Shown in pieces: positions 1 to 64,000 of a stretch of 64,000 nucleotides of DNA. Source of the stretch: Panorpa germanica (Eukaryota > Arthropoda > Insecta > Mecoptera > Panorpidae). Within the stretch, counting starts at the first letter, position 1. Every line of letters starts with the position of its first letter. Under the pieces are notes generated by a model. The model saw only the letters and a program-made list of their open reading frames with translations, had not been told where the DNA came from and made no database searches. Made by a program: the position numbers and the translations under genes. The stretch covers positions 25,411,034-25,475,033 of the forward strand of contig OY783205.1 of NCBI GenBank assembly GCA_963678705.1, in the 5' to 3' direction.

Positions 1-552
1 AAAAAGTGAAAAAGGGGGGGTTGAAGAAATTCGGGGGCCCGGTAGGGAACTTTGGAGAAAGTTCATATTCTGGATTCTAGAATAATTAAGTATATTATTA
101 ATAAAAAAATATTCAAAATTCCAAAATTTTATTTGGGGGCACGGGGGCAGTATTTGCCGAGAGTAAGAATTGTGCCAGAAAGTTGAAATTTTGTATATAG
201 GCTAATCTTGGTAACTTATTTACGAATCGAAAAAAAAATCCCAAATTTTGAAAAAAAGTTGGTCAAATAACGCATAAATTGAAAATATTTTTTATTTTGT
301 TAAAAAGAATAATTTTTTTTAGTCAATTTATATGTCATGTATATGTGCGCGAGTTTATTTATTATTTCAATTTAAACATAGAACAGTTAAATATGAAATG
401 TAATTACGAATTATTTTATTGGTTTCAAATCATACACGTCAAAAAGACTTCGCTTTGCGACGGGGGTAAACGTTACTGGAATTTAAATTTTTACATGAAG
501 TTCAAGCCACACACAAAAGACAGACGTCGCTTGCGACGGGGGTAAAAGCTAG
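1..552 (+). mobile_element. Helitron 3' terminal part (left end outside window)
   Basis: The right end has Helitron architecture: a perfect short hairpin (GTCGC-TT-GCGAC, 526-537), then an 11-nt spacer, then CTAG (549-552) followed by a T. Helitrons end in CTRR with a hairpin about 10 nt upstream and insert before T. A diverged copy of the same terminal block (GCGACGGGGGTAAA) lies at about 455-470, so the end is partly duplicated. The 5' end (expected A|TC) is probably left of the window. The 88-aa frame at 279-545 runs through this end and is not taken as a gene. Confidence 0.55.
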
Positions 553-2035
553 TTATTAATAATGTATCAATATTTGTAAATAGTAAATCTTAATTATTAT
601 CTGTGTGGCTCTTGGACCAGAATATATTTTCTACATTTATGATGTATAACAAATAAAAACGAAACTGCAATTTCTGAAGATTATAAGGAGATATTTGAAA
701 GCAGAGAAAGTCTCGAAAAGCTAATTGAGTTTATCAATAAATTTAATTGAATCACTTTACTTTAAATACACATACTTGTGTTTATAAATTATAAATTATG
801 TGTTGCAAATGTTTATAAATGTATATATTGGTTTTAGCGCTAATAAATATCCAATGTTGATGTACTCAAATAAATATTAAATATAATAATAATAAAAATG
901 TAATCTCCTGCTAAACACAGGTATGTGTATTTTTTTAAATTTGATTTGATCTTCAATCTGTCCTGCTTAGAGGACATTCAGTGATAGGTATGTAAAAATA
1001 ATAAAGTGCCTTGCGCGGGGTGTGCCATTGACTCATCCCTTAATTTCAATAGATATTACATTAATGAGAGATTAACCTAGCTGTTCACGAAAATATTACA
1101 TGAATGTAACATAATATTCTAGTTTTGTGTATTTCTAGTCTGTATTATACTATATTTGAAACGTATATTAAATTTCATTGCAAGAAGATTTTAATTTTAA
1201 TATAATTTGTGACAATTTACATATCTATCTTAGAAGTTGAAGTTGCTGTAAATAGTAATAATAAAGAAATACACGTTATTTTGCATATTCAAATATCTTT
1301 AAAAATATCCCTGAGAAGTTCTTTGTTAAATTTAATGAACTAGCAAGTTGTTACCTCGACATTTCCTCATTTAAATTATTTTTAGAACTATTTGAATGTA
1401 ATCTGTATTCAACCAAGTCTGGTCATTATCTGACTTGTTGAAAACAGCTAATTAGTTATTCAATGCATGTAGAATTAAAGGCATTTGTTTGTTTGTTTGT
1501 CTAATGTTAAATATACGAGGTAAACACCTTGATCAATTCATCTAAATTGATTTTACATGTTCCATTGGATTTTATGAACAATTCCTTAATGCCATCAAAA
1601 TGCCAAATGTTAAAAATAAACTACTCTAGTGATTTTTATATTGTCGTATAGAATAAACAAAAATACTAGATTTTAGGTACGCTTATGAAAGCGTAAATAT
1701 GATTCTTTTGCAACAAGATCTTCGGATGACATCTCAGTATTACTTGCAATAGTTTCTTCACCTTGATTACTTCATACATAATTGTAATATTTAAAGATTA
1801 AATTATGAGAAAAGTTACATAAATATGAGGTAACTATTATGTATAAATTAACGAGCAACCAAATTTAAATAATAAATACATTTTTTAAGTGTGATGTAAA
1901 TTGAAATAAAGGCGAAATATAAATATGAATAAATCACCAGATATAATTATATAATTATTAAATAATAAAATTAAGTAATGAAGTATAATTGCGTTGTGAA
2001 TTATTTTTTTTGGTCGGATTTTTTAAATTTTTATT
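553..2035. other. AT-rich intergenic or intronic DNA, nothing recognised
   Basis: No open frame of note, no RNA gene and no clear element end. It may be intron of the Spätzle-like gene, because the first exon of that gene was not found. Confidence 0.4.
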
Positions 2036-2403
2036 GCCTTATTCCCACTCACTGTTTTGATATTTAATTTACTGTTTTTATTTAATATTGTAATCTAGAT
2101 TTCAAGTTCTCGCTTAAGCATTCCTTTTCACATTTGTGTTTTAATTTAAGTTTAGTTGTGCGTCGTTAGTAATATAAATTTTGACAGTTCGACTAAATTG
2201 TATGTGGAATAATTAAAATTGCTATTTTTAATAACAATTAGTAATAGAAATTTTTTTTACGTCTTTATTTTTCACAAACTGACCATAAACTTCTTTTAAA
2301 ATTAAATCCTACTGCATTTTGACAGATTGTCACATTTTAGAGGTTATAATATAATATAGTTTTTCTTAATTTAATATTTTTAATTTAAAACATTGGACCT
2401 TGT
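2036..2403 (+). repeat. Interspersed repeat, copy 1 (partner at 32.5 kb)
   Basis: The stretch from about CACTCACTGTTTTGATATTT to TTTAAAACATTGGACCTT recurs at 32507-32886 in the same orientation with few differences. It has no coding capacity and no obvious inverted ends. It is probably a SINE-like or MITE fragment. In the other copy the right edge runs into a long (TA)n. Confidence 0.65.
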
Positions 2404-2546
2404 AAGGTTCTAAAAAAACTAAGAAAACTTAAAATTTAATTACATTAAAAATGTTACTGTGAATGACTACGCGTATTGCCATATGCTAAACAATTTAAAC
2501 TAAATACAAAATTAAATTGATAACTAATGAACTTCTTTCATTTCAG

Positions 2547-5500
2547 GTTCAAACGATGTTTGGAACAGATCGTTCCCTGATGCTGCCAATAGTCTTAGAT
2601 ATCGCTAATTTAATCAGGGATTCAGCAAGATCAGAAAACCAACAATCAGAAATGGAACACATGCCAGTACCTCAAGCATTGAGCCGATCTTTCGACGAAG
2701 TTGAAAACATCGAAGACAACAACACACACGTTGGCGAAGTCTTTGTTAATGACGAAACTAAATTTACCTCATCTTTACAAAGTGATTTAAAATTAGGTTA
2801 CAAATTAATTTCGAACAAAGAGAATATAACCACAGTTGATAATTTAGATAAAATTAAAAGTAATAATACAGAATCATTAAGAAAAAAGAAAATTATATAC
2901 AGTGATCAAATTGCTGTACCATCTGATGAAGAACATATATCAGTAACTTTAACATCGATTGTTCCACCAGATGGAAATAGTTCATTTCCGGATGGAAATG
3001 ATACGGAAGTGTTACCACAAGCGGAAGAACTAAGAGCGCTTCATCGTTATTATAGCGACAGGTTTAAACCGGTAAGTGTACTTTAGTGTTAGAATCAGAT
3101 CATGAAAGAAAAATGTTTACTTGTTGTTCCAAAAGAGGAATTTAGTCCAGCCGGAGTAAGTTTTCTATAAATGAAGAATGGGCTTGTGTCCTATGTCTTA
3201 ATTTCTTTAAAAGTGTACTATATATTTATAAAGTGGGTTACTAGAACCTCAAATGTACAATTATCTTTTATTAACTCCTTATATGTTAGGAGATATTAAC
3301 AATTAAAAAAGTCATTTTGTCTCTTTAATTATTAAAGGGATTCAACGTTGTACACATTCCAAATGCATGTGACATCACAATCCTTGTATAAGGTTACCAA
3401 CCTTACAGCTCATAAATCTCTGCTATATGTATTTATATATCAAAATATCAAATATTATTTACAGTTATTTCAAGGAACAATCAAATTCCAATATTATGTC
3501 TGCCTTAGCAGGGTTAAATAAAATAAAAACTTATTATTCTTTGACTTGACTTGATTATTTGACTACCAACAGCTATAGAACATTACCACAGCACTGACCT
3601 ACTCAACAAATAACTGACGTTAAAATGCATTTCACGTCATACAAATATGGCCGACCATTTCTAGCGCTAAAACTACAATTCAAACTTTTAATTGTTATAT
3701 CTCCGTGAACATTTAGATATTTAATAAAATAGACACGTCAATACACATTTATTAACATCAATTTCAATGAAAAATTGAAAAATCGACCACTAAAAAATGA
3801 GGACACAAGCCCATTTAATAAAAGAAGATACAGCTGCATACACTGTCAATGCGTTCCACTGTTTTCCGTGCTGAATAATAGGCTCGAATTCGTTCGAATT
3901 ATAAAAGGTGCCGATTTATATGTAAGAGGCACTAGGTAAAATATATTTACTGAATTTACCGAGATTTTTCTTTAGTTTATTTATTGTTAGTAAATTTACT
4001 GCACTAATTAGAACCCGTTCAAACATTCTTCATTACTATAAAAGAAATAAGTGATTCATATAATTTAAATACAACTATCCATGACAGAGCTCGTGAAATT
4101 AGCATTTTATATTCAATGAATATATTTCAACGATTTCTAATGAGATGAATGTAATGATATGAGTATCATGTTCTTAGATATTCGTAATTACTTATATTAA
4201 TTATATTTTTAACAATGAATTGTGTCTATTCATGTCTAACTAATTAAAGATGCAATTATATTGAGTACAATTTGTGAAATATAGTAAAAGCCTTTCTTTA
4301 AACAATTTAATGTGTTGTTCATATTTATTGATTGGTTTGTAATGTGAAAGCCGTGGTTAGTTAATGAACAACCTGTTAAACACTCAGATAATACGCACAC
4401 ACACACTTTTATGTATATGTATAACACATCACTCAATAAGTTTGTAGGATGATATATATAAATAGTGCCAATATTGACAAATCCATATGTATCAATTCAT
4501 TATTAGATAGAACCAACCTTCAAACGATATGTGTTAAAATTTTATGACAATCCGACCACGACTTTAAAAGTTATAGTGGTTTTAGTGATTGTACTTTTTT
4601 AACTTTCAAAACAATGGAAAAATTTAAAGTTCGTGTGTTGATATAGCATTGTTGTTTAATGTAATTTCAACTATATCTAATACATTGTATGTCAGTTTCA
4701 GAAAGGAGGTGCAGCTCCTCAAAGCAATAGAAGAAAACTAAACGAACATCGAGCAGGATGCGAAAGATTTTCCTCCACTATGTGCCTCTACACGGAGGAT
4801 TACCCCATGTAAGTTTTTAACCGTTTTTGCAGTGCTGCCATCTCTAGTTGAATTGGCTTGTGTCCTATGTCTTAATTTCTATAAAAGTGTACTATATATT
4901 CATAAAGTGGGTTACTAGAACCCCAAATGTTCAATTATTTTTTAATAACTCCTGTTAAGAGATTGTCATTTTGTCTCTTTAATTATTAAAGGGATTCAAC
5001 GTTGTACACATTCCAAGTGCATGTGACATCACAATCCCTGTGTAAGGTTACCAACCTTATAGCTCATAAATCTCTGCTATATGTATTTATACATCAAAAT
5101 ATCAAATATTATTTACAGTTATTTCAAGGAACAATCAAATTTCAATATTATGTCTGCCTTAGCAGGGTTAAATAAAATAAAAACTTATTATTCTTTGATT
5201 TGACTTGATTATTTGACTACCAACAGCTACAGAACATTATCACAGCACTGACCTACTCAACAAATAACTGACGTTAAAATGCATTTCACGTCATACAAAT
5301 ATGGCAGACCATTTCTAGCGCTAAAACTACAATTCAAACTTTTAATTGCTATATCTCCGTCAACATTTAGATATTTAATAAAACTGACCAACTCGAAAAC
5401 TCGACCACTAAAAAATGAGGACACAAGCCCATTCATTAACTAATATATTTTAAACAACGTTTCGTTCATATAGAGATGAAGATATTTATTTTACAGTATT

Positions 5501-8500
5501 TTAATATTTATTTAATAGGGAAGCAATTTTGAGCAGCATCCATAGGAACAAGAATGCAATGACTGCATTGTTAGCGGAATTCAGAGACAACGCAGCCGAG
5601 AAGGAACAGCTAGAAAATGAAATGAAATTGCAAGATTTGGAAAGGTATGTCTTTGGCTATATACCGCTTGTTTTATAAATTATAGTACCAGGAGTATAAT
5701 ACTTGAGTGAACACAGCCGCAGGTGATTTTTAATTTGTTTTAAATTCAGTTTCTTCACGCTTTGCGCTTCGCTAGCACGTGCCTGTCAATAAACCTAAGT
5801 CTTGCATCGATTAATAGAGTGAATCTCATTAAAAACAAAACCCTTTAGGCTAAATATCTAAATGTTTTAACTAGAAACGTTAACGTTAACAATAGTGTTA
5901 CCAGATATAGATATTTTCAATAGTATACTGAGTAAAAGTTGTCGACAACATCAAACTGTGGCAACACTTTTAATAGTATGCTTTTGCCCAGAGATGTGCG
6001 TTTTTCAAATACATATACTCAAAATGCGAATACAAAATAGTAAATACCTATTTTCTATTTTGTATTTGAATATCTTTTAAGAGTATAGAATTTTATATTT
6101 TATTTGAAATTTACAAACCTTTTTCCTATTTGGAAAATACAAAATACTTTTTTCATTTTTGTTACTTCATAGTGTTAATGGTGTTAATCAGTAAATATTA
6201 TTTTTTGAATATAAACTTAAAACCCCACTAATATTAGCACCACCTATGGTCTAAAAATATCTGCACAATTGTTTTAATACCCCCTACTACCCCCACATGC
6301 GACATCCAACATTTATATATTTTCATTCATAAGTTGGACATTATTTAGACATGAGTGTACTAAATGTGTTGTACTTTTAATGTACAGACTAGTGCGACAT
6401 AAACATGCGACACTAAAAAAACTCTTACTTTTGCCATTTTTAAAAATTCTAGGTAGTATTTTTAGGAAACAAAAATGTTTCAAAACGAAGTCTGTCTTTA
6501 TCAATGAGAATTCTCATAATTATTAAAAAAATTACATTTATATTAGTAACATAAAGGTATTCTCTTTTCTCAAAAGTATTTTTAAAATACGTATTTTGTA
6601 TTTAAATACTAGCATGAAATTTATTTTTTATTTGGAATAGGAAAATAACGAGGTATTTGCATTTTGTATTTAAATGCTTTTGAAAAGCATTAGTGCACAC
6701 CTCTGCTTTTGCCTTAGTACAAAATTTTATTATTTTTAAACTTATTCATCTAACCATTTTTAACATTTTAAATATACTCATATTTAATTATAATAATTCT
6801 TCATTTAACCTTAAAAATGTTTAATTAATGCACAATAATTATTGTCTTTAACAAGTGACCGTACCGTTACTGGTTACGCAATGAAATCTTTGTAATAAAT
6901 TGTCTTAGCATAAAAGATATTTTATTAGGACAAGGATTTCTTCCTTTGCTGTATATTCAATTACACAACAAAGCAATTCAATCATTTAAGTATAGTTGCA
7001 TCCAGAATTAACTAAATAAGAATATAAATAAGGTGTATCAATAACAGGTGACCGATTTGTTTCATAAATAAAACCTAAAATCATGGAAATATTTCCGATT
7101 TTACACATTTATTGTGAAGTAAATCTATGAGAATTTCTAAGAAAGTGTGACACTTATAATTAGCTATGATATGTATATTCTTTCATTAACATAAATATGA
7201 CAAATAATTAAAACCAATAAATAAAATATAATAGTTAAGATGAATAACAAAATATACAGTTATACTATTAATATATGATTATATTCATTACTAATCGACT
7301 TAAAAATGTCAACATAACAGTTAAATTATCTTAATAAAATATTTTTTGACGTTTACACTCTTGACTGATCTGTCAAGTGGTTTATGTGAACAACATGTTT
7401 GTACTAACCTGAATAGAATTTTCGAGATTGCACTGCCATCTGTTTATTAAATTTTGAATTTTTAGACACTTTTTAGAAAGTAGAAAACTTCACAATAAAA
7501 ACACTTAGATAATAAAAACTAATTATTTTGAATTAATTGTTAAATATATATAAACGAACACTATTAATTTATTTATTTTACACTATAATCACTTGGTTAG
7601 AATTTGTAAGTTTTATTCAAAGAATTTTCAGAGGTTATTATGTCAACATTTTTCCACAATAAGTTTGTGAAATTAAAAATGTGTTTGGAGTCAAAATAAA
7701 TGGCTAAAATCAAGCTATAGATATTTATGTACAATCACAAACACTTTCATGGATTTGAAAATCACTTTTTTTTATATAAATACATTTTTTAATTATAGGA
7801 AAACACTCGCTGTTGACATTTTAATCTTCGCACTCACTACTTAGCATTCAATATGGCTGCCGCAATGGTTTTTGGGAAGTAACAGAAGTGCCACCTTTTG
7901 ATAATTAAAATAATATGTTTAATGAAGTATTCGTATATTTCAAAAGGAAATAATATTATGATTACATACATTGATTAAACAAACTATGATTAGATAGTTC
8001 AAAGGCTAATTATACATATATAACATTTCAGATAGCAAATTAACAATGTGTAATTTCGCGGCAGATTTAAAATAGTCTGCTTCTGTTGATACACCTAATT
8101 TAATTATTCACCATTATGTTTTTGATGTAGATGTATCATAAAATGCATTTATATTCCTATATCGATACCACAGCGTATAGAATTTCTCTGAGAGTAGTTT
8201 GCAACTTTCAAAACACTAATTTATCGGTTAGCTGCGCTACCTGCCTGCTGTTAGTACAATCAAATATTTACAAACATTAATTTTGTGGCTTAAAAACGTG
8301 AGTGAAATTTAAATTAGATGCAAAACAACAAGTAATATAATTAAAGCTAACACAATTATTTTAAAATGGGCGTTAGAAAAATATTTATAATTTATTCACT
8401 GTTATTAATTACAACATGATTCAAAATATGTTCTTTAAATTATATTATAAAGATTTCTTTTATAATATATAAGTATAAATATATTTCGTATCTGAAAATC

Positions 8501-11500
8501 GAATCTACATTATAATTAACCTATTTGTACAAAAAGTACAGTCGAAAATATAAAACTGATATTTTAAACACGCTTACTTTACTTGTCTTGAGCAACAGAT
8601 GTATGTTTTGATATTATAAATGTGGTAAACAATGTAATTAAAATCGATTACTTATTGTTATACAGATTTCAATAGTAATTTGGTTGTGAACTGATTTTGG
8701 AGGGGTCGATTTTCTAATTCCGTATTGAAATATTGGTTAATTTATGTAAATTGTCGTTTTTATCTATTTAAAGTTTCAATGTTGTTGTCATCTTAGAAGG
8801 ATAAGACGTCAATGATTCGAGAAGTATTATTTTAAATTTATTTTTCGTTTTATTTTTCGTATTTATTTTTCGTTTTTTTGCTTTGACGTTTAATTCTGCA
8901 TCTCTTTTACACTTATCTTATTGTATAGCGACGACAAAGGCAGTGAAGAAGAGGGTAAGGAAGGAATAACGTCAACAGCTGTGACATTTTTGTAAATTTT
9001 TATCTCTTTAATTATGAAGCGGGTATTTCAATTGTTAATAACTTCTATAATATTGCGAATTGAATAAAAATAATTGTATGTTTGATGTTTTGATTTAAAA
9101 CTTTAACAATATAAACCCAAGTTCAAAACCAATTTCTATGATGTCAGAAATCTAAATAAAAATTAGGCGGTGAAACAAAAATTTAGGAATCGCTCCTAAG
9201 AATAGAAAATGGTAACCTCAAAAGATTTATTTTTAATTCTATTGATAATAAAAATAATAACTGAATATTTCTGGTTTTTAATCACCTTGTTTTTTAAATT
9301 ACTTATATGTTTTCCTAATTATAAATTGTTATGATCATTAAATCGACTTTAAATTGATGTCACGCTATCAGAGCGCCAACCTACTAAGCTATGCACGATT
9401 AAAGCGAACAATTAGAGCACGTAAAGTTGAATAAAATCAGCGCGCGTTAAATTCAATTCATGGAATTCACAAACTGAGAGGCCAAATGAAGAATTATGCT
9501 GTTATTCAAATGATGTAATAATATAAAACAAATATTGATCAATTTAAAACAATTTACTGAAATCTATTACAATACCGAACAAATCAATTTTGTTGTAATA
9601 TTTAGAAATACAAATTTAGATAAATGTTAGTTTCCTAGTATTAAGAAATGGAGTATAATACATTGGGCGTGCTGGTAGATTTGTTTCTAATGAATATTGT
9701 TTTTCAGACGTGGTGACGAGGAGCCAGATATTCCAGGATCTATGTGTCCTAGCGTCATCAGATACGCGCGTCCTCAAAAGGCGAGGTCAGCTACTGGACA
9801 ATGGAAGTATATTGTCAATACTGGAGAACATACACAGACGCTACGTCTGGAGAAATGCAGGTCTATAAATATTCTCATTTATTTTGAAAACTACAACTTT
9901 CACAAAAATTTCGTAAGAAGCTTTTTTGTAGATAATAACATTATCTACAACTTTTATTAATAACTTTTTGTTGCAACTTTTATAATAAAAAAGTTATAAG
10001 CAAAAATATAACTTAAATTCAGTAAAGGGTAAACAGTAAAGCATTTAAGATATAAATTTACTTGTAACTTTTTTATTGTAAAAGCTACAACAAAAAGTTG
10101 TTAATAGAAGTTGTTGATAAACTTATTATCTACAAAAAAGTTATTTACAACATTTTTGTGGGACTCATAGTTTTCAATATAAATAGAGAAAACTGATTAC
10201 ACATTTATTTTCAATATGGCGTCTATACGGGAGCCTTGTCTAATAAAATTTTATGAAAAGCATTTCATTATTAGCAATGACTACCTTTGTTGCGGATTTG
10301 GCATGAAGTTTTTGGTACAAAGCACGCTAGCCAATTTCCAAATATTAAATAAAAATATTCATAATTAATGAAACTAAATTATTTTTTATTGATATTACTT
10401 CAAGATTGCTTTTGTATAATAATATCTTTATACAACTCATATTAAATAAACATGTATTATGTTTCAGTCGACCTATGGACACATGCACTTACCTAACCGA
10501 AAATTTTAAATCACGCTGTGTGCAAGTATTCAACTACCATCGCCTCCTTAGCTGGGATAACACACGTGGCCTACACGTGGATATATTCAAGGTCTGAATT
10601 ACACGTAATATATTAGTACGGTGTCGTTTTTATATCATGTCACCCAATTCTTAACTCCTCTCTCTTATAGGTACCAACTTGCTGCTCATGTCACATAGAT
10701 GGCTACAGTGTAGCATATCCTCCAAATCCACCAATCGATGAAGTAACAAGAGAGATATTTCCTGGTGAAGAATACCAAGATCCAAACCAATTTCATACAG
10801 AAACCGAATTAGAAATACCCGAAGAAACAAACCATTTTCATTTCAATACAGCATCATCAACAAAAAAATTTAATAAACTTAATTTAGGTCTTGCTAGTTT
10901 TGATTCAAATGGAAATTTACTTCAACAACCTTCTTTAATTAAAGAAATAAAAGCACAAACTGTCTCATTTGATGTATCTAAAGGAAATACTCCAACTCCA
11001 AGAAGAAAACCATCTGGAACCAAGAATAATTCTAGGTTGCCTAGTTATTTGGAAGCGCCTAAGCCTCCCAATTCAACTCCAGTGAGGTATTTAAACCCTC
11101 CAAATAATTCTAAGAATAATTTTCAAAGTTCCAATAATTTTAAGCGAGGAACTTCGCAAGTAGAGTTTGTACATCGTCAAAACGGAAGACGTCCTTTAAG
11201 GAACAACAACAAGGATCAGTTTTCAAGTGGTAGTGAAGTTGAACCAGAGTTTGCGGAGCTGGACACACATGTTAACAAGAAACCTGTGATATTCACAGCA
11301 CACACTATAGATATAACAACAGAATCCCACGAAATTAAGAAAATACAAACGATAAATCCGAGGCTTCCTTTAAGAACAACATTGGCTCCTTCAAGAAGTT
11401 CAATCAAGTACCATTCCACACCAATTCGACAAAATATTGGCAAAACTCATGCTTCAACAATAGCTTTAAGACCAACAAATAGGCCAATGTCCCAAGAAAA

Positions 11501-11744
11501 TATTGACCACATTGCAAACTCCCAAAATAATGGGCACAGAGTTCCAAATATTCATCACGATGATTCTGATGATGAATTTGATGAGAATGGTAAGAAGAGG
11601 GTGAATTATAACTACCATCCTATTATAGATTTCTTTGAAAATGAAGCGGAACATGACGATGCCCAATCTAGAGTTGATAATGATAATGATGCAGTTATTT
11701 TAGGGGGTGATTCAGATTGGCGGCCGATGAATGTTCATCAGTGA
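2547..11744 (+). CDS. Spätzle-family cystine-knot ligand, 3' six exons (5' partial)
   Basis: Exons 2547-3071, 4702-4808, 5519-5644, 9708-9860, 10468-10591 and 10671-11744 join in frame with GT-AG introns to 702 aa ending at TGA. The first exon, with signal peptide, was not found. Residues 1-265 are a Ser/Asn/Asp-rich prodomain with a Cys pair (194, 202). The cystine knot spans 266-352: Cys266, 303, 310, 321 and a terminal CCSC (349, 350, 352), with Trp in GQWKYIVN and the run LLSWDNTRGLHVDIFKVPT, diagnostic of the family. The knot should be released by proteolysis and, by family knowledge, bind a Toll-type receptor. The about 350-aa disordered tail (Ser/Asn/Pro/Asp-rich) is unusual compared with Drosophila Spz, where the knot is nearly C-terminal. 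The paralogue (spz3/4/5/6) cannot be assigned by eye. Introns carry at least six mobile elements. Confidence 0.88.
3177..3815 (+). mobile_element. GGGCTTGTGTCC-ended element, copy A
   Basis: 639 bp in intron 1 of the visible Spätzle-like gene. It starts AATGGGCTTGTGTCCT and ends with the inverted form AGGACACAAGCCCATT. It is highly similar to the copy at 4851-5433 and, in reverse orientation, to 18110-18775 and 30257-30884. It encodes nothing recognisable, so it is a non-autonomous DNA-transposon-like family. No convincing target duplication is visible outside the AATGGG/CCCATT ends. Confidence 0.8.
4421..4667 (+). mobile_element. mariner 5' remnant 1
   Basis: It contains the mariner left-end motif (ACATCACTCAATAAGTTTGT), the 5' untranslated region and the decayed transposase start (ATG at about 4614, stop within about 12 codons). 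It aligns by eye with 30935-31160 and 44640-45117. It lies in the intron just upstream of the exon at 4702. Confidence 0.65.
4851..5433 (+). mobile_element. GGGCTTGTGTCC-ended element, copy B
   Basis: 583 bp in the next Spätzle-like intron, same orientation as copy A and about 1.6 kb from it. It nearly matches copy A over most of its length but has lost short segments and one G of the left terminus (AATTGGCTTG). The right end is intact (ACACAAGCCCATT). Confidence 0.8.
5989..6705. mobile_element. hAT-type non-autonomous element with 8-bp duplication
   Basis: The ends CAGAGATGTGCG and GTGCACACCTCTG are imperfect inverted repeats of the hAT type. They are flanked on both sides by the perfect 8-bp direct repeat CTTTTGCC (5981-5988 and 6706-6713). 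The 717-bp interior is rich in AAAATACAAAATAC-like stretches and has no transposase frame. It sits in the large intron 5645-9707. Confidence 0.88.
7031..8096. mobile_element. 1.07-kb element with AGGTGTATCAA inverted ends
   Basis: It starts AGGTGTATCAATAACAG and ends CTTCTGTTGATACACCT, an 11-bp perfect terminal inverted repeat plus looser continuation. The interior is non-coding and AT-rich. A target duplication is not clear (flanks AAATA and AATTT). It is probably a second non-autonomous transposon in the same intron. Confidence 0.55.
9871..10195. mobile_element. Foldback element (long imperfect inverted repeat)
   Basis: Two arms of roughly 130 nt, rich in AACTTTTTTGTAG and ACAACAAAAAGTTGTTAA-like sequence, are near inverted copies separated by about 55 nt. 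It begins 10 bp after the splice donor at 9861. Related pieces occur at 45118-45312 and 46110-46345. It accounts for the frame that continues past the exon at 9860. Confidence 0.7.
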
Positions 11745-12644
11745 AATAGATTAAGTATTATGTATTGTATGTAAAAAATCAGACATCTGCTGGAAAAAGT
11801 ATAAATTAGTTAAGATATCTTTCGCATCTTACATGATGATATTTGGTAACTTATCCTGATAATAGTTCTGCTTCGTCCTTGTATTTAGAGACTTCTAAAA
11901 GTAAGCTATTGATGTTAATATTTCCTAATTAGTTGTTTGGCACTCTTGCTAGCTTGTCACAAGCTAATTTTATCATTCTCTTATAGAATTTATCTTGCGT
12001 TACATTTTCTAGCAAGGACGAATTATGTCTAAACGTATATATTACTTAGCTGTTATTTTTAACATAAATTAATTGGATTATAAGGTACCAAATATCAAAA
12101 TCCGGTAAACATAGTTATGTAGCATTTACGACTAATTTAAGTATAAGCGTATCTGTTACGTAACTATTACGTTTCATGTAAAATAAACTTGAGCTTAGCT
12201 GAGTAACTCTTAATTTTATAATCTTGCCAAATTATTTTACTTGAAGATATAAAACTTGGTCTTATAAAGACTTAAACTTTAGTAAATTTGCCATGATGTA
12301 TTAATTAGGTTTGTTCGTTTTGTTTCTTTGCTGTTACTTCTATAATAACGATTTAAACGAATCGAACAGACTTAATATATATTTATTAATGTATTGTATA
12401 TTAGAGTTATCATTAATTTTAATTCATTTGTTATTAAATTATAAATATAAGTATTTATTGTTGGTTTTAAGGAATAAAAATAAAATATTCAAATCTTCTT
12501 TTTTTAAATATTTATTTGTTTGCATTAGCTTTAGTAAGTTATGTAAAAGTTGTTACTTAAATATAAATTTGTGTTACCTATTTTACATTAAAATAATCGT
12601 AGCATGTTATTTTTAGATAAGTAATGTAATGTAAAGTAATGCTG
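11745..12644 (+). other. 3' UTR and downstream DNA of the Spätzle-like gene
   Basis: AT-rich with no elements recognised. The first AATAAA after the stop is at 12182-12187, a plausible polyadenylation signal giving a UTR of about 450 nt. The 101-aa frame at 12311-12616 is low-complexity Leu/Phe/Tyr/Lys sequence and is not called. Confidence 0.45.
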
Positions 12645-12825
12645 ATTGCATTTACAAGGTTCGGATAGGTTTAGCGTTGTACCAGTATGAGAGGTACATA
12701 ACGCCCGTATTTGGAAGGCTTTGTCGCTTGCAGTGTGCGAGGGTTCATTACATTTACAGGGTTCGGATAAATAAAGTGTATACGTCCGTTCAAAATTCGC
12801 TTGCAGTGTGTAACGGGCTCAAAAA
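12645..12825 (+). repeat. Two-unit diverged tandem repeat
   Basis: Unit 1 (12645-12745) and unit 2 (12746-12825) share a start (CATTTACAAGGTTCGGATA / CATTTACAGGGTTCGGATA) and an end (CGCTTGCAGTGTG, then GGGTTCA or GGGCTCA). Unit 2 is about 20 bp shorter. The function is unknown. It lies about 500 bp upstream of the GST start codon. Confidence 0.6.
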
Positions 12826-13331
12826 TATTACATTAAATATTATATGAGTTTGCGTTTTTTGTTTAGAGGGTAATATTTACCTTTTATAATAATTAATATA
12901 GAATATACATATGGTCTCCGAGGTAATTTGTATAATTGGAGCCACACAAAACTAATTATTTGCTCTTTCAAGGCACTTGAATCTGGGAAGCCCTGGGCAA
13001 TTACGTCCTCTTAGTGTTGTAGCTAGAATCGACCCTGCCTCCCTTGCCTCCTCCATATCTCCAAGGATATACATATATGTTTATATCGATGTGGTTGAAA
13101 AATCATTAATGACCATGACCCACAGACAAATATGACCATTGCGTGTCGCTTAAAAACGTGTGACTTTCCTACAGGTTTCCTTTCCAATATATAATTCATA
13201 CGGAAGTGGTATATAAGGGTTGTCATGTCACATAAAATCAAAGTTTTTACACGGCTTCACGCAGGGTGACACTTTCCACAATTGCAAGAATTGTTTAAAT
13301 CTTATTTTAATAAATATTAGTTTGTCTAAAA

Positions 13332-15198
13332 ATGACACCAAAAGAATTGATTCTTTATGGATTGGAACTTAGCCCCCCTGTTCGCGGGGTTTTGTTAACA
13401 GCTAATGCTCTAGATATTCCAATCGAGTTGAAAGTTATGAATCTCATGACTGGAGATCACAAAACTCCAGAATTTACTAAAGTAAGTACAGAATATATAT
13501 CTTAAATCACTTCGGAAATCTTAGTGCCTTATTTTGTTATTTTTACTCATGCGTCTTCACTACAAACAATTTCTCAAAGATTCATACGAATGTAATATGA
13601 TTCTTGTACGATTTTAATACGATTCTTATACGATTCTAATACGAATTCATACGATTCTTGTCAAAATTGTTTGTAGAGATTAATTAGACTAATGTGATAT
13701 TCATTTCTTTATTAATAAATGTAAATGAAAGCATTGGCGTTAATATTAAAATTGACATTAATATATACGAGGTATATTTTTCAGATGAATCCACAACAAT
13801 GTCTGCCAACTCTAGATGACAACGGGTTTATTATGTGGGACAGGTAGATCAAAGGATAAAGTTAAATTTAGTTATTTACTTACTGAGATCTTTAAAGTTA
13901 CAAGTATTTAATCTATTTTTATTCTCATAATTTAGCCATGCCATAATTCAATACTTAGTAAATCAATATGGCTGTGAAGATGACCCGCTCTACCCAAAAG
14001 AACCCAAGAAACGTGCCATTGTTGATCAAAGATTACATTTTGATTCTGCAATTTTGGATTGCCGTTTAAGAACAATGGCAGTGAGTACAATAGAAAAGTA
14101 ATAGTTCGTTGCAGTAAATATTATTTTTTCATTTTTAATGTTTTTTCCATTATACTACATTCTTGTGCCTTAACTCATTTATTGACATGTCATTGTGGTT
14201 AATTCAATTTTGATCCTTATTAAATCTAAACATTCTCACTCGTTCCAAACGAAAAAAATAAAATATAAATTTATCCTTATAAAAATAAAAACAAAACTGC
14301 TGCCACTATTGCTTTGCTCCTCCTGCTAGTCTCCCTCCTGTTTCTACTCTGCCATTCCTTCTCTTTCTCCTTTCCTTTTCTCTATCTCCGCCATCCCTCT
14401 CTTCTCTTCACTGCCTCCTTTAATAACTGCACAATATTCTTTTCGCTTTTTACCTTTATCTCACATGAAAACTTAATGTGCTCCAATGTTTCTATCTCCG
14501 TTCCGCACACCCTGCACATCCTTTTTCTCGCTGTTTGTCCAGTATCTGTTTCCTTTCTCCTCGTTTGCCAATCTAAATCTGACAATCCTTCTCATGTTTT
14601 TTGTGTCCTTTTCTCTTAAGTATTGTGGTATCTCCCTCTCCCAAATCCTTTTATATCTTGTGTTGTAATTGCTCTTCTGAAGTTTGTTGCAGTAATGTTC
14701 GCAGTTTTTATAGCGACTTAGATTTTATATGTTGACTACATCGCTGTCTTTATCTGTTTTTTCAAATCAATCACATCCAGTATTTCCAAAGCATATTTGC
14801 ATATTTTAGCGTCCAATATTCTTCCACGACGCAACTGCTATCGACCAAGAAGCTCTTGCTAGGATCTATGAAGGATACGCTTTGATGGATGCCTTTCTGG
14901 AAGGAAATCAGTGGCTTAATGGTGAAGGCATGACAATTGCTGATTTGAGCTGTGTCTCCACTGTCAGCACTTTAGATGGTGTCATTTCTGTTCAAGAGGA
15001 AAGGTAAATTAACAAGATATGTATTTCTGCTGTAAAATTCATCAGTTTGTAATTCTCTGTTTCGTTTATTTAAGGTTTCCAAATTTATCAGCTTGGTTGG
15101 ATCGATGCAGGAATATTCCATATTACGAAAAAGTTAACCAGCCTGGTGTTGATGCTTTCAAACAAATTTTTCTTGATAAAAATATTGAGCTGTATTAA
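13332..15198 (+). CDS. Glutathione S-transferase, insect delta/epsilon type
   Basis: Exons 13332-13481, 13785-13843, 13936-14080, 14810-15003 and 15075-15198 join in frame to 223 aa, the usual length for cytosolic GSTs. The N-terminal thioredoxin-like domain has the catalytic Ser14 in LELSPPVRG, cis-Pro58 in CLPTLDDNG and the glutathione-contact pair Asp69-Ser70 (WDSHAI). The helical C-terminal domain includes RPIFFHDA, the conserved ITIADLS-type stretch ([16 protein letters not shown]) and [10 protein letters not shown]. The enzyme conjugates glutathione to electrophiles in the cytosol (detoxification, lipid-peroxide handling). SPPVR with DSHAI favours epsilon over delta; subclass not certain. 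The start follows a Kozak-like AAAA. Intron 3 holds an antisense LINE fragment. AATAAA at 15674 may end the transcript. Confidence 0.93.
14290..14690 (-). mobile_element. LINE ORF2 3' fragment, antisense in GST intron 3
   Basis: On the minus strand, 14585-14382 reads a C-terminal retrotransposon segment with the zinc-finger-like motif [18 protein letters not shown], typical of the end of non-LTR reverse transcriptase polyproteins. The surrounding pyrimidine-rich plus strand matches in character the segment at 25745-26009. It is truncated at both ends. The plus-strand frames here are shadows. Confidence 0.65.
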
Positions 15199-16660
15199 AT
15201 TTACAAGTATCTATAAAAATCAGCTAAAATAACCAAAGTTATACCTATTTCGTAAACGATTTTACCTAATATACAATATTTTGTAACCTTTTAGGCAATT
15301 TGAAAAGTAAAGCTACCCGTTTGCGCATTAGCATATCCATAAAACTTCTTAAAAACCTGTTTATTGATTACGAAATCCTAAGGAGTCCTTTTTAAAAGTG
15401 AAAGGCTTCTAGAATAGCTATAAAATAGGTTTTGTTTAGTAAAATATTAAATGAATATAAGGTATGATTTTATTATTTTTATAAAATACAAAATGTTACA
15501 ACACGACGATATTTAAATCTAGGTTTCTGAAAGTAAAACTTAATTCATAGTTGTACTCATAATTGTTGCTATTAATTAACACTTTCTAACCTTATAAAAT
15601 TAATATTTCACAAATTAGTGTTATCGTATGGTAATAGCATATATTGTTTGTAACACATATTTGTTTGTAAAATAATAAAAGCATAAACAAAAGTTAAAAT
15701 GAATTTGGTTTTAATATATCGACTTATTTACGGATAAGTAAGGATAGAATTTAAATTTAAGTTTTGTTAATTTAGAAATGGAATGCTAAATAAATGTATT
15801 CATATTCTTACTGCCATCTTTTATCAATTTTATTAAACATTAACGAATTAAATAACGATAACAATTTGTCTATGTAGTAAAGTTTATTACAAAGTAATTA
15901 CAATAGAAGTATACTAAAATTTAAAACAAACTTTCGAATGCAAATATTCAAAAAAAGTAAAAAATATTCACTCGTTGCTAAGAAATTAGATTTCACATTG
16001 AGTGACGTTAAAAGTAGTTAATTTTAACAATTGCCAGTAAATAATTCAAGCCTTTACTTATTATAATGGGTATAAAGATCAAAGACAAATTTGTATAAAA
16101 TTTTCGTCATTATTTGTGCATATATTAATTATATTAAAATTACTAAATTTGCAGTATTAATTAAATTAAATTAGGAAATAGTTTTAAAGATATAAATGTA
16201 CACTGTGAGAAATACGACGTGCAGCTCTTTTTAATCGAAATCTAGGTTAGGCTGCTGCGTACGAACCACGTATGCACCAAAATTGTATGACAGACTGCTG
16301 TGTAGCGTGAACTTCTCTATTTCGATTGCCGGCTCTCCCATGTCGTCGAAATATTGATCTGGCAGCAGCCTTTGTTTGTATAAGAACTTTTTTTGTTTTG
16401 ACATTTTCTAAAATGTTGACCCTAATAGGGTCAGTGTACAAACGATGTTAGTATTTTCCAATGTTAGTAAATGCACTTTTTTTGTTTTTATCGTTGTTTT
16501 ACAGTTTTCTTTATGGTTACAATAAATGTTTTATGTAATTTAATATTTAATTTTTTAGATTATATATATAGATTTTTAGATTTTTTATTAGTTAATTTAT
16601 TTACTAAAGTTTTTGAAGAAGGGGTGACACTTCAATGGTTGCGCACCGTAAGTTCTCTTT
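15199..16660. other. GST 3' flank and intergenic DNA
   Basis: AT-rich. Around 16200-16460 the base composition is more balanced, and a 64-aa minus-strand frame (16441-16247, basic, ending YAAA) exists, but nothing recognisable is encoded. Confidence 0.35.
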
Positions 16661-16864
16661 TTGACACTAATTATTATTAATTATTATTTTATAACTTTTG
16701 TATTTTCAACAATAAAAACTTATTTAGTGCCGAATAATCACCGTTCCGTTTATTATGACATGCCTGAATCCGTAAAATATTCCCAACTTTCAGGTGCACA
16801 AATAATTCAAGTTTTTGCAGCCCACGCCAAAGACACTACATTTTTTCGGAAGCTTATAGTCTAA
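16661..16864 (+). pseudogene. Unrecognised coding-like fragment
   Basis: The last 45 or so codons before the TAA (from about 16722: VPNNHRSVYYDMPESVKYSQ, then LSGAQIIQVFAAHAKDTTFF) have ordinary amino-acid composition, unlike the AT-rich noise around them. No start, splice partner or homologous family is recognised. It could be a relic exon or a transposase fragment. Confidence 0.25.
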
Positions 16865-18109
16865 GATAAAAAGTCTAAAACCGTTTTTCTTAATATTTGT
16901 TTTTTATAAAGTTATGAATTTTTTAACAATATTCCGGTTTTTCCGCGTTTTTTACTATTTGTGAATTTTTATTAACAACGGTTTTAAACTTTGGACTTTG
17001 GCAACTTCTGGACCATGTAGTAGACACTTCAAGAAGTAAACCAAAATTTTTTCAGATTTTTTGAAAGCTTAGAAAACTGGAAAAACTCAACTGTCCCCTT
17101 AAAAACCCAGCGTACACACCATGTTAATACACGGAGGGTTAATACAAATCCGATATCAAATATGTTTTAATGAATTCCAATAAGTACGACATATTACCAT
17201 CCACATAAATAGCCTATAGGTTAAACAATAATGAATTTATTCGGTCACGTTTTTCAAGTATAATATTAAATTAAAATGCTTGAACAGTTTGACGTATGGC
17301 AACACCTAAATAATTATAATAATAGTTTAAACAGGTGTTAAATGATTGCAACTTGGCTCGCGTCAAATCAACCGCCTATTAGTAACCTAAAACCTAATTT
17401 AACACTCTCACTTGAAATATAAATGGGAAGCAACTTCGAGTAGTTTTAATCCCGCGTGTCTTTCCAACGGTAGACGTTGTATCTAAACAATACAAACAAA
17501 ATAAAAATAAAAATACTAATACAGTTAACTTCCAATATTATAACTAAACTAAATATAATTTTTATATCATAAGTTAAAACCTAATTTCTTAGAATAGGTC
17601 GAGTTTACTATACTTTCTTTTAATCGAACAAAAAATGAACCAACATTAAGTTTTGAAATTTTTTCTGTAATATTTTTTCTATATTATTTCCGTAAATTTT
17701 TTAAATGATTTTAAATTTATTTAAACAACAAATTATTTGGTTTAAGGTTATTACCTCGAATGAAAGATTTTGTAATAACAAAATAATATTGTAACGAATT
17801 TGATAATAATCATGTAGGCAATATAAACAAATTATAGATAAAAACAAAATTAGAGAGAGTTTTATGAAAAGTTAAAGAGAGTGAAAGTAAATTGGTAGAT
17901 TTAATGTAATCCTGAATAATCTTAAATCTTGACTTTGCAATTATTTGAAACTGGAACACTGAAATAGGAAAATGAACAGTAAAAAGTTATAAGAAATGAT
18001 TGAGTAGGTGACGCCTTATCCATTACTAGTTGCCTATCTTTGTCGTTGCTGTTGAACAAGAGAAGTGCGAAAGAGATGCAAAATTAAACGTCACAACAGC
18101 AGAAACAAC
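16865..18109. other. AT-rich intergenic DNA
   Basis: No genes or element ends seen. Confidence 0.35.
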
Positions 18110-18775
18110 AATGGGCTAATGTCCTCATTTTTCAGTGGCCGATTTTTCAATTGTTTATTGAAATTAATGTTAATAAAAGTGTATTGGCGTGTCTATTTTA
18201 TTAAATATCTAAATCTTGAAGGAGATATAGCAATTGAAAATTTGAATTGTAGTTTTAGCGCTAGAAATGGTCGGCCATATTTGTATGACGTGAAATGCAT
18301 TTATATGTCAGTTATTTGTTGAGTAGGTCACTGCTGTGGTAATGTTTTATAGCCATTGGTAGTCGAAATAATCAAGTCAAGTCAAAGAATAATAAGTTTT
18401 TATTTTATTTAACCCTGTTACGGCAGACATATTATTGAAATTTTATTGTTCCTTGAAATAGTTGTAAATAATATTTGATATTTTGATATATAAATACATA
18501 TAGCAGAGATTTATGAGCTGTAAGGTTGGTAACCTGTAAACTTGTCAGAGTTCTGTCAAGAATATATCTCTTTTACGCTCTGTTGTATAAAAGAGAGTTG
18601 TGAGGTCACATGCATTTGGGATGTGTACAACGTTGAATCCCTTTAATAATTAAAGAAACAAAATGACTTTTTTAATTGTTAATATCTCCTAACATATAAG
18701 GAGTTATTAGAAAATAGTTGGACATTTGTGGTTCTAGTAACCAATAGAAATTAAGACATAGGACACAAGCCCATT
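18110..18775 (-). mobile_element. GGGCTTGTGTCC-ended element, copy C
   Basis: 666 bp, inverted relative to copy A, with intact ends (AATGGGCTAATGTCC and GGACACAAGCCCATT). It is slightly longer than other copies because of an insertion-like segment near 18540-18600 (CTCTGTTGTATAAAAGAGAG). The 85-aa frame at 18065-18322 is read from this element and also appears in degraded form at 27.7 kb; it reflects repeat sequence, not a gene. Confidence 0.8.
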
Positions 18776-20727
18776 ACATATCATACACACACACACTGGT
18801 ATGTGTCTCTGAGAGTATATAAAAGAAAACAGAAAATCATCCGATGTCATGATTCACAAACCTCAGTTTATTAAAATTACAAAAGATGTCTCTGGCATAG
18901 TTTTTTCGTAATTTTTAATAATATATAAAAGTAAATCGATTAAACTACGAGCTTATGCTTCTGTATCTATTTCTACGCATGACTTGCCTTCGTTCATTTG
19001 TCGCAATAACTTTGGTAGGCTCACGTAATAAAAACTTGCAATCCAAATACTCGGAATAGGGAAGTAGCTAATTAGATTTGGTTTAATTTAGCGATGGTGC
19101 GGTTGTGGTCGCTTGTTCCAGATGAGTTAATGACTTGGGCTCGGGCTCGGGCTCGGGCTCAAACCCAGTGCCGTATTGGTTCACTTAATGCACAATCTTA
19201 TAACACAAAGAAAACAATAACATAACGTTTTATTACGTGATATTATTTCATGTAGAACTTTGATTAGAGGGAGAGGGAAGGTCTACCAACTCAAGAGACA
19301 TATAACGGTCAATTACATTTGATACGGTTGAAATTTTCTCAATCGATAAGTAACTTATCGTTTTTTTAATTTGTATAATTAATGTATTTAATTAAATATA
19401 TAAAAAAAACATTATTGGTTAAAAAAAATTGAACAGTTTCCGGACGTACTCGAATTCCGGAAGTTGGTATCAACATAAATTCGTACGTAAGCTAAAAGAA
19501 ATTGTTTGTAGGATAATTTTTTGTCAATATTTTTTAATTTTTGTTTTATAAACTAGGTCAGTAACAGATTGAACCAAATCGGCAAAATTGGTTTAATGTG
19601 CCAATTCGCTGTGGCTCAGTCTGATATGAAACGAATGGGACTGTAAATAAAAAACAAACACACACAAACACAGAGGATGATCAACTGGAAAGAAACGAAA
19701 GAAATGAATTCGATTTTTGAAAGCCCGCGCGTTGTATCAAAACTTCAAGTCAATCGACCGACTACTTTTCGAATTTTGCGAGCACGCAGGCTGAATTTTT
19801 ATATAATAAAAAATATTTAAATAGAAATGGACGAACGTTAAATATCCTATTAAATGATATATAATATGTTTATATGCTACAATAGGTTTAAGAATATCGG
19901 CAAAAATTGTAAGCGATGTAGAATGTCGTCTGCTGTTTGGCACCTTTACTAATTTTCAGAGAAGTGCTCTATTTTACAGTGGTGTAACTCGGAATCTATC
20001 AGATAAACAAAGACAAAGGGTTGGTTGTATTCAAAATTAAATTAATTATAATTGAGCGGTATGCTTCACATACAAGAATGCATAACTGTCAAGACAGTAG
20101 GACGTTGACTTAGTATTTGAATTGGACCAACGTTAAATAAATAAACTAAAATATTCCTCATCTTTCCGGGTAAGAAAACAATATTTAATCGCCTTAAACA
20201 ATATTTTATCTTATTAGAATACACAAAGGAGCACATTCTCTTTAAGTGCATAGAAATAATAAAGATTAACCTTGTTTAGACCAAAGACTAAAGATGAAAG
20301 AAGAAAGTTACACGTACTGAAGATGATTACTCATTTTCTCATATCGCTTCTCGTTTGCTATTTTGTACTATGTTTTGAATTTCTAATTATTTCAAATCAT
20401 TTTATTTAATAAACAATTTATTTTATTTGTTTATAATATAATGAAGAATTAATGTGTTTTAAACAAAGTAACCTCACTAACGTTAAATACTCGTTAAGCC
20501 CTGAGGCATTAAGAGTTCGAAGTGCTAATTACCAATCTCGTTTCAAATTCATTTATTAGAATATTAAGAATTCATTATAAATCGTCTAAATATAGTTAAA
20601 GTTACCTGTTATGTAAACAATATTACCTTATATTCAACGATTTGTGACCTATTGTACGGTTTTTTTAAATAAATATACTTTTCTTCCCATTAACATAATT
20701 ATAAAACTTTTTAAGCGGGCCGTTTTA
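18776..20727. other. Intergenic DNA with small repeats
   Basis: It holds a four-unit GGGCTC hexamer run (about 19138-19161) and the dispersed repeat listed at 19609. No gene is recognised. Confidence 0.4.
19609..19806 (+). repeat. Interspersed repeat, copy 1 (partner at 31.2 kb)
   Basis: It shares with 31188-31342 the blocks GATGATCAACTGGAAAGAAA, TAGTTTTCGAATGTTGCGAG-like sequence and CGCAGGCTGAATTTTTATAT. The other copy has internal deletions. It is non-coding. Confidence 0.6.
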
Positions 20728-20967
20728 ATGGTCCAGTCATTTAAGCTTAAATTAGGTAAGAATCTCGGAATTCGAGATACCCAGCTGTAAGTCTGTAAAT
20801 ACTTGTATATTGACACCCTAAAGTTGTCTCAAAACCTACATATGGTAGGGTGTCTCTACTATATGTAGGTTTTGAGACAACTTTAGGGTGTCAATATACA
20901 AGTATTTACAGACTTACAGCTGGGTATCTCGAATTCCGAGGTGAACTTACTATAATGACTGGACCAT
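20728..20967. repeat. Perfect 80-bp inverted repeat inside a TIR element
   Basis: Arms 20764-20843 and 20861-20940 are exact reverse complements over 80 bp, with a 17-bp loop (20844-20860). An outer perfect 13-bp inverted pair, ATGGTCCAGTCAT (20728-20740) and ATGACTGGACCAT (20955-20967), brackets them, with asymmetric spacers of about 23 and 14 bp. This fits a foldback MITE. Transcribed, it would form a long hairpin RNA. There is no coding capacity. Confidence 0.9.
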
Positions 20968-22001
20968 AATTTTTATAAAGATTGAGAATCTTAAGGATTC
21001 ATTTTCCGTATGTAGATCAAAATGCAATAATCTCGTGATAATGTAAAATATTTTACATAATGTTTAAACATGCTTGAATATTTTCATTGATTATTTTTTA
21101 TGTTTGTTTGTTGAAGAACTAATTAGAGCAATGTAGTTTAGGTAAAAAAGTCAAATTGCTTAATTTTCATGTCTTTAAAACGTTTAAAAACGGTTAAAAC
21201 TTTTATTAGAATGTCACATGCATGTTTAAATTAATTGATTAATTAACTAAAGCGCCATTAATTGCAATAATAAAATAAAACATGAAAAATGATGAAATCT
21301 ACGTAAATATATACCAAAATTGCGAAATATTTAAGATGGATAAGAGGGGAAAACAAAGCAGATGTCTAATAAACCTACAATACAGAAGCTTCATATCATG
21401 ATAAAGTGTCGATGTCGCTTCCAATGTGAGAGCCACCTAAGTCTAATATCTTCTAAACTATACAGAACCGTACGATTATAATTTTAAGCAAGTCATATTG
21501 TACATAAATGTATTAATTGTTTGTTTTCATTTCGTTTTCGTTTTCGTTTTGGAAATAATCTCTCACGCAATCGTTAAATTAATTCAAATTTCATTAGGAA
21601 GGGGAATCAACCTGGTATTGTACTTACATTCAAATCAAAATTAATTGCTACAAATTAATAATATAATAATACATAAATTTCTACTTGACTGGGTAATGAA
21701 CGAAACCGAGTGATTTCTAGTGAATTGTGCTGTGGCAGGTACACTGGCCCGTTGCCCGTTTCGCTGGCTTTGCGGTCAATTCCGTTCTATTCAATTTAAT
21801 CTTGCGAACACAGATACAATTCTTTTTGTTCGTTTTGTAATAAAATTCCCTTTCTTTAAAGAAATTCTATTTAAAGAAAGCAAAAGCGTGAAATAAACTC
21901 AGTTCTAGATCAGTTTCTTAAAGATAAACAGTCCAAAAATGAAGTGTTGACCAATCAAAATATTTCGTGTTTGTTCATTAGTGTGTTAAAAACAATTAAA
22001 A
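20968..22001 (+). other. Upstream region of the acidic secreted protein gene
   Basis: AT-rich. Just before the start codon, AAACTCAGTTC near 21896-21906 could be an arthropod initiator (TCAGT), placing transcription start about 100 nt upstream of the ATG at 22002. No clear TATA box sits 30 nt upstream of it. A three-unit CGTTTT run is at about 21534-21550. Confidence 0.35.
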
Positions 22002-24785
22002 ATGTTTAAAGTTATTTTTATAATTACGTTTGCAGTTTTGTTGCAAAATGTTGTTTTAATTCGCGTTCCCAATTCTTGGGAGAATGAAGAACCTGCACCG
22101 GAAGCTGTTGAAAACGAGGAACCTGCACAGGAAGCAGTAGAAGAGGAAGTGGAAGACACCAACGAGAACTCTAAACGTGATTATTTGAACGAAGAAACTC
22201 CGCAAGACTTTCAAAATGCTTTTAATCCTGATGGTTTCATAGATTTTGAAAAAATAGTGTTCTTAAAACCTTCTCAAAATTTAAAGAAAGTTAAATATCC
22301 AATTCCAAATAATGAGGAAATTAAAATAAATCCAGAAGCGTTCTTTCCTTTAAAGAACACTATAAATAATTTCAAAGAAAGTCAGCTGAAACATTTTACG
22401 AATTCGAAAGAAGAATACCCGCAAACGACAACACCAAGACCGGAAGAAAAGAAGCCGGAAGAATACAAAATATATTTAAATGAAGAACAAAAGTTTGACA
22501 AACAAAATACTGATTTTAACAACGATTTTAGGAAGTTTGAAGCAGAAAATATTCATGATGACAGTTCCAGTGAAGATGTGAATGATGAAAATGAAAATGA
22601 GGAAGTAAAAAATGATAGCAATAGTGAAAATATATCGGAAGATCAAGAAGAAGATGACGAAGAAGAAGAATTTGTGCCAATAAAAATGCACGCGCAAGTA
22701 CGACATTCTGAAACCAACAGTTATCATCCCACGCATGAGTTTGAAGATCCGAGGGTGAAGGAAAAGTTGATTTTAGATAAAAGTCATGTTGTTTACTCGG
22801 AAGAAGGGTACGAAGATCTGGGATACGATCACGCAGGACATGAAAAGGAAGCTGCTCACGTTGAGGGCGATGCAGATTTATTAATTAAGAAAAAGCTACC
22901 AATAACTCTGCAAGATTCACCAAAATCTGAAGAGAAAAGAAGTGATAACATAAGACGAAAGAAAAGATCAAGTGATGATGAATTAGAAAAGGAAGTGGTA
23001 GATGATCTCGTTCTAACAGAATTTGATGTGTATCCAAAGCGAAAAGAAGACAGCGAAAATCTGGAAGTTAAATATCCTTACTACAAGTCAACTGAGAATG
23101 TTTTGTCCGCTAAAAGGTACGCAGAAAATTTAGAAAACATCCCATTAAAAACTTCAGATAACAGTTTCTACGATTCTCGACAAAAACGTTGCGCAGAAAT
23201 CGAATCTTCCATAGATCCTATACCAGACAGAATAAAAGACAGACTAAATAGAAGACCAAAACGTGAAACCGAACAAACTAAACGTCTTGATGGACTTGGC
23301 GATAAAATAGATTGCTTTAAAGAAAAATATTTTGGAGCAGAACCGTTGGACAGCCCAATCTTTATCGAAGAATTAATAGAGCAACCTCAAAATCCGTTTC
23401 TAAGACAACGAAAAAATAAAAATACTAAAAGAAATATTGGTAGTATAGAACGACCAAAGTATTTGCAATTGGAGTCGGTACTTAACCCTCAACTTGGTGT
23501 TTACTTTGATGTTATGGAGACAATAAAAGCAGATTTATTGAAAAGAAAGATGGAGGAGTTATCTAAATTTGGTTTCAAAGATAAAAGAGAATCACCGGCT
23601 AGAAAACCTAGATGGCAACGGAAGTTAGAGCTTGAAGCATTGAAGGATGTCGAAAATGAAACACCTGTTGAAGAAGAATCCACTGCAAATGAAGATGTAT
23701 CGGAAACACCTCAAGTAATGCATTACTTAGAACCGGAAGAGAATGAACGTTTGATGAACAATGATGAAGTAAAGGTATATTTAAATCATCAGCCTGAAAC
23801 TGAAGATGAAAATAAGGTAAAAATAAATGAAGATTCTGAAATAAATCATGAAGAAAAGTCTGGTAATCATAATTATGATCTTAACAATGTAAATCAAGAT
23901 ACAAATGAAGACAAGCCTTTACCTTTGTCACTTGAAAATGTTCATTATTTGTATAAAAATGATAAAGTTAATGAAAATGAAGATCAAGAAGAAGTTAAGC
24001 AAGATATACATAATAATAATCACTATATACTTAGCGAAGATAACAAAAATGACGACAACGACCATATAAAAGTTTACGAGTTGAATGTAGGCCAAGATAA
24101 AGTTGAAAGTACAAATGATTCCAATATCAAGAACAGAGATCAATACCCAACGAACGAAGAAAGCACAGAAACAAAAAGAAATAACGACGAGAAAGTTGTA
24201 ATCAAAAAAAGACCGGATAATATTGAGGATATAATTAAAATTGAGGAATATAAATCAAATGTAGAAGGAAACGTTGTTGATAATCGACGAAAGGAACCGC
24301 GATATCAGGATATTAAACCGTTTGAAATTAATTTTAATATCCCGATATTTGACATTAATAAATATTTACCGAAAATATATGAATTTGTTGTGACACCAAG
24401 GAATTACAGCAGTAGGTTTGATTCTTCGAAATACAGGCTACCGTTAGCTAAATACCTCACAACAAGAGTACCATATTCTGAGGCGGAAGATAGCAATAAC
24501 AATGCAACAACGAACCAGAAGAACCAGTTGATGAACCAAGAATATATAGAAAAACCGGAGGAATTGAAGATGAAACACACTGTTGAGATACCACAACATT
24601 TAGTAGGGGAAAATAATAATTTAGAAAAAAATGAAGATACGTATGAAAAAGAAGGTGAAACGAATGCAAATGAAGAAGAGGAGGAGGAAGAAAAGCAAAT
24701 TATAGATAGACGAATAGATAGCAATGTTGAGGAAGAAGATAAAAGTAAACAGGAAGATGATACGGAACAAATGGAAGACACTTAA
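22002..24785 (+). CDS. Secreted, highly acidic Glu/Asn-rich proprotein, unknown function
   Basis: Single uninterrupted exon, 927 aa. Residues 1-20 (MFKVIFIITFAVLLQNVVLI) form a signal peptide. A short internal repeat follows (ENEEPAPEAVENEEPAQEAV). The rest is mostly disordered and dominated by Glu, Asp, Asn and Lys, with acidic runs near 220-226 and close to the C terminus. Three furin-type sites are visible: RRKKR (318-322), RQKR (393-396) and RPKR (419-421 region), suggesting processing in the secretory pathway. Only two cysteines are seen (397 and 438), bracketing the last site, so they could join fragments by a disulphide. No known domain is recognised. The start is the first ATG, directly before the signal peptide. 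AATAAA at 24959 is a likely polyadenylation signal. It may be a cuticle, silk, gland or matrix protein, but this is a guess. Confidence 0.85.
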   Translation: MFKVIFIITFAVLLQNVVLIRVPNSWENEEPAPEAVENEEPAQEAVEEEVEDTNENSKRDYLNEETPQDFQNAFNPDGFIDFEKIVFLKPSQNLKKVKYPIPNNEEIKINPEAFFPLKNTINNFKESQLKHFTNSKEEYPQTTTPRPEEKKPEEYKIYLNEEQKFDKQNTDFNNDFRKFEAENIHDDSSSEDVNDENENEEVKNDSNSENISEDQEEDDEEEEFVPIKMHAQVRHSETNSYHPTHEFEDPRVKEKLILDKSHVVYSEEGYEDLGYDHAGHEKEAAHVEGDADLLIKKKLPITLQDSPKSEEKRSDNIRRKKRSSDDELEKEVVDDLVLTEFDVYPKRKEDSENLEVKYPYYKSTENVLSAKRYAENLENIPLKTSDNSFYDSRQKRCAEIESSIDPIPDRIKDRLNRRPKRETEQTKRLDGLGDKIDCFKEKYFGAEPLDSPIFIEELIEQPQNPFLRQRKNKNTKRNIGSIERPKYLQLESVLNPQLGVYFDVMETIKADLLKRKMEELSKFGFKDKRESPARKPRWQRKLELEALKDVENETPVEEESTANEDVSETPQVMHYLEPEENERLMNNDEVKVYLNHQPETEDENKVKINEDSEINHEEKSGNHNYDLNNVNQDTNEDKPLPLSLENVHYLYKNDKVNENEDQEEVKQDIHNNNHYILSEDNKNDDNDHIKVYELNVGQDKVESTNDSNIKNRDQYPTNEESTETKRNNDEKVVIKKRPDNIEDIIKIEEYKSNVEGNVVDNRRKEPRYQDIKPFEINFNIPIFDINKYLPKIYEFVVTPRNYSSRFDSSKYRLPLAKYLTTRVPYSEAEDSNNNATTNQKNQLMNQEYIEKPEELKMKHTVEIPQHLVGENNNLEKNEDTYEKEGETNANEEEEEEEKQIIDRRIDSNVEEEDKSKQEDDTEQMEDT

Positions 24786-24958
24786 GATATAAACCATTTA
24801 CATTAATAGTATTACTAGGATAAAGTTAATTAGATTTATTATCGTATAATTTTGTTAATTAATTTGTTGTTATTTATTATTACTAAGTTATGTCTTTATA
24901 AATTTGTTTATAGTTTTAATAATATTAATTAATGTATTTATGAATAATATATTTTTAA

Positions 24959-24964
24959 AATAAA
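24959..24964 (+). terminator. Polyadenylation signal
   Basis: AATAAA about 175 nt after the stop codon of the acidic protein gene, followed by TTTTCTG- and TTTTCTTTT-rich sequence. Confidence 0.5.
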
Positions 24965-25421
24965 ATAATTTTCTGAATCATTTGATTATGTTCTTTTTCT
25001 TTTATACATAAAAATATTTATAACATAAATAAATGAAACATAAATTAATATAAATGATTATGATTAGCCTTCTCTTTCTAATTGTGTGCTACACACCATT
25101 GTTAGATTGTAATCAACGAATGAATCACAGATTGTTTGTATTATCTCACTAATTAGTTCTAAATAGAACAATTATAAAATAAATGCCAGGTAATTAATTT
25201 CTTATGCATTCTTTTGTTGTTATTTTTTATACAAGTAAACACACATATACATAGACGTATTTCTAAGTATGTTAAAAGTAAATAATAGGTAATTGTCAAA
25301 CAGATTTTGAGGTTAGATTGGGAAATATTAGATGTATGATAATTATACTACATATATCAGTGGATCAAATGGAAAATTATTTATAAATCTTAAAATTAAA
25401 GTTCGAACAAAATATGCAAGC

Positions 25422-25639
25422 TATGGTTGAAGTTACGAGAGTTCGGCGGTGACTCATATTTAAAACAAGTTGTGGGGTATAAACTGCTGATATAACTAAA
25501 AAGCACTGACTCATTTATTTTTCTATAATGTATATAGAAACAAATAAGACAAAATTCATTATCGTATTATAAATTTATACCGCTCTTATAACGTCTTTTA
25601 AGTATAACTCACCGCCGATCTATCGTGATTTTGACTATA
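25422..25639 (+). mobile_element. MITE with GAGAGTTCGGCGG ends, copy 1
   Basis: 218 bp, from TATGGTTGAAGTTACGAGAG to TCGTGATTTTGACTATA. The ends are inverted repeats of about 30 bp around ACGAGAGTTCGGCGGTGACTC / CACCGCCGATCTATCGT. It matches 61208-61431 in inverted orientation; a third partial copy is at 31343-31410. Confidence 0.75.
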
Positions 25640-25744
25640 TCTGTACTCATTGTTTATGAATGAAAAATAATTAGGTTATTTCCTTCATTGATATTTTAAA
25701 ACATTAATATGTTTGTATATACCTTCTGCATATATCGTATACAC

Positions 25745-26009
25745 TTAAAAATGTTTCCTCCTCTGCTTTTTTCCGTTGTTTCCTTTCTTGCTTTCTTTCA
25801 TGAGCTCTTCTACCCTCTTTTCACTGCCTATTCTAAATTCATATTCATCTATTATGTTCTCCATTTCTCGCTTGCACATAGCCTTCCTCTCATTTTCACA
25901 ATATCTGCTACCTTTCTCTTCATTACCTATTCTGAACATGGCGATTCTCTTTAAGTTCCTTTTCTTCTAAATAAGCTAGTATCCCTGCCGTCCTCTTCCA
26001 TATCCTCTT
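25745..26009 (-). mobile_element. LINE ORF2 3' fragment, antisense
   Basis: On the minus strand it reads a Lys/Glu-rich C-terminal piece (FRIGNEEKGSRYCENERKAM) resembling the fragment in GST intron 3, including sequence like CGENER/HIIDEYEF where the CCHC-like motif stood. It is decayed and non-functional. It ends next to the CCCAGTAAACA element. Confidence 0.5.
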
Positions 26010-26013
26010 GTGT

Positions 26014-26246
26014 CCCAGTAAACATTTTGGAGTCACTTTGACAACATATTGAAGATGCGTATGATTTTTTTGTCATGAAAGAGTTCATTTTCTCACAGTC
26101 GTTCATATGAAATGTCTATTTTATCGGCTACATATGGCGAAACCACTCCATCTGTCGGAATACAAATGAAGATAAAGTTGACGCGAACTATAATTGAAGT
26201 GCTATAGTGTCTAAAACAAGATACTTCACTAAATTGATTACTAGGG
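26014..26246 (+). mobile_element. CCCAGTAAACA-ended MITE, copy 1
   Basis: Starts CCCAGTAAACATTTTGGAGT and ends GATTACTAGGG, an imperfect inverted repeat of the start. It is about 85% similar by eye to 38129-38377 and shares ends with the pair at 40179 and 40666. Confidence 0.7.
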
Positions 26247-27045
26247 TCTCTCATTTAATATAATAACGTATACTTGTAACCCTCCATAATAAGGTTAAAA
26301 TAATATAAGATTACATAACAAATGTTATCTTCCATTATACATATTTAACGTTGAAAGAAGAATGAACCTGACGACTCTCGTAAGGCAAAAATAAATCTAG
26401 ATTTTCGTTTACATATATTAAAATAAAAATATATGATTATTATATACCCATTTCAGTCTCTGGACGGGTATCTCACTTATTACCCAAATTGCATGCTTGA
26501 GAGCGCTCCAGCCGGTTGCGTTTCGCAATGTTTTGGGTGCCAAGGTGAAAAACCTGCCTTGTACCCCAAATTGTACGCTATATCTGTATTCATATGTACG
26601 ACGTAGTATCTTCTTTTCAAGAGTGCAAACTGTTGTAACACCCTGATTCTGACAAGCAGAATCAACGTCTTTTCACACATTTTGTAATCCAAATTATACC
26701 TTATTTCATAGGGCGATTCGGTGCAAATTCCATAGCAACAATATCGAGTTCATATAAATATTTAACAAAGATAATTATTTTTAATAGTTGTTTATTGAAT
26801 TGGGCTCATCAGATGATATTGAGTAGAAGAAGGTCAAATTTAAACTGTCATTTAATTCCTAATATTGGCGCAACTGTAATTATGAAGTCTGAAGTCAACT
26901 ACGACGCAAGATTGTGCAACAATAATAAACAAATAAGCATGTGGAATAACATGGCATTATTTTCATTTTTTAACATTAATTTGTAATGTGATTTGCAGTT
27001 ATTGAGAAATCGAAATATCTTGATTTTGCAGTCGTAATTGTTAGA

Positions 27046-27208
27046 AATGGGTTTGTGTCCTCATTTTTTAGTGATCGATTTTTCAATTGTTGATTGAAAT
27101 CGATGTTAATAAATGTGTATTGGCGTGTCTATTTTATTAAATATCTAAATGTTGACGGAGATACAGCAATCAAAAATTTAAATCGTAGTTTTAGCGCTAG
27201 AAATGACT
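27046..27208 (-). mobile_element. GGGCTTGTGTCC-ended element, truncated copy D
   Basis: It starts AATGGGTTTGTGTCCTCATTTTTTAGTG, matches copies C and F to about TTAGCGCTAGAAATG, then stops abruptly. Confidence 0.7.
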
Positions 27209-27577
27209 TGTATAAAATGGCGGTAATTTTAAAATAGTCAGGTCTTAGTGAAACATCCTATCATGAATATTATACACTTCTGACATTGACACATATAATT
27301 TCAAACAGTGCATTCGCCTTCTTGCCCTTTTTCCCAGGCCTCGCCTAGTTTTCACTAGTTTGCATAATGTACAAGCCGCACACACATACAGACGTTGTTC
27401 TATAGCGTGATCTATGTGTTTTTTCGATGATTATTGTAATTATTAATTGTTACCGGTGAATTCCCCCTGCGTGTCCCCTATGTCACGTGTCCCCGACTGT
27501 TTCCTGTAAAACACGCTAACGGGGGCGTAGGAGGAGGATAACACGGATTGTATACAAGTCTTTTAAACCTCCTGGAC

Positions 27578-27640
27578 ATATATAAAGTGGAATCATATTC
27601 CAAAAAACAACAGAACACATCGAAATCTCAAGTCAGAGAA
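27578..27640 (+). promoter_or_regulatory. TATA box and initiator of the GYG peptide gene
   Basis: ATATATAAAG (27578-27587) lies at the expected distance upstream of a probable transcription start near 27610-27635 (AACACATCG; CAAGTCAGAG). The short untranslated leader then runs to the ATG at 27695. This arrangement is usual for strongly expressed tissue-specific insect genes. Confidence 0.6.
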
Positions 27641-27694
27641 AACATCTGCAAGTGATTTGCAAATTTGTTGCATTTTACAGTGTTTTAAAACAAA

Positions 27695-30600
27695 ATGGCT
27701 ACCCTCAAAACAGTAAGTATTGTTTTCTTGTGTACATATTTTTTAGGGGTCGATTGTTGATTAAAATTGATGTTAATAAATGTATATTAGCGTTTTTATT
27801 TTATAAATATCTAAATATTGACGAACAAATAGCAATTCAAAATTTGAATTGTAGTTTTAACGCTACAGATGTCCGCCATATTTATGACGTAACATGTCTG
27901 TACTATTAAGAGTAGGTCAGTTATTTTTCTATAGATAAGAGTTCTGTGTTGAATATGCTATCTGTTTTACGCTCTGTTGTATAAAAGAGATAACAACTTA
28001 GGGAACGTTGAATTCCTTTGATAATTAAAAGTAAAAAATGACTTTTTTAATTGTTATTAAATCTCTTAACATATAAGGAATCATTAAAAAATAATTGGAT
28101 ATTTGAGGTTCTAGTAACCACCTTTATCATTATGTTTAATTATTAGTTTTAGATATTAAAGATAACATTTTATTTAAAAATACACAACATTTTCAGTTAG
28201 TAATTCTGTTTGCTGTAATGGTTGTCGCCTTGGCTGCAGTCCCAAGACCCAAACCAGTTGCAGAAAGAGATGTGGAGGAAATCCCAGCTAATTCAGAACC
28301 TGAACCAAAGGAAGTCTTAAAAGGAGAAAGTTCGTATGGTTTTGGTTATGGAGGTTACTATCCAAGATATTATGGCGGTTATGGTGGATATGGAGGATAT
28401 GGTGGCTATGGAGGCTATGGATATCCATACTATGGATCCTATTACAGTGGATTTGGTAAGATAATTTTAAGTATTTGTCATTATCGATAATTAACATAAT
28501 CAAATTGTAAATAGCTCGACATGAGTCTAGTTAATTGTAAAGTGACGAAATTGAAAAGTTATTAATAATGTCTTTAATATTTGTCGCGCCTGTTTGGTTG
28601 TAGGTAAATAAGACAAGCAGTATCACTGACACTTGTTAACACTATATGTAAGTCTGTATCACACTAATTATTTACTGCTGGCGACGCTTTTAGGCAAGAG
28701 TAATTTAAGATTTAAAAACGGTAACTTTATAAATTTATTGAAGAAAGAGTTCACCTGTGCTAAATCGGGTGAACTCGGGGGCTATTTATATCTTGCTATA
28801 TATGATAACAAATTTAGTACACGTTCTAATCTATTATCTGTTTGGCATTAGGCAAATTATAAACATTTCTAACATATTACTAAGAAAGACCTGTATATTT
28901 ACTATCTAAACGCGAAACGTAAATTTGTGTAGTATTTAACGTAATATGTTGTACCTTATCTTCATGTATTAATACTTATAACGTCAGAAAATGAAAATTC
29001 ATGTAGAATCTGTAGATTCTTTACATAATATGGGCAATGTTATTTTCTCTCTTCAAATATTTTAGCCAAAGTCGAAACACATATTCTACTTTATGTCAAT
29101 TGAAATTAAAATAATTTTAGATAATAAGTTTGTTGCTGTTTTTTCAAACTTTCATGTTCGCCACAAATTTGGAATTTTGACATTGGATTTTTTAGTACCA
29201 AGCCTCTGATAGAAGTAAATAAATAAATAAACTCACCCAAAATAACAGCAACAGCTTGACGAATCTGTAACAAAAACGTATTGTTATAAAATTAGTTTAT
29301 ACTTTGTTGTATAAAAGAGTTGGCAATGGAAAAAAAGGAAGAGGGAAAGAAATGGCAATTGGAGATGATGTAGATGGACAAAAAGAACTGTTCTAATTGT
29401 TAATATCTCCTATAATAATGTGACTTGCGGGGGAAAATAGTTAAGCATTTGAGATACAGTTTTATAGAAATTAGAAAGCTCATTGAAGGAATCTACAGTG
29501 TTTTTGTAACATAAATCGATAAATATACTTATCTAAACCTGAATTATATCTGAACTATGTTAAAAAATGGACTTAGGTATCTTTCTTTAGCACAGGATGA
29601 CTTATCTACTATTTTACTCAATTATTTATTTGAGTGCATCAACTTTCGATAGTTATCAGCACTTAAAACAATATGTACATTTATAAACATTTACAATACA
29701 TAATTTATAACTTATAGACACGAGTATGAGTATTTAAAATAAAGAGATGAAATTATATTCTCTGCTTTTAAATCACAGTTTAGTCTTTCTACTGTCTTGT
29801 TTAATATTTACTGACAATCCAGAAGTACTTTCTAAGTGTGATATCGACCTAAACAAAAAGATTTCAAGGTAGTAACTGAAACAACATTTTAGAAATCATG
29901 CAAGTTACTTATATCGTGATTTATTGGTATATCATTATTAATAGTTAGTGTTCTTACATGACTTGACTCAAAGTTAAATAAAATTTGAACTTATATGTTC
30001 AACTGTAATGTAATAATGATATAACATGGGTAACCATCTATTCCAAGTCGTTAGTGTTACACAACTATAACATTACGTGCATTTCATAATAGGAGTAGTA
30101 AATGCCAAATCAGTTGGTGTTTATATATTAATTATATTTTATATTTACTAACATTTATTTGTATTTTTTTCTGAATTTATGTAAATATTTGTTCACATAC
30201 TTCACACAAATTTATTTCAAATATTTTACTACGAATGTAGTATTCCTTATGTCCCAAATGGGCTTGTGTCCTCATTTTTCAGTGGTCGATTTTTCAATTG
30301 TTGATTGAAATTGATGTCAATAAATGTGTATTGGCGTGTCTATTTTATTAAATATCTAAATGTTGATGGAGATATAGCAATTCAAAGTTTGAATTGTAGT
30401 TTTAGCGCTAGAAATTTTCGGTCATATTTATGTGACATGAAATGCATTTTAACGTCAGTTATTTGTTGAGTAGGTCAGTGCTGTGGTAATGGTTTGTAGC
30501 TGTTGGTAGTCAAATAATCAAGTCAAGTCAAAGAATAAAAAGTTTTTATTTTATTTAACCCTGCTAAGGCAAACATAATATTGAAATTTGATATTCCTTG

Positions 30601-31517
30601 AAATAGCTGAAAATAATATTTGATATTTTGATATAAAAATATATATAGCAGAGCTTTATGAGCTGTAAGGTTGGCAGAGGTTGTGATGTCACATGCATTT
30701 GGAATATCTACAACGTTGAATCCCTTTAATAATTAAAGAGACAAAATAACTTTTTTAATTGTTAATATCTCTTAACATATAAGAAGTTATTAAAAAATAA
30801 TTGAACATTTGAGGTTCTAGTAACCCACTTTATCAATATATAGTACACTTTTATAGAAATTAAGACATAGGACACAAGCCCATTAGTTATCATATTAGAT
30901 ATGTAAAGGTAAGTGACGTATAATGCAGTTCTAATAACACATCACCCAATAAGTTCATATTATGACATACAGATGGCTCCACTATTGACAAGTCCATATG
31001 ATTTTTAGATAGTACCAACCTTCATACAATATGTGTCAAAATTTCACGACTTTCCAACCATTACTTTGCAAGATACAGTGGTTTTATTAATGCTACTTTT
31101 GTAATCTTAAAATCTAAATTTCGTGTGTTGATAAATAATTACTTTCTAATGGGAAAATAAAATAGGGCGTTTAAATCTGCGAAACACTGTCTGTAACTTA
31201 GTCTGTTATGAAATGAATGGGAAAGTAAATAAACGACACAAACACAGACGATGATCAACTGGAAAGAAATGAAAGATCCAACCAGCTAGTTTTCGAATGT
31301 TGCGAGCACAAACATACGCAGGCTGAATTTTTATATATAAGATTTCTACGACTCTTATAACCTCTTTTAAGCATGAGTCACTGTCGAGCTCTCGTAATTT
31401 AAAGTATAATCAAATAAGTATTACTTTAAATAATTGTTTTTAATTATTACAGGTTATCCATACTACGGAGGCTATGGTTATGGCTATGGTGGACTATATG
31501 GTGGACACTGGTTCTAA
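27695..31517 (+). CDS. Secreted Gly/Tyr-rich (GYG-repeat) small peptide
   Basis: Exons 27695-27712 (MATLKT), 28197-28455 and 31453-31517 join in frame with GT-AG introns to 113 aa. Residues 1-20 (MATLKTLVILFAVMVVALAA) are a signal peptide. A short Pro/Glu-rich spacer (about 21-50) follows, then repeats of GGY/GYGGYGG with interspersed YPYYG to the C terminus (GGLYGGHWF). The composition matches insect glycine-rich cuticular or eggshell peptides, neuropeptide-like precursors and GGY-type antimicrobial peptides; sequence alone does not decide. The split with a tiny first exon ending inside the signal peptide is typical of cuticle-type genes. Introns of 484 and 2997 nt contain copies of the GGGCTTGTGTCC element and a mariner relic. 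Confidence 0.88.
27740..28130 (-). mobile_element. GGGCTTGTGTCC-ended element, degraded copy E
   Basis: It fills most of intron 1 of the GYG gene. It retains blocks such as GATTGAATTGTAGTTTTA-like sequence, CTCTGTTGTATAAAAGAG and GGTTCTAGTAACCA but has lost both termini. The 85-aa frame at 27652-27909 spans the true first exon and this repeat and is not a gene. Confidence 0.6.
28456..30256 (+). other. GYG gene intron 2, left part
   Basis: AT-rich. A decayed strip of the GGGCTTGTGTCC element (about 29385-29470) and one copy of the TTTGAGTGCATCAACTTTCG motif (29630-29665) are visible. No exon is recognised. Confidence 0.45.
30257..30884 (-). mobile_element. GGGCTTGTGTCC-ended element, copy F
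   Basis: 628 bp with both ends intact (AATGGGCTTGTGTCCTC and GGACACAAGCCCATT), same orientation as copy C, in intron 2 of the GYG gene. Confidence 0.8.
30935..31160 (+). mobile_element. mariner 5' remnant 2
   Basis: It has the left-end motif ACATCACCCAATAAGTTCAT and the leader down to the decayed start (TTTCGTGTGTTGATAAATAA), then breaks off. It is collinear with 4421-4667. Confidence 0.65.
31188..31410 (+). repeat. Interspersed repeat copy 2 fused to a GAGAGTTCGGCGG-MITE fragment
   Basis: 31188-31342 matches 19609-19806. From about 31343 (GACTCTTATAACCTCTTTTA) to 31410 (CTCTCGTAATTTAAAGTATA) the sequence is the right end of the MITE family at 25422 and 61208. The composite ends 42 bp before the last GYG exon. 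Confidence 0.6.
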
Positions 31518-32506
31518 TTTTCAGTTACTGTTTTAAAGGTACAAAATATTGTACTTATTCTTATTTTGGGGCAAGCCAAAAGCTACAAAGACTAAACACT
31601 TTTCATTTATTTTTATTTCAAATACACATATAGTGCAATCGCATGAAACTATATCATTTTTATAACAAATTTATTGATAAATAAGAAAGTTATTTTGTAT
31701 TTTAGTACGCCAGTTTATAAACTTGCTAACAATCGTTGGTGTGCTTTTAATGACTTTATGTTCGTATACTGCATTTTCTACACCAGCATTGCAGTTTGAT
31801 AAATTTACGTAATTTTTAAGTAAATATTCTTATTGATCTCATTTTGCAAGCAATATTTAAAAGGTTCTGTTATTTTTAAATACATTTTTGGTAACGATTA
31901 AATTAATTATAACATAAGAGACAAAACCTTTCATAATAGGTATGTATGCTTAGAGCCGGATTAAACTGTGGGCGGAACCAAAGAGGGCCCCTACAGTAAA
32001 TCAATTATGTTTAGATACATCTCCTTCTGAATTAAACAAAACGCGCCTAGGATCATTAATTGCTGGTTCCACTAACTCATCTATACTGTTAACAACTAAA
32101 AGTATTGCCAGAGGAAAATATAGTCAATAACGTTTATTCTGAATTTATTGAAAAGCTTTACATCTGGCAATAATATCGTTAACTTAACGATAACGTTTAC
32201 TGGTAAAATAGTTAGCGAATTGGAATACAGGCACCTTAGTCCGCTATTGACAATATTAGCTTGTTCACACTTGATATAGTTTCGTGAAATATTTGCAAGA
32301 ATCTCATATATTTTTATAAACATTTTTCTGTATATTTTCGCATGTATTTTTCTCTATATAACAATAAATAATGCTGTAAAATTTAGTTTTGTTTTTATGT
32401 TTTATGTGTGTTTGTATGATATATGTGGAATGATGATTAGTAATTCATTTATTATAAGTTTTATTCATTAATTTATATTTATTCCTTTGTTTAGTGAACT
32501 ATAAAG
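31518..32506 (+). other. GYG gene 3' flank
   Basis: 3' UTR and intergenic AT-rich DNA. A GC-richer patch near 31950-32005 (GAGCCGGATTAAACTGTGGG) resembles one end of a hAT-type repeat, but no partner end was found. Confidence 0.35.
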
Positions 32507-32882
32507 CCTCATTTCCACTCACTGTTTTGATATTTAATTTACTGTTTTTATTTAATATTGTAATCTAGATTTCAGGTTTTCATTTAAGCATTCCTTTTCA
32601 CATTCGTGTTTTAATTTAAGTTTAGTTAATTTAGTTGGTGCGTATGCATCGTTAGTAATATAAATTTTGACAGTTCGACAAAATTGTATGTGAAGTAATT
32701 AAAATTGCTATTTTAAATAACAATTAGTAATAGAAATGGTTTTCACTTCTATTTTTTTCAAAAACTGACATTAAACTTCTTTTAAAAGTAAATCCTACTG
32801 CATTTTGACAGATTGTCACATTTTGGAGGTTATAATATAATAAAGTTTTTCTTAATTTAATATTTTTAATTTAAAACAGTGG

Positions 32883-32886
<4 letters not shown>
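32507..32886 (+). repeat. Interspersed repeat, copy 2
   Basis: Second copy of the repeat at 2036-2403, same orientation, more than 90% similar by eye. Confidence 0.65.

Positions 32887-32962
<76 letters not shown>
32887..32962. repeat. (TA)38 microsatellite
   Basis: 76 bp of uninterrupted TA dinucleotides beginning exactly at the right edge of the dispersed repeat. The copy at 2.4 kb has GTAAGG at this point instead. Confidence 0.97.
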
Positions 32963-32967
<5 letters not shown>

Positions 32968-34520
32968 TAAAATATACTTCTGTCTAATTATTAAAAGTCA
33001 TAGGTCAAAAAACTCGTCAAATAAAAAATCATTTTAATAAATAGAAACAAAAAGCGCTGGCGACGTTGTAGCCAAGCAAGTTAAGAATTAAACTACACCT
33101 ATGTTATATTCGTCTGTGATTCTTTCATTAGATAACAATCAATAATGATGACGATGCGTACGTGTTAAGGCCATCAGTCATTTAACAGCGAAACAGTCAT
33201 CTTCCGGGTTTGTTTTTCTTCATTGTTTTCTATTTGTATATCACACTATTCTAATTCTTACTATACTATGTCTGTACATGTTACAGCAGCTGAATACTCA
33301 AATACGAGTATGTTATGTATGTGCTAAAAAATAAATGGCTTTAAATATCACGGTCGTTCTATCTGGGTGTTGTTTGGCTCACTGATGGTTTCTCTTGTGT
33401 ACATACAAAAAAGACTGAGCAGACCCCTAAACAATTAGTAATTTCAATTTCATAAATTAACATTTTGTGTTTAATTTTTTAAAATATATTTGTGGAATCA
33501 GACAAGAGTAAAGAACACTTTATTATTGACTGTAGCAATAAATAATATTTAACCCTTGACCTTAGTAAACCAGTGAAACTAAAAGCGCTAAAATATCTCC
33601 ACCTTAAATACAGAACAAAACAGGTTTTCATTTCGTGCCATCCCAGGTACAATGATGAACAACAGACGATGGACTGACCGACTGATGCTATTAACGTTAT
33701 TGACAATATTAATTAAAGAATAAATTGTTTAATTTATATAAAATCATTATGCTGTTAGTGTTATACAAAGCGTTTAATTAAACTAAATATAGATACCGGT
33801 GATTTATTTTCTAGCTTCAGCTATTAATTAGATGCGTGAGCGTAAACGTGACTTGTTTACGCATGTTGGTTTTTATTTACATGTAAAATTAATTAAGATA
33901 ACATGTAGTTGGTTCTTTACACATGCAATACCGTGTTGCAGATCCTGGTATGGTAAAGAAACGAACGTGGGAGGATGAGTTTTTTACGTAACATTAAATT
34001 TGGTCATATATAGTATTCTTGTTGATATTTTCATGTAGCGGATATTGCTTAAACTTGTATATATATATATATATTTAGGTATTAAAGTAAAAGAATTAAA
34101 ATATTAAAACTTTATTGTAAGTGGGTAATATTTCTAGATAAAGATAAAAGGATTTAGACAGTAGGTAGAAACACTACTTCATACTAATGTCTACGATTTA
34201 TTTGGTTAATGATAATTGTTTAGGATTAGGATTTATGTGAAATCCGCATACCTGATTAGTTTGAAATTGAAGGAATTTCCAAGCGTAACGATTTGGAAAT
34301 CATTATCTTCTGTAAGTGTGTCTGTCATGAGGTAAAGACATGTTTTTGTAGGTACGCGAAATTTTTAACTTATTCTTAAATAAGGGTATAAGGCAAATTC
34401 AAAACCAGTACTGAACACAAATAAGTAACAACAAATTGAGATTAATTAAGGAAAATACAAACAAGTGGGAAGAAAATTTCTTATCACAGCAATAGAGAAA
34501 TCGAAAAACCAATCTTCAGA
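32963..34520. other. Intergenic DNA
   Basis: No gene recognised. A short (TA) run is at about 34060-34073. Confidence 0.35.
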
Positions 34521-34706
34521 CTAAGAACAGGACATACGAGATTGACGTATCAACATCTAATCAGTAAAACAACAGCTCCACAGTGCAGCAACTGTCAGAC
34601 ACAAATAACAGTCCGTCATCTACTAAAAACCTGCCCACAATATCAAACTCAAAGAAGAAAACATAGAATCAGTGGCTTTAAGTGCTTTAATTCCTTAATG
34701 ATATAA
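34521..34706 (+). mobile_element. Jockey-like LINE ORF2 C-terminal fragment
   Basis: An open reading frame of 61 codons begins LRTGHTRLTYQHLI and contains the C-X2-C...H...C motif (CSNCQTQITVRHLLKTC) that closes the reverse transcriptase ORF of Jockey-clade elements. It ends at a TAA. It is truncated on the left and is not a host gene. Confidence 0.75.
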
Positions 34707-34967
34707 ATATAATAACCCAAATTTAATTAAAATAAATTAACTTCAGGCGAATGTGACCACGTTGTTGTAATCGCCTCAAATTCTAAAATAAAAAAAGGTA
34801 ATCTCATTATGCACACAGAATAATCACAGAAAAATAACTATACTGTACTAAAAACAAGGCAAAATTTTCTCTTAGTAATTAACGCCATTAGGCTTTGTAT
34901 GTATGTAAGAAGTTCCAATCAATTCCAATTAGGCAAGAAGCTAATCTTATTAATAATAAGTTAAAAA

Positions 34968-35300
34968 TCTTAATATATATAAATTACGTGTCACTGTGTT
35001 GTCCGCTATGGACTCCTAAACTACTTAACCGATTTTAATGAAATTTGTACACCGTGTGCAGTTTGACCCAACTTGAAAGATAGGATAGCTTACATCTCAA
35101 TTTATTTATCTTATTGCTAATTATTTGTCTATTAATTATCTGTATATGACATATGACATCGGGCGACGATGATGGCGACATCTGTTGACTAGATTGAGTA
35201 AATATTCTGTTGAGTAAATCGAAATCTGTTGACTAGATTGAGTAAATATTCAATAGATGGCGCTACGTTAGGCACAGCAACGCGTGGCCGGGACAGCTAG
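34968..35300 (+). mobile_element. Complete non-autonomous Helitron
   Basis: 333 bp, starting TC after an A (TCTTAATATATATAAATTAC) and ending in CTAG before a T, preceded by a short GC-rich hairpin region (ACGCGTGGCCGGGACAG). The body (GTGTTGTCCGCTATGGACTC, AACCGATTTTAATGAAATTT) is of the kind widespread in lepidopteran genomes. It contains an internal direct duplication of TCTGTTGACTAGATTGAGTA. Confidence 0.75.
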
Positions 35301-35809
35301 TACTTATATATATTTATCTAACCTTTACGAAATTAAAATAAATTATTAATTAGAATATGAAAAAAAGTTTTTAGTAATTGGTCAAGGTGGCGATGCGGCA
35401 TCAAATAATAATTGACAATTAACTTGACCAGTAATTTTAAAATTACGCATAAGTAAACGCAGTTTGTGAAATTGTTCGAATCACTTGACAATGGGAAGCA
35501 CAAAACACCTGCTGCTACTGATGATGCTGATGCTGTTTCAACACTCGAACATATTGAATCAAAGATGTTGATGATGTCACATGGCATCTTTTAAAATGAA
35601 ATGATTGGACAATTGACATTTGTATAAGTAACATAAAAACCTATTTCAAATGAAATGTATAATAAAAGGTCAATGTCGACATCAGATGAACATGAAAGGA
35701 GCATCTCAGTCTGAGTGTGAGTCAGTCGTGTTACCTGTTGGAATGACTGATGGACAATGGCATAATTAATTGATAAATTCTGGGAGACTTCTGTGATAAG
35801 TTCAATTAC

Positions 35810-35999
35810 CAGGGCCATATTCCTAAGTCTTGCGAACAATGATCGTGATCGAACAGATCTGATTTATATGAGTGAAACATTTTACGAATCCTAAATACTA
35901 TTCCTAAATTTTATTATTAATTGTTATTATGGTTCAGAAATACTCTTTTAAAAGTGATTCGTAAAATGTTTCTTGCAAGACTCAGGAATATGGACTCTG
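35810..35999. mobile_element. Short MITE with CAGRGYCCATATTCCT ends
   Basis: 190 bp. The left end CAGGGCCATATTCCTAAGTC and the right end, read inverted, CAGAGTCCATATTCCTGAGT are imperfect inverted repeats of about 30 bp. The interior also folds (ACATTTTACGAATC / GATTCGTAAAATGT). The CAG termini suggest hAT, but no 8-bp duplication is clear. Confidence 0.6.
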
Positions 36000-36039
36000 A
36001 TCCGAACTATAATCAGTTAATATAGACAATAGTTTTCTA

Positions 36040-37127
36040 TCCAGTTAATGCCACAATCAAATGAAGCAAAATATCTAGTAATATACCTGGATAAACATCT
36101 CATATTTAGACAACATATATTTAGGAAACTTAATGCCATAGGTCTACAACTGTGTAACTTATACTGCCTAATGCACAAAAGCCGTCAGCTATCGATAGAA
36201 AACAGCATGTATGACGTTACGTGGACAGAACTGACATGCAGAATACGTCTGGCTGCATTTGCAGCTTGCATGCAACCTACTCTACCGAACTCGCGCGTTT
36301 TTTCAAACCCATTTTGTTGCACTGTTTGTACAATACTCAAATCATACGCATCGTTATGATTTCAATAGAACCACTAGCATATAAACGTTCTAAAAATAAC
36401 ATATAACATCAGTCCACAAAAATAGAGGATTTGCGGAAAGGAGATAAGGACAAGAGGTGGGACAATAATAAAATAGTAAAGTTAGAGAGTCAAGAGGAAA
36501 TAGTAAAGATAGAGTGTTTATGCCTGTAATAGACATAGGTGGAGAAGTAAAAACGAAGAGAAAAGGCAGGAAGGATAGTGAAAAGATAATAGAGGGTTTG
36601 TCGAGAGGAGACAAGGAAGGCAAGAGGTGATAGATGAAGATACAGGCAATAAGGAAGGAGATGCAGGAAACGGTGTGAATAAAGGAAGAGTAAGGGACAT
36701 GAAGAGAGAGGATCAAGAAAAGAAGAAACAGAAAGTACTATTCGAAGTAGTAATAGTCTAGAACAGTTTAAGTTTAGTTTTAACTTTGAATTTATATGAA
36801 ATGCATTAAGAAATATAATAATGTAGATTGTAATGCCGAAAGGCACACAATTAATATAATAAATAATAATATAAATATATACTTAAACCAATATGGACTT
36901 ATGGGTTACAACTTTGGGATACATCAGCTAACTCAAACATTGAGTTCTTACAAAGATTCCAATCTAAAACATTACGCATGTTTGTACATGCACCATGGTA
37001 TACTACAAACGAAAGACTGCACCACAATGTTGCCATACCTACAGTGAGACTAGAATTGAAAACTCGAACGGTGAAATATAAAGACCATCCCAATACAATA
37101 GTAACCAACCTAATTCCAGCAGATTGA
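36040..37127 (+). mobile_element. Jockey-clade reverse transcriptase fragment split by a LINE insertion
   Basis: The left part (36048 to about 36212) reads AKYLVIYLDKHLIFRQHIFR...SIEN, a Jockey RT thumb/linker segment. The right part (36888-37127) reads PIWTYGLQLWDTSANSNIEF, then LQRFQSKTLRMFVHAPWYTT and ends at TGA. Together they are collinear with the family, with a gap exactly between SIEN and LKPIWTYG. The intervening stretch (about 36213-36878) is foreign: a purine-rich tail of another 5'-truncated LINE (ending near ATGCCGAAAGGCACACAATT and AAATAATAATATAAAT). Confidence 0.8.
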
Positions 37128-37359
37128 AGAGGAGAGATATAACAAATATATATGTTCTTATTGAGATAGAAAAGTAACCCATAAAAATATCATTTTATGG
37201 TGTTATAAAACCATCACCTCGGTCAGCCACTGCTTGGATGTCTCCTAAATCATTAGGTTGAACATGACCTATAAAAGAAACACATTTGCATGTTCTAGAA
37301 TGTGGACTATGAGAATTATCTGATCTCAGAAAGCAGTAAACTCTCTTGGTTTATTGCAG

Positions 37360-37423
37360 AGATGCTGTGTTGAAGACACAGATGTCCGGTCCGTGATCAC
37401 ATTCCTGACCATAACACCAACAG
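37360..37423 (+). CDS. Possible orphan internal exon
   Basis: A good acceptor (TTTATTGCAG) and a donor (CAG|GTAGTC) bracket 64 nt that read RCCVEDTDVRSVITFLTITP. Composition is protein-like. No neighbouring exon joins it in frame convincingly, so it may be a relic or a chance frame. Low confidence. Confidence 0.2.
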
Positions 37424-38128
37424 GTAGTCTCGTATCATATTTTATTATTGCATAAGAATTAGCAGAAATTAAAACTAAAGTGGTTGTAAATGGCTAAACC
37501 ACTATTACACATTAAAGGTTAAACATAAATATTTCATCTTATGACAAGGACCGAATATGTGGCATTAGGAAAACAAGGCGTGGCAATGTATAAATATTTC
37601 TGTTTTTTAATTAATTTATTTATCATTGTTATATTTATGCTGAATCCTTGATTTTTATAAATCTCCAGCAGAAGATCTCCCATTTGTAATAGATTGATTT
37701 ATATTCCATTTGACTAATCATTTTTTTTTTTTATTAATGTTTATTCTGATTGGAAAGTTGTTTCCTCATAATGACATGCATCTAAGCGCATATTTAGACC
37801 TCATAAAACAAGCTTAATAAAGCATTTATAAATCTATTTATAATTAATGTCTAAATTAATTATAAAAAAACTTGACAAACATTAAATAAGGCACAAAATT
37901 TAGACATTTTTTTATATAAATATTAACGAGAATTTACATAACAAGAATTAATCGTGGCCAATCACGTGCTGGATTTATGATTGGAGAAAAACTATTGTTG
38001 AATCAATTGAGTTTGTTATTTAATCTATATTAAAATTAATTTTAAGTACCTTTTCAACCAATTATAAAAAGGGCAAAGTTAGATGAATCTGACGTAGTTT
38101 CTTTATTTGTGTTCCTTGCAGGATATAC

Positions 38129-38377
38129 CCCAGTAAACATTGTGGAGTCACTTTGACATCATATTGAAGATGCGTCATAATTTTTTTGTCCAGAAAGAGT
38201 TCATTTATAGTTCACTTTCTCACATTTTTTCATATAAAATGTCTACTTTATCGGCTACAAGAAATTACTCCACCTGTCGGAATACAAATGAAGATAAAGT
38301 TGATGCGAACTATAATTGAAGTGAAATAGTGATAGAAACGTCACTAAATAGGGCACTTCACCAAATTGTTTACTGGG
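38129..38377 (+). mobile_element. CCCAGTAAACA-ended MITE, copy 2
   Basis: 249 bp, from CCCAGTAAACATTGTGGAGT to CCAAATTGTTTACTGGG. The insertion lies 8 bp after a strong splice-acceptor-like sequence (TTGTGTTCCTTGCAG, ending 38120). Confidence 0.8.
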
Positions 38378-38461
38378 ACATATCATTCATAATTTTAATG
38401 TTAACAATAAACTTTTCGAAATTAGAATGTTTGAATTACCTAGAACCAGTTTATATTTCAG

Positions 38462-38531
38462 TTGTGAATTGACCTTGTGTGACGAAGAGTCCATGGACAT
38501 AAATATGTCCACAGGCCATAAAACAGAATAA
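38462..38531 (+). CDS. Possible orphan terminal exon
   Basis: After an acceptor (TTTATATTTCAG) the sequence reads CELTLCDEESMDINMSTGHK, then TE and a TAA stop. The C-x-L-x-L-C-D pattern resembles the last conserved cysteines of ZP-domain proteins (family knowledge, short match). No upstream ZP exons were found in the window. It may be a relic. Confidence 0.2.
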
Positions 38532-38860
38532 GTAGTAAGAATAAATATCAATGATGTGTTCTGGACATTCCGGATGTTGCAAGATGAAGACCAGGACTGT
38601 TTATCTGTGTGTGCTAGAAAGAGAGAGAAAGAAGAGAACAGATGAAAGGAGCTTGACCACTAGAAGAGGTAGGGAAATGTGTCTTGTAACTGATGAAAAG
38701 ATTGCAATTGTTATTTATGACTACCGAAAAGCAGAGCCGACTTTAGATCGCGGATGCCCCAGTAAATGAAGAAACTGGATTCCGTCTGGATCTGATACAG
38801 GATTAAACGTTTTCTACTTTCACCGCACGGATGTATTTAAATCTTTCACAGAATCAATGA

Positions 38861-39449
38861 TTCACTGTCAATTCATCAAGATTTGTCCATGAAATAGGAT
38901 TTGGCAATAGATCTTGTCTTGTAATAATCGAAATGCCAGAGACAAGGAAACCACGAAGTTTTTTTGCTGGGAAGAATATCAATCGTGATGATATTAAATA
39001 CATTAACATCACTAAGAAGAAAGTGGAATTTATACGAAATATGCATAAGTTTATGTAACATACATCTAAAAATGTCTTACTATCTGAAATCACTGAATCA
39101 ATGAAAAGGAAGATAAAGAAGATGTAGATGATGAGGAGGAAAAGGAAGATGATGCTGAATCAGAGGATAAAAGGCAATCAAATAAAAAGGAAAAGAGAAA
39201 AAAAGAGTGCAGTTTAATGCAATGGATATAAAAAATAATACAAGTAAGAAAAGAAAGGTTAGATCTAATTCGAGTAAGGATGGAGAAGCAAAGGATGTTG
39301 GAGTAGAAAATAAGAAAAAGGAAAAGGAAGTAGGGAATGAGATTAGCAGAAAGATTCATTCGAGGAAATGTTTAAGACGATTTAGTAAGTACGATAAGGT
39401 TTATTTTTCAAGATGGAAGTCTAAATTTTCATACGATTTAAGTTAGTCA
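38861..39449 (+). pseudogene. Decayed coding region with charged Lys/Glu-rich C-terminus
   Basis: Three consecutive plus-strand segments look coding but are out of frame with each other: 38861-39058 (65 codons, FTVNSSRFVHEIGFGNRSCL ... RNMHKFM, stop); about 39097-39206 (EKEDKEDVDDEEEKEDD, then SEDKRQSNKKEKRKK); and 39207-39449 (KKRKVRSNSSKDGEAKDV ... RFSKYDKVYFSRWKSKF, stop). The last two are offset at a seven-A run, so a one-base slip could separate them. No family is recognised. Confidence 0.3.
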
Positions 39450-39929
39450 GATAAGTTGATTTAAGTCTTAATTTTAGATCTTAAAAGTAAATGTAAACGT
39501 TCTCAGTTTTAGTTTTACAGATCTGGAACTGGGAAGTCTTTAAATGCATTATAAAAAATATGATTTTAAAATAAAGAAAATCTCCGCTTCTATGGAAACA
39601 TACATAACTATATAAAAGTTATAACAAAAACAGGACGACTTCGTAATCGGATATTTTCAACTATGATCAATGAAATAAGCACCTGTCTGAGTTTTTTTCT
39701 AAACAATTAATTACGTACTGATATTCGTCTGTTAAAGCATTGACCTTGGCGACATTTGGAAGGTCATAACTCCCGGATCAAAAAACTCTGAATCTAGCAT
39801 GAAATGGACCTTAGACTTTATTAGACTTCTTTAAAATTTAAATTTTAAATCAGATAAAAAAAGTCTGCTTTCTTAATATTAAGGATATAGTATACTACGT
39901 TATATTACATACACATTGAGCTAGAATTA

Positions 39930-40025
39930 TAGACTATATTAATTGTTAATATCTCCTAAAAGTAGTGAGTTATTTAAAAGTAAATGGACATTTGAGGTTA
40001 TGATAGCCAACAACACAAGCGCATT
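39930..40025 (-). mobile_element. Scrap of the GGGCTTGTGTCC-ended element
   Basis: Keeps ATTGTTAATATCTCCTAA, GGACATTTGAGGTT and AACACAAGCGCATTT, the decayed right end seen intact in copies C and F. Confidence 0.5.
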
Positions 40026-40178
40026 TAAAGTACTTCTATCAAATTTCTGCGAACGCCCCTGTTTTTAGATATTTATATATAATTCCAGTAACAAAGAATT
40101 ATCCTCAATACATGTTTTTTAACACAAGAAATAACATTTCAAACAAAGAAATTCATAATTTACAAAGCAAATACGCAT

Positions 40179-40553
40179 CCCAGTAAACAATTTGGTGAAG
40201 TGTCCTATTTGGTGAAGTTCGAGTCACTCGTACAATTCTATTCTAACGCTTTACAAGTTCTCTACCTGTCACAGATTTTGTGTTAGTTTTTCATAATAAT
40301 ATTCTTTCTTTTTCCAACATCATTCAATAAGTATTTCTGTTTCTTTCCCACATGGGTATATTTTTATTATCCGGTCATAAATCATAAACCTACTCCGCTT
40401 TTAATTCAGCAGTGAACCGTCGTTGCAATGTCTGTAGCTCATAAAAAAGACCTTTCCTTTGAACGACTGAATAGAAAACGAACACGTTCCAGACAAAAAA
40501 TTCATGATATGTAATAGAAATTAAGTAGAATTTACTCCAAAATGTTTACTGGG
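40179..40553 (+). mobile_element. CCCAGTAAACA-ended MITE, copy 3
   Basis: 375 bp, from CCCAGTAAACAATTTGGTGA to CCAAAATGTTTACTGGG. It differs from the copy at 40666-41040 at only a few positions. Flanks (GCAT and ATGG) show no clear duplication. Confidence 0.9.
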
Positions 40554-40665
40554 ATGGCATTCAATTCATTTAGTGGTTTGTGGTTCTCACAAAGGTGAAG
40601 GGTCACAGCATGAGTTGTACGTAAAAATATCCTTGAAATAAGATGAAAAAAGTGCAGTGCCCGTA

Positions 40666-41040
40666 CCCAGTAAACAATTTGGTGAAGTGTCCTATTTGGT
40701 GAAGTTCGAGTCACTCGTACAATTCTATTCTAACGCTTTACAAGTTCTCTACCTGTCACAGATTTTGTGTTAGTTTTTCATAATAATATTCTTTCTTTTT
40801 CCAACATCATTCATTAAGTATTTCTGTTTCTTTCCCACATGGGTATATTTTTATTATCCGGTCATAAATCATAAACCTACTCCGCTTTTAATTCAGCAGT
40901 GAACCGTCGTTGCAATGTCTGTAGCTCATAAAAAGGACCTTTCCTTTGAACGACTGAATAGAAAACGAACACGTTCCAGACAAAAAATTCATGATACGTA
41001 ATAGAAATTAAGTAGAATTTACTCCAAAATGTTTACTGGG
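40666..41040 (+). mobile_element. CCCAGTAAACA-ended MITE, copy 4
   Basis: 375 bp, same orientation as copy 3 and near-identical to it, with a 112-bp spacer between the two. The flanks are TAC on both sides, consistent with a 3-bp target duplication. Confidence 0.9.
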
Positions 41041-42626
41041 TACTTAAATAAGAAAAGATAATGATCTTAAAAAGTTGTAAGAAATAACATACTAAGAAAG
41101 AAGAACAAATTAACCTTTAGGAAAATATTGATGGGTTTTAGAGCGGCAACAAATGTGAGTGAGGGAGAGGTAAAGTTTGAAGTAGTTGATCGAAAGAATA
41201 TTGGGTAATATTATCGTCAATATCATGAATATTCATATTTGAAAGATTTATAATAATTAATGATATTCTTAGAAACAAAATGGCATAATAGCTGACTAAA
41301 ATATTGGATTTCAAATTTCTAATGATGGATATTAATCAATGGAACTATTAATTAATAATAAGTTTGCTTGAAGCTAACGGACGTATGTTGCTCAACCGTT
41401 GGTTTTGGGTGGGCTCAAATACTCTGATTACCTTCATTTGATAAATAAAAAATTATCTTAGCTAATAGTTGTGCTAATATCTTCTTTATCTAACATAAAT
41501 TACAAAATATCGGTTTTACCAAGAACAGGAAAATTGCATTTTTTAAATTTATTGTATTTGTTATAAATATTAATGAATAATCATAAAACCAAATACTATT
41601 CAGCGTAAATTTATTATCTAATCCTATGACTTATGCAAGGTCAAGGTCAAGGTCAAAGTTTGTTTGTAGACGATTAAATATTTGATACTAAATTTATTTA
41701 GTGTTAAAATTCAATAAATAAATTTGATTAGAATAATATAAACAAGTCATTATCCATCATCAGCCAGTTTTAATTCCTGTTTCTATGGTTAGGAATTTTT
41801 ATAACTATTTGTTAAATTATTTAAGTACTGTCTGGGTTGATAACCCCTTTATTTATAGATATATGATCCGCGTAATCATCTCTAATGAGCACATATTTAA
41901 TATAAGGTAATTAAGCGTCGATTTCTGATTAAACAGAATATGTATATCGAGCGGTGCACACGCAGTAAATTAATACTACAAAGTGTAAATTTTAGATTCT
42001 AAATTGAGTTGTGCACTCCATGAAGTTCTTACTGTGACTTTGTAGAGAGTTAAGAACGCTTAAATAATTAGTTAAACTAATTTAATTAATTAAACTTAAC
42101 CTAATTTTTTGAAGAGCTTTAAAGCGTCTGGTGGAACTTTATTAATTAATGAGTGAATTAAAAAATGAATAAAATTTCAAACGCTGTAACAATGATTCCA
42201 CAACTTCAAACAACAATATTAAATCTTTTTCTGGAAATCCCAACTTATATTTATTAAGTAATAAATTAATAAAAAATATTTTAATAGCTTACTTCATATG
42301 CTAATTTTATTATTTTATAATATATTTCATTTTAAATTTACTTTCCATTTGAACAAGTTATTATTTTAATTTAAATTAATTTGACCGCTGCGTTGTGGTG
42401 ACCAGATTTGACCATTATTTATATTTATATAACTAAATAAGAATTTATGTAATATTATTAAAAATTATAATTTTTGTGCATAATTTGTTGTATTCTTCTT
42501 GAAATATTTTTCAATATCTTACAAAAAATTAATTGGCGGCATAATTTGTTATTGTGTCTATGTGACACGTGATATAAATGTTACGTTAAATAATATAATA
42601 TTTTACTTAAACAAAACCTAGTAAAA
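41041..42626. other. AT-rich intergenic DNA
   Basis: No gene recognised. It contains the AGGTCA triplet listed separately. Confidence 0.35.
41638..41655 (+). promoter_or_regulatory. Three tandem AGGTCA half-sites
   Basis: AGGTCA occurs three times head to tail without spacer, preceded by CA. Nuclear receptors of the FTZ-F1, ERR and HR classes bind (TCA)AGGTCA monomers. The binding is only predicted and no adjacent promoter is seen. Confidence 0.3.
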
Positions 42627-42922
42627 ATTGCGGAGAAGGGGTAGCAGATCCAGAACATTTGATCTTGCAATGTTTAGAAACGGAGGCCTGCAGAAATAAT
42701 TTGTACAGAGTTTTGGTGAAAAATGGAGTGGAGTTGCCAACGGGTATGCAGGAACTACTGAGATATCCGAGGAGGCCAGTGTGCTTAGTGATAGACAGGA
42801 TATGGAATATAGAGGGTGTAATAATAAATTAAATGTTAAATGTTAATAAAATGAATTGAGAAGGGCGAAAAAGGGACCGTGGTCCTAGGAAGCCCGTGAA
42901 TTATTATTAAAAAAAAAAAAAA
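42627..42922 (+). mobile_element. 5'-truncated LINE with target-site duplication
   Basis: 296 bp. It encodes the last 67 or so codons of a reverse transcriptase ORF (42629-42832; CGEGVADPEHLILQC zinc-finger-like motif), then a short 3' UTR (GGGCGAAAAAGGGACCGTGG ... GTGAATTATTATT) and a poly-A. Both sides carry AAAACCTAGTAAAA (42613-42626 and 42923-42936), a 14-bp target duplication (the A's at the poly-A side are ambiguous). It was inserted by target-primed reverse transcription. Confidence 0.9.
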
Positions 42923-42936
42923 AAAACCTAGTAAAA

Positions 42937-44639
42937 TTTAATCTAAATAATTAAAAGGTGAATAGATTTTTCAAAAAGTAAAAGGTAATATTTTCTGTTA
43001 TATTTAGTTATTATGTATTTTTAAACAAAATATCTATGTTCTCCGGTAGAAATTTTAGCCGAGATGCAGGAAAACTCAATCTGGCGTTGTGGACCCTATA
43101 AGGACCCCATGATTAGTGTTGTGTCTGTTTGTTCAATGCATTTCATATTATAGTGTCTCTATCTTTCTACAATGAAGACAAACTGGTTTTAAAACTGTCA
43201 GATGTACAGCCTTTGGGTCTGTTTTAAAGCAACAGTGTCTTCAGCATGTGATCGCACTTTGTTTAAGCACAGAATTTCTTCTAGTTCTTTTATTTACCAC
43301 AGTAGCCTAATTCCCTAACGATAAACGTTATCCTTGTCGTTAAGTAAGCAATAATGTTGCCCGATAAGTAGTTAACAGGATAGATTACTTCAATAAAGTT
43401 ACCGAGTGCACAATTCCTAATAACTCATGTAACTAACAAACGTCAAATTAACATAAAGATCACATATGATTATAAAATCAATAAATAAATCACAAACCAC
43501 AAAACATCAAGTTATTTAAGAGGCTCTTCACCTCCAATGGTTCAGTGCTTGCGTTATCATAATATTAAACACATAGTACGATGACGTCATCCATATTTTA
43601 TCATAGAATTAAGAAAAGATTACGCAATAGAAAGATTCGCAAAGAATCGTATGCGATGTCGTAAATATGGTTGCGTCACACTTTCATTCACTTTCCGCGA
43701 TTTGTGCAATTTAAATGGAATAAGTATAGAGAAGCTTGCTTTAAGTGGTGAACGAATGCGAAGGACGAGTTTATAGCAAATTATTGCAAATTTAACACGT
43801 CCGGACTTGTCGGGAGATGCCAATTAAACGCCCACTGGATGAATTAATGGTGAGAGAATAAAAGATAATAGGTTGATGTTGAGCAGCTCCCCAAATTAAT
43901 ACATCAAAATCATAGACTTCGTTAATGTCAAATGTATGTAGTGATTTTAAGAGAGTTAAGAGTGACCTTAATCTCATGCTAATATCTCATAAACCGAAAC
44001 ACTTAACTCAAAAATTTGAAAGCAGTATTCAAAAATAATTTAGAAGTTATTAGAGCGGACACCAAGAGACATTCTGTTGCAAAAATCGACGAATACATTT
44101 TGATTGAAGATTTGAGTGAGTGTGGCGAACGAAATTGGACTACATAGCCTCCCTTCCTACTAACACCCCACCATCCCCTCCTAATCAAGATACATAGTTT
44201 ATGAACTTATATTATCATTAATTAATTTATTAATTACGATATTTAAAAATATATTCTAAATCCTGATTACCATATAATTAACACATAATTATTATTACTA
44301 AAAACGTAATTAAACCTATAGAATATCCTGAAACTCTAGATAGAGCATAGTCCAAATATAATAGCAATAATAAATAAATTAAATTTATTGTAAAAATATT
44401 ATAATGAGACATTTTTAATGACAAAGGAGGAGATGTTACACGAGGACACCGTAAGACACCATCTGTTTCAAATTAATAAAATAGGCAGTAGCGGTAATGA
44501 TAAAAGAAAACATCTATTAGAGAAAAAAAACCTAAAACAAATTAATCGTTATACGGAGTCTGCATTTAAATTGGATTTTTAGAATTCGGTAAGATTGTAA
44601 TCATATTTTCTTGTTTATCTTAAAAACTATTACCCTCAC
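42937..44639. other. Intergenic DNA, partly balanced base composition
   Basis: From about 43560 to 44170 it is less AT-rich than its surroundings, and several short minus-strand frames of 60 or so codons overlap, but none is recognisable. A perfect palindromic CRE-type site lies at its left edge. Confidence 0.35.
43580..43591. promoter_or_regulatory. Perfect CRE/ATF palindrome
   Basis: GATGACGTCATC is a 12-bp perfect palindrome containing TGACGTCA, the consensus for CREB/ATF bZIP dimers. No gene start is recognised next to it. Confidence 0.3.
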
Positions 44640-45117
44640 AAAATTTTGTGATATACTTTTTTGTAGATAGCAGTCACCTTTTTCCAGTTAATACTAACCT
44701 TCAAAAGACAACTGTTAAAATTTCATGATATTCTATTCAGTAGTTTGTGAGTTATTGTGCTAAGAGTGACGCTACTTTTATAATTTTCAAAACAATGGTA
44801 AAATCTGAATTTCGTGTGTTGATAAAGCATTGGTTTTTAATGGAATAAAATACCGTTCAAGCGAAGCAATGGCTTGAAAAGTGTTATGGGGACTCGGCTT
44901 CATCAGAAACAACAATAAAACGTTGGTTTGCTGACTTCAAACGTGGTCGTAGAGACACCGATGATGCAGAATGCAGTGGACGTCCAAATGAGGCGGTAAC
45001 ACCAGAAAACATAAAAAAAATCCACAAAATCGTTTGGAATGATCGAAAAGTGAAGTTGCGTGAGTTAGCTGACATCGTAAAGATATCAAAAGAACATGTT
45101 GGCTTTATATTGCATGT
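44640..45117 (+). pseudogene. mariner transposase N-terminal relic
   Basis: From the ATG at 44795 it reads MVKSEFRVLIKHWFLME, stop, then TVQAKQWLEKCYGDSASS and on to KEHVGFILH at 45113: the two helix-turn-helix DNA-binding regions of an irritans-type mariner transposase. There is an in-frame stop at codon 18 and it is cut off before the catalytic DD34D domain. The right break coincides with the start of a foldback-element fragment. Confidence 0.85.
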
Positions 45118-45312
45118 TAATTGTATTATCTATAATTTTTGTTAATTACTTTTCGTTGTAACTTTTATAATACAAATGTTATAAGCAAATATATAACTTA
45201 AATTGTGTAATACTACATTACGGTTGTCTTTAAATTAAGTCATATTTTTTCTTATAACTTTTTTGTAGTAAAAGTTACAACAAAAAGCGATTAACGAAAT
45301 TCGTAAATTTTA
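45118..45312. mobile_element. Foldback element fragment in the mariner relic
   Basis: Arms GTAACTTTTATAATACAAAT and AACTTTTTTGTAGTAAAAGT / TTACAACAAAAAG are inverted to one another and match the element at 9871-10195. It directly follows the truncated transposase frame, so it either inserted there or joined by deletion. Confidence 0.55.
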
Positions 45313-46109
45313 AGCATTATCCGGATCTGATCTGTTACTTACCTTTAGGATGTTACTTCCTTATATATACTTTAATGACAAACACAAAGTTTTCGGACTT
45401 GAGTTTCACTAAAAGTAGTGGGCGATATTTCTTGTACCACACTGCGTCAACTGACCAATAAACCACGGTCCATAACTAACGATTATCTTGTTTTTTCGTT
45501 CGAATCACATCTTCATGCGTACGCGCTCTTAAACTTTTAAGGTCGAGTGATTTGTAATCAAATCGATATTCAAAGTAACCTATAAAACAGGTGTAAACAG
45601 ACAGGTGTTATCATCAAACAGCATTGACACAAATGTCAATGAATCATTAGGTACATCATCTTGTTTAATAAGTTTTATTCATGACGTTGACTGATATCTT
45701 AATGACATTATAATCGCCTCTAATTTGCAAATAAACACAATATTACAGACAGTTAGCAATTAGTTTGATTTATTGAATTGAATATTGACTTTATTACAAA
45801 ATATGAACAATGTAGCACTCAACTGGATCCGTGGTATGTTTGTTTTTAACTTAACGATCAAGCGCGTTACGGCTACACGCCTAGCTTCGGGTTCAGTTTT
45901 AAAAAATTCATTTTTTGAGGTTAGTTGCACTTAGGCAACGTATTAAGAAGTCTGCAGTAGTATAAGGCGGACTGCGCTGGTCACAATCTACACTGCTTTC
46001 AGTAAGATGTTGCCGGTAATAGGATTGCAAGACGTTAAATAAATTAAAAGTAAAAACCATTTCACATTTTTATCTTAAATGACACCACCGTAAATTCGAA
46101 GTTAAAAGT

Positions 46110-46345
46110 ACTACAGTTAGATATATTTTTAATTGTAACTTTCGTGTTACAAAAGTTATAATAAAAATCTTTTAAGGGCGAAAAAGGTAGTCCTAAGAAG
46201 TCCGTGAATTATTATTAAAAAAAAAAAGCTTTTAATAAAATGTGTAGATAATATTATTTTCTACAAAAAAGCTCTGAACAAGCTTTATGTATGAACCATA
46301 GCTTTCAAGATAAACAAAAAAAACTGATTACATTTGCTATAGTAC
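46110..46345. mobile_element. Foldback element fragment split by a tiny LINE insertion
   Basis: Flanking pieces (TTGTAACTTTCGTGTTACAA before; GTGTAGATAATATTATTTTC and ACTGATTACATTTGC after) match the family at 9871-10195. The frame is interrupted by the insertion at 46176-46228. Confidence 0.6.
46176..46228 (+). mobile_element. 53-bp extremely truncated LINE tail
   Basis: GGGCGAAAAAGGTAGTCCTA through GTGAATTATTATT and a poly-A equals the last bases of the LINE at 42627-42922. Flanking CTTTTAA (46169-46175 and 46229-46235) is its target duplication. Confidence 0.85.
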
Positions 46346-46437
46346 TACAACTAAGTATAGATACACTTATCTAGTAGCTTACATTTCAATAATTACACGG
46401 TGTGACAGAGATTGCTCTAATGAATAATTCTACATGA

Positions 46438-46674
46438 TTAGGTTACTAGGTTCAAGGGTGTAGTCCTGCGAAGTCTTCGAACATCACTACTATCAAGCAA
46501 CATTTGCATCACGGCGATGTTTTCGTGGTTACGAAGTCTCAATTCGTGCTTCGCTGCTATAGTTTTGATTTCATCTCCGATTGTGTTAATCTTCAGAACT
46601 ATTCCTCGCAGAACTTTATTTTGGAACGTTTGGATTTTGGAGACAATTACATGATGAAAAGAAAAGTGTTGCAT
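46438..46674 (-). mobile_element. Jockey-clade ORF2 C-terminal fragment
   Basis: The minus strand reads KIQTFQNKVLRGIV ... HENIAVMQMLLDSSDVRRL, then RRTTPLNLV and a stop. The FQNKVLR block and the terminal LLD...RRLRRT-P-LV block are conserved at the end of Jockey reverse transcriptases. The usual middle part (about 20-30 residues) is shortened, so the copy is defective. Confidence 0.75.
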
Positions 46675-48640
46675 ACGACAAGGCGTATGCAGTGACAGCT
46701 ACGATTTTTAGTGGAATCTGTAAGGTTTAGTTAGACAAATGTGTTGTCGTTGACATTGCACAACGATTTGTATAACCGATCTCATTTCTTGTCACAGTGC
46801 ATCTAGTTTGCTACTTACTGTACTAACAGGTGCTATAGTAAAGCGAAAGGTGCACAGAAATTGCGCGATTTGCCGTTATTTCCATACAAATCCCCTCCTA
46901 CAATACATATGTGTAATAATTTCGTTTCTTTAACGTTATAAATAAACACACAAAAAGTAATATGAACAAAACAACAAATTAAAAGAAATAAACTCTTCTG
47001 ATTTGTCCTTATAAATCATCGATGATGACACTTACACAAGTGAATCATTAAAACCGTATAATTAAATTAAATTAATAATAAAAAAAAGTGAAATATCTTG
47101 ACTGACACTTCTCGCCATGTTATATCTGCCATTTGACATTTTGAATAAAATGGAACCTTGTGTAACAACAAAAGATGGTTGCCAATTGACGATTGTCATA
47201 TACAAAGGCTGAATAATACGTAGCTGCTTACAATTATTAATTAAAATTAATTTGTTTTTAATCAAGAAATATTTTAGTTATAATTATTTTGTAATATTTT
47301 TTATAAAAAATACAAAAAAAAACGTAGCTTAAGAAAGTTGATGCAACCGTTTTAAAATACTCTTCTAAAAGTCATATTGGTGATAAATTATGTGTTAATA
47401 TGACTTTAATGTCCCGTAATGGTATACTTGTTGGACAAACGATGGTTATGCAACAATGTGTCATAGCCAACAATACCCTGCTGACTAAACTACAGTTATT
47501 GTCATCTTATAACAATATTTATTTTGAAAATAAGCTTGGAAACCATATCTTATGCCGGTTTCACACCAAATAGACAGTTTCAGTTTTATGCAACGTTGCA
47601 ATGTGGTGCTGCACTTTTTTTGCAACAATTGTGTGTTTCGGCAACAGACTATTCGTATTGAACAGACCCATAATACCGGTTTCACACCAGATAGACAGTT
47701 GCATAAAACTGCAACAAAAACTGGTTTTTATTAAAAGTTGCATCAGTGTTTACACCAACTAGACCGTTTTTACAACTTTTTTGTCATTTATTGCAGTTGT
47801 TTGCAACACAACAGAGTCCCATCTCGAGTCGGTATATATACGTAACTATTCACCTGACAGGTTTACCGGAGTAGATTACCTGTATAGGCAAACCGGTTGA
47901 ACTATATTTAACTTAAATCCGAATGATATTATATTTATAATGAGAAACGATTAATCGATGCATCGGCGAAACTGGTGTAAAAAGTGCAAAGAAGATTCTG
48001 GATGACCTTTATCTAATAGAATTACTTACAGAAGAGTGACATAATATTTCACACGGTCTAAAATGAAGAGATAAATAATGTACAAGGTTATGCTAAATAT
48101 ATCTCCATGAATAGAAGCCATAGAAACATTTAACAAAACTGTTTGTTTAAAACTAATTAGAAATAATAATTAATAATGTCTTCATAATATTTTTAAGTTA
48201 AAAAAAATTATTTCAATAGCTTTTTTGTTGATTATGCGTTTAATGTAAGACGGAGAAAGTTAAAGCTTTTCTGTTATGGGCCTTTTACATGATCAGATCT
48301 GTTTCAGATAATAAAATTATGGCACGCAGCCATTCCTTCCCCTGTTCAGTATAGTCTGCTATAAAGAAGCTTGACTTTATGATTTATGGGTTCGTGATGA
48401 ACCTGGCATCGTAAAGCCTCATCGAGTGGAGGAAAAATTAATCTAATTGACACACTTATCTGTTTCAGATTCAGACGAATTGTTCGAGTATAGTATGCAT
48501 AAACACTGAAATAGAACGGTGACAAAGATCTCATCTGATCAACTCTTAAAACTTGTAGGGTAATAAAATATCTGATTTGTAAGAAAAGTCTGCTTTTGTG
48601 TACAAGACAGTCTTCATCCATATGTGTAAGCGCTATTCAC
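46675..48640. other. Intergenic DNA
   Basis: No gene recognised. About 47547-47790 holds three diverged units beginning CGGTTTCACACCARATAGAC or a related GTGTTTACACCAACTAGACC, probably a fragmentary MITE. Confidence 0.4.
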
Positions 48641-49356
48641 TTAAGGGGTTATATACAGTAATTAGTCTCAAAAAAGCGATTTTTCAAAAAAAATTTCTGA
48701 GAAGACTGTTAATTGTATTAATGTAAAAATTTGTACACATGTTATGGTAGTTTTTAACTGTATTTAAACATTTTTATATTTGCAAAAATAATAATTTGGA
48801 AGCTGCTATAGCTGTTCTCTAGGAACTCCTCTCAAAAAAGGCATCTTGCGGTGACCACTATAGCTCTAAACTGGATCTTCTAAAATAAAAAAAACTAAAC
48901 GGATTTCGTTAAAGTAATGTATAATCTAATATTTAGTCAAAGGATTAGCCAACATATTTGTTTTTGACAAAATGGCGGCTTCTCAAAAAATAAATTCGAT
49001 TTTTGACAAAATTTTTAGCCTTAAATTGTTTATAAAAGAAAAAATAATTATCGGTGAGATAAAACCTTCGATTAATTTCTAAAAAATATACTTAAGAAGC
49101 TTTTGTTAAAATTTGACAATGATCGGTTCAGCAGTTCCCAAGTAATCTTGGTCACCGTTTTTGAAAACACCATTTTGAGGAAGACGCTTTTACATACATA
49201 CATAGAGTCCAATTTTTTTTTTCAACTTGCATAACTTTAAAAATGATCACCGGATATACTTAAAATTTTCTGACTGTGTACTTAAATATATGTAAATTAC
49301 GAAAATACAATAAAAAAAAAATTTCATGAAAATATTAACTGTATATTACTCCTTAA
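48641..49356. mobile_element. 716-bp TTAA-ended element
   Basis: Left end TTAAGGGGTTATATACAGTA and right end, read inverted, TTAAGGAGTAATATACAGTT: terminal inverted repeats of about 20 bp beginning at TTAA, the target used by piggyBac-type transposases. There is no transposase frame. It is a different family from the pair at 49999 and 58902. Confidence 0.75.
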
Positions 49357-49664
49357 GGACGTATAGTTGCAAACGGTCAATTGCCGGAAATTTGAAGGGT
49401 AGTAAAATGAACCTAAAATGAATCTGATCTAAAAGGACCTTGAAAATATTCACCACAGCATATTACATTATATATTTCCAAATACTACAGTTGAAAATAC
49501 GGCCTTATATAAAAAATAATCAAATATCGAGTATATTTACAATTGTAATATGCAGTGGATATATAATCAATAGCATTAGCACCTCCTAAATTTGTTTAAT
49601 AGATATAGTATATAAAATATATATCATGTACCGCAAGGTGTCCGTTAGATAACACTAAACGACG

Positions 49665-49696
<32 letters not shown>
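49665..49696. repeat. (CGTTTT)n hexamer run
   Basis: Five or so tandem CGTTTT units, also seen as three units near 21534. Confidence 0.8.
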
Positions 49697-50432
49697 GTGG
49701 TAAATACTATTGTCAATAAACATTATGCGAAATTTTCGTAACCTTAAAATTAAATTAACGTTCACTTTCTTTTTACGTGTTCAGGTAATATTCATTAATT
49801 ATAATTCGTGTGGTATGTGTGGCAGTGGCACGTGTTACTTAAGAATGATGCTTAAGACTGAATAACTTACTGGTTCACTTGGTATAAGCGTGAATTTCCA
49901 TAGAGAAGAAAAACTAAATTGTATCTAATAACAATAATTTGATCTTCATTTTTCTTGTTTAGAATTCTAATTTTAGATTAAACGTAACGGTACAACAGTT
50001 AAGGAGGTACAGGACGTGCCGTCAATGCAAAAATTTCATCTCTCCGTAATACGAAATGCAAAATACGAAGTACATGAAGGACGAGCAAATATTGGGACTG
50101 TATCTTTGAAAATGAATTTTTCAATTCTCTATTAAACTGCTATTTGCTAGTTAAAATGATTTTTGTATGCATAAAATAGTTAAATAAATAAAAAATTACC
50201 TATTATTAATATCAAATTTATATTAATTCAATTTAAATTCAAATTAAATATTTTGAAAAAGGAATAATAAATTTGGCAACGCTGTAAATTTACGTGCGTT
50301 GACGCATGCGAGATTTGGTTCTTTGACAAATAAATTGTTATATTTTATAAAATATTTATTCCGATTTTGAATTTCCCGCTCAAATTGGGATTTGCAACGT
50401 TGCTGGCTTATAACCCACACTTACTGTTTCTT

Positions 50433-50437
50433 ACTGG
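50433..50437. repeat. BEL/Pao target-site duplication, left
   Basis: ACTGG, repeated at 57163-57167. The uninterrupted sister element shows ACTGG once at the same place (about 59331-59335). Confidence 0.93.
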
Positions 50438-50766
50438 TGTACGAAATAAAACCATGCGAGTATTTGTAGATTGAATAATTATTCAATTGTTTAATGATAA
50501 AATAATTTTACACTTTTTAATATAAATTTAACCACAAATTCTTGTAATATAAAATGGTTGCGAAACATGCTACGACAGTGCAAAAGCCAAAACACGAGTG
50601 ACTCGAATGCCATACGGCTGTAGCGTGCACAGCAGTCGTCGTTGTGTTGCCCAACACGTCGCTGTGTTGCCCTGAGTAAGATTTCTACCAGAGACAACAA
50701 TACAATATTAAACTAGAATGTCAACAGAGACACATTTTATGTTCTGTGCTAATTTTGTACTGAACA
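50438..50766 (-). repeat. 3' LTR of the BEL/Pao element
   Basis: 329 bp, TGTACGAAAT...TACTGAACA on the plus strand (TG...CA ends). No difference from the other LTR was found when read against it. The 69-aa frame inside each LTR is not considered a gene. Confidence 0.95.
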
Positions 50767-50997
50767 TAAATTACCAGCCAGCAGAACGTAGCTGATCCCA
50801 CAACCAACTTAAAATATATATAAAAATACATTAATACATAGAGCTACATAAATTTACAAACTTCTTAAATCTATGATAGTCTACATAATTGTATGAGAAT
50901 AATATAAAATAAAACAAAATAACAATTATTCTAAAGATAACAGAAAACGTAATTAACATTTTAGCATACATTATCAATTGCATAATGTACACAACAA
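50767..50997 (-). other. BEL/Pao 3' untranslated stretch
   Basis: 231 nt between the stop codon and the 3' LTR, AT-rich, with no clear purine-rich priming tract. Confidence 0.6.
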
Positions 50998-53900
50998 TCA
51001 ATTCAGTGGTAATCTACACAATTTTGTGATGGGTCTGTTGTAGATCTTATCACCAATTTTTATTTCCGCCACTCTCACCTTTCCATCTTTACCAAAAAAG
51101 ACCTTTGTGATTCTGGCCATTGGCCACTTTAATGGGGGTGAGTTTAGATTCTTTACAATAACTAAATCACCTTCTTTCAGGTTCTCATTAGCATATTTCC
51201 ACTTGGGACGGCTCTGAAGCTGTGTGAGATAATCCTTAGACCAAGCTTGCCAAAAGTCTTGTTTTAGTTTTTTAACAATATTCCAAAACTTAAGACGATT
51301 GACTGGTACCTCTGTTAAATTAACTTCAGGGTATTCAATCAGAGCAGTGCCAATTAGAAAATGTGCTGGAGTCAAATACTTATATTCATTTGGGCTTAGT
51401 GGAAGCAGTGGTCTTGAGTTTAGCACACCTTCAATCTGTATGACAACTGAATTTAATTCTTCATAAGTTAAGGCCAAATTACCAACTACTCTCTTAAGGT
51501 GGTGCTTCACACTTTTGACCCCTGCTTCCCATATACCACCAAATTCAGGAGCATAACTGGGTATAAACATAAATTTTATATATAGATTATTACAAAAACT
51601 TATAACATTATTTCTATGAGACTTATTAGTCTGTAAATTATACAACTCTTTTAATTCATTAGCAGCACCCTTGAATGTTTTAGCATTGTCACAATAAATT
51701 TTAGTAGGCATGCCTCGTCTAGAAATAAAACGATTGAGACATGCCAAGAATGTTTCAGTTCTTAAATCAGAAACCACTTCCATGTGTATGGCCTTTGTAG
51801 AAAAGCAAACAAACAATGAAATGTAACCTTTTGTAATCAATGGTTTACGTATGCGAGCTATCTTTATGTTAAAAGGTCCACAAAAATCTACACCTACATG
51901 CTGAAATGGTCTTGTAGCTGTAACTCTGTCAGCTGGCAAAGAACCCATCAATTGTTTAGCAGATTCAGCCTTCAATCGTGAACATATAACACATTTGTAT
52001 AGTACCTTTTTGACCTCCCGTATGCCATTGATAATCCAGAACTTTTGAGACAAGGAGCTGAGTACTAATCTAGCACCAGCATGGAGCAAACGTAAGTGCT
52101 CATTTTTGATTATGATAGAAGTGATATTGTTGTCCTTTGGCAGTATGACTGGGTGCATTTTATCTTTTGCAATGCCTGCATTTTGCAATCTGCCACCAAC
52201 ACGAATTAAACCAGTGCTGTCTATGAAAGGGTGGAGATTACCTATACCGGTCTTGATAATGATACCACCTAAGAGACATTTTATTTCTTTAAAAAATATT
52301 TGCCTTTGAACTGAGCGAATGATAATTAATAAAGAATTATGAAGTTCTTGTGGAGATAAATGTCCACAAATATTATTTTTAGAAATAGTAAGATAAGAAC
52401 AAATTGAACTGTGTACTGCCTTTTTACAATTATTAAAGAATCTATACACATAAGCTAATACACGCTGTAGCTTATTGATATTGGAGAATTTTTTAAACAA
52501 GTCTAGCATTAACGGTGCTTGTTCGACTTCAATGTTACAAACATTACAGTTTTTATCTTCATCGTCTGATAGAAGTACTGTATTTAAATCAAAATAATGA
52601 TCATGTTTAAAATGAGAATTGGATAGATACTGGGGACCGTTCCACCAAAGATTTTGATTTTTTAAGTGTTGTGGTTCTATACCACGAGAAATTATATCAG
52701 CTGGGTTATCAGCTGATTTTACATAGTACCAAGAGAATTTATCTGTGAGCTCTGTTATTTTCTTTACTCTGTTATTAACATAGATATTGGTTTTTAATTT
52801 GTCCGCTTGAATCCAAGCAAGGACTATTTTGGAATCACAATAAAGGAAAAGTCTATGTTCCAATCTAGTTTTGAGTAAATTACTAACTCTAACCGCAAGT
52901 TGTGCCAACAAAACTGCACTATTTAGCTCTAGTTGGGGTATTGTAAGTACCTTACCTAGTGGAGCCACACGAGACTTGGCACAAATTAATTTTGTTTTTA
53001 CGTTGTCATTTGCTGTAACGGTTCTTAAATATAGGCAGCACCCGTACGCCTTCATAGATGCGTCTGCATAGCCTATTAATTCTGCAGTGACAAAATTTTC
53101 CTCCTTTATAAGTCGATCTATTGAAATGCTGTCTGCTATCTTTAGACCATTAAGGAACTTTTCCCACATCTGTAATTGTTTGTCAGGCAGCGGTGCGTCC
53201 CAATCTATTTTCAAAAACCAAAGCTCTTGCATGATTAACTTGGCAACTACAATTATAGGGCCAATCAATCCTAACGGGTCAAATAAAGTCCCAATAAAAC
53301 TAAGCACTTTTCTTTTAGTATTCAAATTGTTACTATTCGTGTTAGGACATTTAAAAGTAAATGTATCCAAAATAACATTGTATTTTAGACCTAATGTTTT
53401 AATAATGGCTGATTTATTCAAATCTAATTCATTGATATATTTTTTATCACTAGAGATGTCGTCGAGCACTGGGGGATGATTGGAAGACCATTTGTGTAAT
53501 TTAAAATTACCTAATTGTAACAAACCAATTAATTGAGACTTTAATTCAGATAACTCTTCCACGTCATCGCACCCAACTATGACATCATCAACATACGTAT
53601 TATGGCACATTGCTCTCGCTGCGAGAGGATATTTATGTTTGTAGCGATGGGCAAGTTCTATGAGACATCGTGTGGCCAAAAAGGTAGAAGATTTGAGTCC
53701 ATATGTTACAGTTTTTAATTGCAAACAACTGATGGGCTTACCTGGATCATCTCTCCATAAGATATTTTGTAAGACATTGTAAGTGTCATTTGTGAGAATA
53801 CAGCGGAACATTTTTTCTATGTCACAGACAATTGTGTACACATAAGTTCTAAACAGTAGGAGAATATCGAAGAGCTCGCCTTGAACCACAGGACCATTCA

Positions 53901-56178
53901 GCATAACATCGTTGAGAGAAATCTTATTTTTAGAACGCATGCTTCCATCAAAGACCACACGCAATTTAGTAGTTTTGCTATCATCATTTGTAACTGCATG
54001 ATGTGCTAAAAAATAATTAGGAGTATTATAAACATCATAAGAATTTATGTCTATTTCCCTGGCATGTCCCATCTCTATATACTGATCAATGAATTTTTTA
54101 TACACCTTCAATAGTGAAGGATTTCGTTTAAATCTGTTTTCTAACACACAGAATCTTTGCAGGGCGACTGAGAAAGAATCCCCCAATTCCAGTTCATTTA
54201 CTGGGCTGACTAATGGCAAATCTACAGTAAAAGTATTATTTTCAAGTAGTACTGAATTTTTAAAAATATGTTCAGCCTTTAAATATTCCTCAGTAAACTT
54301 GTCTGTCTTTTCTGGGACCTTCTCAGTCATCCAAAATTGCCCCATAACATTCTCAAGGGTTGTATGGTCAGAAATGGCAAAATTAGATACTATAATATTA
54401 CTTGAATAATTATTTTGATTTTGAAACATTTTTGGCTCATTAATAACATTATAATTAAATTGATTATGCAGTTTACCTGCAACTACATATCCAAATGTAG
54501 TGTTCTGTAAAACTGAGCCATTATTTAATTTAATACAGCCACCTAATAGAATGGCAAAATATACATCCGCACCCAATAGCAATGATATTTTTGAGGGTAC
54601 ATTATACTGCTCATCAGCTAGCTTAATATTTTTGGGAAAAATAACTTTGGATGTGTCAATAAAAATTTGAGGCAAATGCGTAGTGATAGATTCAACTACA
54701 TGACAATTCACTTTGTGATTAATATTTCTGTTGTAATTAGACTGTATGTTTATAATTGCTGAGTGATATAATTTTGTGGCTTTATTGCCTATACCAATTA
54801 TTTTACTAGGATGAGTGTTTGTGCGTAAACGCAATTCTTTTAAGAGTTCAGCAGTCACTAATGATGCTTGACTACCGCTATCGAGCAATGCACGAACTAG
54901 AAACTCGCGACCAAAATTGTCAACAATTTTTACCTTCATAGTAGGCAGCAATATGGTACCCCCCAAGCTATCATTGCTACAGCACATTACAACTGGAGAT
55001 TCAGTTGTCTTGCCAGCCAGCGAACCAGCATCTGTTTTATCACATAACAATTTGCTATGCATGCCTTTACATTTATGACATTTATAATTATTCTCAAGGG
55101 AGCACCTGCCACTATGGGCTTTTAAACATAGCGAACATAATTTATGTTCTTGAACAAATGAATTACGCGACTCTAAAGGAGCCATTTTAAATTTTGGACA
55201 TCTAAAAATGGGATGGTCCATATTACAATATCTACATGCTAAATTGTAGCGAGTAGTGACATTGGAAACTCTCGAGTACGAATACTCTTTATAATTTTTG
55301 TCATTTGACATACTTTTATATGGTGAGCTATCCTCAAGTGCAATCGCACGTTTTTCTAAAAATGATATAAATTCTGCCATAGTAGGCAGTTTGTCTACAT
55401 TTCTTTCCATATGGAAATTGCGACTAGTTAATAAATCTAGCTTTCTACATAATATTGAGATTAGAATCATATCCCATTTGTCTACAGGCTCATCAAGATT
55501 TTTTAACGCTTGTAATTGCTGTTTTACTTGACATAAAAAAGCCCTTATAGCCATTGCAGTACCCTTCTGCATGTTTGGAATATCAAGTAATATATTTATA
55601 TGATTAGTAATTAATCGCGCCTTATTATCATACCGCGCTAACAATAAATCAAGAGCCTCTTTATATGAGCTGTTCACAAGCGGCAAATTTATAATTATTG
55701 AGAGAGCCTCGTCAAGGAGATACTTTCTTAAATAAAAAAGTCTCTGTACATCGGACAGTGATGCATTATTGTGAACAACTGCTTGGAAGAGCTCATAAAA
55801 GGGCCTAAACCTGGTTATATCCTTGCCATCGAAGGTTGGAATTTCCACCGCTGGAAGCTTGGATGCCACTAAGCTAGGACAAGTAGGCCTATTAACTTCT
55901 TTTAACTTGGTGATGCTGGCATTTAACTTAGCTAAAATATTAAAGTATTTTTCTTCTACATCCTCGATGTCTTCATCATCCTGTTCATCAATTTCTAAAA
56001 TACTGGATTGCGTGAGCTCGTACGTGTGATAGGTAGCCATCAACTTTTCTTTCTTCGCCTCCAGCAGCTCTACCGTACCGGATTCGAGGGCCCTTGCGTC
56101 GCTGACATAATTGTCCATTCTTGAAATCGAACCTTTTGCAGTCGTCCGCGCCGTTTTAAGCCTCTTCAACCCCTCCAT
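50998..56178 (-). CDS. gag-pol: BEL/Pao gag-pol polyprotein, intact
   Basis: 1726 aa without stop or frameshift. Gag: about 1-310 (PVEIPTFDGKDITRFRPFYE region). Three CCHC zinc knuckles: Cys315-Cys318-His322-Cys327, Cys348-Cys351-His355-Cys359 and Cys367-Cys370-His374-Cys379. Aspartic protease: DSGS at 433-436. Reverse transcriptase: about 700-900, catalytic Asp786 and YVDD 862-865. RNase H: about 1030-1170 with Asp1039, Glu1084, Asp1115. Integrase: zinc motif His1361/His1366/Cys1396/Cys1399, then the DDE triad Asp1431, Asp1497, Glu1551; a C-terminal domain follows to 1726. Gag and pol share one frame, so no frameshifting is needed. Function: reverse transcription and integration of the element in cytoplasmic particles and nucleus. 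The preserved frame and matching LTRs imply recent activity. Confidence 0.97.
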   Translation of the reverse strand: MEGLKRLKTARTTAKGSISRMDNYVSDARALESGTVELLEAKKEKLMATYHTYELTQSSILEIDEQDDEDIEDVEEKYFNILAKLNASITKLKEVNRPTCPSLVASKLPAVEIPTFDGKDITRFRPFYELFQAVVHNNASLSDVQRLFYLRKYLLDEALSIIINLPLVNSSYKEALDLLLARYDNKARLITNHINILLDIPNMQKGTAMAIRAFLCQVKQQLQALKNLDEPVDKWDMILISILCRKLDLLTSRNFHMERNVDKLPTMAEFISFLEKRAIALEDSSPYKSMSNDKNYKEYSYSRVSNVTTRYNLACRYCNMDHPIFRCPKFKMAPLESRNSFVQEHKLCSLCLKAHSGRCSLENNYKCHKCKGMHSKLLCDKTDAGSLAGKTTESPVVMCCSNDSLGGTILLPTMKVKIVDNFGREFLVRALLDSGSQASLVTAELLKELRLRTNTHPSKIIGIGNKATKLYHSAIINIQSNYNRNINHKVNCHVVESITTHLPQIFIDTSKVIFPKNIKLADEQYNVPSKISLLLGADVYFAILLGGCIKLNNGSVLQNTTFGYVVAGKLHNQFNYNVINEPKMFQNQNNYSSNIIVSNFAISDHTTLENVMGQFWMTEKVPEKTDKFTEEYLKAEHIFKNSVLLENNTFTVDLPLVSPVNELELGDSFSVALQRFCVLENRFKRNPSLLKVYKKFIDQYIEMGHAREIDINSYDVYNTPNYFLAHHAVTNDDSKTTKLRVVFDGSMRSKNKISLNDVMLNGPVVQGELFDILLLFRTYVYTIVCDIEKMFRCILTNDTYNVLQNILWRDDPGKPISCLQLKTVTYGLKSSTFLATRCLIELAHRYKHKYPLAARAMCHNTYVDDVIVGCDDVEELSELKSQLIGLLQLGNFKLHKWSSNHPPVLDDISSDKKYINELDLNKSAIIKTLGLKYNVILDTFTFKCPNTNSNNLNTKRKVLSFIGTLFDPLGLIGPIIVVAKLIMQELWFLKIDWDAPLPDKQLQMWEKFLNGLKIADSISIDRLIKEENFVTAELIGYADASMKAYGCCLYLRTVTANDNVKTKLICAKSRVAPLGKVLTIPQLELNSAVLLAQLAVRVSNLLKTRLEHRLFLYCDSKIVLAWIQADKLKTNIYVNNRVKKITELTDKFSWYYVKSADNPADIISRGIEPQHLKNQNLWWNGPQYLSNSHFKHDHYFDLNTVLLSDDEDKNCNVCNIEVEQAPLMLDLFKKFSNINKLQRVLAYVYRFFNNCKKAVHSSICSYLTISKNNICGHLSPQELHNSLLIIIRSVQRQIFFKEIKCLLGGIIIKTGIGNLHPFIDSTGLIRVGGRLQNAGIAKDKMHPVILPKDNNITSIIIKNEHLRLLHAGARLVLSSLSQKFWIINGIREVKKVLYKCVICSRLKAESAKQLMGSLPADRVTATRPFQHVGVDFCGPFNIKIARIRKPLITKGYISLFVCFSTKAIHMEVVSDLRTETFLACLNRFISRRGMPTKIYCDNAKTFKGAANELKELYNLQTNKSHRNNVISFCNNLYIKFMFIPSYAPEFGGIWEAGVKSVKHHLKRVVGNLALTYEELNSVVIQIEGVLNSRPLLPLSPNEYKYLTPAHFLIGTALIEYPEVNLTEVPVNRLKFWNIVKKLKQDFWQAWSKDYLTQLQSRPKWKYANENLKEGDLVIVKNLNSPPLKWPMARITKVFFGKDGKVRVAEIKIGDKIYNRPITKLCRLPLN

Positions 56179-56833
56179 CTTGCTTAGATGATAAACTCGT
56201 ACTTGTATGTTAGATGAAACGTGGATGAGAAAACTAATCCAGCTTAATCCAGGAATTTAGCAATTTTTTAATAAATCGGTACTTGTAGATAATGATAATA
56301 GAATTGTACCTTGATGAGTAAAAAGGTATTTTACTCTCTTCTAGGTTCCTTGCACCCCTTTCCGTATAATAAATTTCTTGAACAATTTTTCTTGAAATGT
56401 GAACATGTAGTATCCAAAATATATGTGAATCCGCTTAAATCAAGCGTTACATTACCCAATCGATGTCAATTGATGACTTGCCAGGCCGCCATAGGGTAAA
56501 TGTAAAGAAATAGCTTGCACATGTGCCGATTACTACACAGATGTAACCTCAAAACACCACGAATTCACACGCGGTTAATAATGGTTTGTAAGACCAAATT
56601 TGTTTTAATTCTCGAAGCAGCTTCGCATTTACGAATTAAAACCTTCTTGAAATGTAATTGTAAAATCCAAATCCTCCGTGAATCCGCCAAAATAGAGCGT
56701 CCCAATTACCCATTCAATGGCAATCACCAAGGGGCAAATGTAAAAAAAAAACGCCAAAAACTCAATGAAAAACACACGCGGTTAATAAACTCGAAGGATC
56801 GGCTTTGTAAGGCATCGAAGGACCAGCTTCGCA
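56179..56833 (-). other. BEL/Pao leader with primer-binding site and internal duplication
   Basis: 655 nt between 5' LTR and ATG. Close to the LTR, on the minus strand, TGGTCCTTCGATGCC (plus 56812-56826) begins with TGG about 7 nt inside and is the likely tRNA primer-binding site. The leader holds two diverged direct units: TTCTTGAAATGT (about 56389 and 56644), CACACGCGGTTAATAA (56566 and 56773) and CAGCTTCGCAT-TACGAA-TAAAACC (about 56619 and 56825). The outer copy of the last block lies across the LTR edge. Confidence 0.7.
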
Positions 56834-57162
56834 TGTACGAAATAAAACCATGCGAGTATTTGTAGATTGAATAATTATTCAATTGTTTAATGATAAAATA
56901 ATTTTACACTTTTTAATATAAATTTAACCACAAATTCTTGTAATATAAAATGGTTGCGAAACATGCTACGACAGTGCAAAAGCCAAAACACGAGTGACTC
57001 GAATGCCATACGGCTGTAGCGTGCACAGCAGTCGTCGTTGTGTTGCCCAACACGTCGCTGTGTTGCCCTGAGTAAGATTTCTACCAGAGACAACAATACA
57101 ATATTAAACTAGAATGTCAACAGAGACACATTTTATGTTCTGTGCTAATTTTGTACTGAACA
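56834..57162 (-). repeat. 5' LTR of the BEL/Pao element
   Basis: 329 bp, direct repeat of 50438-50766. It should contain the promoter of the minus-strand gag-pol transcript. It is followed by the second ACTGG duplication. Confidence 0.95.
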
Positions 57163-57868
57163 ACTGGTTTCAATTAAATATTTTCGTATATAGGTATCCT
57201 TTTGATAATTTTCTTTTTGCAATAGTTACAGAAAAGATTCTTTTATATACACCTAGTTTTTGAAAGCCGTGTCACATTTTTTAATAGTTAAAAGTTATAT
57301 TAGGTGGTGAAATTGAGCTAAAAATTATAATTTGTATGGAAAATGACTATTTTTAATCATGTATAAAAAGAAAACTAGGAATCCTAGATCTCTAAAATTT
57401 TGAGACAGCATGTATTTTTATTATTTGTATTGACCCTAGAATTTCACAAAGTTTTCATCATTTACGTTAACGTCCTATACCTCCTTAATACTTCATAAAT
57501 GTATATAACAATAATAAATCATCTAGTAAAATAAAAAAAAAACATTTTAAATAATTTTTAAATATTGGTTATTACTAATTAACAAATAATTTGTATACTT
57601 CTTAATAAAATCAAGGATTTGAACGCAACCAAGGTGGCCAACGTATAATTAACAAACGTAGTTGATTTTTTAATAAATAGTTAAATTTATTGAACAATTA
57701 AAGAAGCGACGCCCGAAGCGACGGGACGACCCTGACGATGCTGTATCTGATAATTATTATAACTTTAAATAAATAATAAATATTTTATTTATTAAGGTGT
57801 ATACTGTATTTGCATGAATATTTAACTTTAATCGCTTAGCAATATTTTATGCGATGAACTATTATATA

Positions 57869-58260
57869 CAGAGGAGGATTTAGGGGGTGCCAAGCCCGGG
57901 GCCTCGCACCCTCGCGAAACAAGTAGAAAAATGCTTAACCATGTATGTATTTGAATCTCGCTCTTTAGAAATCACTGGAATCTCTGCGTATATCTTTTAA
58001 GGCATTCATATGCCTTAATTTTTCATCATTAATATTTGTCGGATTTGTGCTTGTTAACTTTTATAAAATTTTGCAATATAAAATTTAAAACTCTCCATTT
58101 ATTTATTTATAACTTTTACATTTCTCGATAATCATCATGAAAAATACTTACTTTCAATTTCATAAATTACACAAAGAACAAGGGTTTCGCAAAGTTCTGC
58201 TGCCCGGAGCCTCGTAAAGATTTGCCGCCCGAGACCTCGCAATGGCTAAGGCCGCCCCTG
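57869..58260. mobile_element. hAT-type MITE with 8-bp duplication
   Basis: 392 bp. Left end CAGAGGAGGATTTAGGGGG, right end read inverted CAGGGGCGGCCTTAGCC. Both sides carry the perfect 8-bp direct repeat ATTATATA (57861-57868, 58261-58268). The interior is non-coding, with GC-rich subterminal parts (CCCGGGGCCTCGC; CCCGAGACCTCGC). Confidence 0.88.
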
Positions 58261-58705
58261 ATTATATATACTACTATTTATGTAGCAATTACGTTATATT
58301 TTATGATTGCTAGTGGTTTATTAGCTTAAGGATCTTTTATAGATTTTACCGTTATGTATGGTTACCTCATTTTCCAGGAATAGAGCAAAAAATGCCATGT
58401 AGTAGTAAATCAAATACAACATCACAGGCACACACTGCTTGCGGCACTAGGGTGTATACGAGGTGTTTCGCATTGGCACATTTTATAATGAGATAAAATT
58501 TTTCTTCAATTTTTATCAATACATCAATGTTTTTAAAAAGGTTTTTAGTGAAACAAAAATTGGAAAATTTTGGAAATACTGAAAGTGCTTTTTTCAATAG
58601 GGTTTTTGCGTTTGACAGCTGATTGTCAAATTGTGAATCAAGCTAACGGTGACGAAAAATTGATTCAGTTGTTTATATTAACTTGAATTGTAGAAATTTG
58701 GGCAG

Positions 58706-58731
58706 GACAACGACTGTCGGGTCAGCTAGCA
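58706..58731 (+). mobile_element. Helitron 3' end
   Basis: A hairpin GACA-ACGAC-TGTC followed after about 9 nt by CTAG at 58728-58731. The 5' end was not located, so only the terminus is annotated. The next base is C rather than the expected T. Confidence 0.45.
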
Positions 58732-58901
58732 AGTTACAAAAGAACCCATACATGCACTCCATTGTATAAGAGAGATAGAATTTCATAGATAGGTAGGAAT
58801 CGGAATCGGAAATGACGTCCAAAAATTACATTTTTGTTACATATAGCGATTTATTAACAAATATTGAGACTTCTGAGATCTTGTTAGCCAACTTTATGAA
58901 A

Positions 58902-59660
58902 TTAAGGAGGTACAGAGGACGTACCGTCAATGCAAAAAGTTTATCTCTCGGTAATACGAAATGCAAAATACGAAGTACGTGAGGGACGAGCAAATATTGG
59001 GACTGTACCTTTGAAAATCAATTTTTCAATTCCCTATTAAACTGCTTTTTGTCTTTTAAAATGATTTTTTTATGCATATAATAGTTTAATAAATGAAAAA
59101 TTACCTATAATTAATATCAAATTTATATTAATTCAATTTAAATTCAAATTTAATATTTTGAAAAAGGAATTTTGCAACGCTGCAAATTTACGTGTGTTGA
59201 CGCATGCGTGATTTGGTTCTTTGACAAATAAATTGTTATATTTTATATAACATTCATTCCGATTTTGAATTTCCCGCTCAAATTGGCATTTGCAACGTTC
59301 CCGTCTCATAACCTACATTTACTGTTTCTTACTGGTTTTATTTAAATATTTTCGTATATAGGTATCCATCTGATAATTTTCTTTTTAGTTACAGAAAAGA
59401 TTCTTTTATATACACTTAGTTTTTGAAAGCCGTGTCACCATTTTTTAGTAATACATAGTTAAAAGTTATATTATGTGGTGAAATTGAGCTAAAAATTATG
59501 ATTTGTATGGAAAATGACTATTTTTAATCATGTATAAAAAGAAAACTATGAACCCTAGGTCTCTAAAATTTTGAGACAGCATGTATTTTAACTATTTTTA
59601 TCGACCCTCCAAATTTCACAACGTTTTCATCATTTACGTTAACGTCCTATACCTCTTTAA
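58902..59660. mobile_element. TTAA-ended element copy 2, uninterrupted
   Basis: 759 bp, TTAAGGAGGTACAGAGGACG to ACGTCCTATACCTCTTTAA. It is about 90% similar by eye to the interrupted copy at 49999-57488 and shows the pre-insertion sequence TTTCTTACTGGTTTTATTTA at the BEL/Pao site. Confidence 0.9.
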
Positions 59661-59875
59661 GACATGGTTCACAAGACTATGTAAAGGTACGCCTGTCCTC
59701 AAGATCAAATCACCATCTTTATCACCAGCAGCGACGATATCGACGGCTTCTAGACCTCCCGCGCTCTGGTGATAGCAGTACGCCGAGGCTGACGTCCCTG
59801 GTGATGATCTACCACGGCGTTTCTGCGGACATCTCTCTTCATTTAGCCCGCGGGGTCACACTCACCTTCGCTTTC
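59661..59875 (+). other. GC-richer upstream region of a probable promoter
   Basis: Balanced base composition, unlike its surroundings, with a CRE-like GCTGACGTCC and several CACCAGC/CTGGTGAT blocks. It directly precedes the TATA box at 59876, so it is a likely proximal regulatory region. Confidence 0.4.
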
Positions 59876-60088
59876 ATATAAATACTACTCAGCATCAATT
59901 CTCCGCTCAGTCGGGCAGAAGATTTTTCGCCGATTTTAAAAATAATTATATAATTCCATCGATTTCAAATTTTTCGAATAAAATATCGATTTCGAGTTTG
60001 TACGAAATCGATATTTTTTCTATATTTTGTGTTTGAAATTTATTTAGACTGTTGTGGGAATACAAATTGTGGGCGTCTTCACGCAAAA
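59876..60088 (+). promoter_or_regulatory. TATA/TCAGT core promoter and first exon ending ATG|GT
   Basis: TATAAATA (about 59876-59883) is followed about 25 nt later by GCTCAGTCGG, a good arthropod initiator. The leader then runs to CAAAATG|GTAAGTTTG, where the first codon is directly followed by a consensus splice donor (60089). A first coding exon consisting only of ATG is common in ribosomal-protein and muscle-type genes. The continuing exons were not identified downstream in the window. Confidence 0.45.
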
Positions 60089-60227
60089 TGGTAAGTTTGT
60101 AATTATAAGTTTTAATAAGTATAATGGCAAAGTGTTTAATTAATTATGGAGAAATAAATACTAAGGATAAAAGAAAAGCGAAAATTCCAACTTTTCTGAG
60201 GTTAAGAAAAACTTTTTTTAAATATTC

Positions 60228-60265
60228 ATTTGAGTGCATCACCTTTCGCTAGTTATTAGCATAAC
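60228..60265 (+). repeat. Dispersed motif TTTGAGTGCATCAMCTTTCG
   Basis: The block TTTGAGTGCATCACCTTTCG, then TAGTTATTAGCA, also occurs at 29630-29667 and, with TTTGAATGCATCAACTTTTA, at 62193-62230. The three copies share little beyond about 40 bp. Origin unknown. Confidence 0.5.
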
Positions 60266-60955
60266 TTAATTAATAGTTTATAAATATAAGTATTTCAAAT
60301 ATAGAGATTAATCTAAATTCATTGATAAAGTCAATAAGGATTTTTAGCCTTTCTCTGCTTATAGTCTTCAGGCATATTACAGTTTTGTCTGTGCGATGAG
60401 TACTTGTTGTAGCATTGAAGAATAATATGATTTACAGTTAATGGGCTGTTACATTGTTTATATATTGATTATACTTCTTTTTTAAATAAGTAATTTTGTG
60501 CGAGACTTGTATAACTTATCATAGTCCAACCGGTGATTATAGGACTTGATTTAATTTTCTTAAAAATATAGATGCAACTTGACGCCACACTGACGAAGTG
60601 CGCCATGATGTACACTTGAGACCAGACTACTGTGTCTTCATGTGAATTCAATCACCCGTTCAGTCTGTGTTTGGTTATTCATAATCTTAAAACTTATGAA
60701 CATTTGCGATTAGTCTGTCTTAAGATAAATTGTAGAAGTTTTCGGTTTGTGTTCAATATAGTGTTGTTTCTGTCTTAAGTCAGTCTTGTCTCAGGTGTGC
60801 GGATGTCATTTACATTTCCATGCGGACGCCCATGTAAATGTAGCATGATAAAGCTGATAAAATTGTGCAGTAGATAAGAAAAGTTTCTTTTATGGTGAAT
60901 ACAGTTTGTATAACCCAAGCGGCGCGTCCGATCTAGTGACGTAATTCATTTCATA

Positions 60956-61028
60956 GCCGAAATAGCTCAGTTGGGAGAGCGTTAGACTGAAGATCTAAAG
61001 GTCCCTGGTTCGATCCCTGGTTTCGGCA
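60956..61028 (+). tRNA. tRNA-Phe: tRNA-Phe (anticodon GAA)
   Basis: 73 nt, intron-less cloverleaf: acceptor GCCGAAA/TTTCGGC with discriminator A, D-arm GCTC...GAGC, anticodon stem TTAGA/TCTAA with loop CTGAAGA (GAA), T-loop TTCGATC. The B box GGTTCGATCCC and A box are intact. In the T stem, CCTGG faces CCTGG, so pair 51-63 is U-U instead of a Watson-Crick pair. A T-rich tail (TTTTCTTTTT) right after the gene serves as Pol III terminator. Confidence 0.93.
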
Positions 61029-61038
61029 TTTTCTTTTT
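61029..61038 (+). terminator. Pol III terminator of tRNA-Phe
   Basis: The T-run TTTTCTTTTT starts at the first base after the mature tRNA end. Confidence 0.7.
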
Positions 61039-61207
61039 ACTTATGCGGCTATACGCCCTTTTTTACACTTTTATGTAACTAACACAACGTAGCCTTACCT
61101 ATTTAACAGATATGATAATGGATCTTCTTAGTTCTATTATAATTACAACACTCTTTATAAGTATGTCATTATGGTACACGAAAACAAAACCACTTTTTAA
61201 TTCTTAA

Positions 61208-61431
61208 TATAGTCCAAATCACGAGAGTTCGGCGGCGACTTATACTTATACCTAAAAGAGGTTATAAGAGCGGTATAAATCTATAATACGATAATGAATT
61301 TTATCTTATTCGTTCCTATACACATTATACAAAAATAAGTGAGTCACTGCTTTTTAGTTATATCGGCAGTTTATACCCCACAACTTGTTTTAAGTATGAG
61401 TCACCGCCGAACTCTCGTAATTTGAACTATA
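61208..61431 (-). mobile_element. MITE with GAGAGTTCGGCGG ends, copy 2
   Basis: 224 bp, TATAGTCCAAATCACGAGAG to CTCTCGTAATTTGAACTATA, with terminal inverted repeats of about 32 bp. The interior is the reverse complement of 25422-25639. It may have a TA target. Confidence 0.8.
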
Positions 61432-63843
61432 TCACCTTAAATGTTAACGTTGTGTTCTGACAAACACGACGGCCCTTAATATTAAGGTGATCAAGTGTTA
61501 TTAATTTAATTTATTTCACCCGCCTACATTTATAATTAAAACGGATCGTATATTACGAAAATACATCCGTATAAGTAAAACGGATTTTTATTAAATAACT
61601 GACCTTGTAAAATAACATTTGACATCAGAAATATCCGAAATAGTTTGGGAATATTGTAATTTCCTTATTAGCATAGATGTAATATATTTATATACAATAT
61701 ATTATTGTATAATTTTTAAATGTTTACATATAAATTAATAATTACATAATAAATGAAAGCAGGAGTGTTTCTGCTTGTTGTCTTATCTCATTGCTCGTGT
61801 ATTTCCGCCCACCGTCGGCGTAGATGCTGGGTCTGGCGGTCAGCGTTGCAGGCCCAATACACATTTGAATATCTTCGCTCGATCTAACTTGCTCGGTCAA
61901 TATTGGTCAATATGTTTTATCGTTTGTGGATGCGGTGATACACGCGCTTTGCTCGAGATTCGGCTTGACGATCACTGCCGACACAAGCCGAGCGCCAAGA
62001 TGCATGCACATGTATGACAAAACAGTTGACGTGGTGTGAAACATATCTCAAGTTTTTATTATGCTTTTCGACCACTTTTTGTACATAAGAAACCAAGTAA
62101 CAAGCATATAAAATGAGAGTACGCTATCCCTTTTGACTGACTGCTGAGTTTTCAGATGGGTTTGGTTCTTATAAAGTTAGATTTTTAATATTTATTTGAA
62201 TGCATCAACTTTTAAAAGTTATTAGCACTTAAGGTGAAGCGATACTTGTCCATTTTTGATTCGCGAAATATAGATGGCGATATTACATAGCAGGTTAAAC
62301 ATTATTAATTTTTTTATGTTTAAATCGTTTTATGTAAGTAACTATAAACGCGAATCAAAATCTAAAGCTGCAATTAGTTAGATGAATAACGTATCTACAT
62401 TTTAAGCTTTCTTCCACTGACTTTTAATGAGTTGTATCCGCAAAAATAAGTTTTGAAAATGAATATTGCTATATTTTCTAGTTAAATTCCAATTTTTATA
62501 TGACTAATAAGTCATAAAATATATGACAAACCCTTAGAAATGTTAAATATAATCTCCGTTTTCAGTGATTTTAATAATAATCATAAATTTTATATGAAAC
62601 AATACAAATTATTATTTCTGTACACAAATCTATAAATTTGTTGTTTTCTTCACGAAGATGTGAGGTTCGCGGTTTTTGCTTGTGAACTAATGTTCGGATG
62701 CAACATGCTACAGTGTATATGGGGCCTTTAAAGCAGCGGTATATCACTGCGTTATGCGGATGTAGGTGACCTTGAGTATTCAATACAAATCACATACAGT
62801 TAATGCGAAAGGTATTGAATTCTATAAACGTGTTAAAATCGTACATAAAATTAACATAACGATTAACATATTCTGCGAGGTACTTTTAAAAAAAATCTAA
62901 GTAAGGTTTATGCGCACCTTTTGAGCTTGCTACCTGTAAAAGAGCCCCTATTTCATGCTAGCAAATACGCACACGTTCTTAACTACATAGAGCACTATTT
63001 ATTCTCAAAATTTCAGCACTGCTAAAATGACGAGCTAAGAGCCTTTACTCTCACAAGATAAAGTTCATAAAGTTCTTGTAATGTCAGATGTTATGACACC
63101 TTTCCACCCCCCACTACACGCCCCGCAGCTAGTACTTGTGTTACGTCATCAACAACCGTTGCTGCATGAAGTAACAGCATCTGCATCTATTACATATTCA
63201 ACAACAAAGCAAGCAACACAGCAAGTGCATAGTTAGATGAGCCGGCCACGTGCTCGTAAACCTCAATAACGGGAAATCAATATTATTGGCAGTAAAGTTA
63301 TGATGTATTTATTTACTTTAGATGTAGAAAAGTTAGTTTCAACTTTATACTTATTATTTAATTGTTTATGAAAAACGATAGTAAGGTATTATGATTTCTC
63401 TGGATTCCTGGGCACGTAGATAGAATCTTAATCATTCTTACCACACCCACATAATGATTCTTGATCTATAAATAAATGCGGTATCCACTGATGATATATT
63501 CAAATGTTTAAAACATAATTAACAAGCCGGAATTGTATCAAATTACAGGTGGCTATTAGTATTCAGAAATTCATTAAAAGAAACTCTAAAATCTGGTATA
63601 AATAAAAAACAACACGAGAATAAATAATAATTATAATACTTTATGCAAATTTAGAAATAAAAACTGATTTTAAATAAATTTAAATACAATCCCATTTTAA
63701 TTTATGATAATGTTCACTTAAATTAAGGTATATCTCCACTACTACGTTTAACATTTTACGTAACACTAACTGGTAAAGTATTGAACACATATTTTACTAT
63801 TTGAATTTTGCAATTTTTTTCTAAAGGATCTTTCAACAAGAGA
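61432..63843. other. Intergenic DNA
   Basis: Mostly AT-rich, apart from the ORF at 61754. About 63100-63250 has balanced composition (CCCCCCACTACACGCCCCGC) without a recognisable gene. Confidence 0.35.
61754..61888 (+). CDS. Possible small ORF with signal-peptide-like start
   Basis: 44 codons: MKAGVFLLVVLSHCSCISAH, then a basic run RRRRCWVWRSALQAQYTFEY and a stop after LRSI. The N-terminus looks like a signal peptide. The local sequence (to about 62010) has balanced composition, and another frame stays open to 62017. It may be a real small secreted peptide, the 5' part of a spliced gene, or a transposase relic. Low confidence. Confidence 0.2.
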
Positions 63844-63990
63844 ATTTTAAATCAATAGGAAAACGCAATATTTCCGTGAAAAATGGTGACATTTTTATTT
63901 TAATCCAAAGTACAAACTCTGAGGTTAGTAATTGAACACAATCTTTGTCAAGTGACACCGAAATATTGCGTTTTTCTATTGATTTAAAAT
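63844..63990. repeat. Inverted-repeat element at the window's end
   Basis: Arms of about 35 bp, ATTTTAAATCAATAGGAAAA... and ...TTTTTCTATTGATTTAAAAT, including AAACGCAATATTTC, are inverted copies with a few mismatches, separated by about 77 bp. It is probably a short MITE. Confidence 0.65.
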
Positions 63991-64000
63991 GACCGCTCTT

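What the first reader, a model, noticed from the sequence alone, without database searches (positions are those of the whole stretch)
50438..57162. Very young, apparently intact BEL/Pao retrotransposon
The sequence shows two 329-bp LTRs with no difference found by eye, a perfect 5-bp duplication and a 1726-codon frame with all catalytic residues (protease DSGS, RT Asp786/YVDD, RNase H D-E-D, integrase HHCC and D-D-E). Family knowledge says LTRs are identical at insertion and then diverge, so the insertion is recent and the lineage may be active.
Basis: partly seen in the sequence, partly recalled or inferred. Interest (0 to 1): 0.75.

Follow-up and report, generated by a model that had tools for sequence, protein, structure and literature searches.

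The report
Recently spread BEL/Pao retrotransposon in scorpionfly
A scorpionfly chromosome carries a freshly inserted, complete-looking copy of a virus-like jumping element that belongs to a large set of nearly identical copies in the same genome, so the family spread recently; it is a good example of a known kind of element rather than a new kind.

Summary
A 6,725-bp BEL/Pao LTR retrotransposon lies on the minus strand at 50438-57162: two 329-bp LTRs with 0 differences, duplication ACTGG, one 1,726-aa Gag-Pol frame whose catalytic acids and integrase zinc ligands are conserved in 70 of 70 aligned proteins. The host is Panorpa germanica, chromosome 2. Of 30 sampled copies 27 had both LTRs in hand and all 27 pairs are identical; of ten further copies 9 are; a low-identity ten is mixed. 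This is a recent burst; present-day activity is not shown. Added anatomy: a tRNA-Tyr-like primer site 8 nt outside the LTR (18 of 18 nt at an aberrant junction), no polypurine tract beside the 3' LTR, a duplicated leader, and chimeric copies. tRNA-Tyr priming is already reported for the BEL/Pao element Achilles. New member of a known kind; interest moderate.

The parts
56834..57162 (-). 5' LTR (329 bp)
   Evidence: identical to 50438-50766, 0 differences
50438..50766 (-). 3' LTR (329 bp)
   Evidence: the 363-bp 3' end has 40 of 40 scored matches at 99-100% in the genome
50433..50437 (.). target-site duplication ACTGG, low-coordinate side
57163..57167 (.). target-site duplication ACTGG, high-coordinate side
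56826..56833 (-). 8-nt spacer TGCGAAGC between LTR end and primer site
   Evidence: spacer and primer site follow the LTR end in 26 of 30 copies searched by exact string
56815..56825 (-). primer-binding site, 11-nt contiguous match to the complement of the tRNA-Tyr 3' end
   Evidence: 18 of 18 nt at junctions in L070; tRNA end from passages, name tRNA-Tyr recalled
56644..56849 (-). leader unit 1 (last 16 bp of the LTR, spacer, primer site and about 180 bp)
   Evidence: self-alignment with unit 2: 86% over 35 bp and 75% over 83 bp
56389..56643 (-). leader unit 2 (diverged tandem copy of unit 1; boundary approximate)
50998..56178 (-). single gag-pol frame, 1,726 aa
55414..55830 (-). Gag part, Pfam DUF1759 (aa 117-255)
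   Evidence: E 2e-28
55042..55236 (-). triple Cys-His box (aa 315-379); last ligand Cys379 where the 69 others have His
54469..54888 (-). aspartic protease, LLDSGS...LLG, Pfam DUF1758 (aa 431-570)
53518..53811 (-). reverse transcriptase match RVT_1 (aa 790-887), YVDD at 862-865
   Evidence: E 1e-4, below Pfam's cut-off
52831..53319 (-). Pfam Peptidase_A17 (Pao family), aa 954-1116
   Evidence: E 5e-48
51967..52116 (-). integrase HHCC zinc-binding domain (aa 1355-1404)
51664..51915 (-). integrase core match (aa 1422-1505), below Pfam's cut-off; D65D53E with E at aa 1551
51010..51285 (-). Pfam DUF5641, C-terminal (aa 1632-1723)
   Evidence: E 7e-32
50767..50786 (-). block TTCTGCTGGCTGGTAATTTA at the position of the polypurine tract; not polypurine
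   Evidence: one change in 20 nt in the deleted relative, where sequence further upstream differs

Best explanation
A recently inserted, structurally complete BEL/Pao retrotransposon that belongs to a very young burst in Panorpa germanica. Inferred cycle: transcription from the LTR; one Gag-Pol polyprotein cut by its aspartic protease; tRNA-Tyr primes the minus strand 8 nt downstream of the LTR; integrase inserts the cDNA with a 5-bp target duplication after the extra nucleotides at the right end are removed. Template switching between co-packaged RNAs makes deleted, inverted and chimeric copies and reshuffles LTRs and leaders against a nearly uniform pol. Shown: anatomy, copy set, identical LTR pairs, target duplications, tRNA-matching junction, chimera. 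Inferred: protein activities, tRNA identity in this host, end trimming, present-day activity.
For: Window LTRs identical with a perfect duplication; catalytic acids and HHCC ligands 70 of 70; Pfam BEL/Pao domain set. 119 of 119 scored RT matches 97-100% identical without stops; 71 have the window's 1,752-codon stop-to-stop frame, 16 have 1,740, 93 have at least 1,725. 405 LTR starts within 3 mismatches against 0 for the reversed control; of the 100 listed, 94 fall into 47 pairs. Sample 1 (30 of the 39 other places): 27 have both LTRs in hand, 27 of 27 pairs identical with perfect duplications. Spread sample: 9 of 10 pairs identical, 10 of 10 duplications. No position in the first 1,482 bp at which the window differs from all of 20 copies. 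Gag differences among 23 copies: 14 synonymous, 1 non-synonymous distinct change, expected synonymous share 0.216, P 6e-9. Primer site: 11-14 nt runs in ten copies, 18 of 18 at L070 junctions.
Against: Sample 1 was chosen by likeness to the window's 3' end; the spread ten are ranks 1, 3, 10, 19, 25, 32, 46, 54, 74 and 89 of 119, so neither is random. One spread copy has 2 substitutions and 1 indel between its LTRs. The ten lowest-ranked copies are mixed: 9 had both LTRs found, 4 pairs identical, one with 2 substitutions and a perfect duplication, one with 15 substitutions and 8 gaps, three with 1-2 gaps or changes at uncertain boundaries; perfect duplications in 4 of 10. The C21:12421889 chimera has 3 LTR differences in a 4-nt patch. 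Three sampled copies have a (TA)n repeat on the 5' side, where a perfect duplication says little. Integrase C-terminal changes ran the other way (0 synonymous, 3 non-synonymous; 6 distinct other copies). The window's primer site matches only 11 contiguous nt, and an exact 21-mer of the recalled tRNA-Tyr T arm is absent from this genome. No canonical polypurine tract. No expression or polymorphism data.
Confidence: 0.9

Rival explanations
1. The element is old and its LTRs look identical because gene conversion between copies or between the two LTRs keeps homogenising them.
For: Copies are many and similar and exchange between family members is evident.
Against: LTRs differ between copies (24 distinct LTR sequences among 40 identical pairs) yet match within a copy; target duplications, which LTR conversion would not renew, are perfect in 27 of 27 and 10 of 10, three of them in (TA)n repeats; 5 of 100 listed exact LTR starts unpaired.
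Confidence: 0.04
2. The insertion is recent but this copy and its sisters are passengers: the family has stopped moving, for example silenced by piRNAs.
For: No activity data could be read here; LTR identity only dates insertions. The pooled estimate allows about 3,000 to 100,000 generations at a recalled rate.
Against: Many open frames and no stop in the gag piece of the copies tested.
Confidence: 0.35
3. The copies multiplied mainly as parts of larger host DNA duplications, not by reverse transcription.
For: One locus on C4 holds a tandem and inverted array of a related deleted element.
Against: Perfect 5-bp duplications at 37 of 37 sampled copies with both LTRs; their 35-bp 5' flanks differ from one another except that the most similar trio lies in (TA)n repeats.
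Confidence: 0.02
4. The frame is a domesticated host gene kept for a host function.
For: Open frame, mostly synonymous differences in part of gag.
Against: Full LTR anatomy, target duplication and many dispersed near-identical copies.
Confidence: 0.01

Closest known systems
Achilles, BEL/Pao element of the olive fruit fly Bactrocera oleae (PMC4580426; passages and section 17 read)
   Same: BEL/Pao; single Gag-Pol frame, no env detected; primer site for tRNA-Tyr; repeats in the 5' untranslated leader; DD(52)E against DD(53)E here; ATTAAA but no AATAAA in the LTR in both (here).
   Different: Achilles LTR 672-674 bp, frame starting only at 2588, isolated copy with stops and without RNase H motifs; primer site at 677-690, next to the LTR, rather than 8 nt away; third Cys-His motif with HH. 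No sequence comparison was run.
Lepidopteran BEL/Pao proteins (Cydia, Choristoneura, Euphydryas and others) and an unnamed contig protein P0002
   Same: Shared domain set; 57-62% identity over aa 700-1120 in the named Lepidoptera among the first 31 rows, 68% for P0002; 55-60% over the whole protein for the eight unnamed relatives measured.
   Different: Well under 80% identity; third Cys-His box ends in His in the 69 aligned relatives but Cys here. Their LTRs and primer sites could not be read.
Sinbad and Pao (PMC554778; passages read)
   Same: Triple Cys-His box, LLDSGS protease (Sinbad), YVDD, DAS RNase H motif, long D-E spacing.
   Different: DD(49)E in Sinbad and DD(45)E in Pao, against DD(53)E reported there for BEL and found here.

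Membership tests
BEL/Pao (Belpaoviridae) | BEL/Pao pol homology and domain order protease-RT-RNase H-integrase | tested here: met
   Pfam A17, DUF1759, DUF1758, integrase zinc-binding, DUF5641 above cut-off; RVT_1 and rve below their cut-offs; 2,724 proteins at E <= 0.001
BEL/Pao (Belpaoviridae) | one to three genes between LTRs of 0.2-1.2 kb, element 4.2-10 kb (ICTV profile PMC8742986, read whole) | tested here: met
   329-bp LTRs, 6,725 bp, one frame
BEL/Pao (Belpaoviridae) | triple Cys-His box, third finger CX2-4CX3HX4H (PMC554778, passages) | tested here: inconclusive
   three fingers present; the third is CX2CX3HX4C, last ligand Cys not His, in the window and in the one other copy examined. 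The same paper gives exceptions in Tas and Suzu
BEL/Pao (Belpaoviridae) | expanded integrase D-E spacing (45-53; PMC554778, passages) | tested here: met
   53
BEL/Pao (Belpaoviridae) | 18-nt primer site for tRNA-Arg or tRNA-Gly (ICTV profile) | tested here: not met
   matches the tRNA-Tyr end instead; not a bar, since Achilles is filed as BEL/Pao with tRNA-Tyr
BEL/Pao (Belpaoviridae) | polypurine tract of about 10 nt next to the 3' LTR (ICTV profile) | tested here: not met
   ...GCTGGCTGGTAATTTA precedes the LTR in 30 of 30 copies (the query that chose them included this stretch). The filing rests on pol homology, not on this
Named BEL/Pao superfamilies (BEL, Pao, Sinbad, Suzu, Tas, Dan, Flow; names from PMC3118150 abstract and passages, PMC554778 passages and recall) | place in the RT tree with reference elements | not tested
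   reference sequences were not at hand; the D53E spacing hints at BEL only
Active transposon family | new insertions or transcripts now | not testable with these tools
   no RNA, alternate haplotype or population data held

The most novel reading that the evidence does not exclude
A BEL/Pao lineage in mid-burst whose cDNA ends are unusual: the minus strand starts at tRNA-Tyr 8 nt outside the LTR, the plus strand starts at a conserved block that is not a polypurine tract, and integrase or another step trims the long right end; frequent template switching, in part at the duplicated LTR-end/primer-site repeat, keeps producing new leader, LTR and deletion subfamilies that share one pol.
Probability: 0.3. 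Interest if true: 0.55.

Novelty: new member of a known kind. Interest (0 to 1): 0.42.

Why it matters
A large, nearly uniform set of young copies with open frames in a scorpionfly allows direct tests of how a BEL/Pao burst starts and stops, in an insect order for which one search of the held library found no paper with the words Mecoptera, retrotransposon and BEL together. The aberrant junctions bear on primer and cDNA ends; the ICTV profile calls replication of this group poorly understood. It is not a new kind of element.

Tried and rejected
Solved structures: 0 sequence matches to the protein at E up to 1. Viral contigs: 2 stretches matched a pattern, none encodes a relative. RNA fold at the two primer sites: z 0.06 and -0.23, no signal. 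X enrichment: 15 of 119 RT matches on C21, P 0.45. Self-priming by the element's own RNA (Tf1-like, recalled) was considered and set aside once 18 of 18 nt of the tRNA end appeared at junctions. Host tRNA-Tyr gene: an exact 21-mer from recall had 0 matches and a shorter 15-mer did not complete, so the host gene was not seen. Recent horizontal transfer was not pursued: in the 120 listed rows the named relatives are lepidopteran, with one beetle (Diabrotica), but the best named one is 62% identical over aa 700-1120. The number of the deleted relative's copies was not obtained.

Rows dropped: sample 1 is 30 of the 39 other places; 3 of the 30 had no 5' LTR in the fetched piece and are described separately. 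They and the ten low-ranked copies are left out of the pooled date, which uses the window, 27 and 10 pairs and ignores one indel. Gag test: 23 of 30 copies usable. Private-change test: 20 of 30 aligned in one piece. Integrase test: 8 sequences passed; by the deletions they include the window itself and one copy twice.
Full report
What is there. The element spans 50438-57162 and reads on the minus strand. Both LTRs are 329 bp and identical, the target duplication is ACTGG, and the ends are TGT...ACA. One frame of 1,726 codons carries the Pfam set of BEL/Pao elements: DUF1759, DUF1758, Peptidase_A17, integrase zinc-binding and DUF5641 above cut-off, RVT_1 and rve as weaker matches below cut-off. 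In an alignment with 69 database proteins of at least 1,650 aa the protease, RT and RNase H acids, the integrase D-D-E and the HHCC ligands are conserved in 70 of 70; other motif letters vary (S434 54, G435 57, Y862 69, V863 62 of 70); the integrase spacing is D65D53E. No other frame of 100 codons or more was listed on the minus strand and the frame ends 231 bp before the 3' LTR, so there is no env-like gene. One departure: the third Cys-His finger ends in Cys379 where the 69 others have His; the one other copy examined also has Cys.

Host. The window is chromosome 2, 25411034-25475033. The deposited assembly is of one haplotype with quality value 59.9; an alternate haplotype exists but is not held here.

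Copies. The 3' end has 40 of 40 scored matches at 99-100% (1,258 candidates). A 340-aa RT piece has 119 of 119 scored matches at 97-100% (93 at 100%) without stops, from 1,347 candidates; 71 lie in the same 1,752-codon stop-to-stop frame as the window, 16 in one of 1,740, and 93 of 119 in frames of at least 1,725. The tool scores only the best candidates, so these are lower bounds. The 40-mer at the LTR start occurs 405 times within 3 mismatches, control 0. Of the 100 places listed, all exact and on C1-C10, 94 form 47 same-strand pairs, 39 of them 6,343-6,441 bp apart and 8 between 5,527 and 9,677; 5 are unpaired and 1 is cut by the end of the list. Mates with mismatches would not be listed, so even the 5 need not be solo LTRs.

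Age. Sample 1 was 30 of the 39 other places, with their ends fetched: 27 have both LTRs in the fetched pieces, 27 of 27 pairs are identical and 27 of 27 have perfect 5-bp duplications, although LTRs differ between copies by 0-2 changes from the window's. Sample 2 was 20 places. Ten were spread down the ranking (ranks 1 to 89 of 119): 10 of 10 have both LTRs and perfect duplications and 9 of 10 have identical pairs; the other has 2 substitutions and 1 indel. Three of these 37 copies have a (TA)n repeat on the 5' side, where a perfect duplication says little; otherwise the 35-bp 5' flanks differ. The other ten were the lowest-ranked. In 8 of 10 the matched part of the 5' LTR is only 74-86% like the window's, so boundaries are uncertain, yet their RT is 97-99% identical. 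In that set 9 had both LTRs found: 4 pairs are identical, one has 2 substitutions, one 15 substitutions and 8 gaps, three 1-2 gaps or changes; 4 of 10 show a perfect duplication. Pooling the window, 27 and the spread 10 gives 2 substitutions in 12,502 sites, about 28,000 generations (3,000 to 100,000) at a recalled insect rate of 2.9e-9; the samples are not random. The single window pair alone only says under about 1.6 million generations. There is no position in the first 1,482 bp at which the window differs from all of 20 copies; its nearest copy differs at 5.

Selection. In 166 gag codons of 23 copies there are 14 synonymous and 1 non-synonymous distinct changes from the window (P 6e-9), as expected if copies descend from functioning sources; the changes are shared among copies, so the P value treats each distinct change once. 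The last 101 codons (stop included) gave 0 synonymous and 3 non-synonymous changes in six distinct other copies, two of them in one codon. The first result is strong, the second small and contrary.

Priming. The LTR is followed by TGCGAAGC and then TGGTCCTTCGA, the start of the complement of the tRNA-Tyr 3' end. That end, AUCCGGCUCGAAGGACCA, was read in a beetle small-RNA table under a miRNA label, and a fragment with 17 of the 18 letters in a table of tRNA fragments in disease (passages); that it belongs to tRNA-Tyr is recalled, and agrees with the Tyr assignment in Achilles. Nine of the ten low-ranked copies match 12-14 nt in a row and one 11. At two places of the C4 array (L070) the LTR end and the spacer are followed by all 18 nt and then by an internal part of the deleted relative. 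The two places are 97% alike over 171 bp, so they are probably copies of one event. Such a junction is what plus-strand strong-stop DNA, copied from the tRNA to its usual stop, would leave after a faulty transfer; a plain deletion just behind a full 18-nt site would look the same. A copy on C6 that lacks its 5' LTR begins at element position 336-340, where the primer site starts at 338, joined to an inverted 127-bp piece of gag; this fits a minus strand that reached the primer site and folded back. An exact 21-mer of the recalled tRNA T arm was not found in the genome, so the host gene itself is unseen.

Polypurine tract. The 3' LTR is preceded by TTCTGCTGGCTGGTAATTTA. In the deleted relative this block has one change in 20 nt at 3 of the 4 LTR starts in L070 (the fourth follows a gag junction), while sequence further upstream differs. 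Two low-ranked copies keep AATTTA with another stretch before it. The block may start the plus strand; that is inference.

Leader and template switching. The leader is a diverged tandem duplication starting at the last 16 bp of the LTR. One copy (C7) has a further unit of 206 bp and another (C6:17803221) is rearranged at the LTR-end/primer repeat. Two copies have lost about 350-420 bp of the 3' coding part. C21:12421889 is a chimera: LTR and leader start 97% like the window, gag and a further piece 82-85%, the 3' part 99.8%, with AAGTT on both sides.

Known context. The ICTV profile (PMC8742986, whole text) gives tRNA-Arg or tRNA-Gly and a polypurine tract of about 10 nt. Achilles (PMC4580426, passages and section 17) already has tRNA-Tyr and leader repeats, which its authors call common in BEL/Pao. 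So tRNA-Tyr and leader repeats are not new; the 8-nt offset and the missing polypurine tract depart from these two texts but were not surveyed across BEL/Pao. Protein identity to the best hit is 68% over aa 700-1120, below the 80% level quoted in the Achilles paper; that level is normally applied to DNA (recalled). One search for Mecoptera, retrotransposon and BEL together found no paper.

Verdict. The finding is right and stronger than stated: a young, complete-looking copy within a large recent burst. Whether the family moves today was not testable here.

Noticed in passing
L070 (C4:16436200-16446100): Tandem and inverted array of an internally deleted relative (about 81-90% to the window element over most matched parts) with reverse-transcription-like junctions.
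   Followed up: partly
G000 C21:12421889 (L071): Chimeric element, 5' part with pieces of the deleted relative and 3' part from the window's family, with a perfect AAGTT duplication and a 3-difference patch between its LTRs.
   Followed up: partly
RT matches: 16 of 119 have a stop-to-stop frame of 1,740 instead of 1,752 codons, consistent with the 36-bp shift seen in several copies: a common in-frame deletion subfamily.
   Followed up: no
window 2499-3086 (+): 195-aa open stretch with a Neurotrophin 1 N-terminal match (PF24103, E 1.4e-9), probably an exon of a Spaetzle/neurotrophin-like gene.
   Followed up: no
window 21990-24785 (+): 931-codon open stretch without a Pfam match at E 0.01.
   Followed up: no
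window 44849-45145 (+): Weak matches to homeodomain-like and Mos1-type helix-turn-helix models (below cut-off), perhaps a mariner remnant.
   Followed up: no
window 60956-61028 (+): tRNA-Phe gene about 3.8 kb from the insertion; whether other copies lie near tRNA genes was not tested.
   Followed up: no
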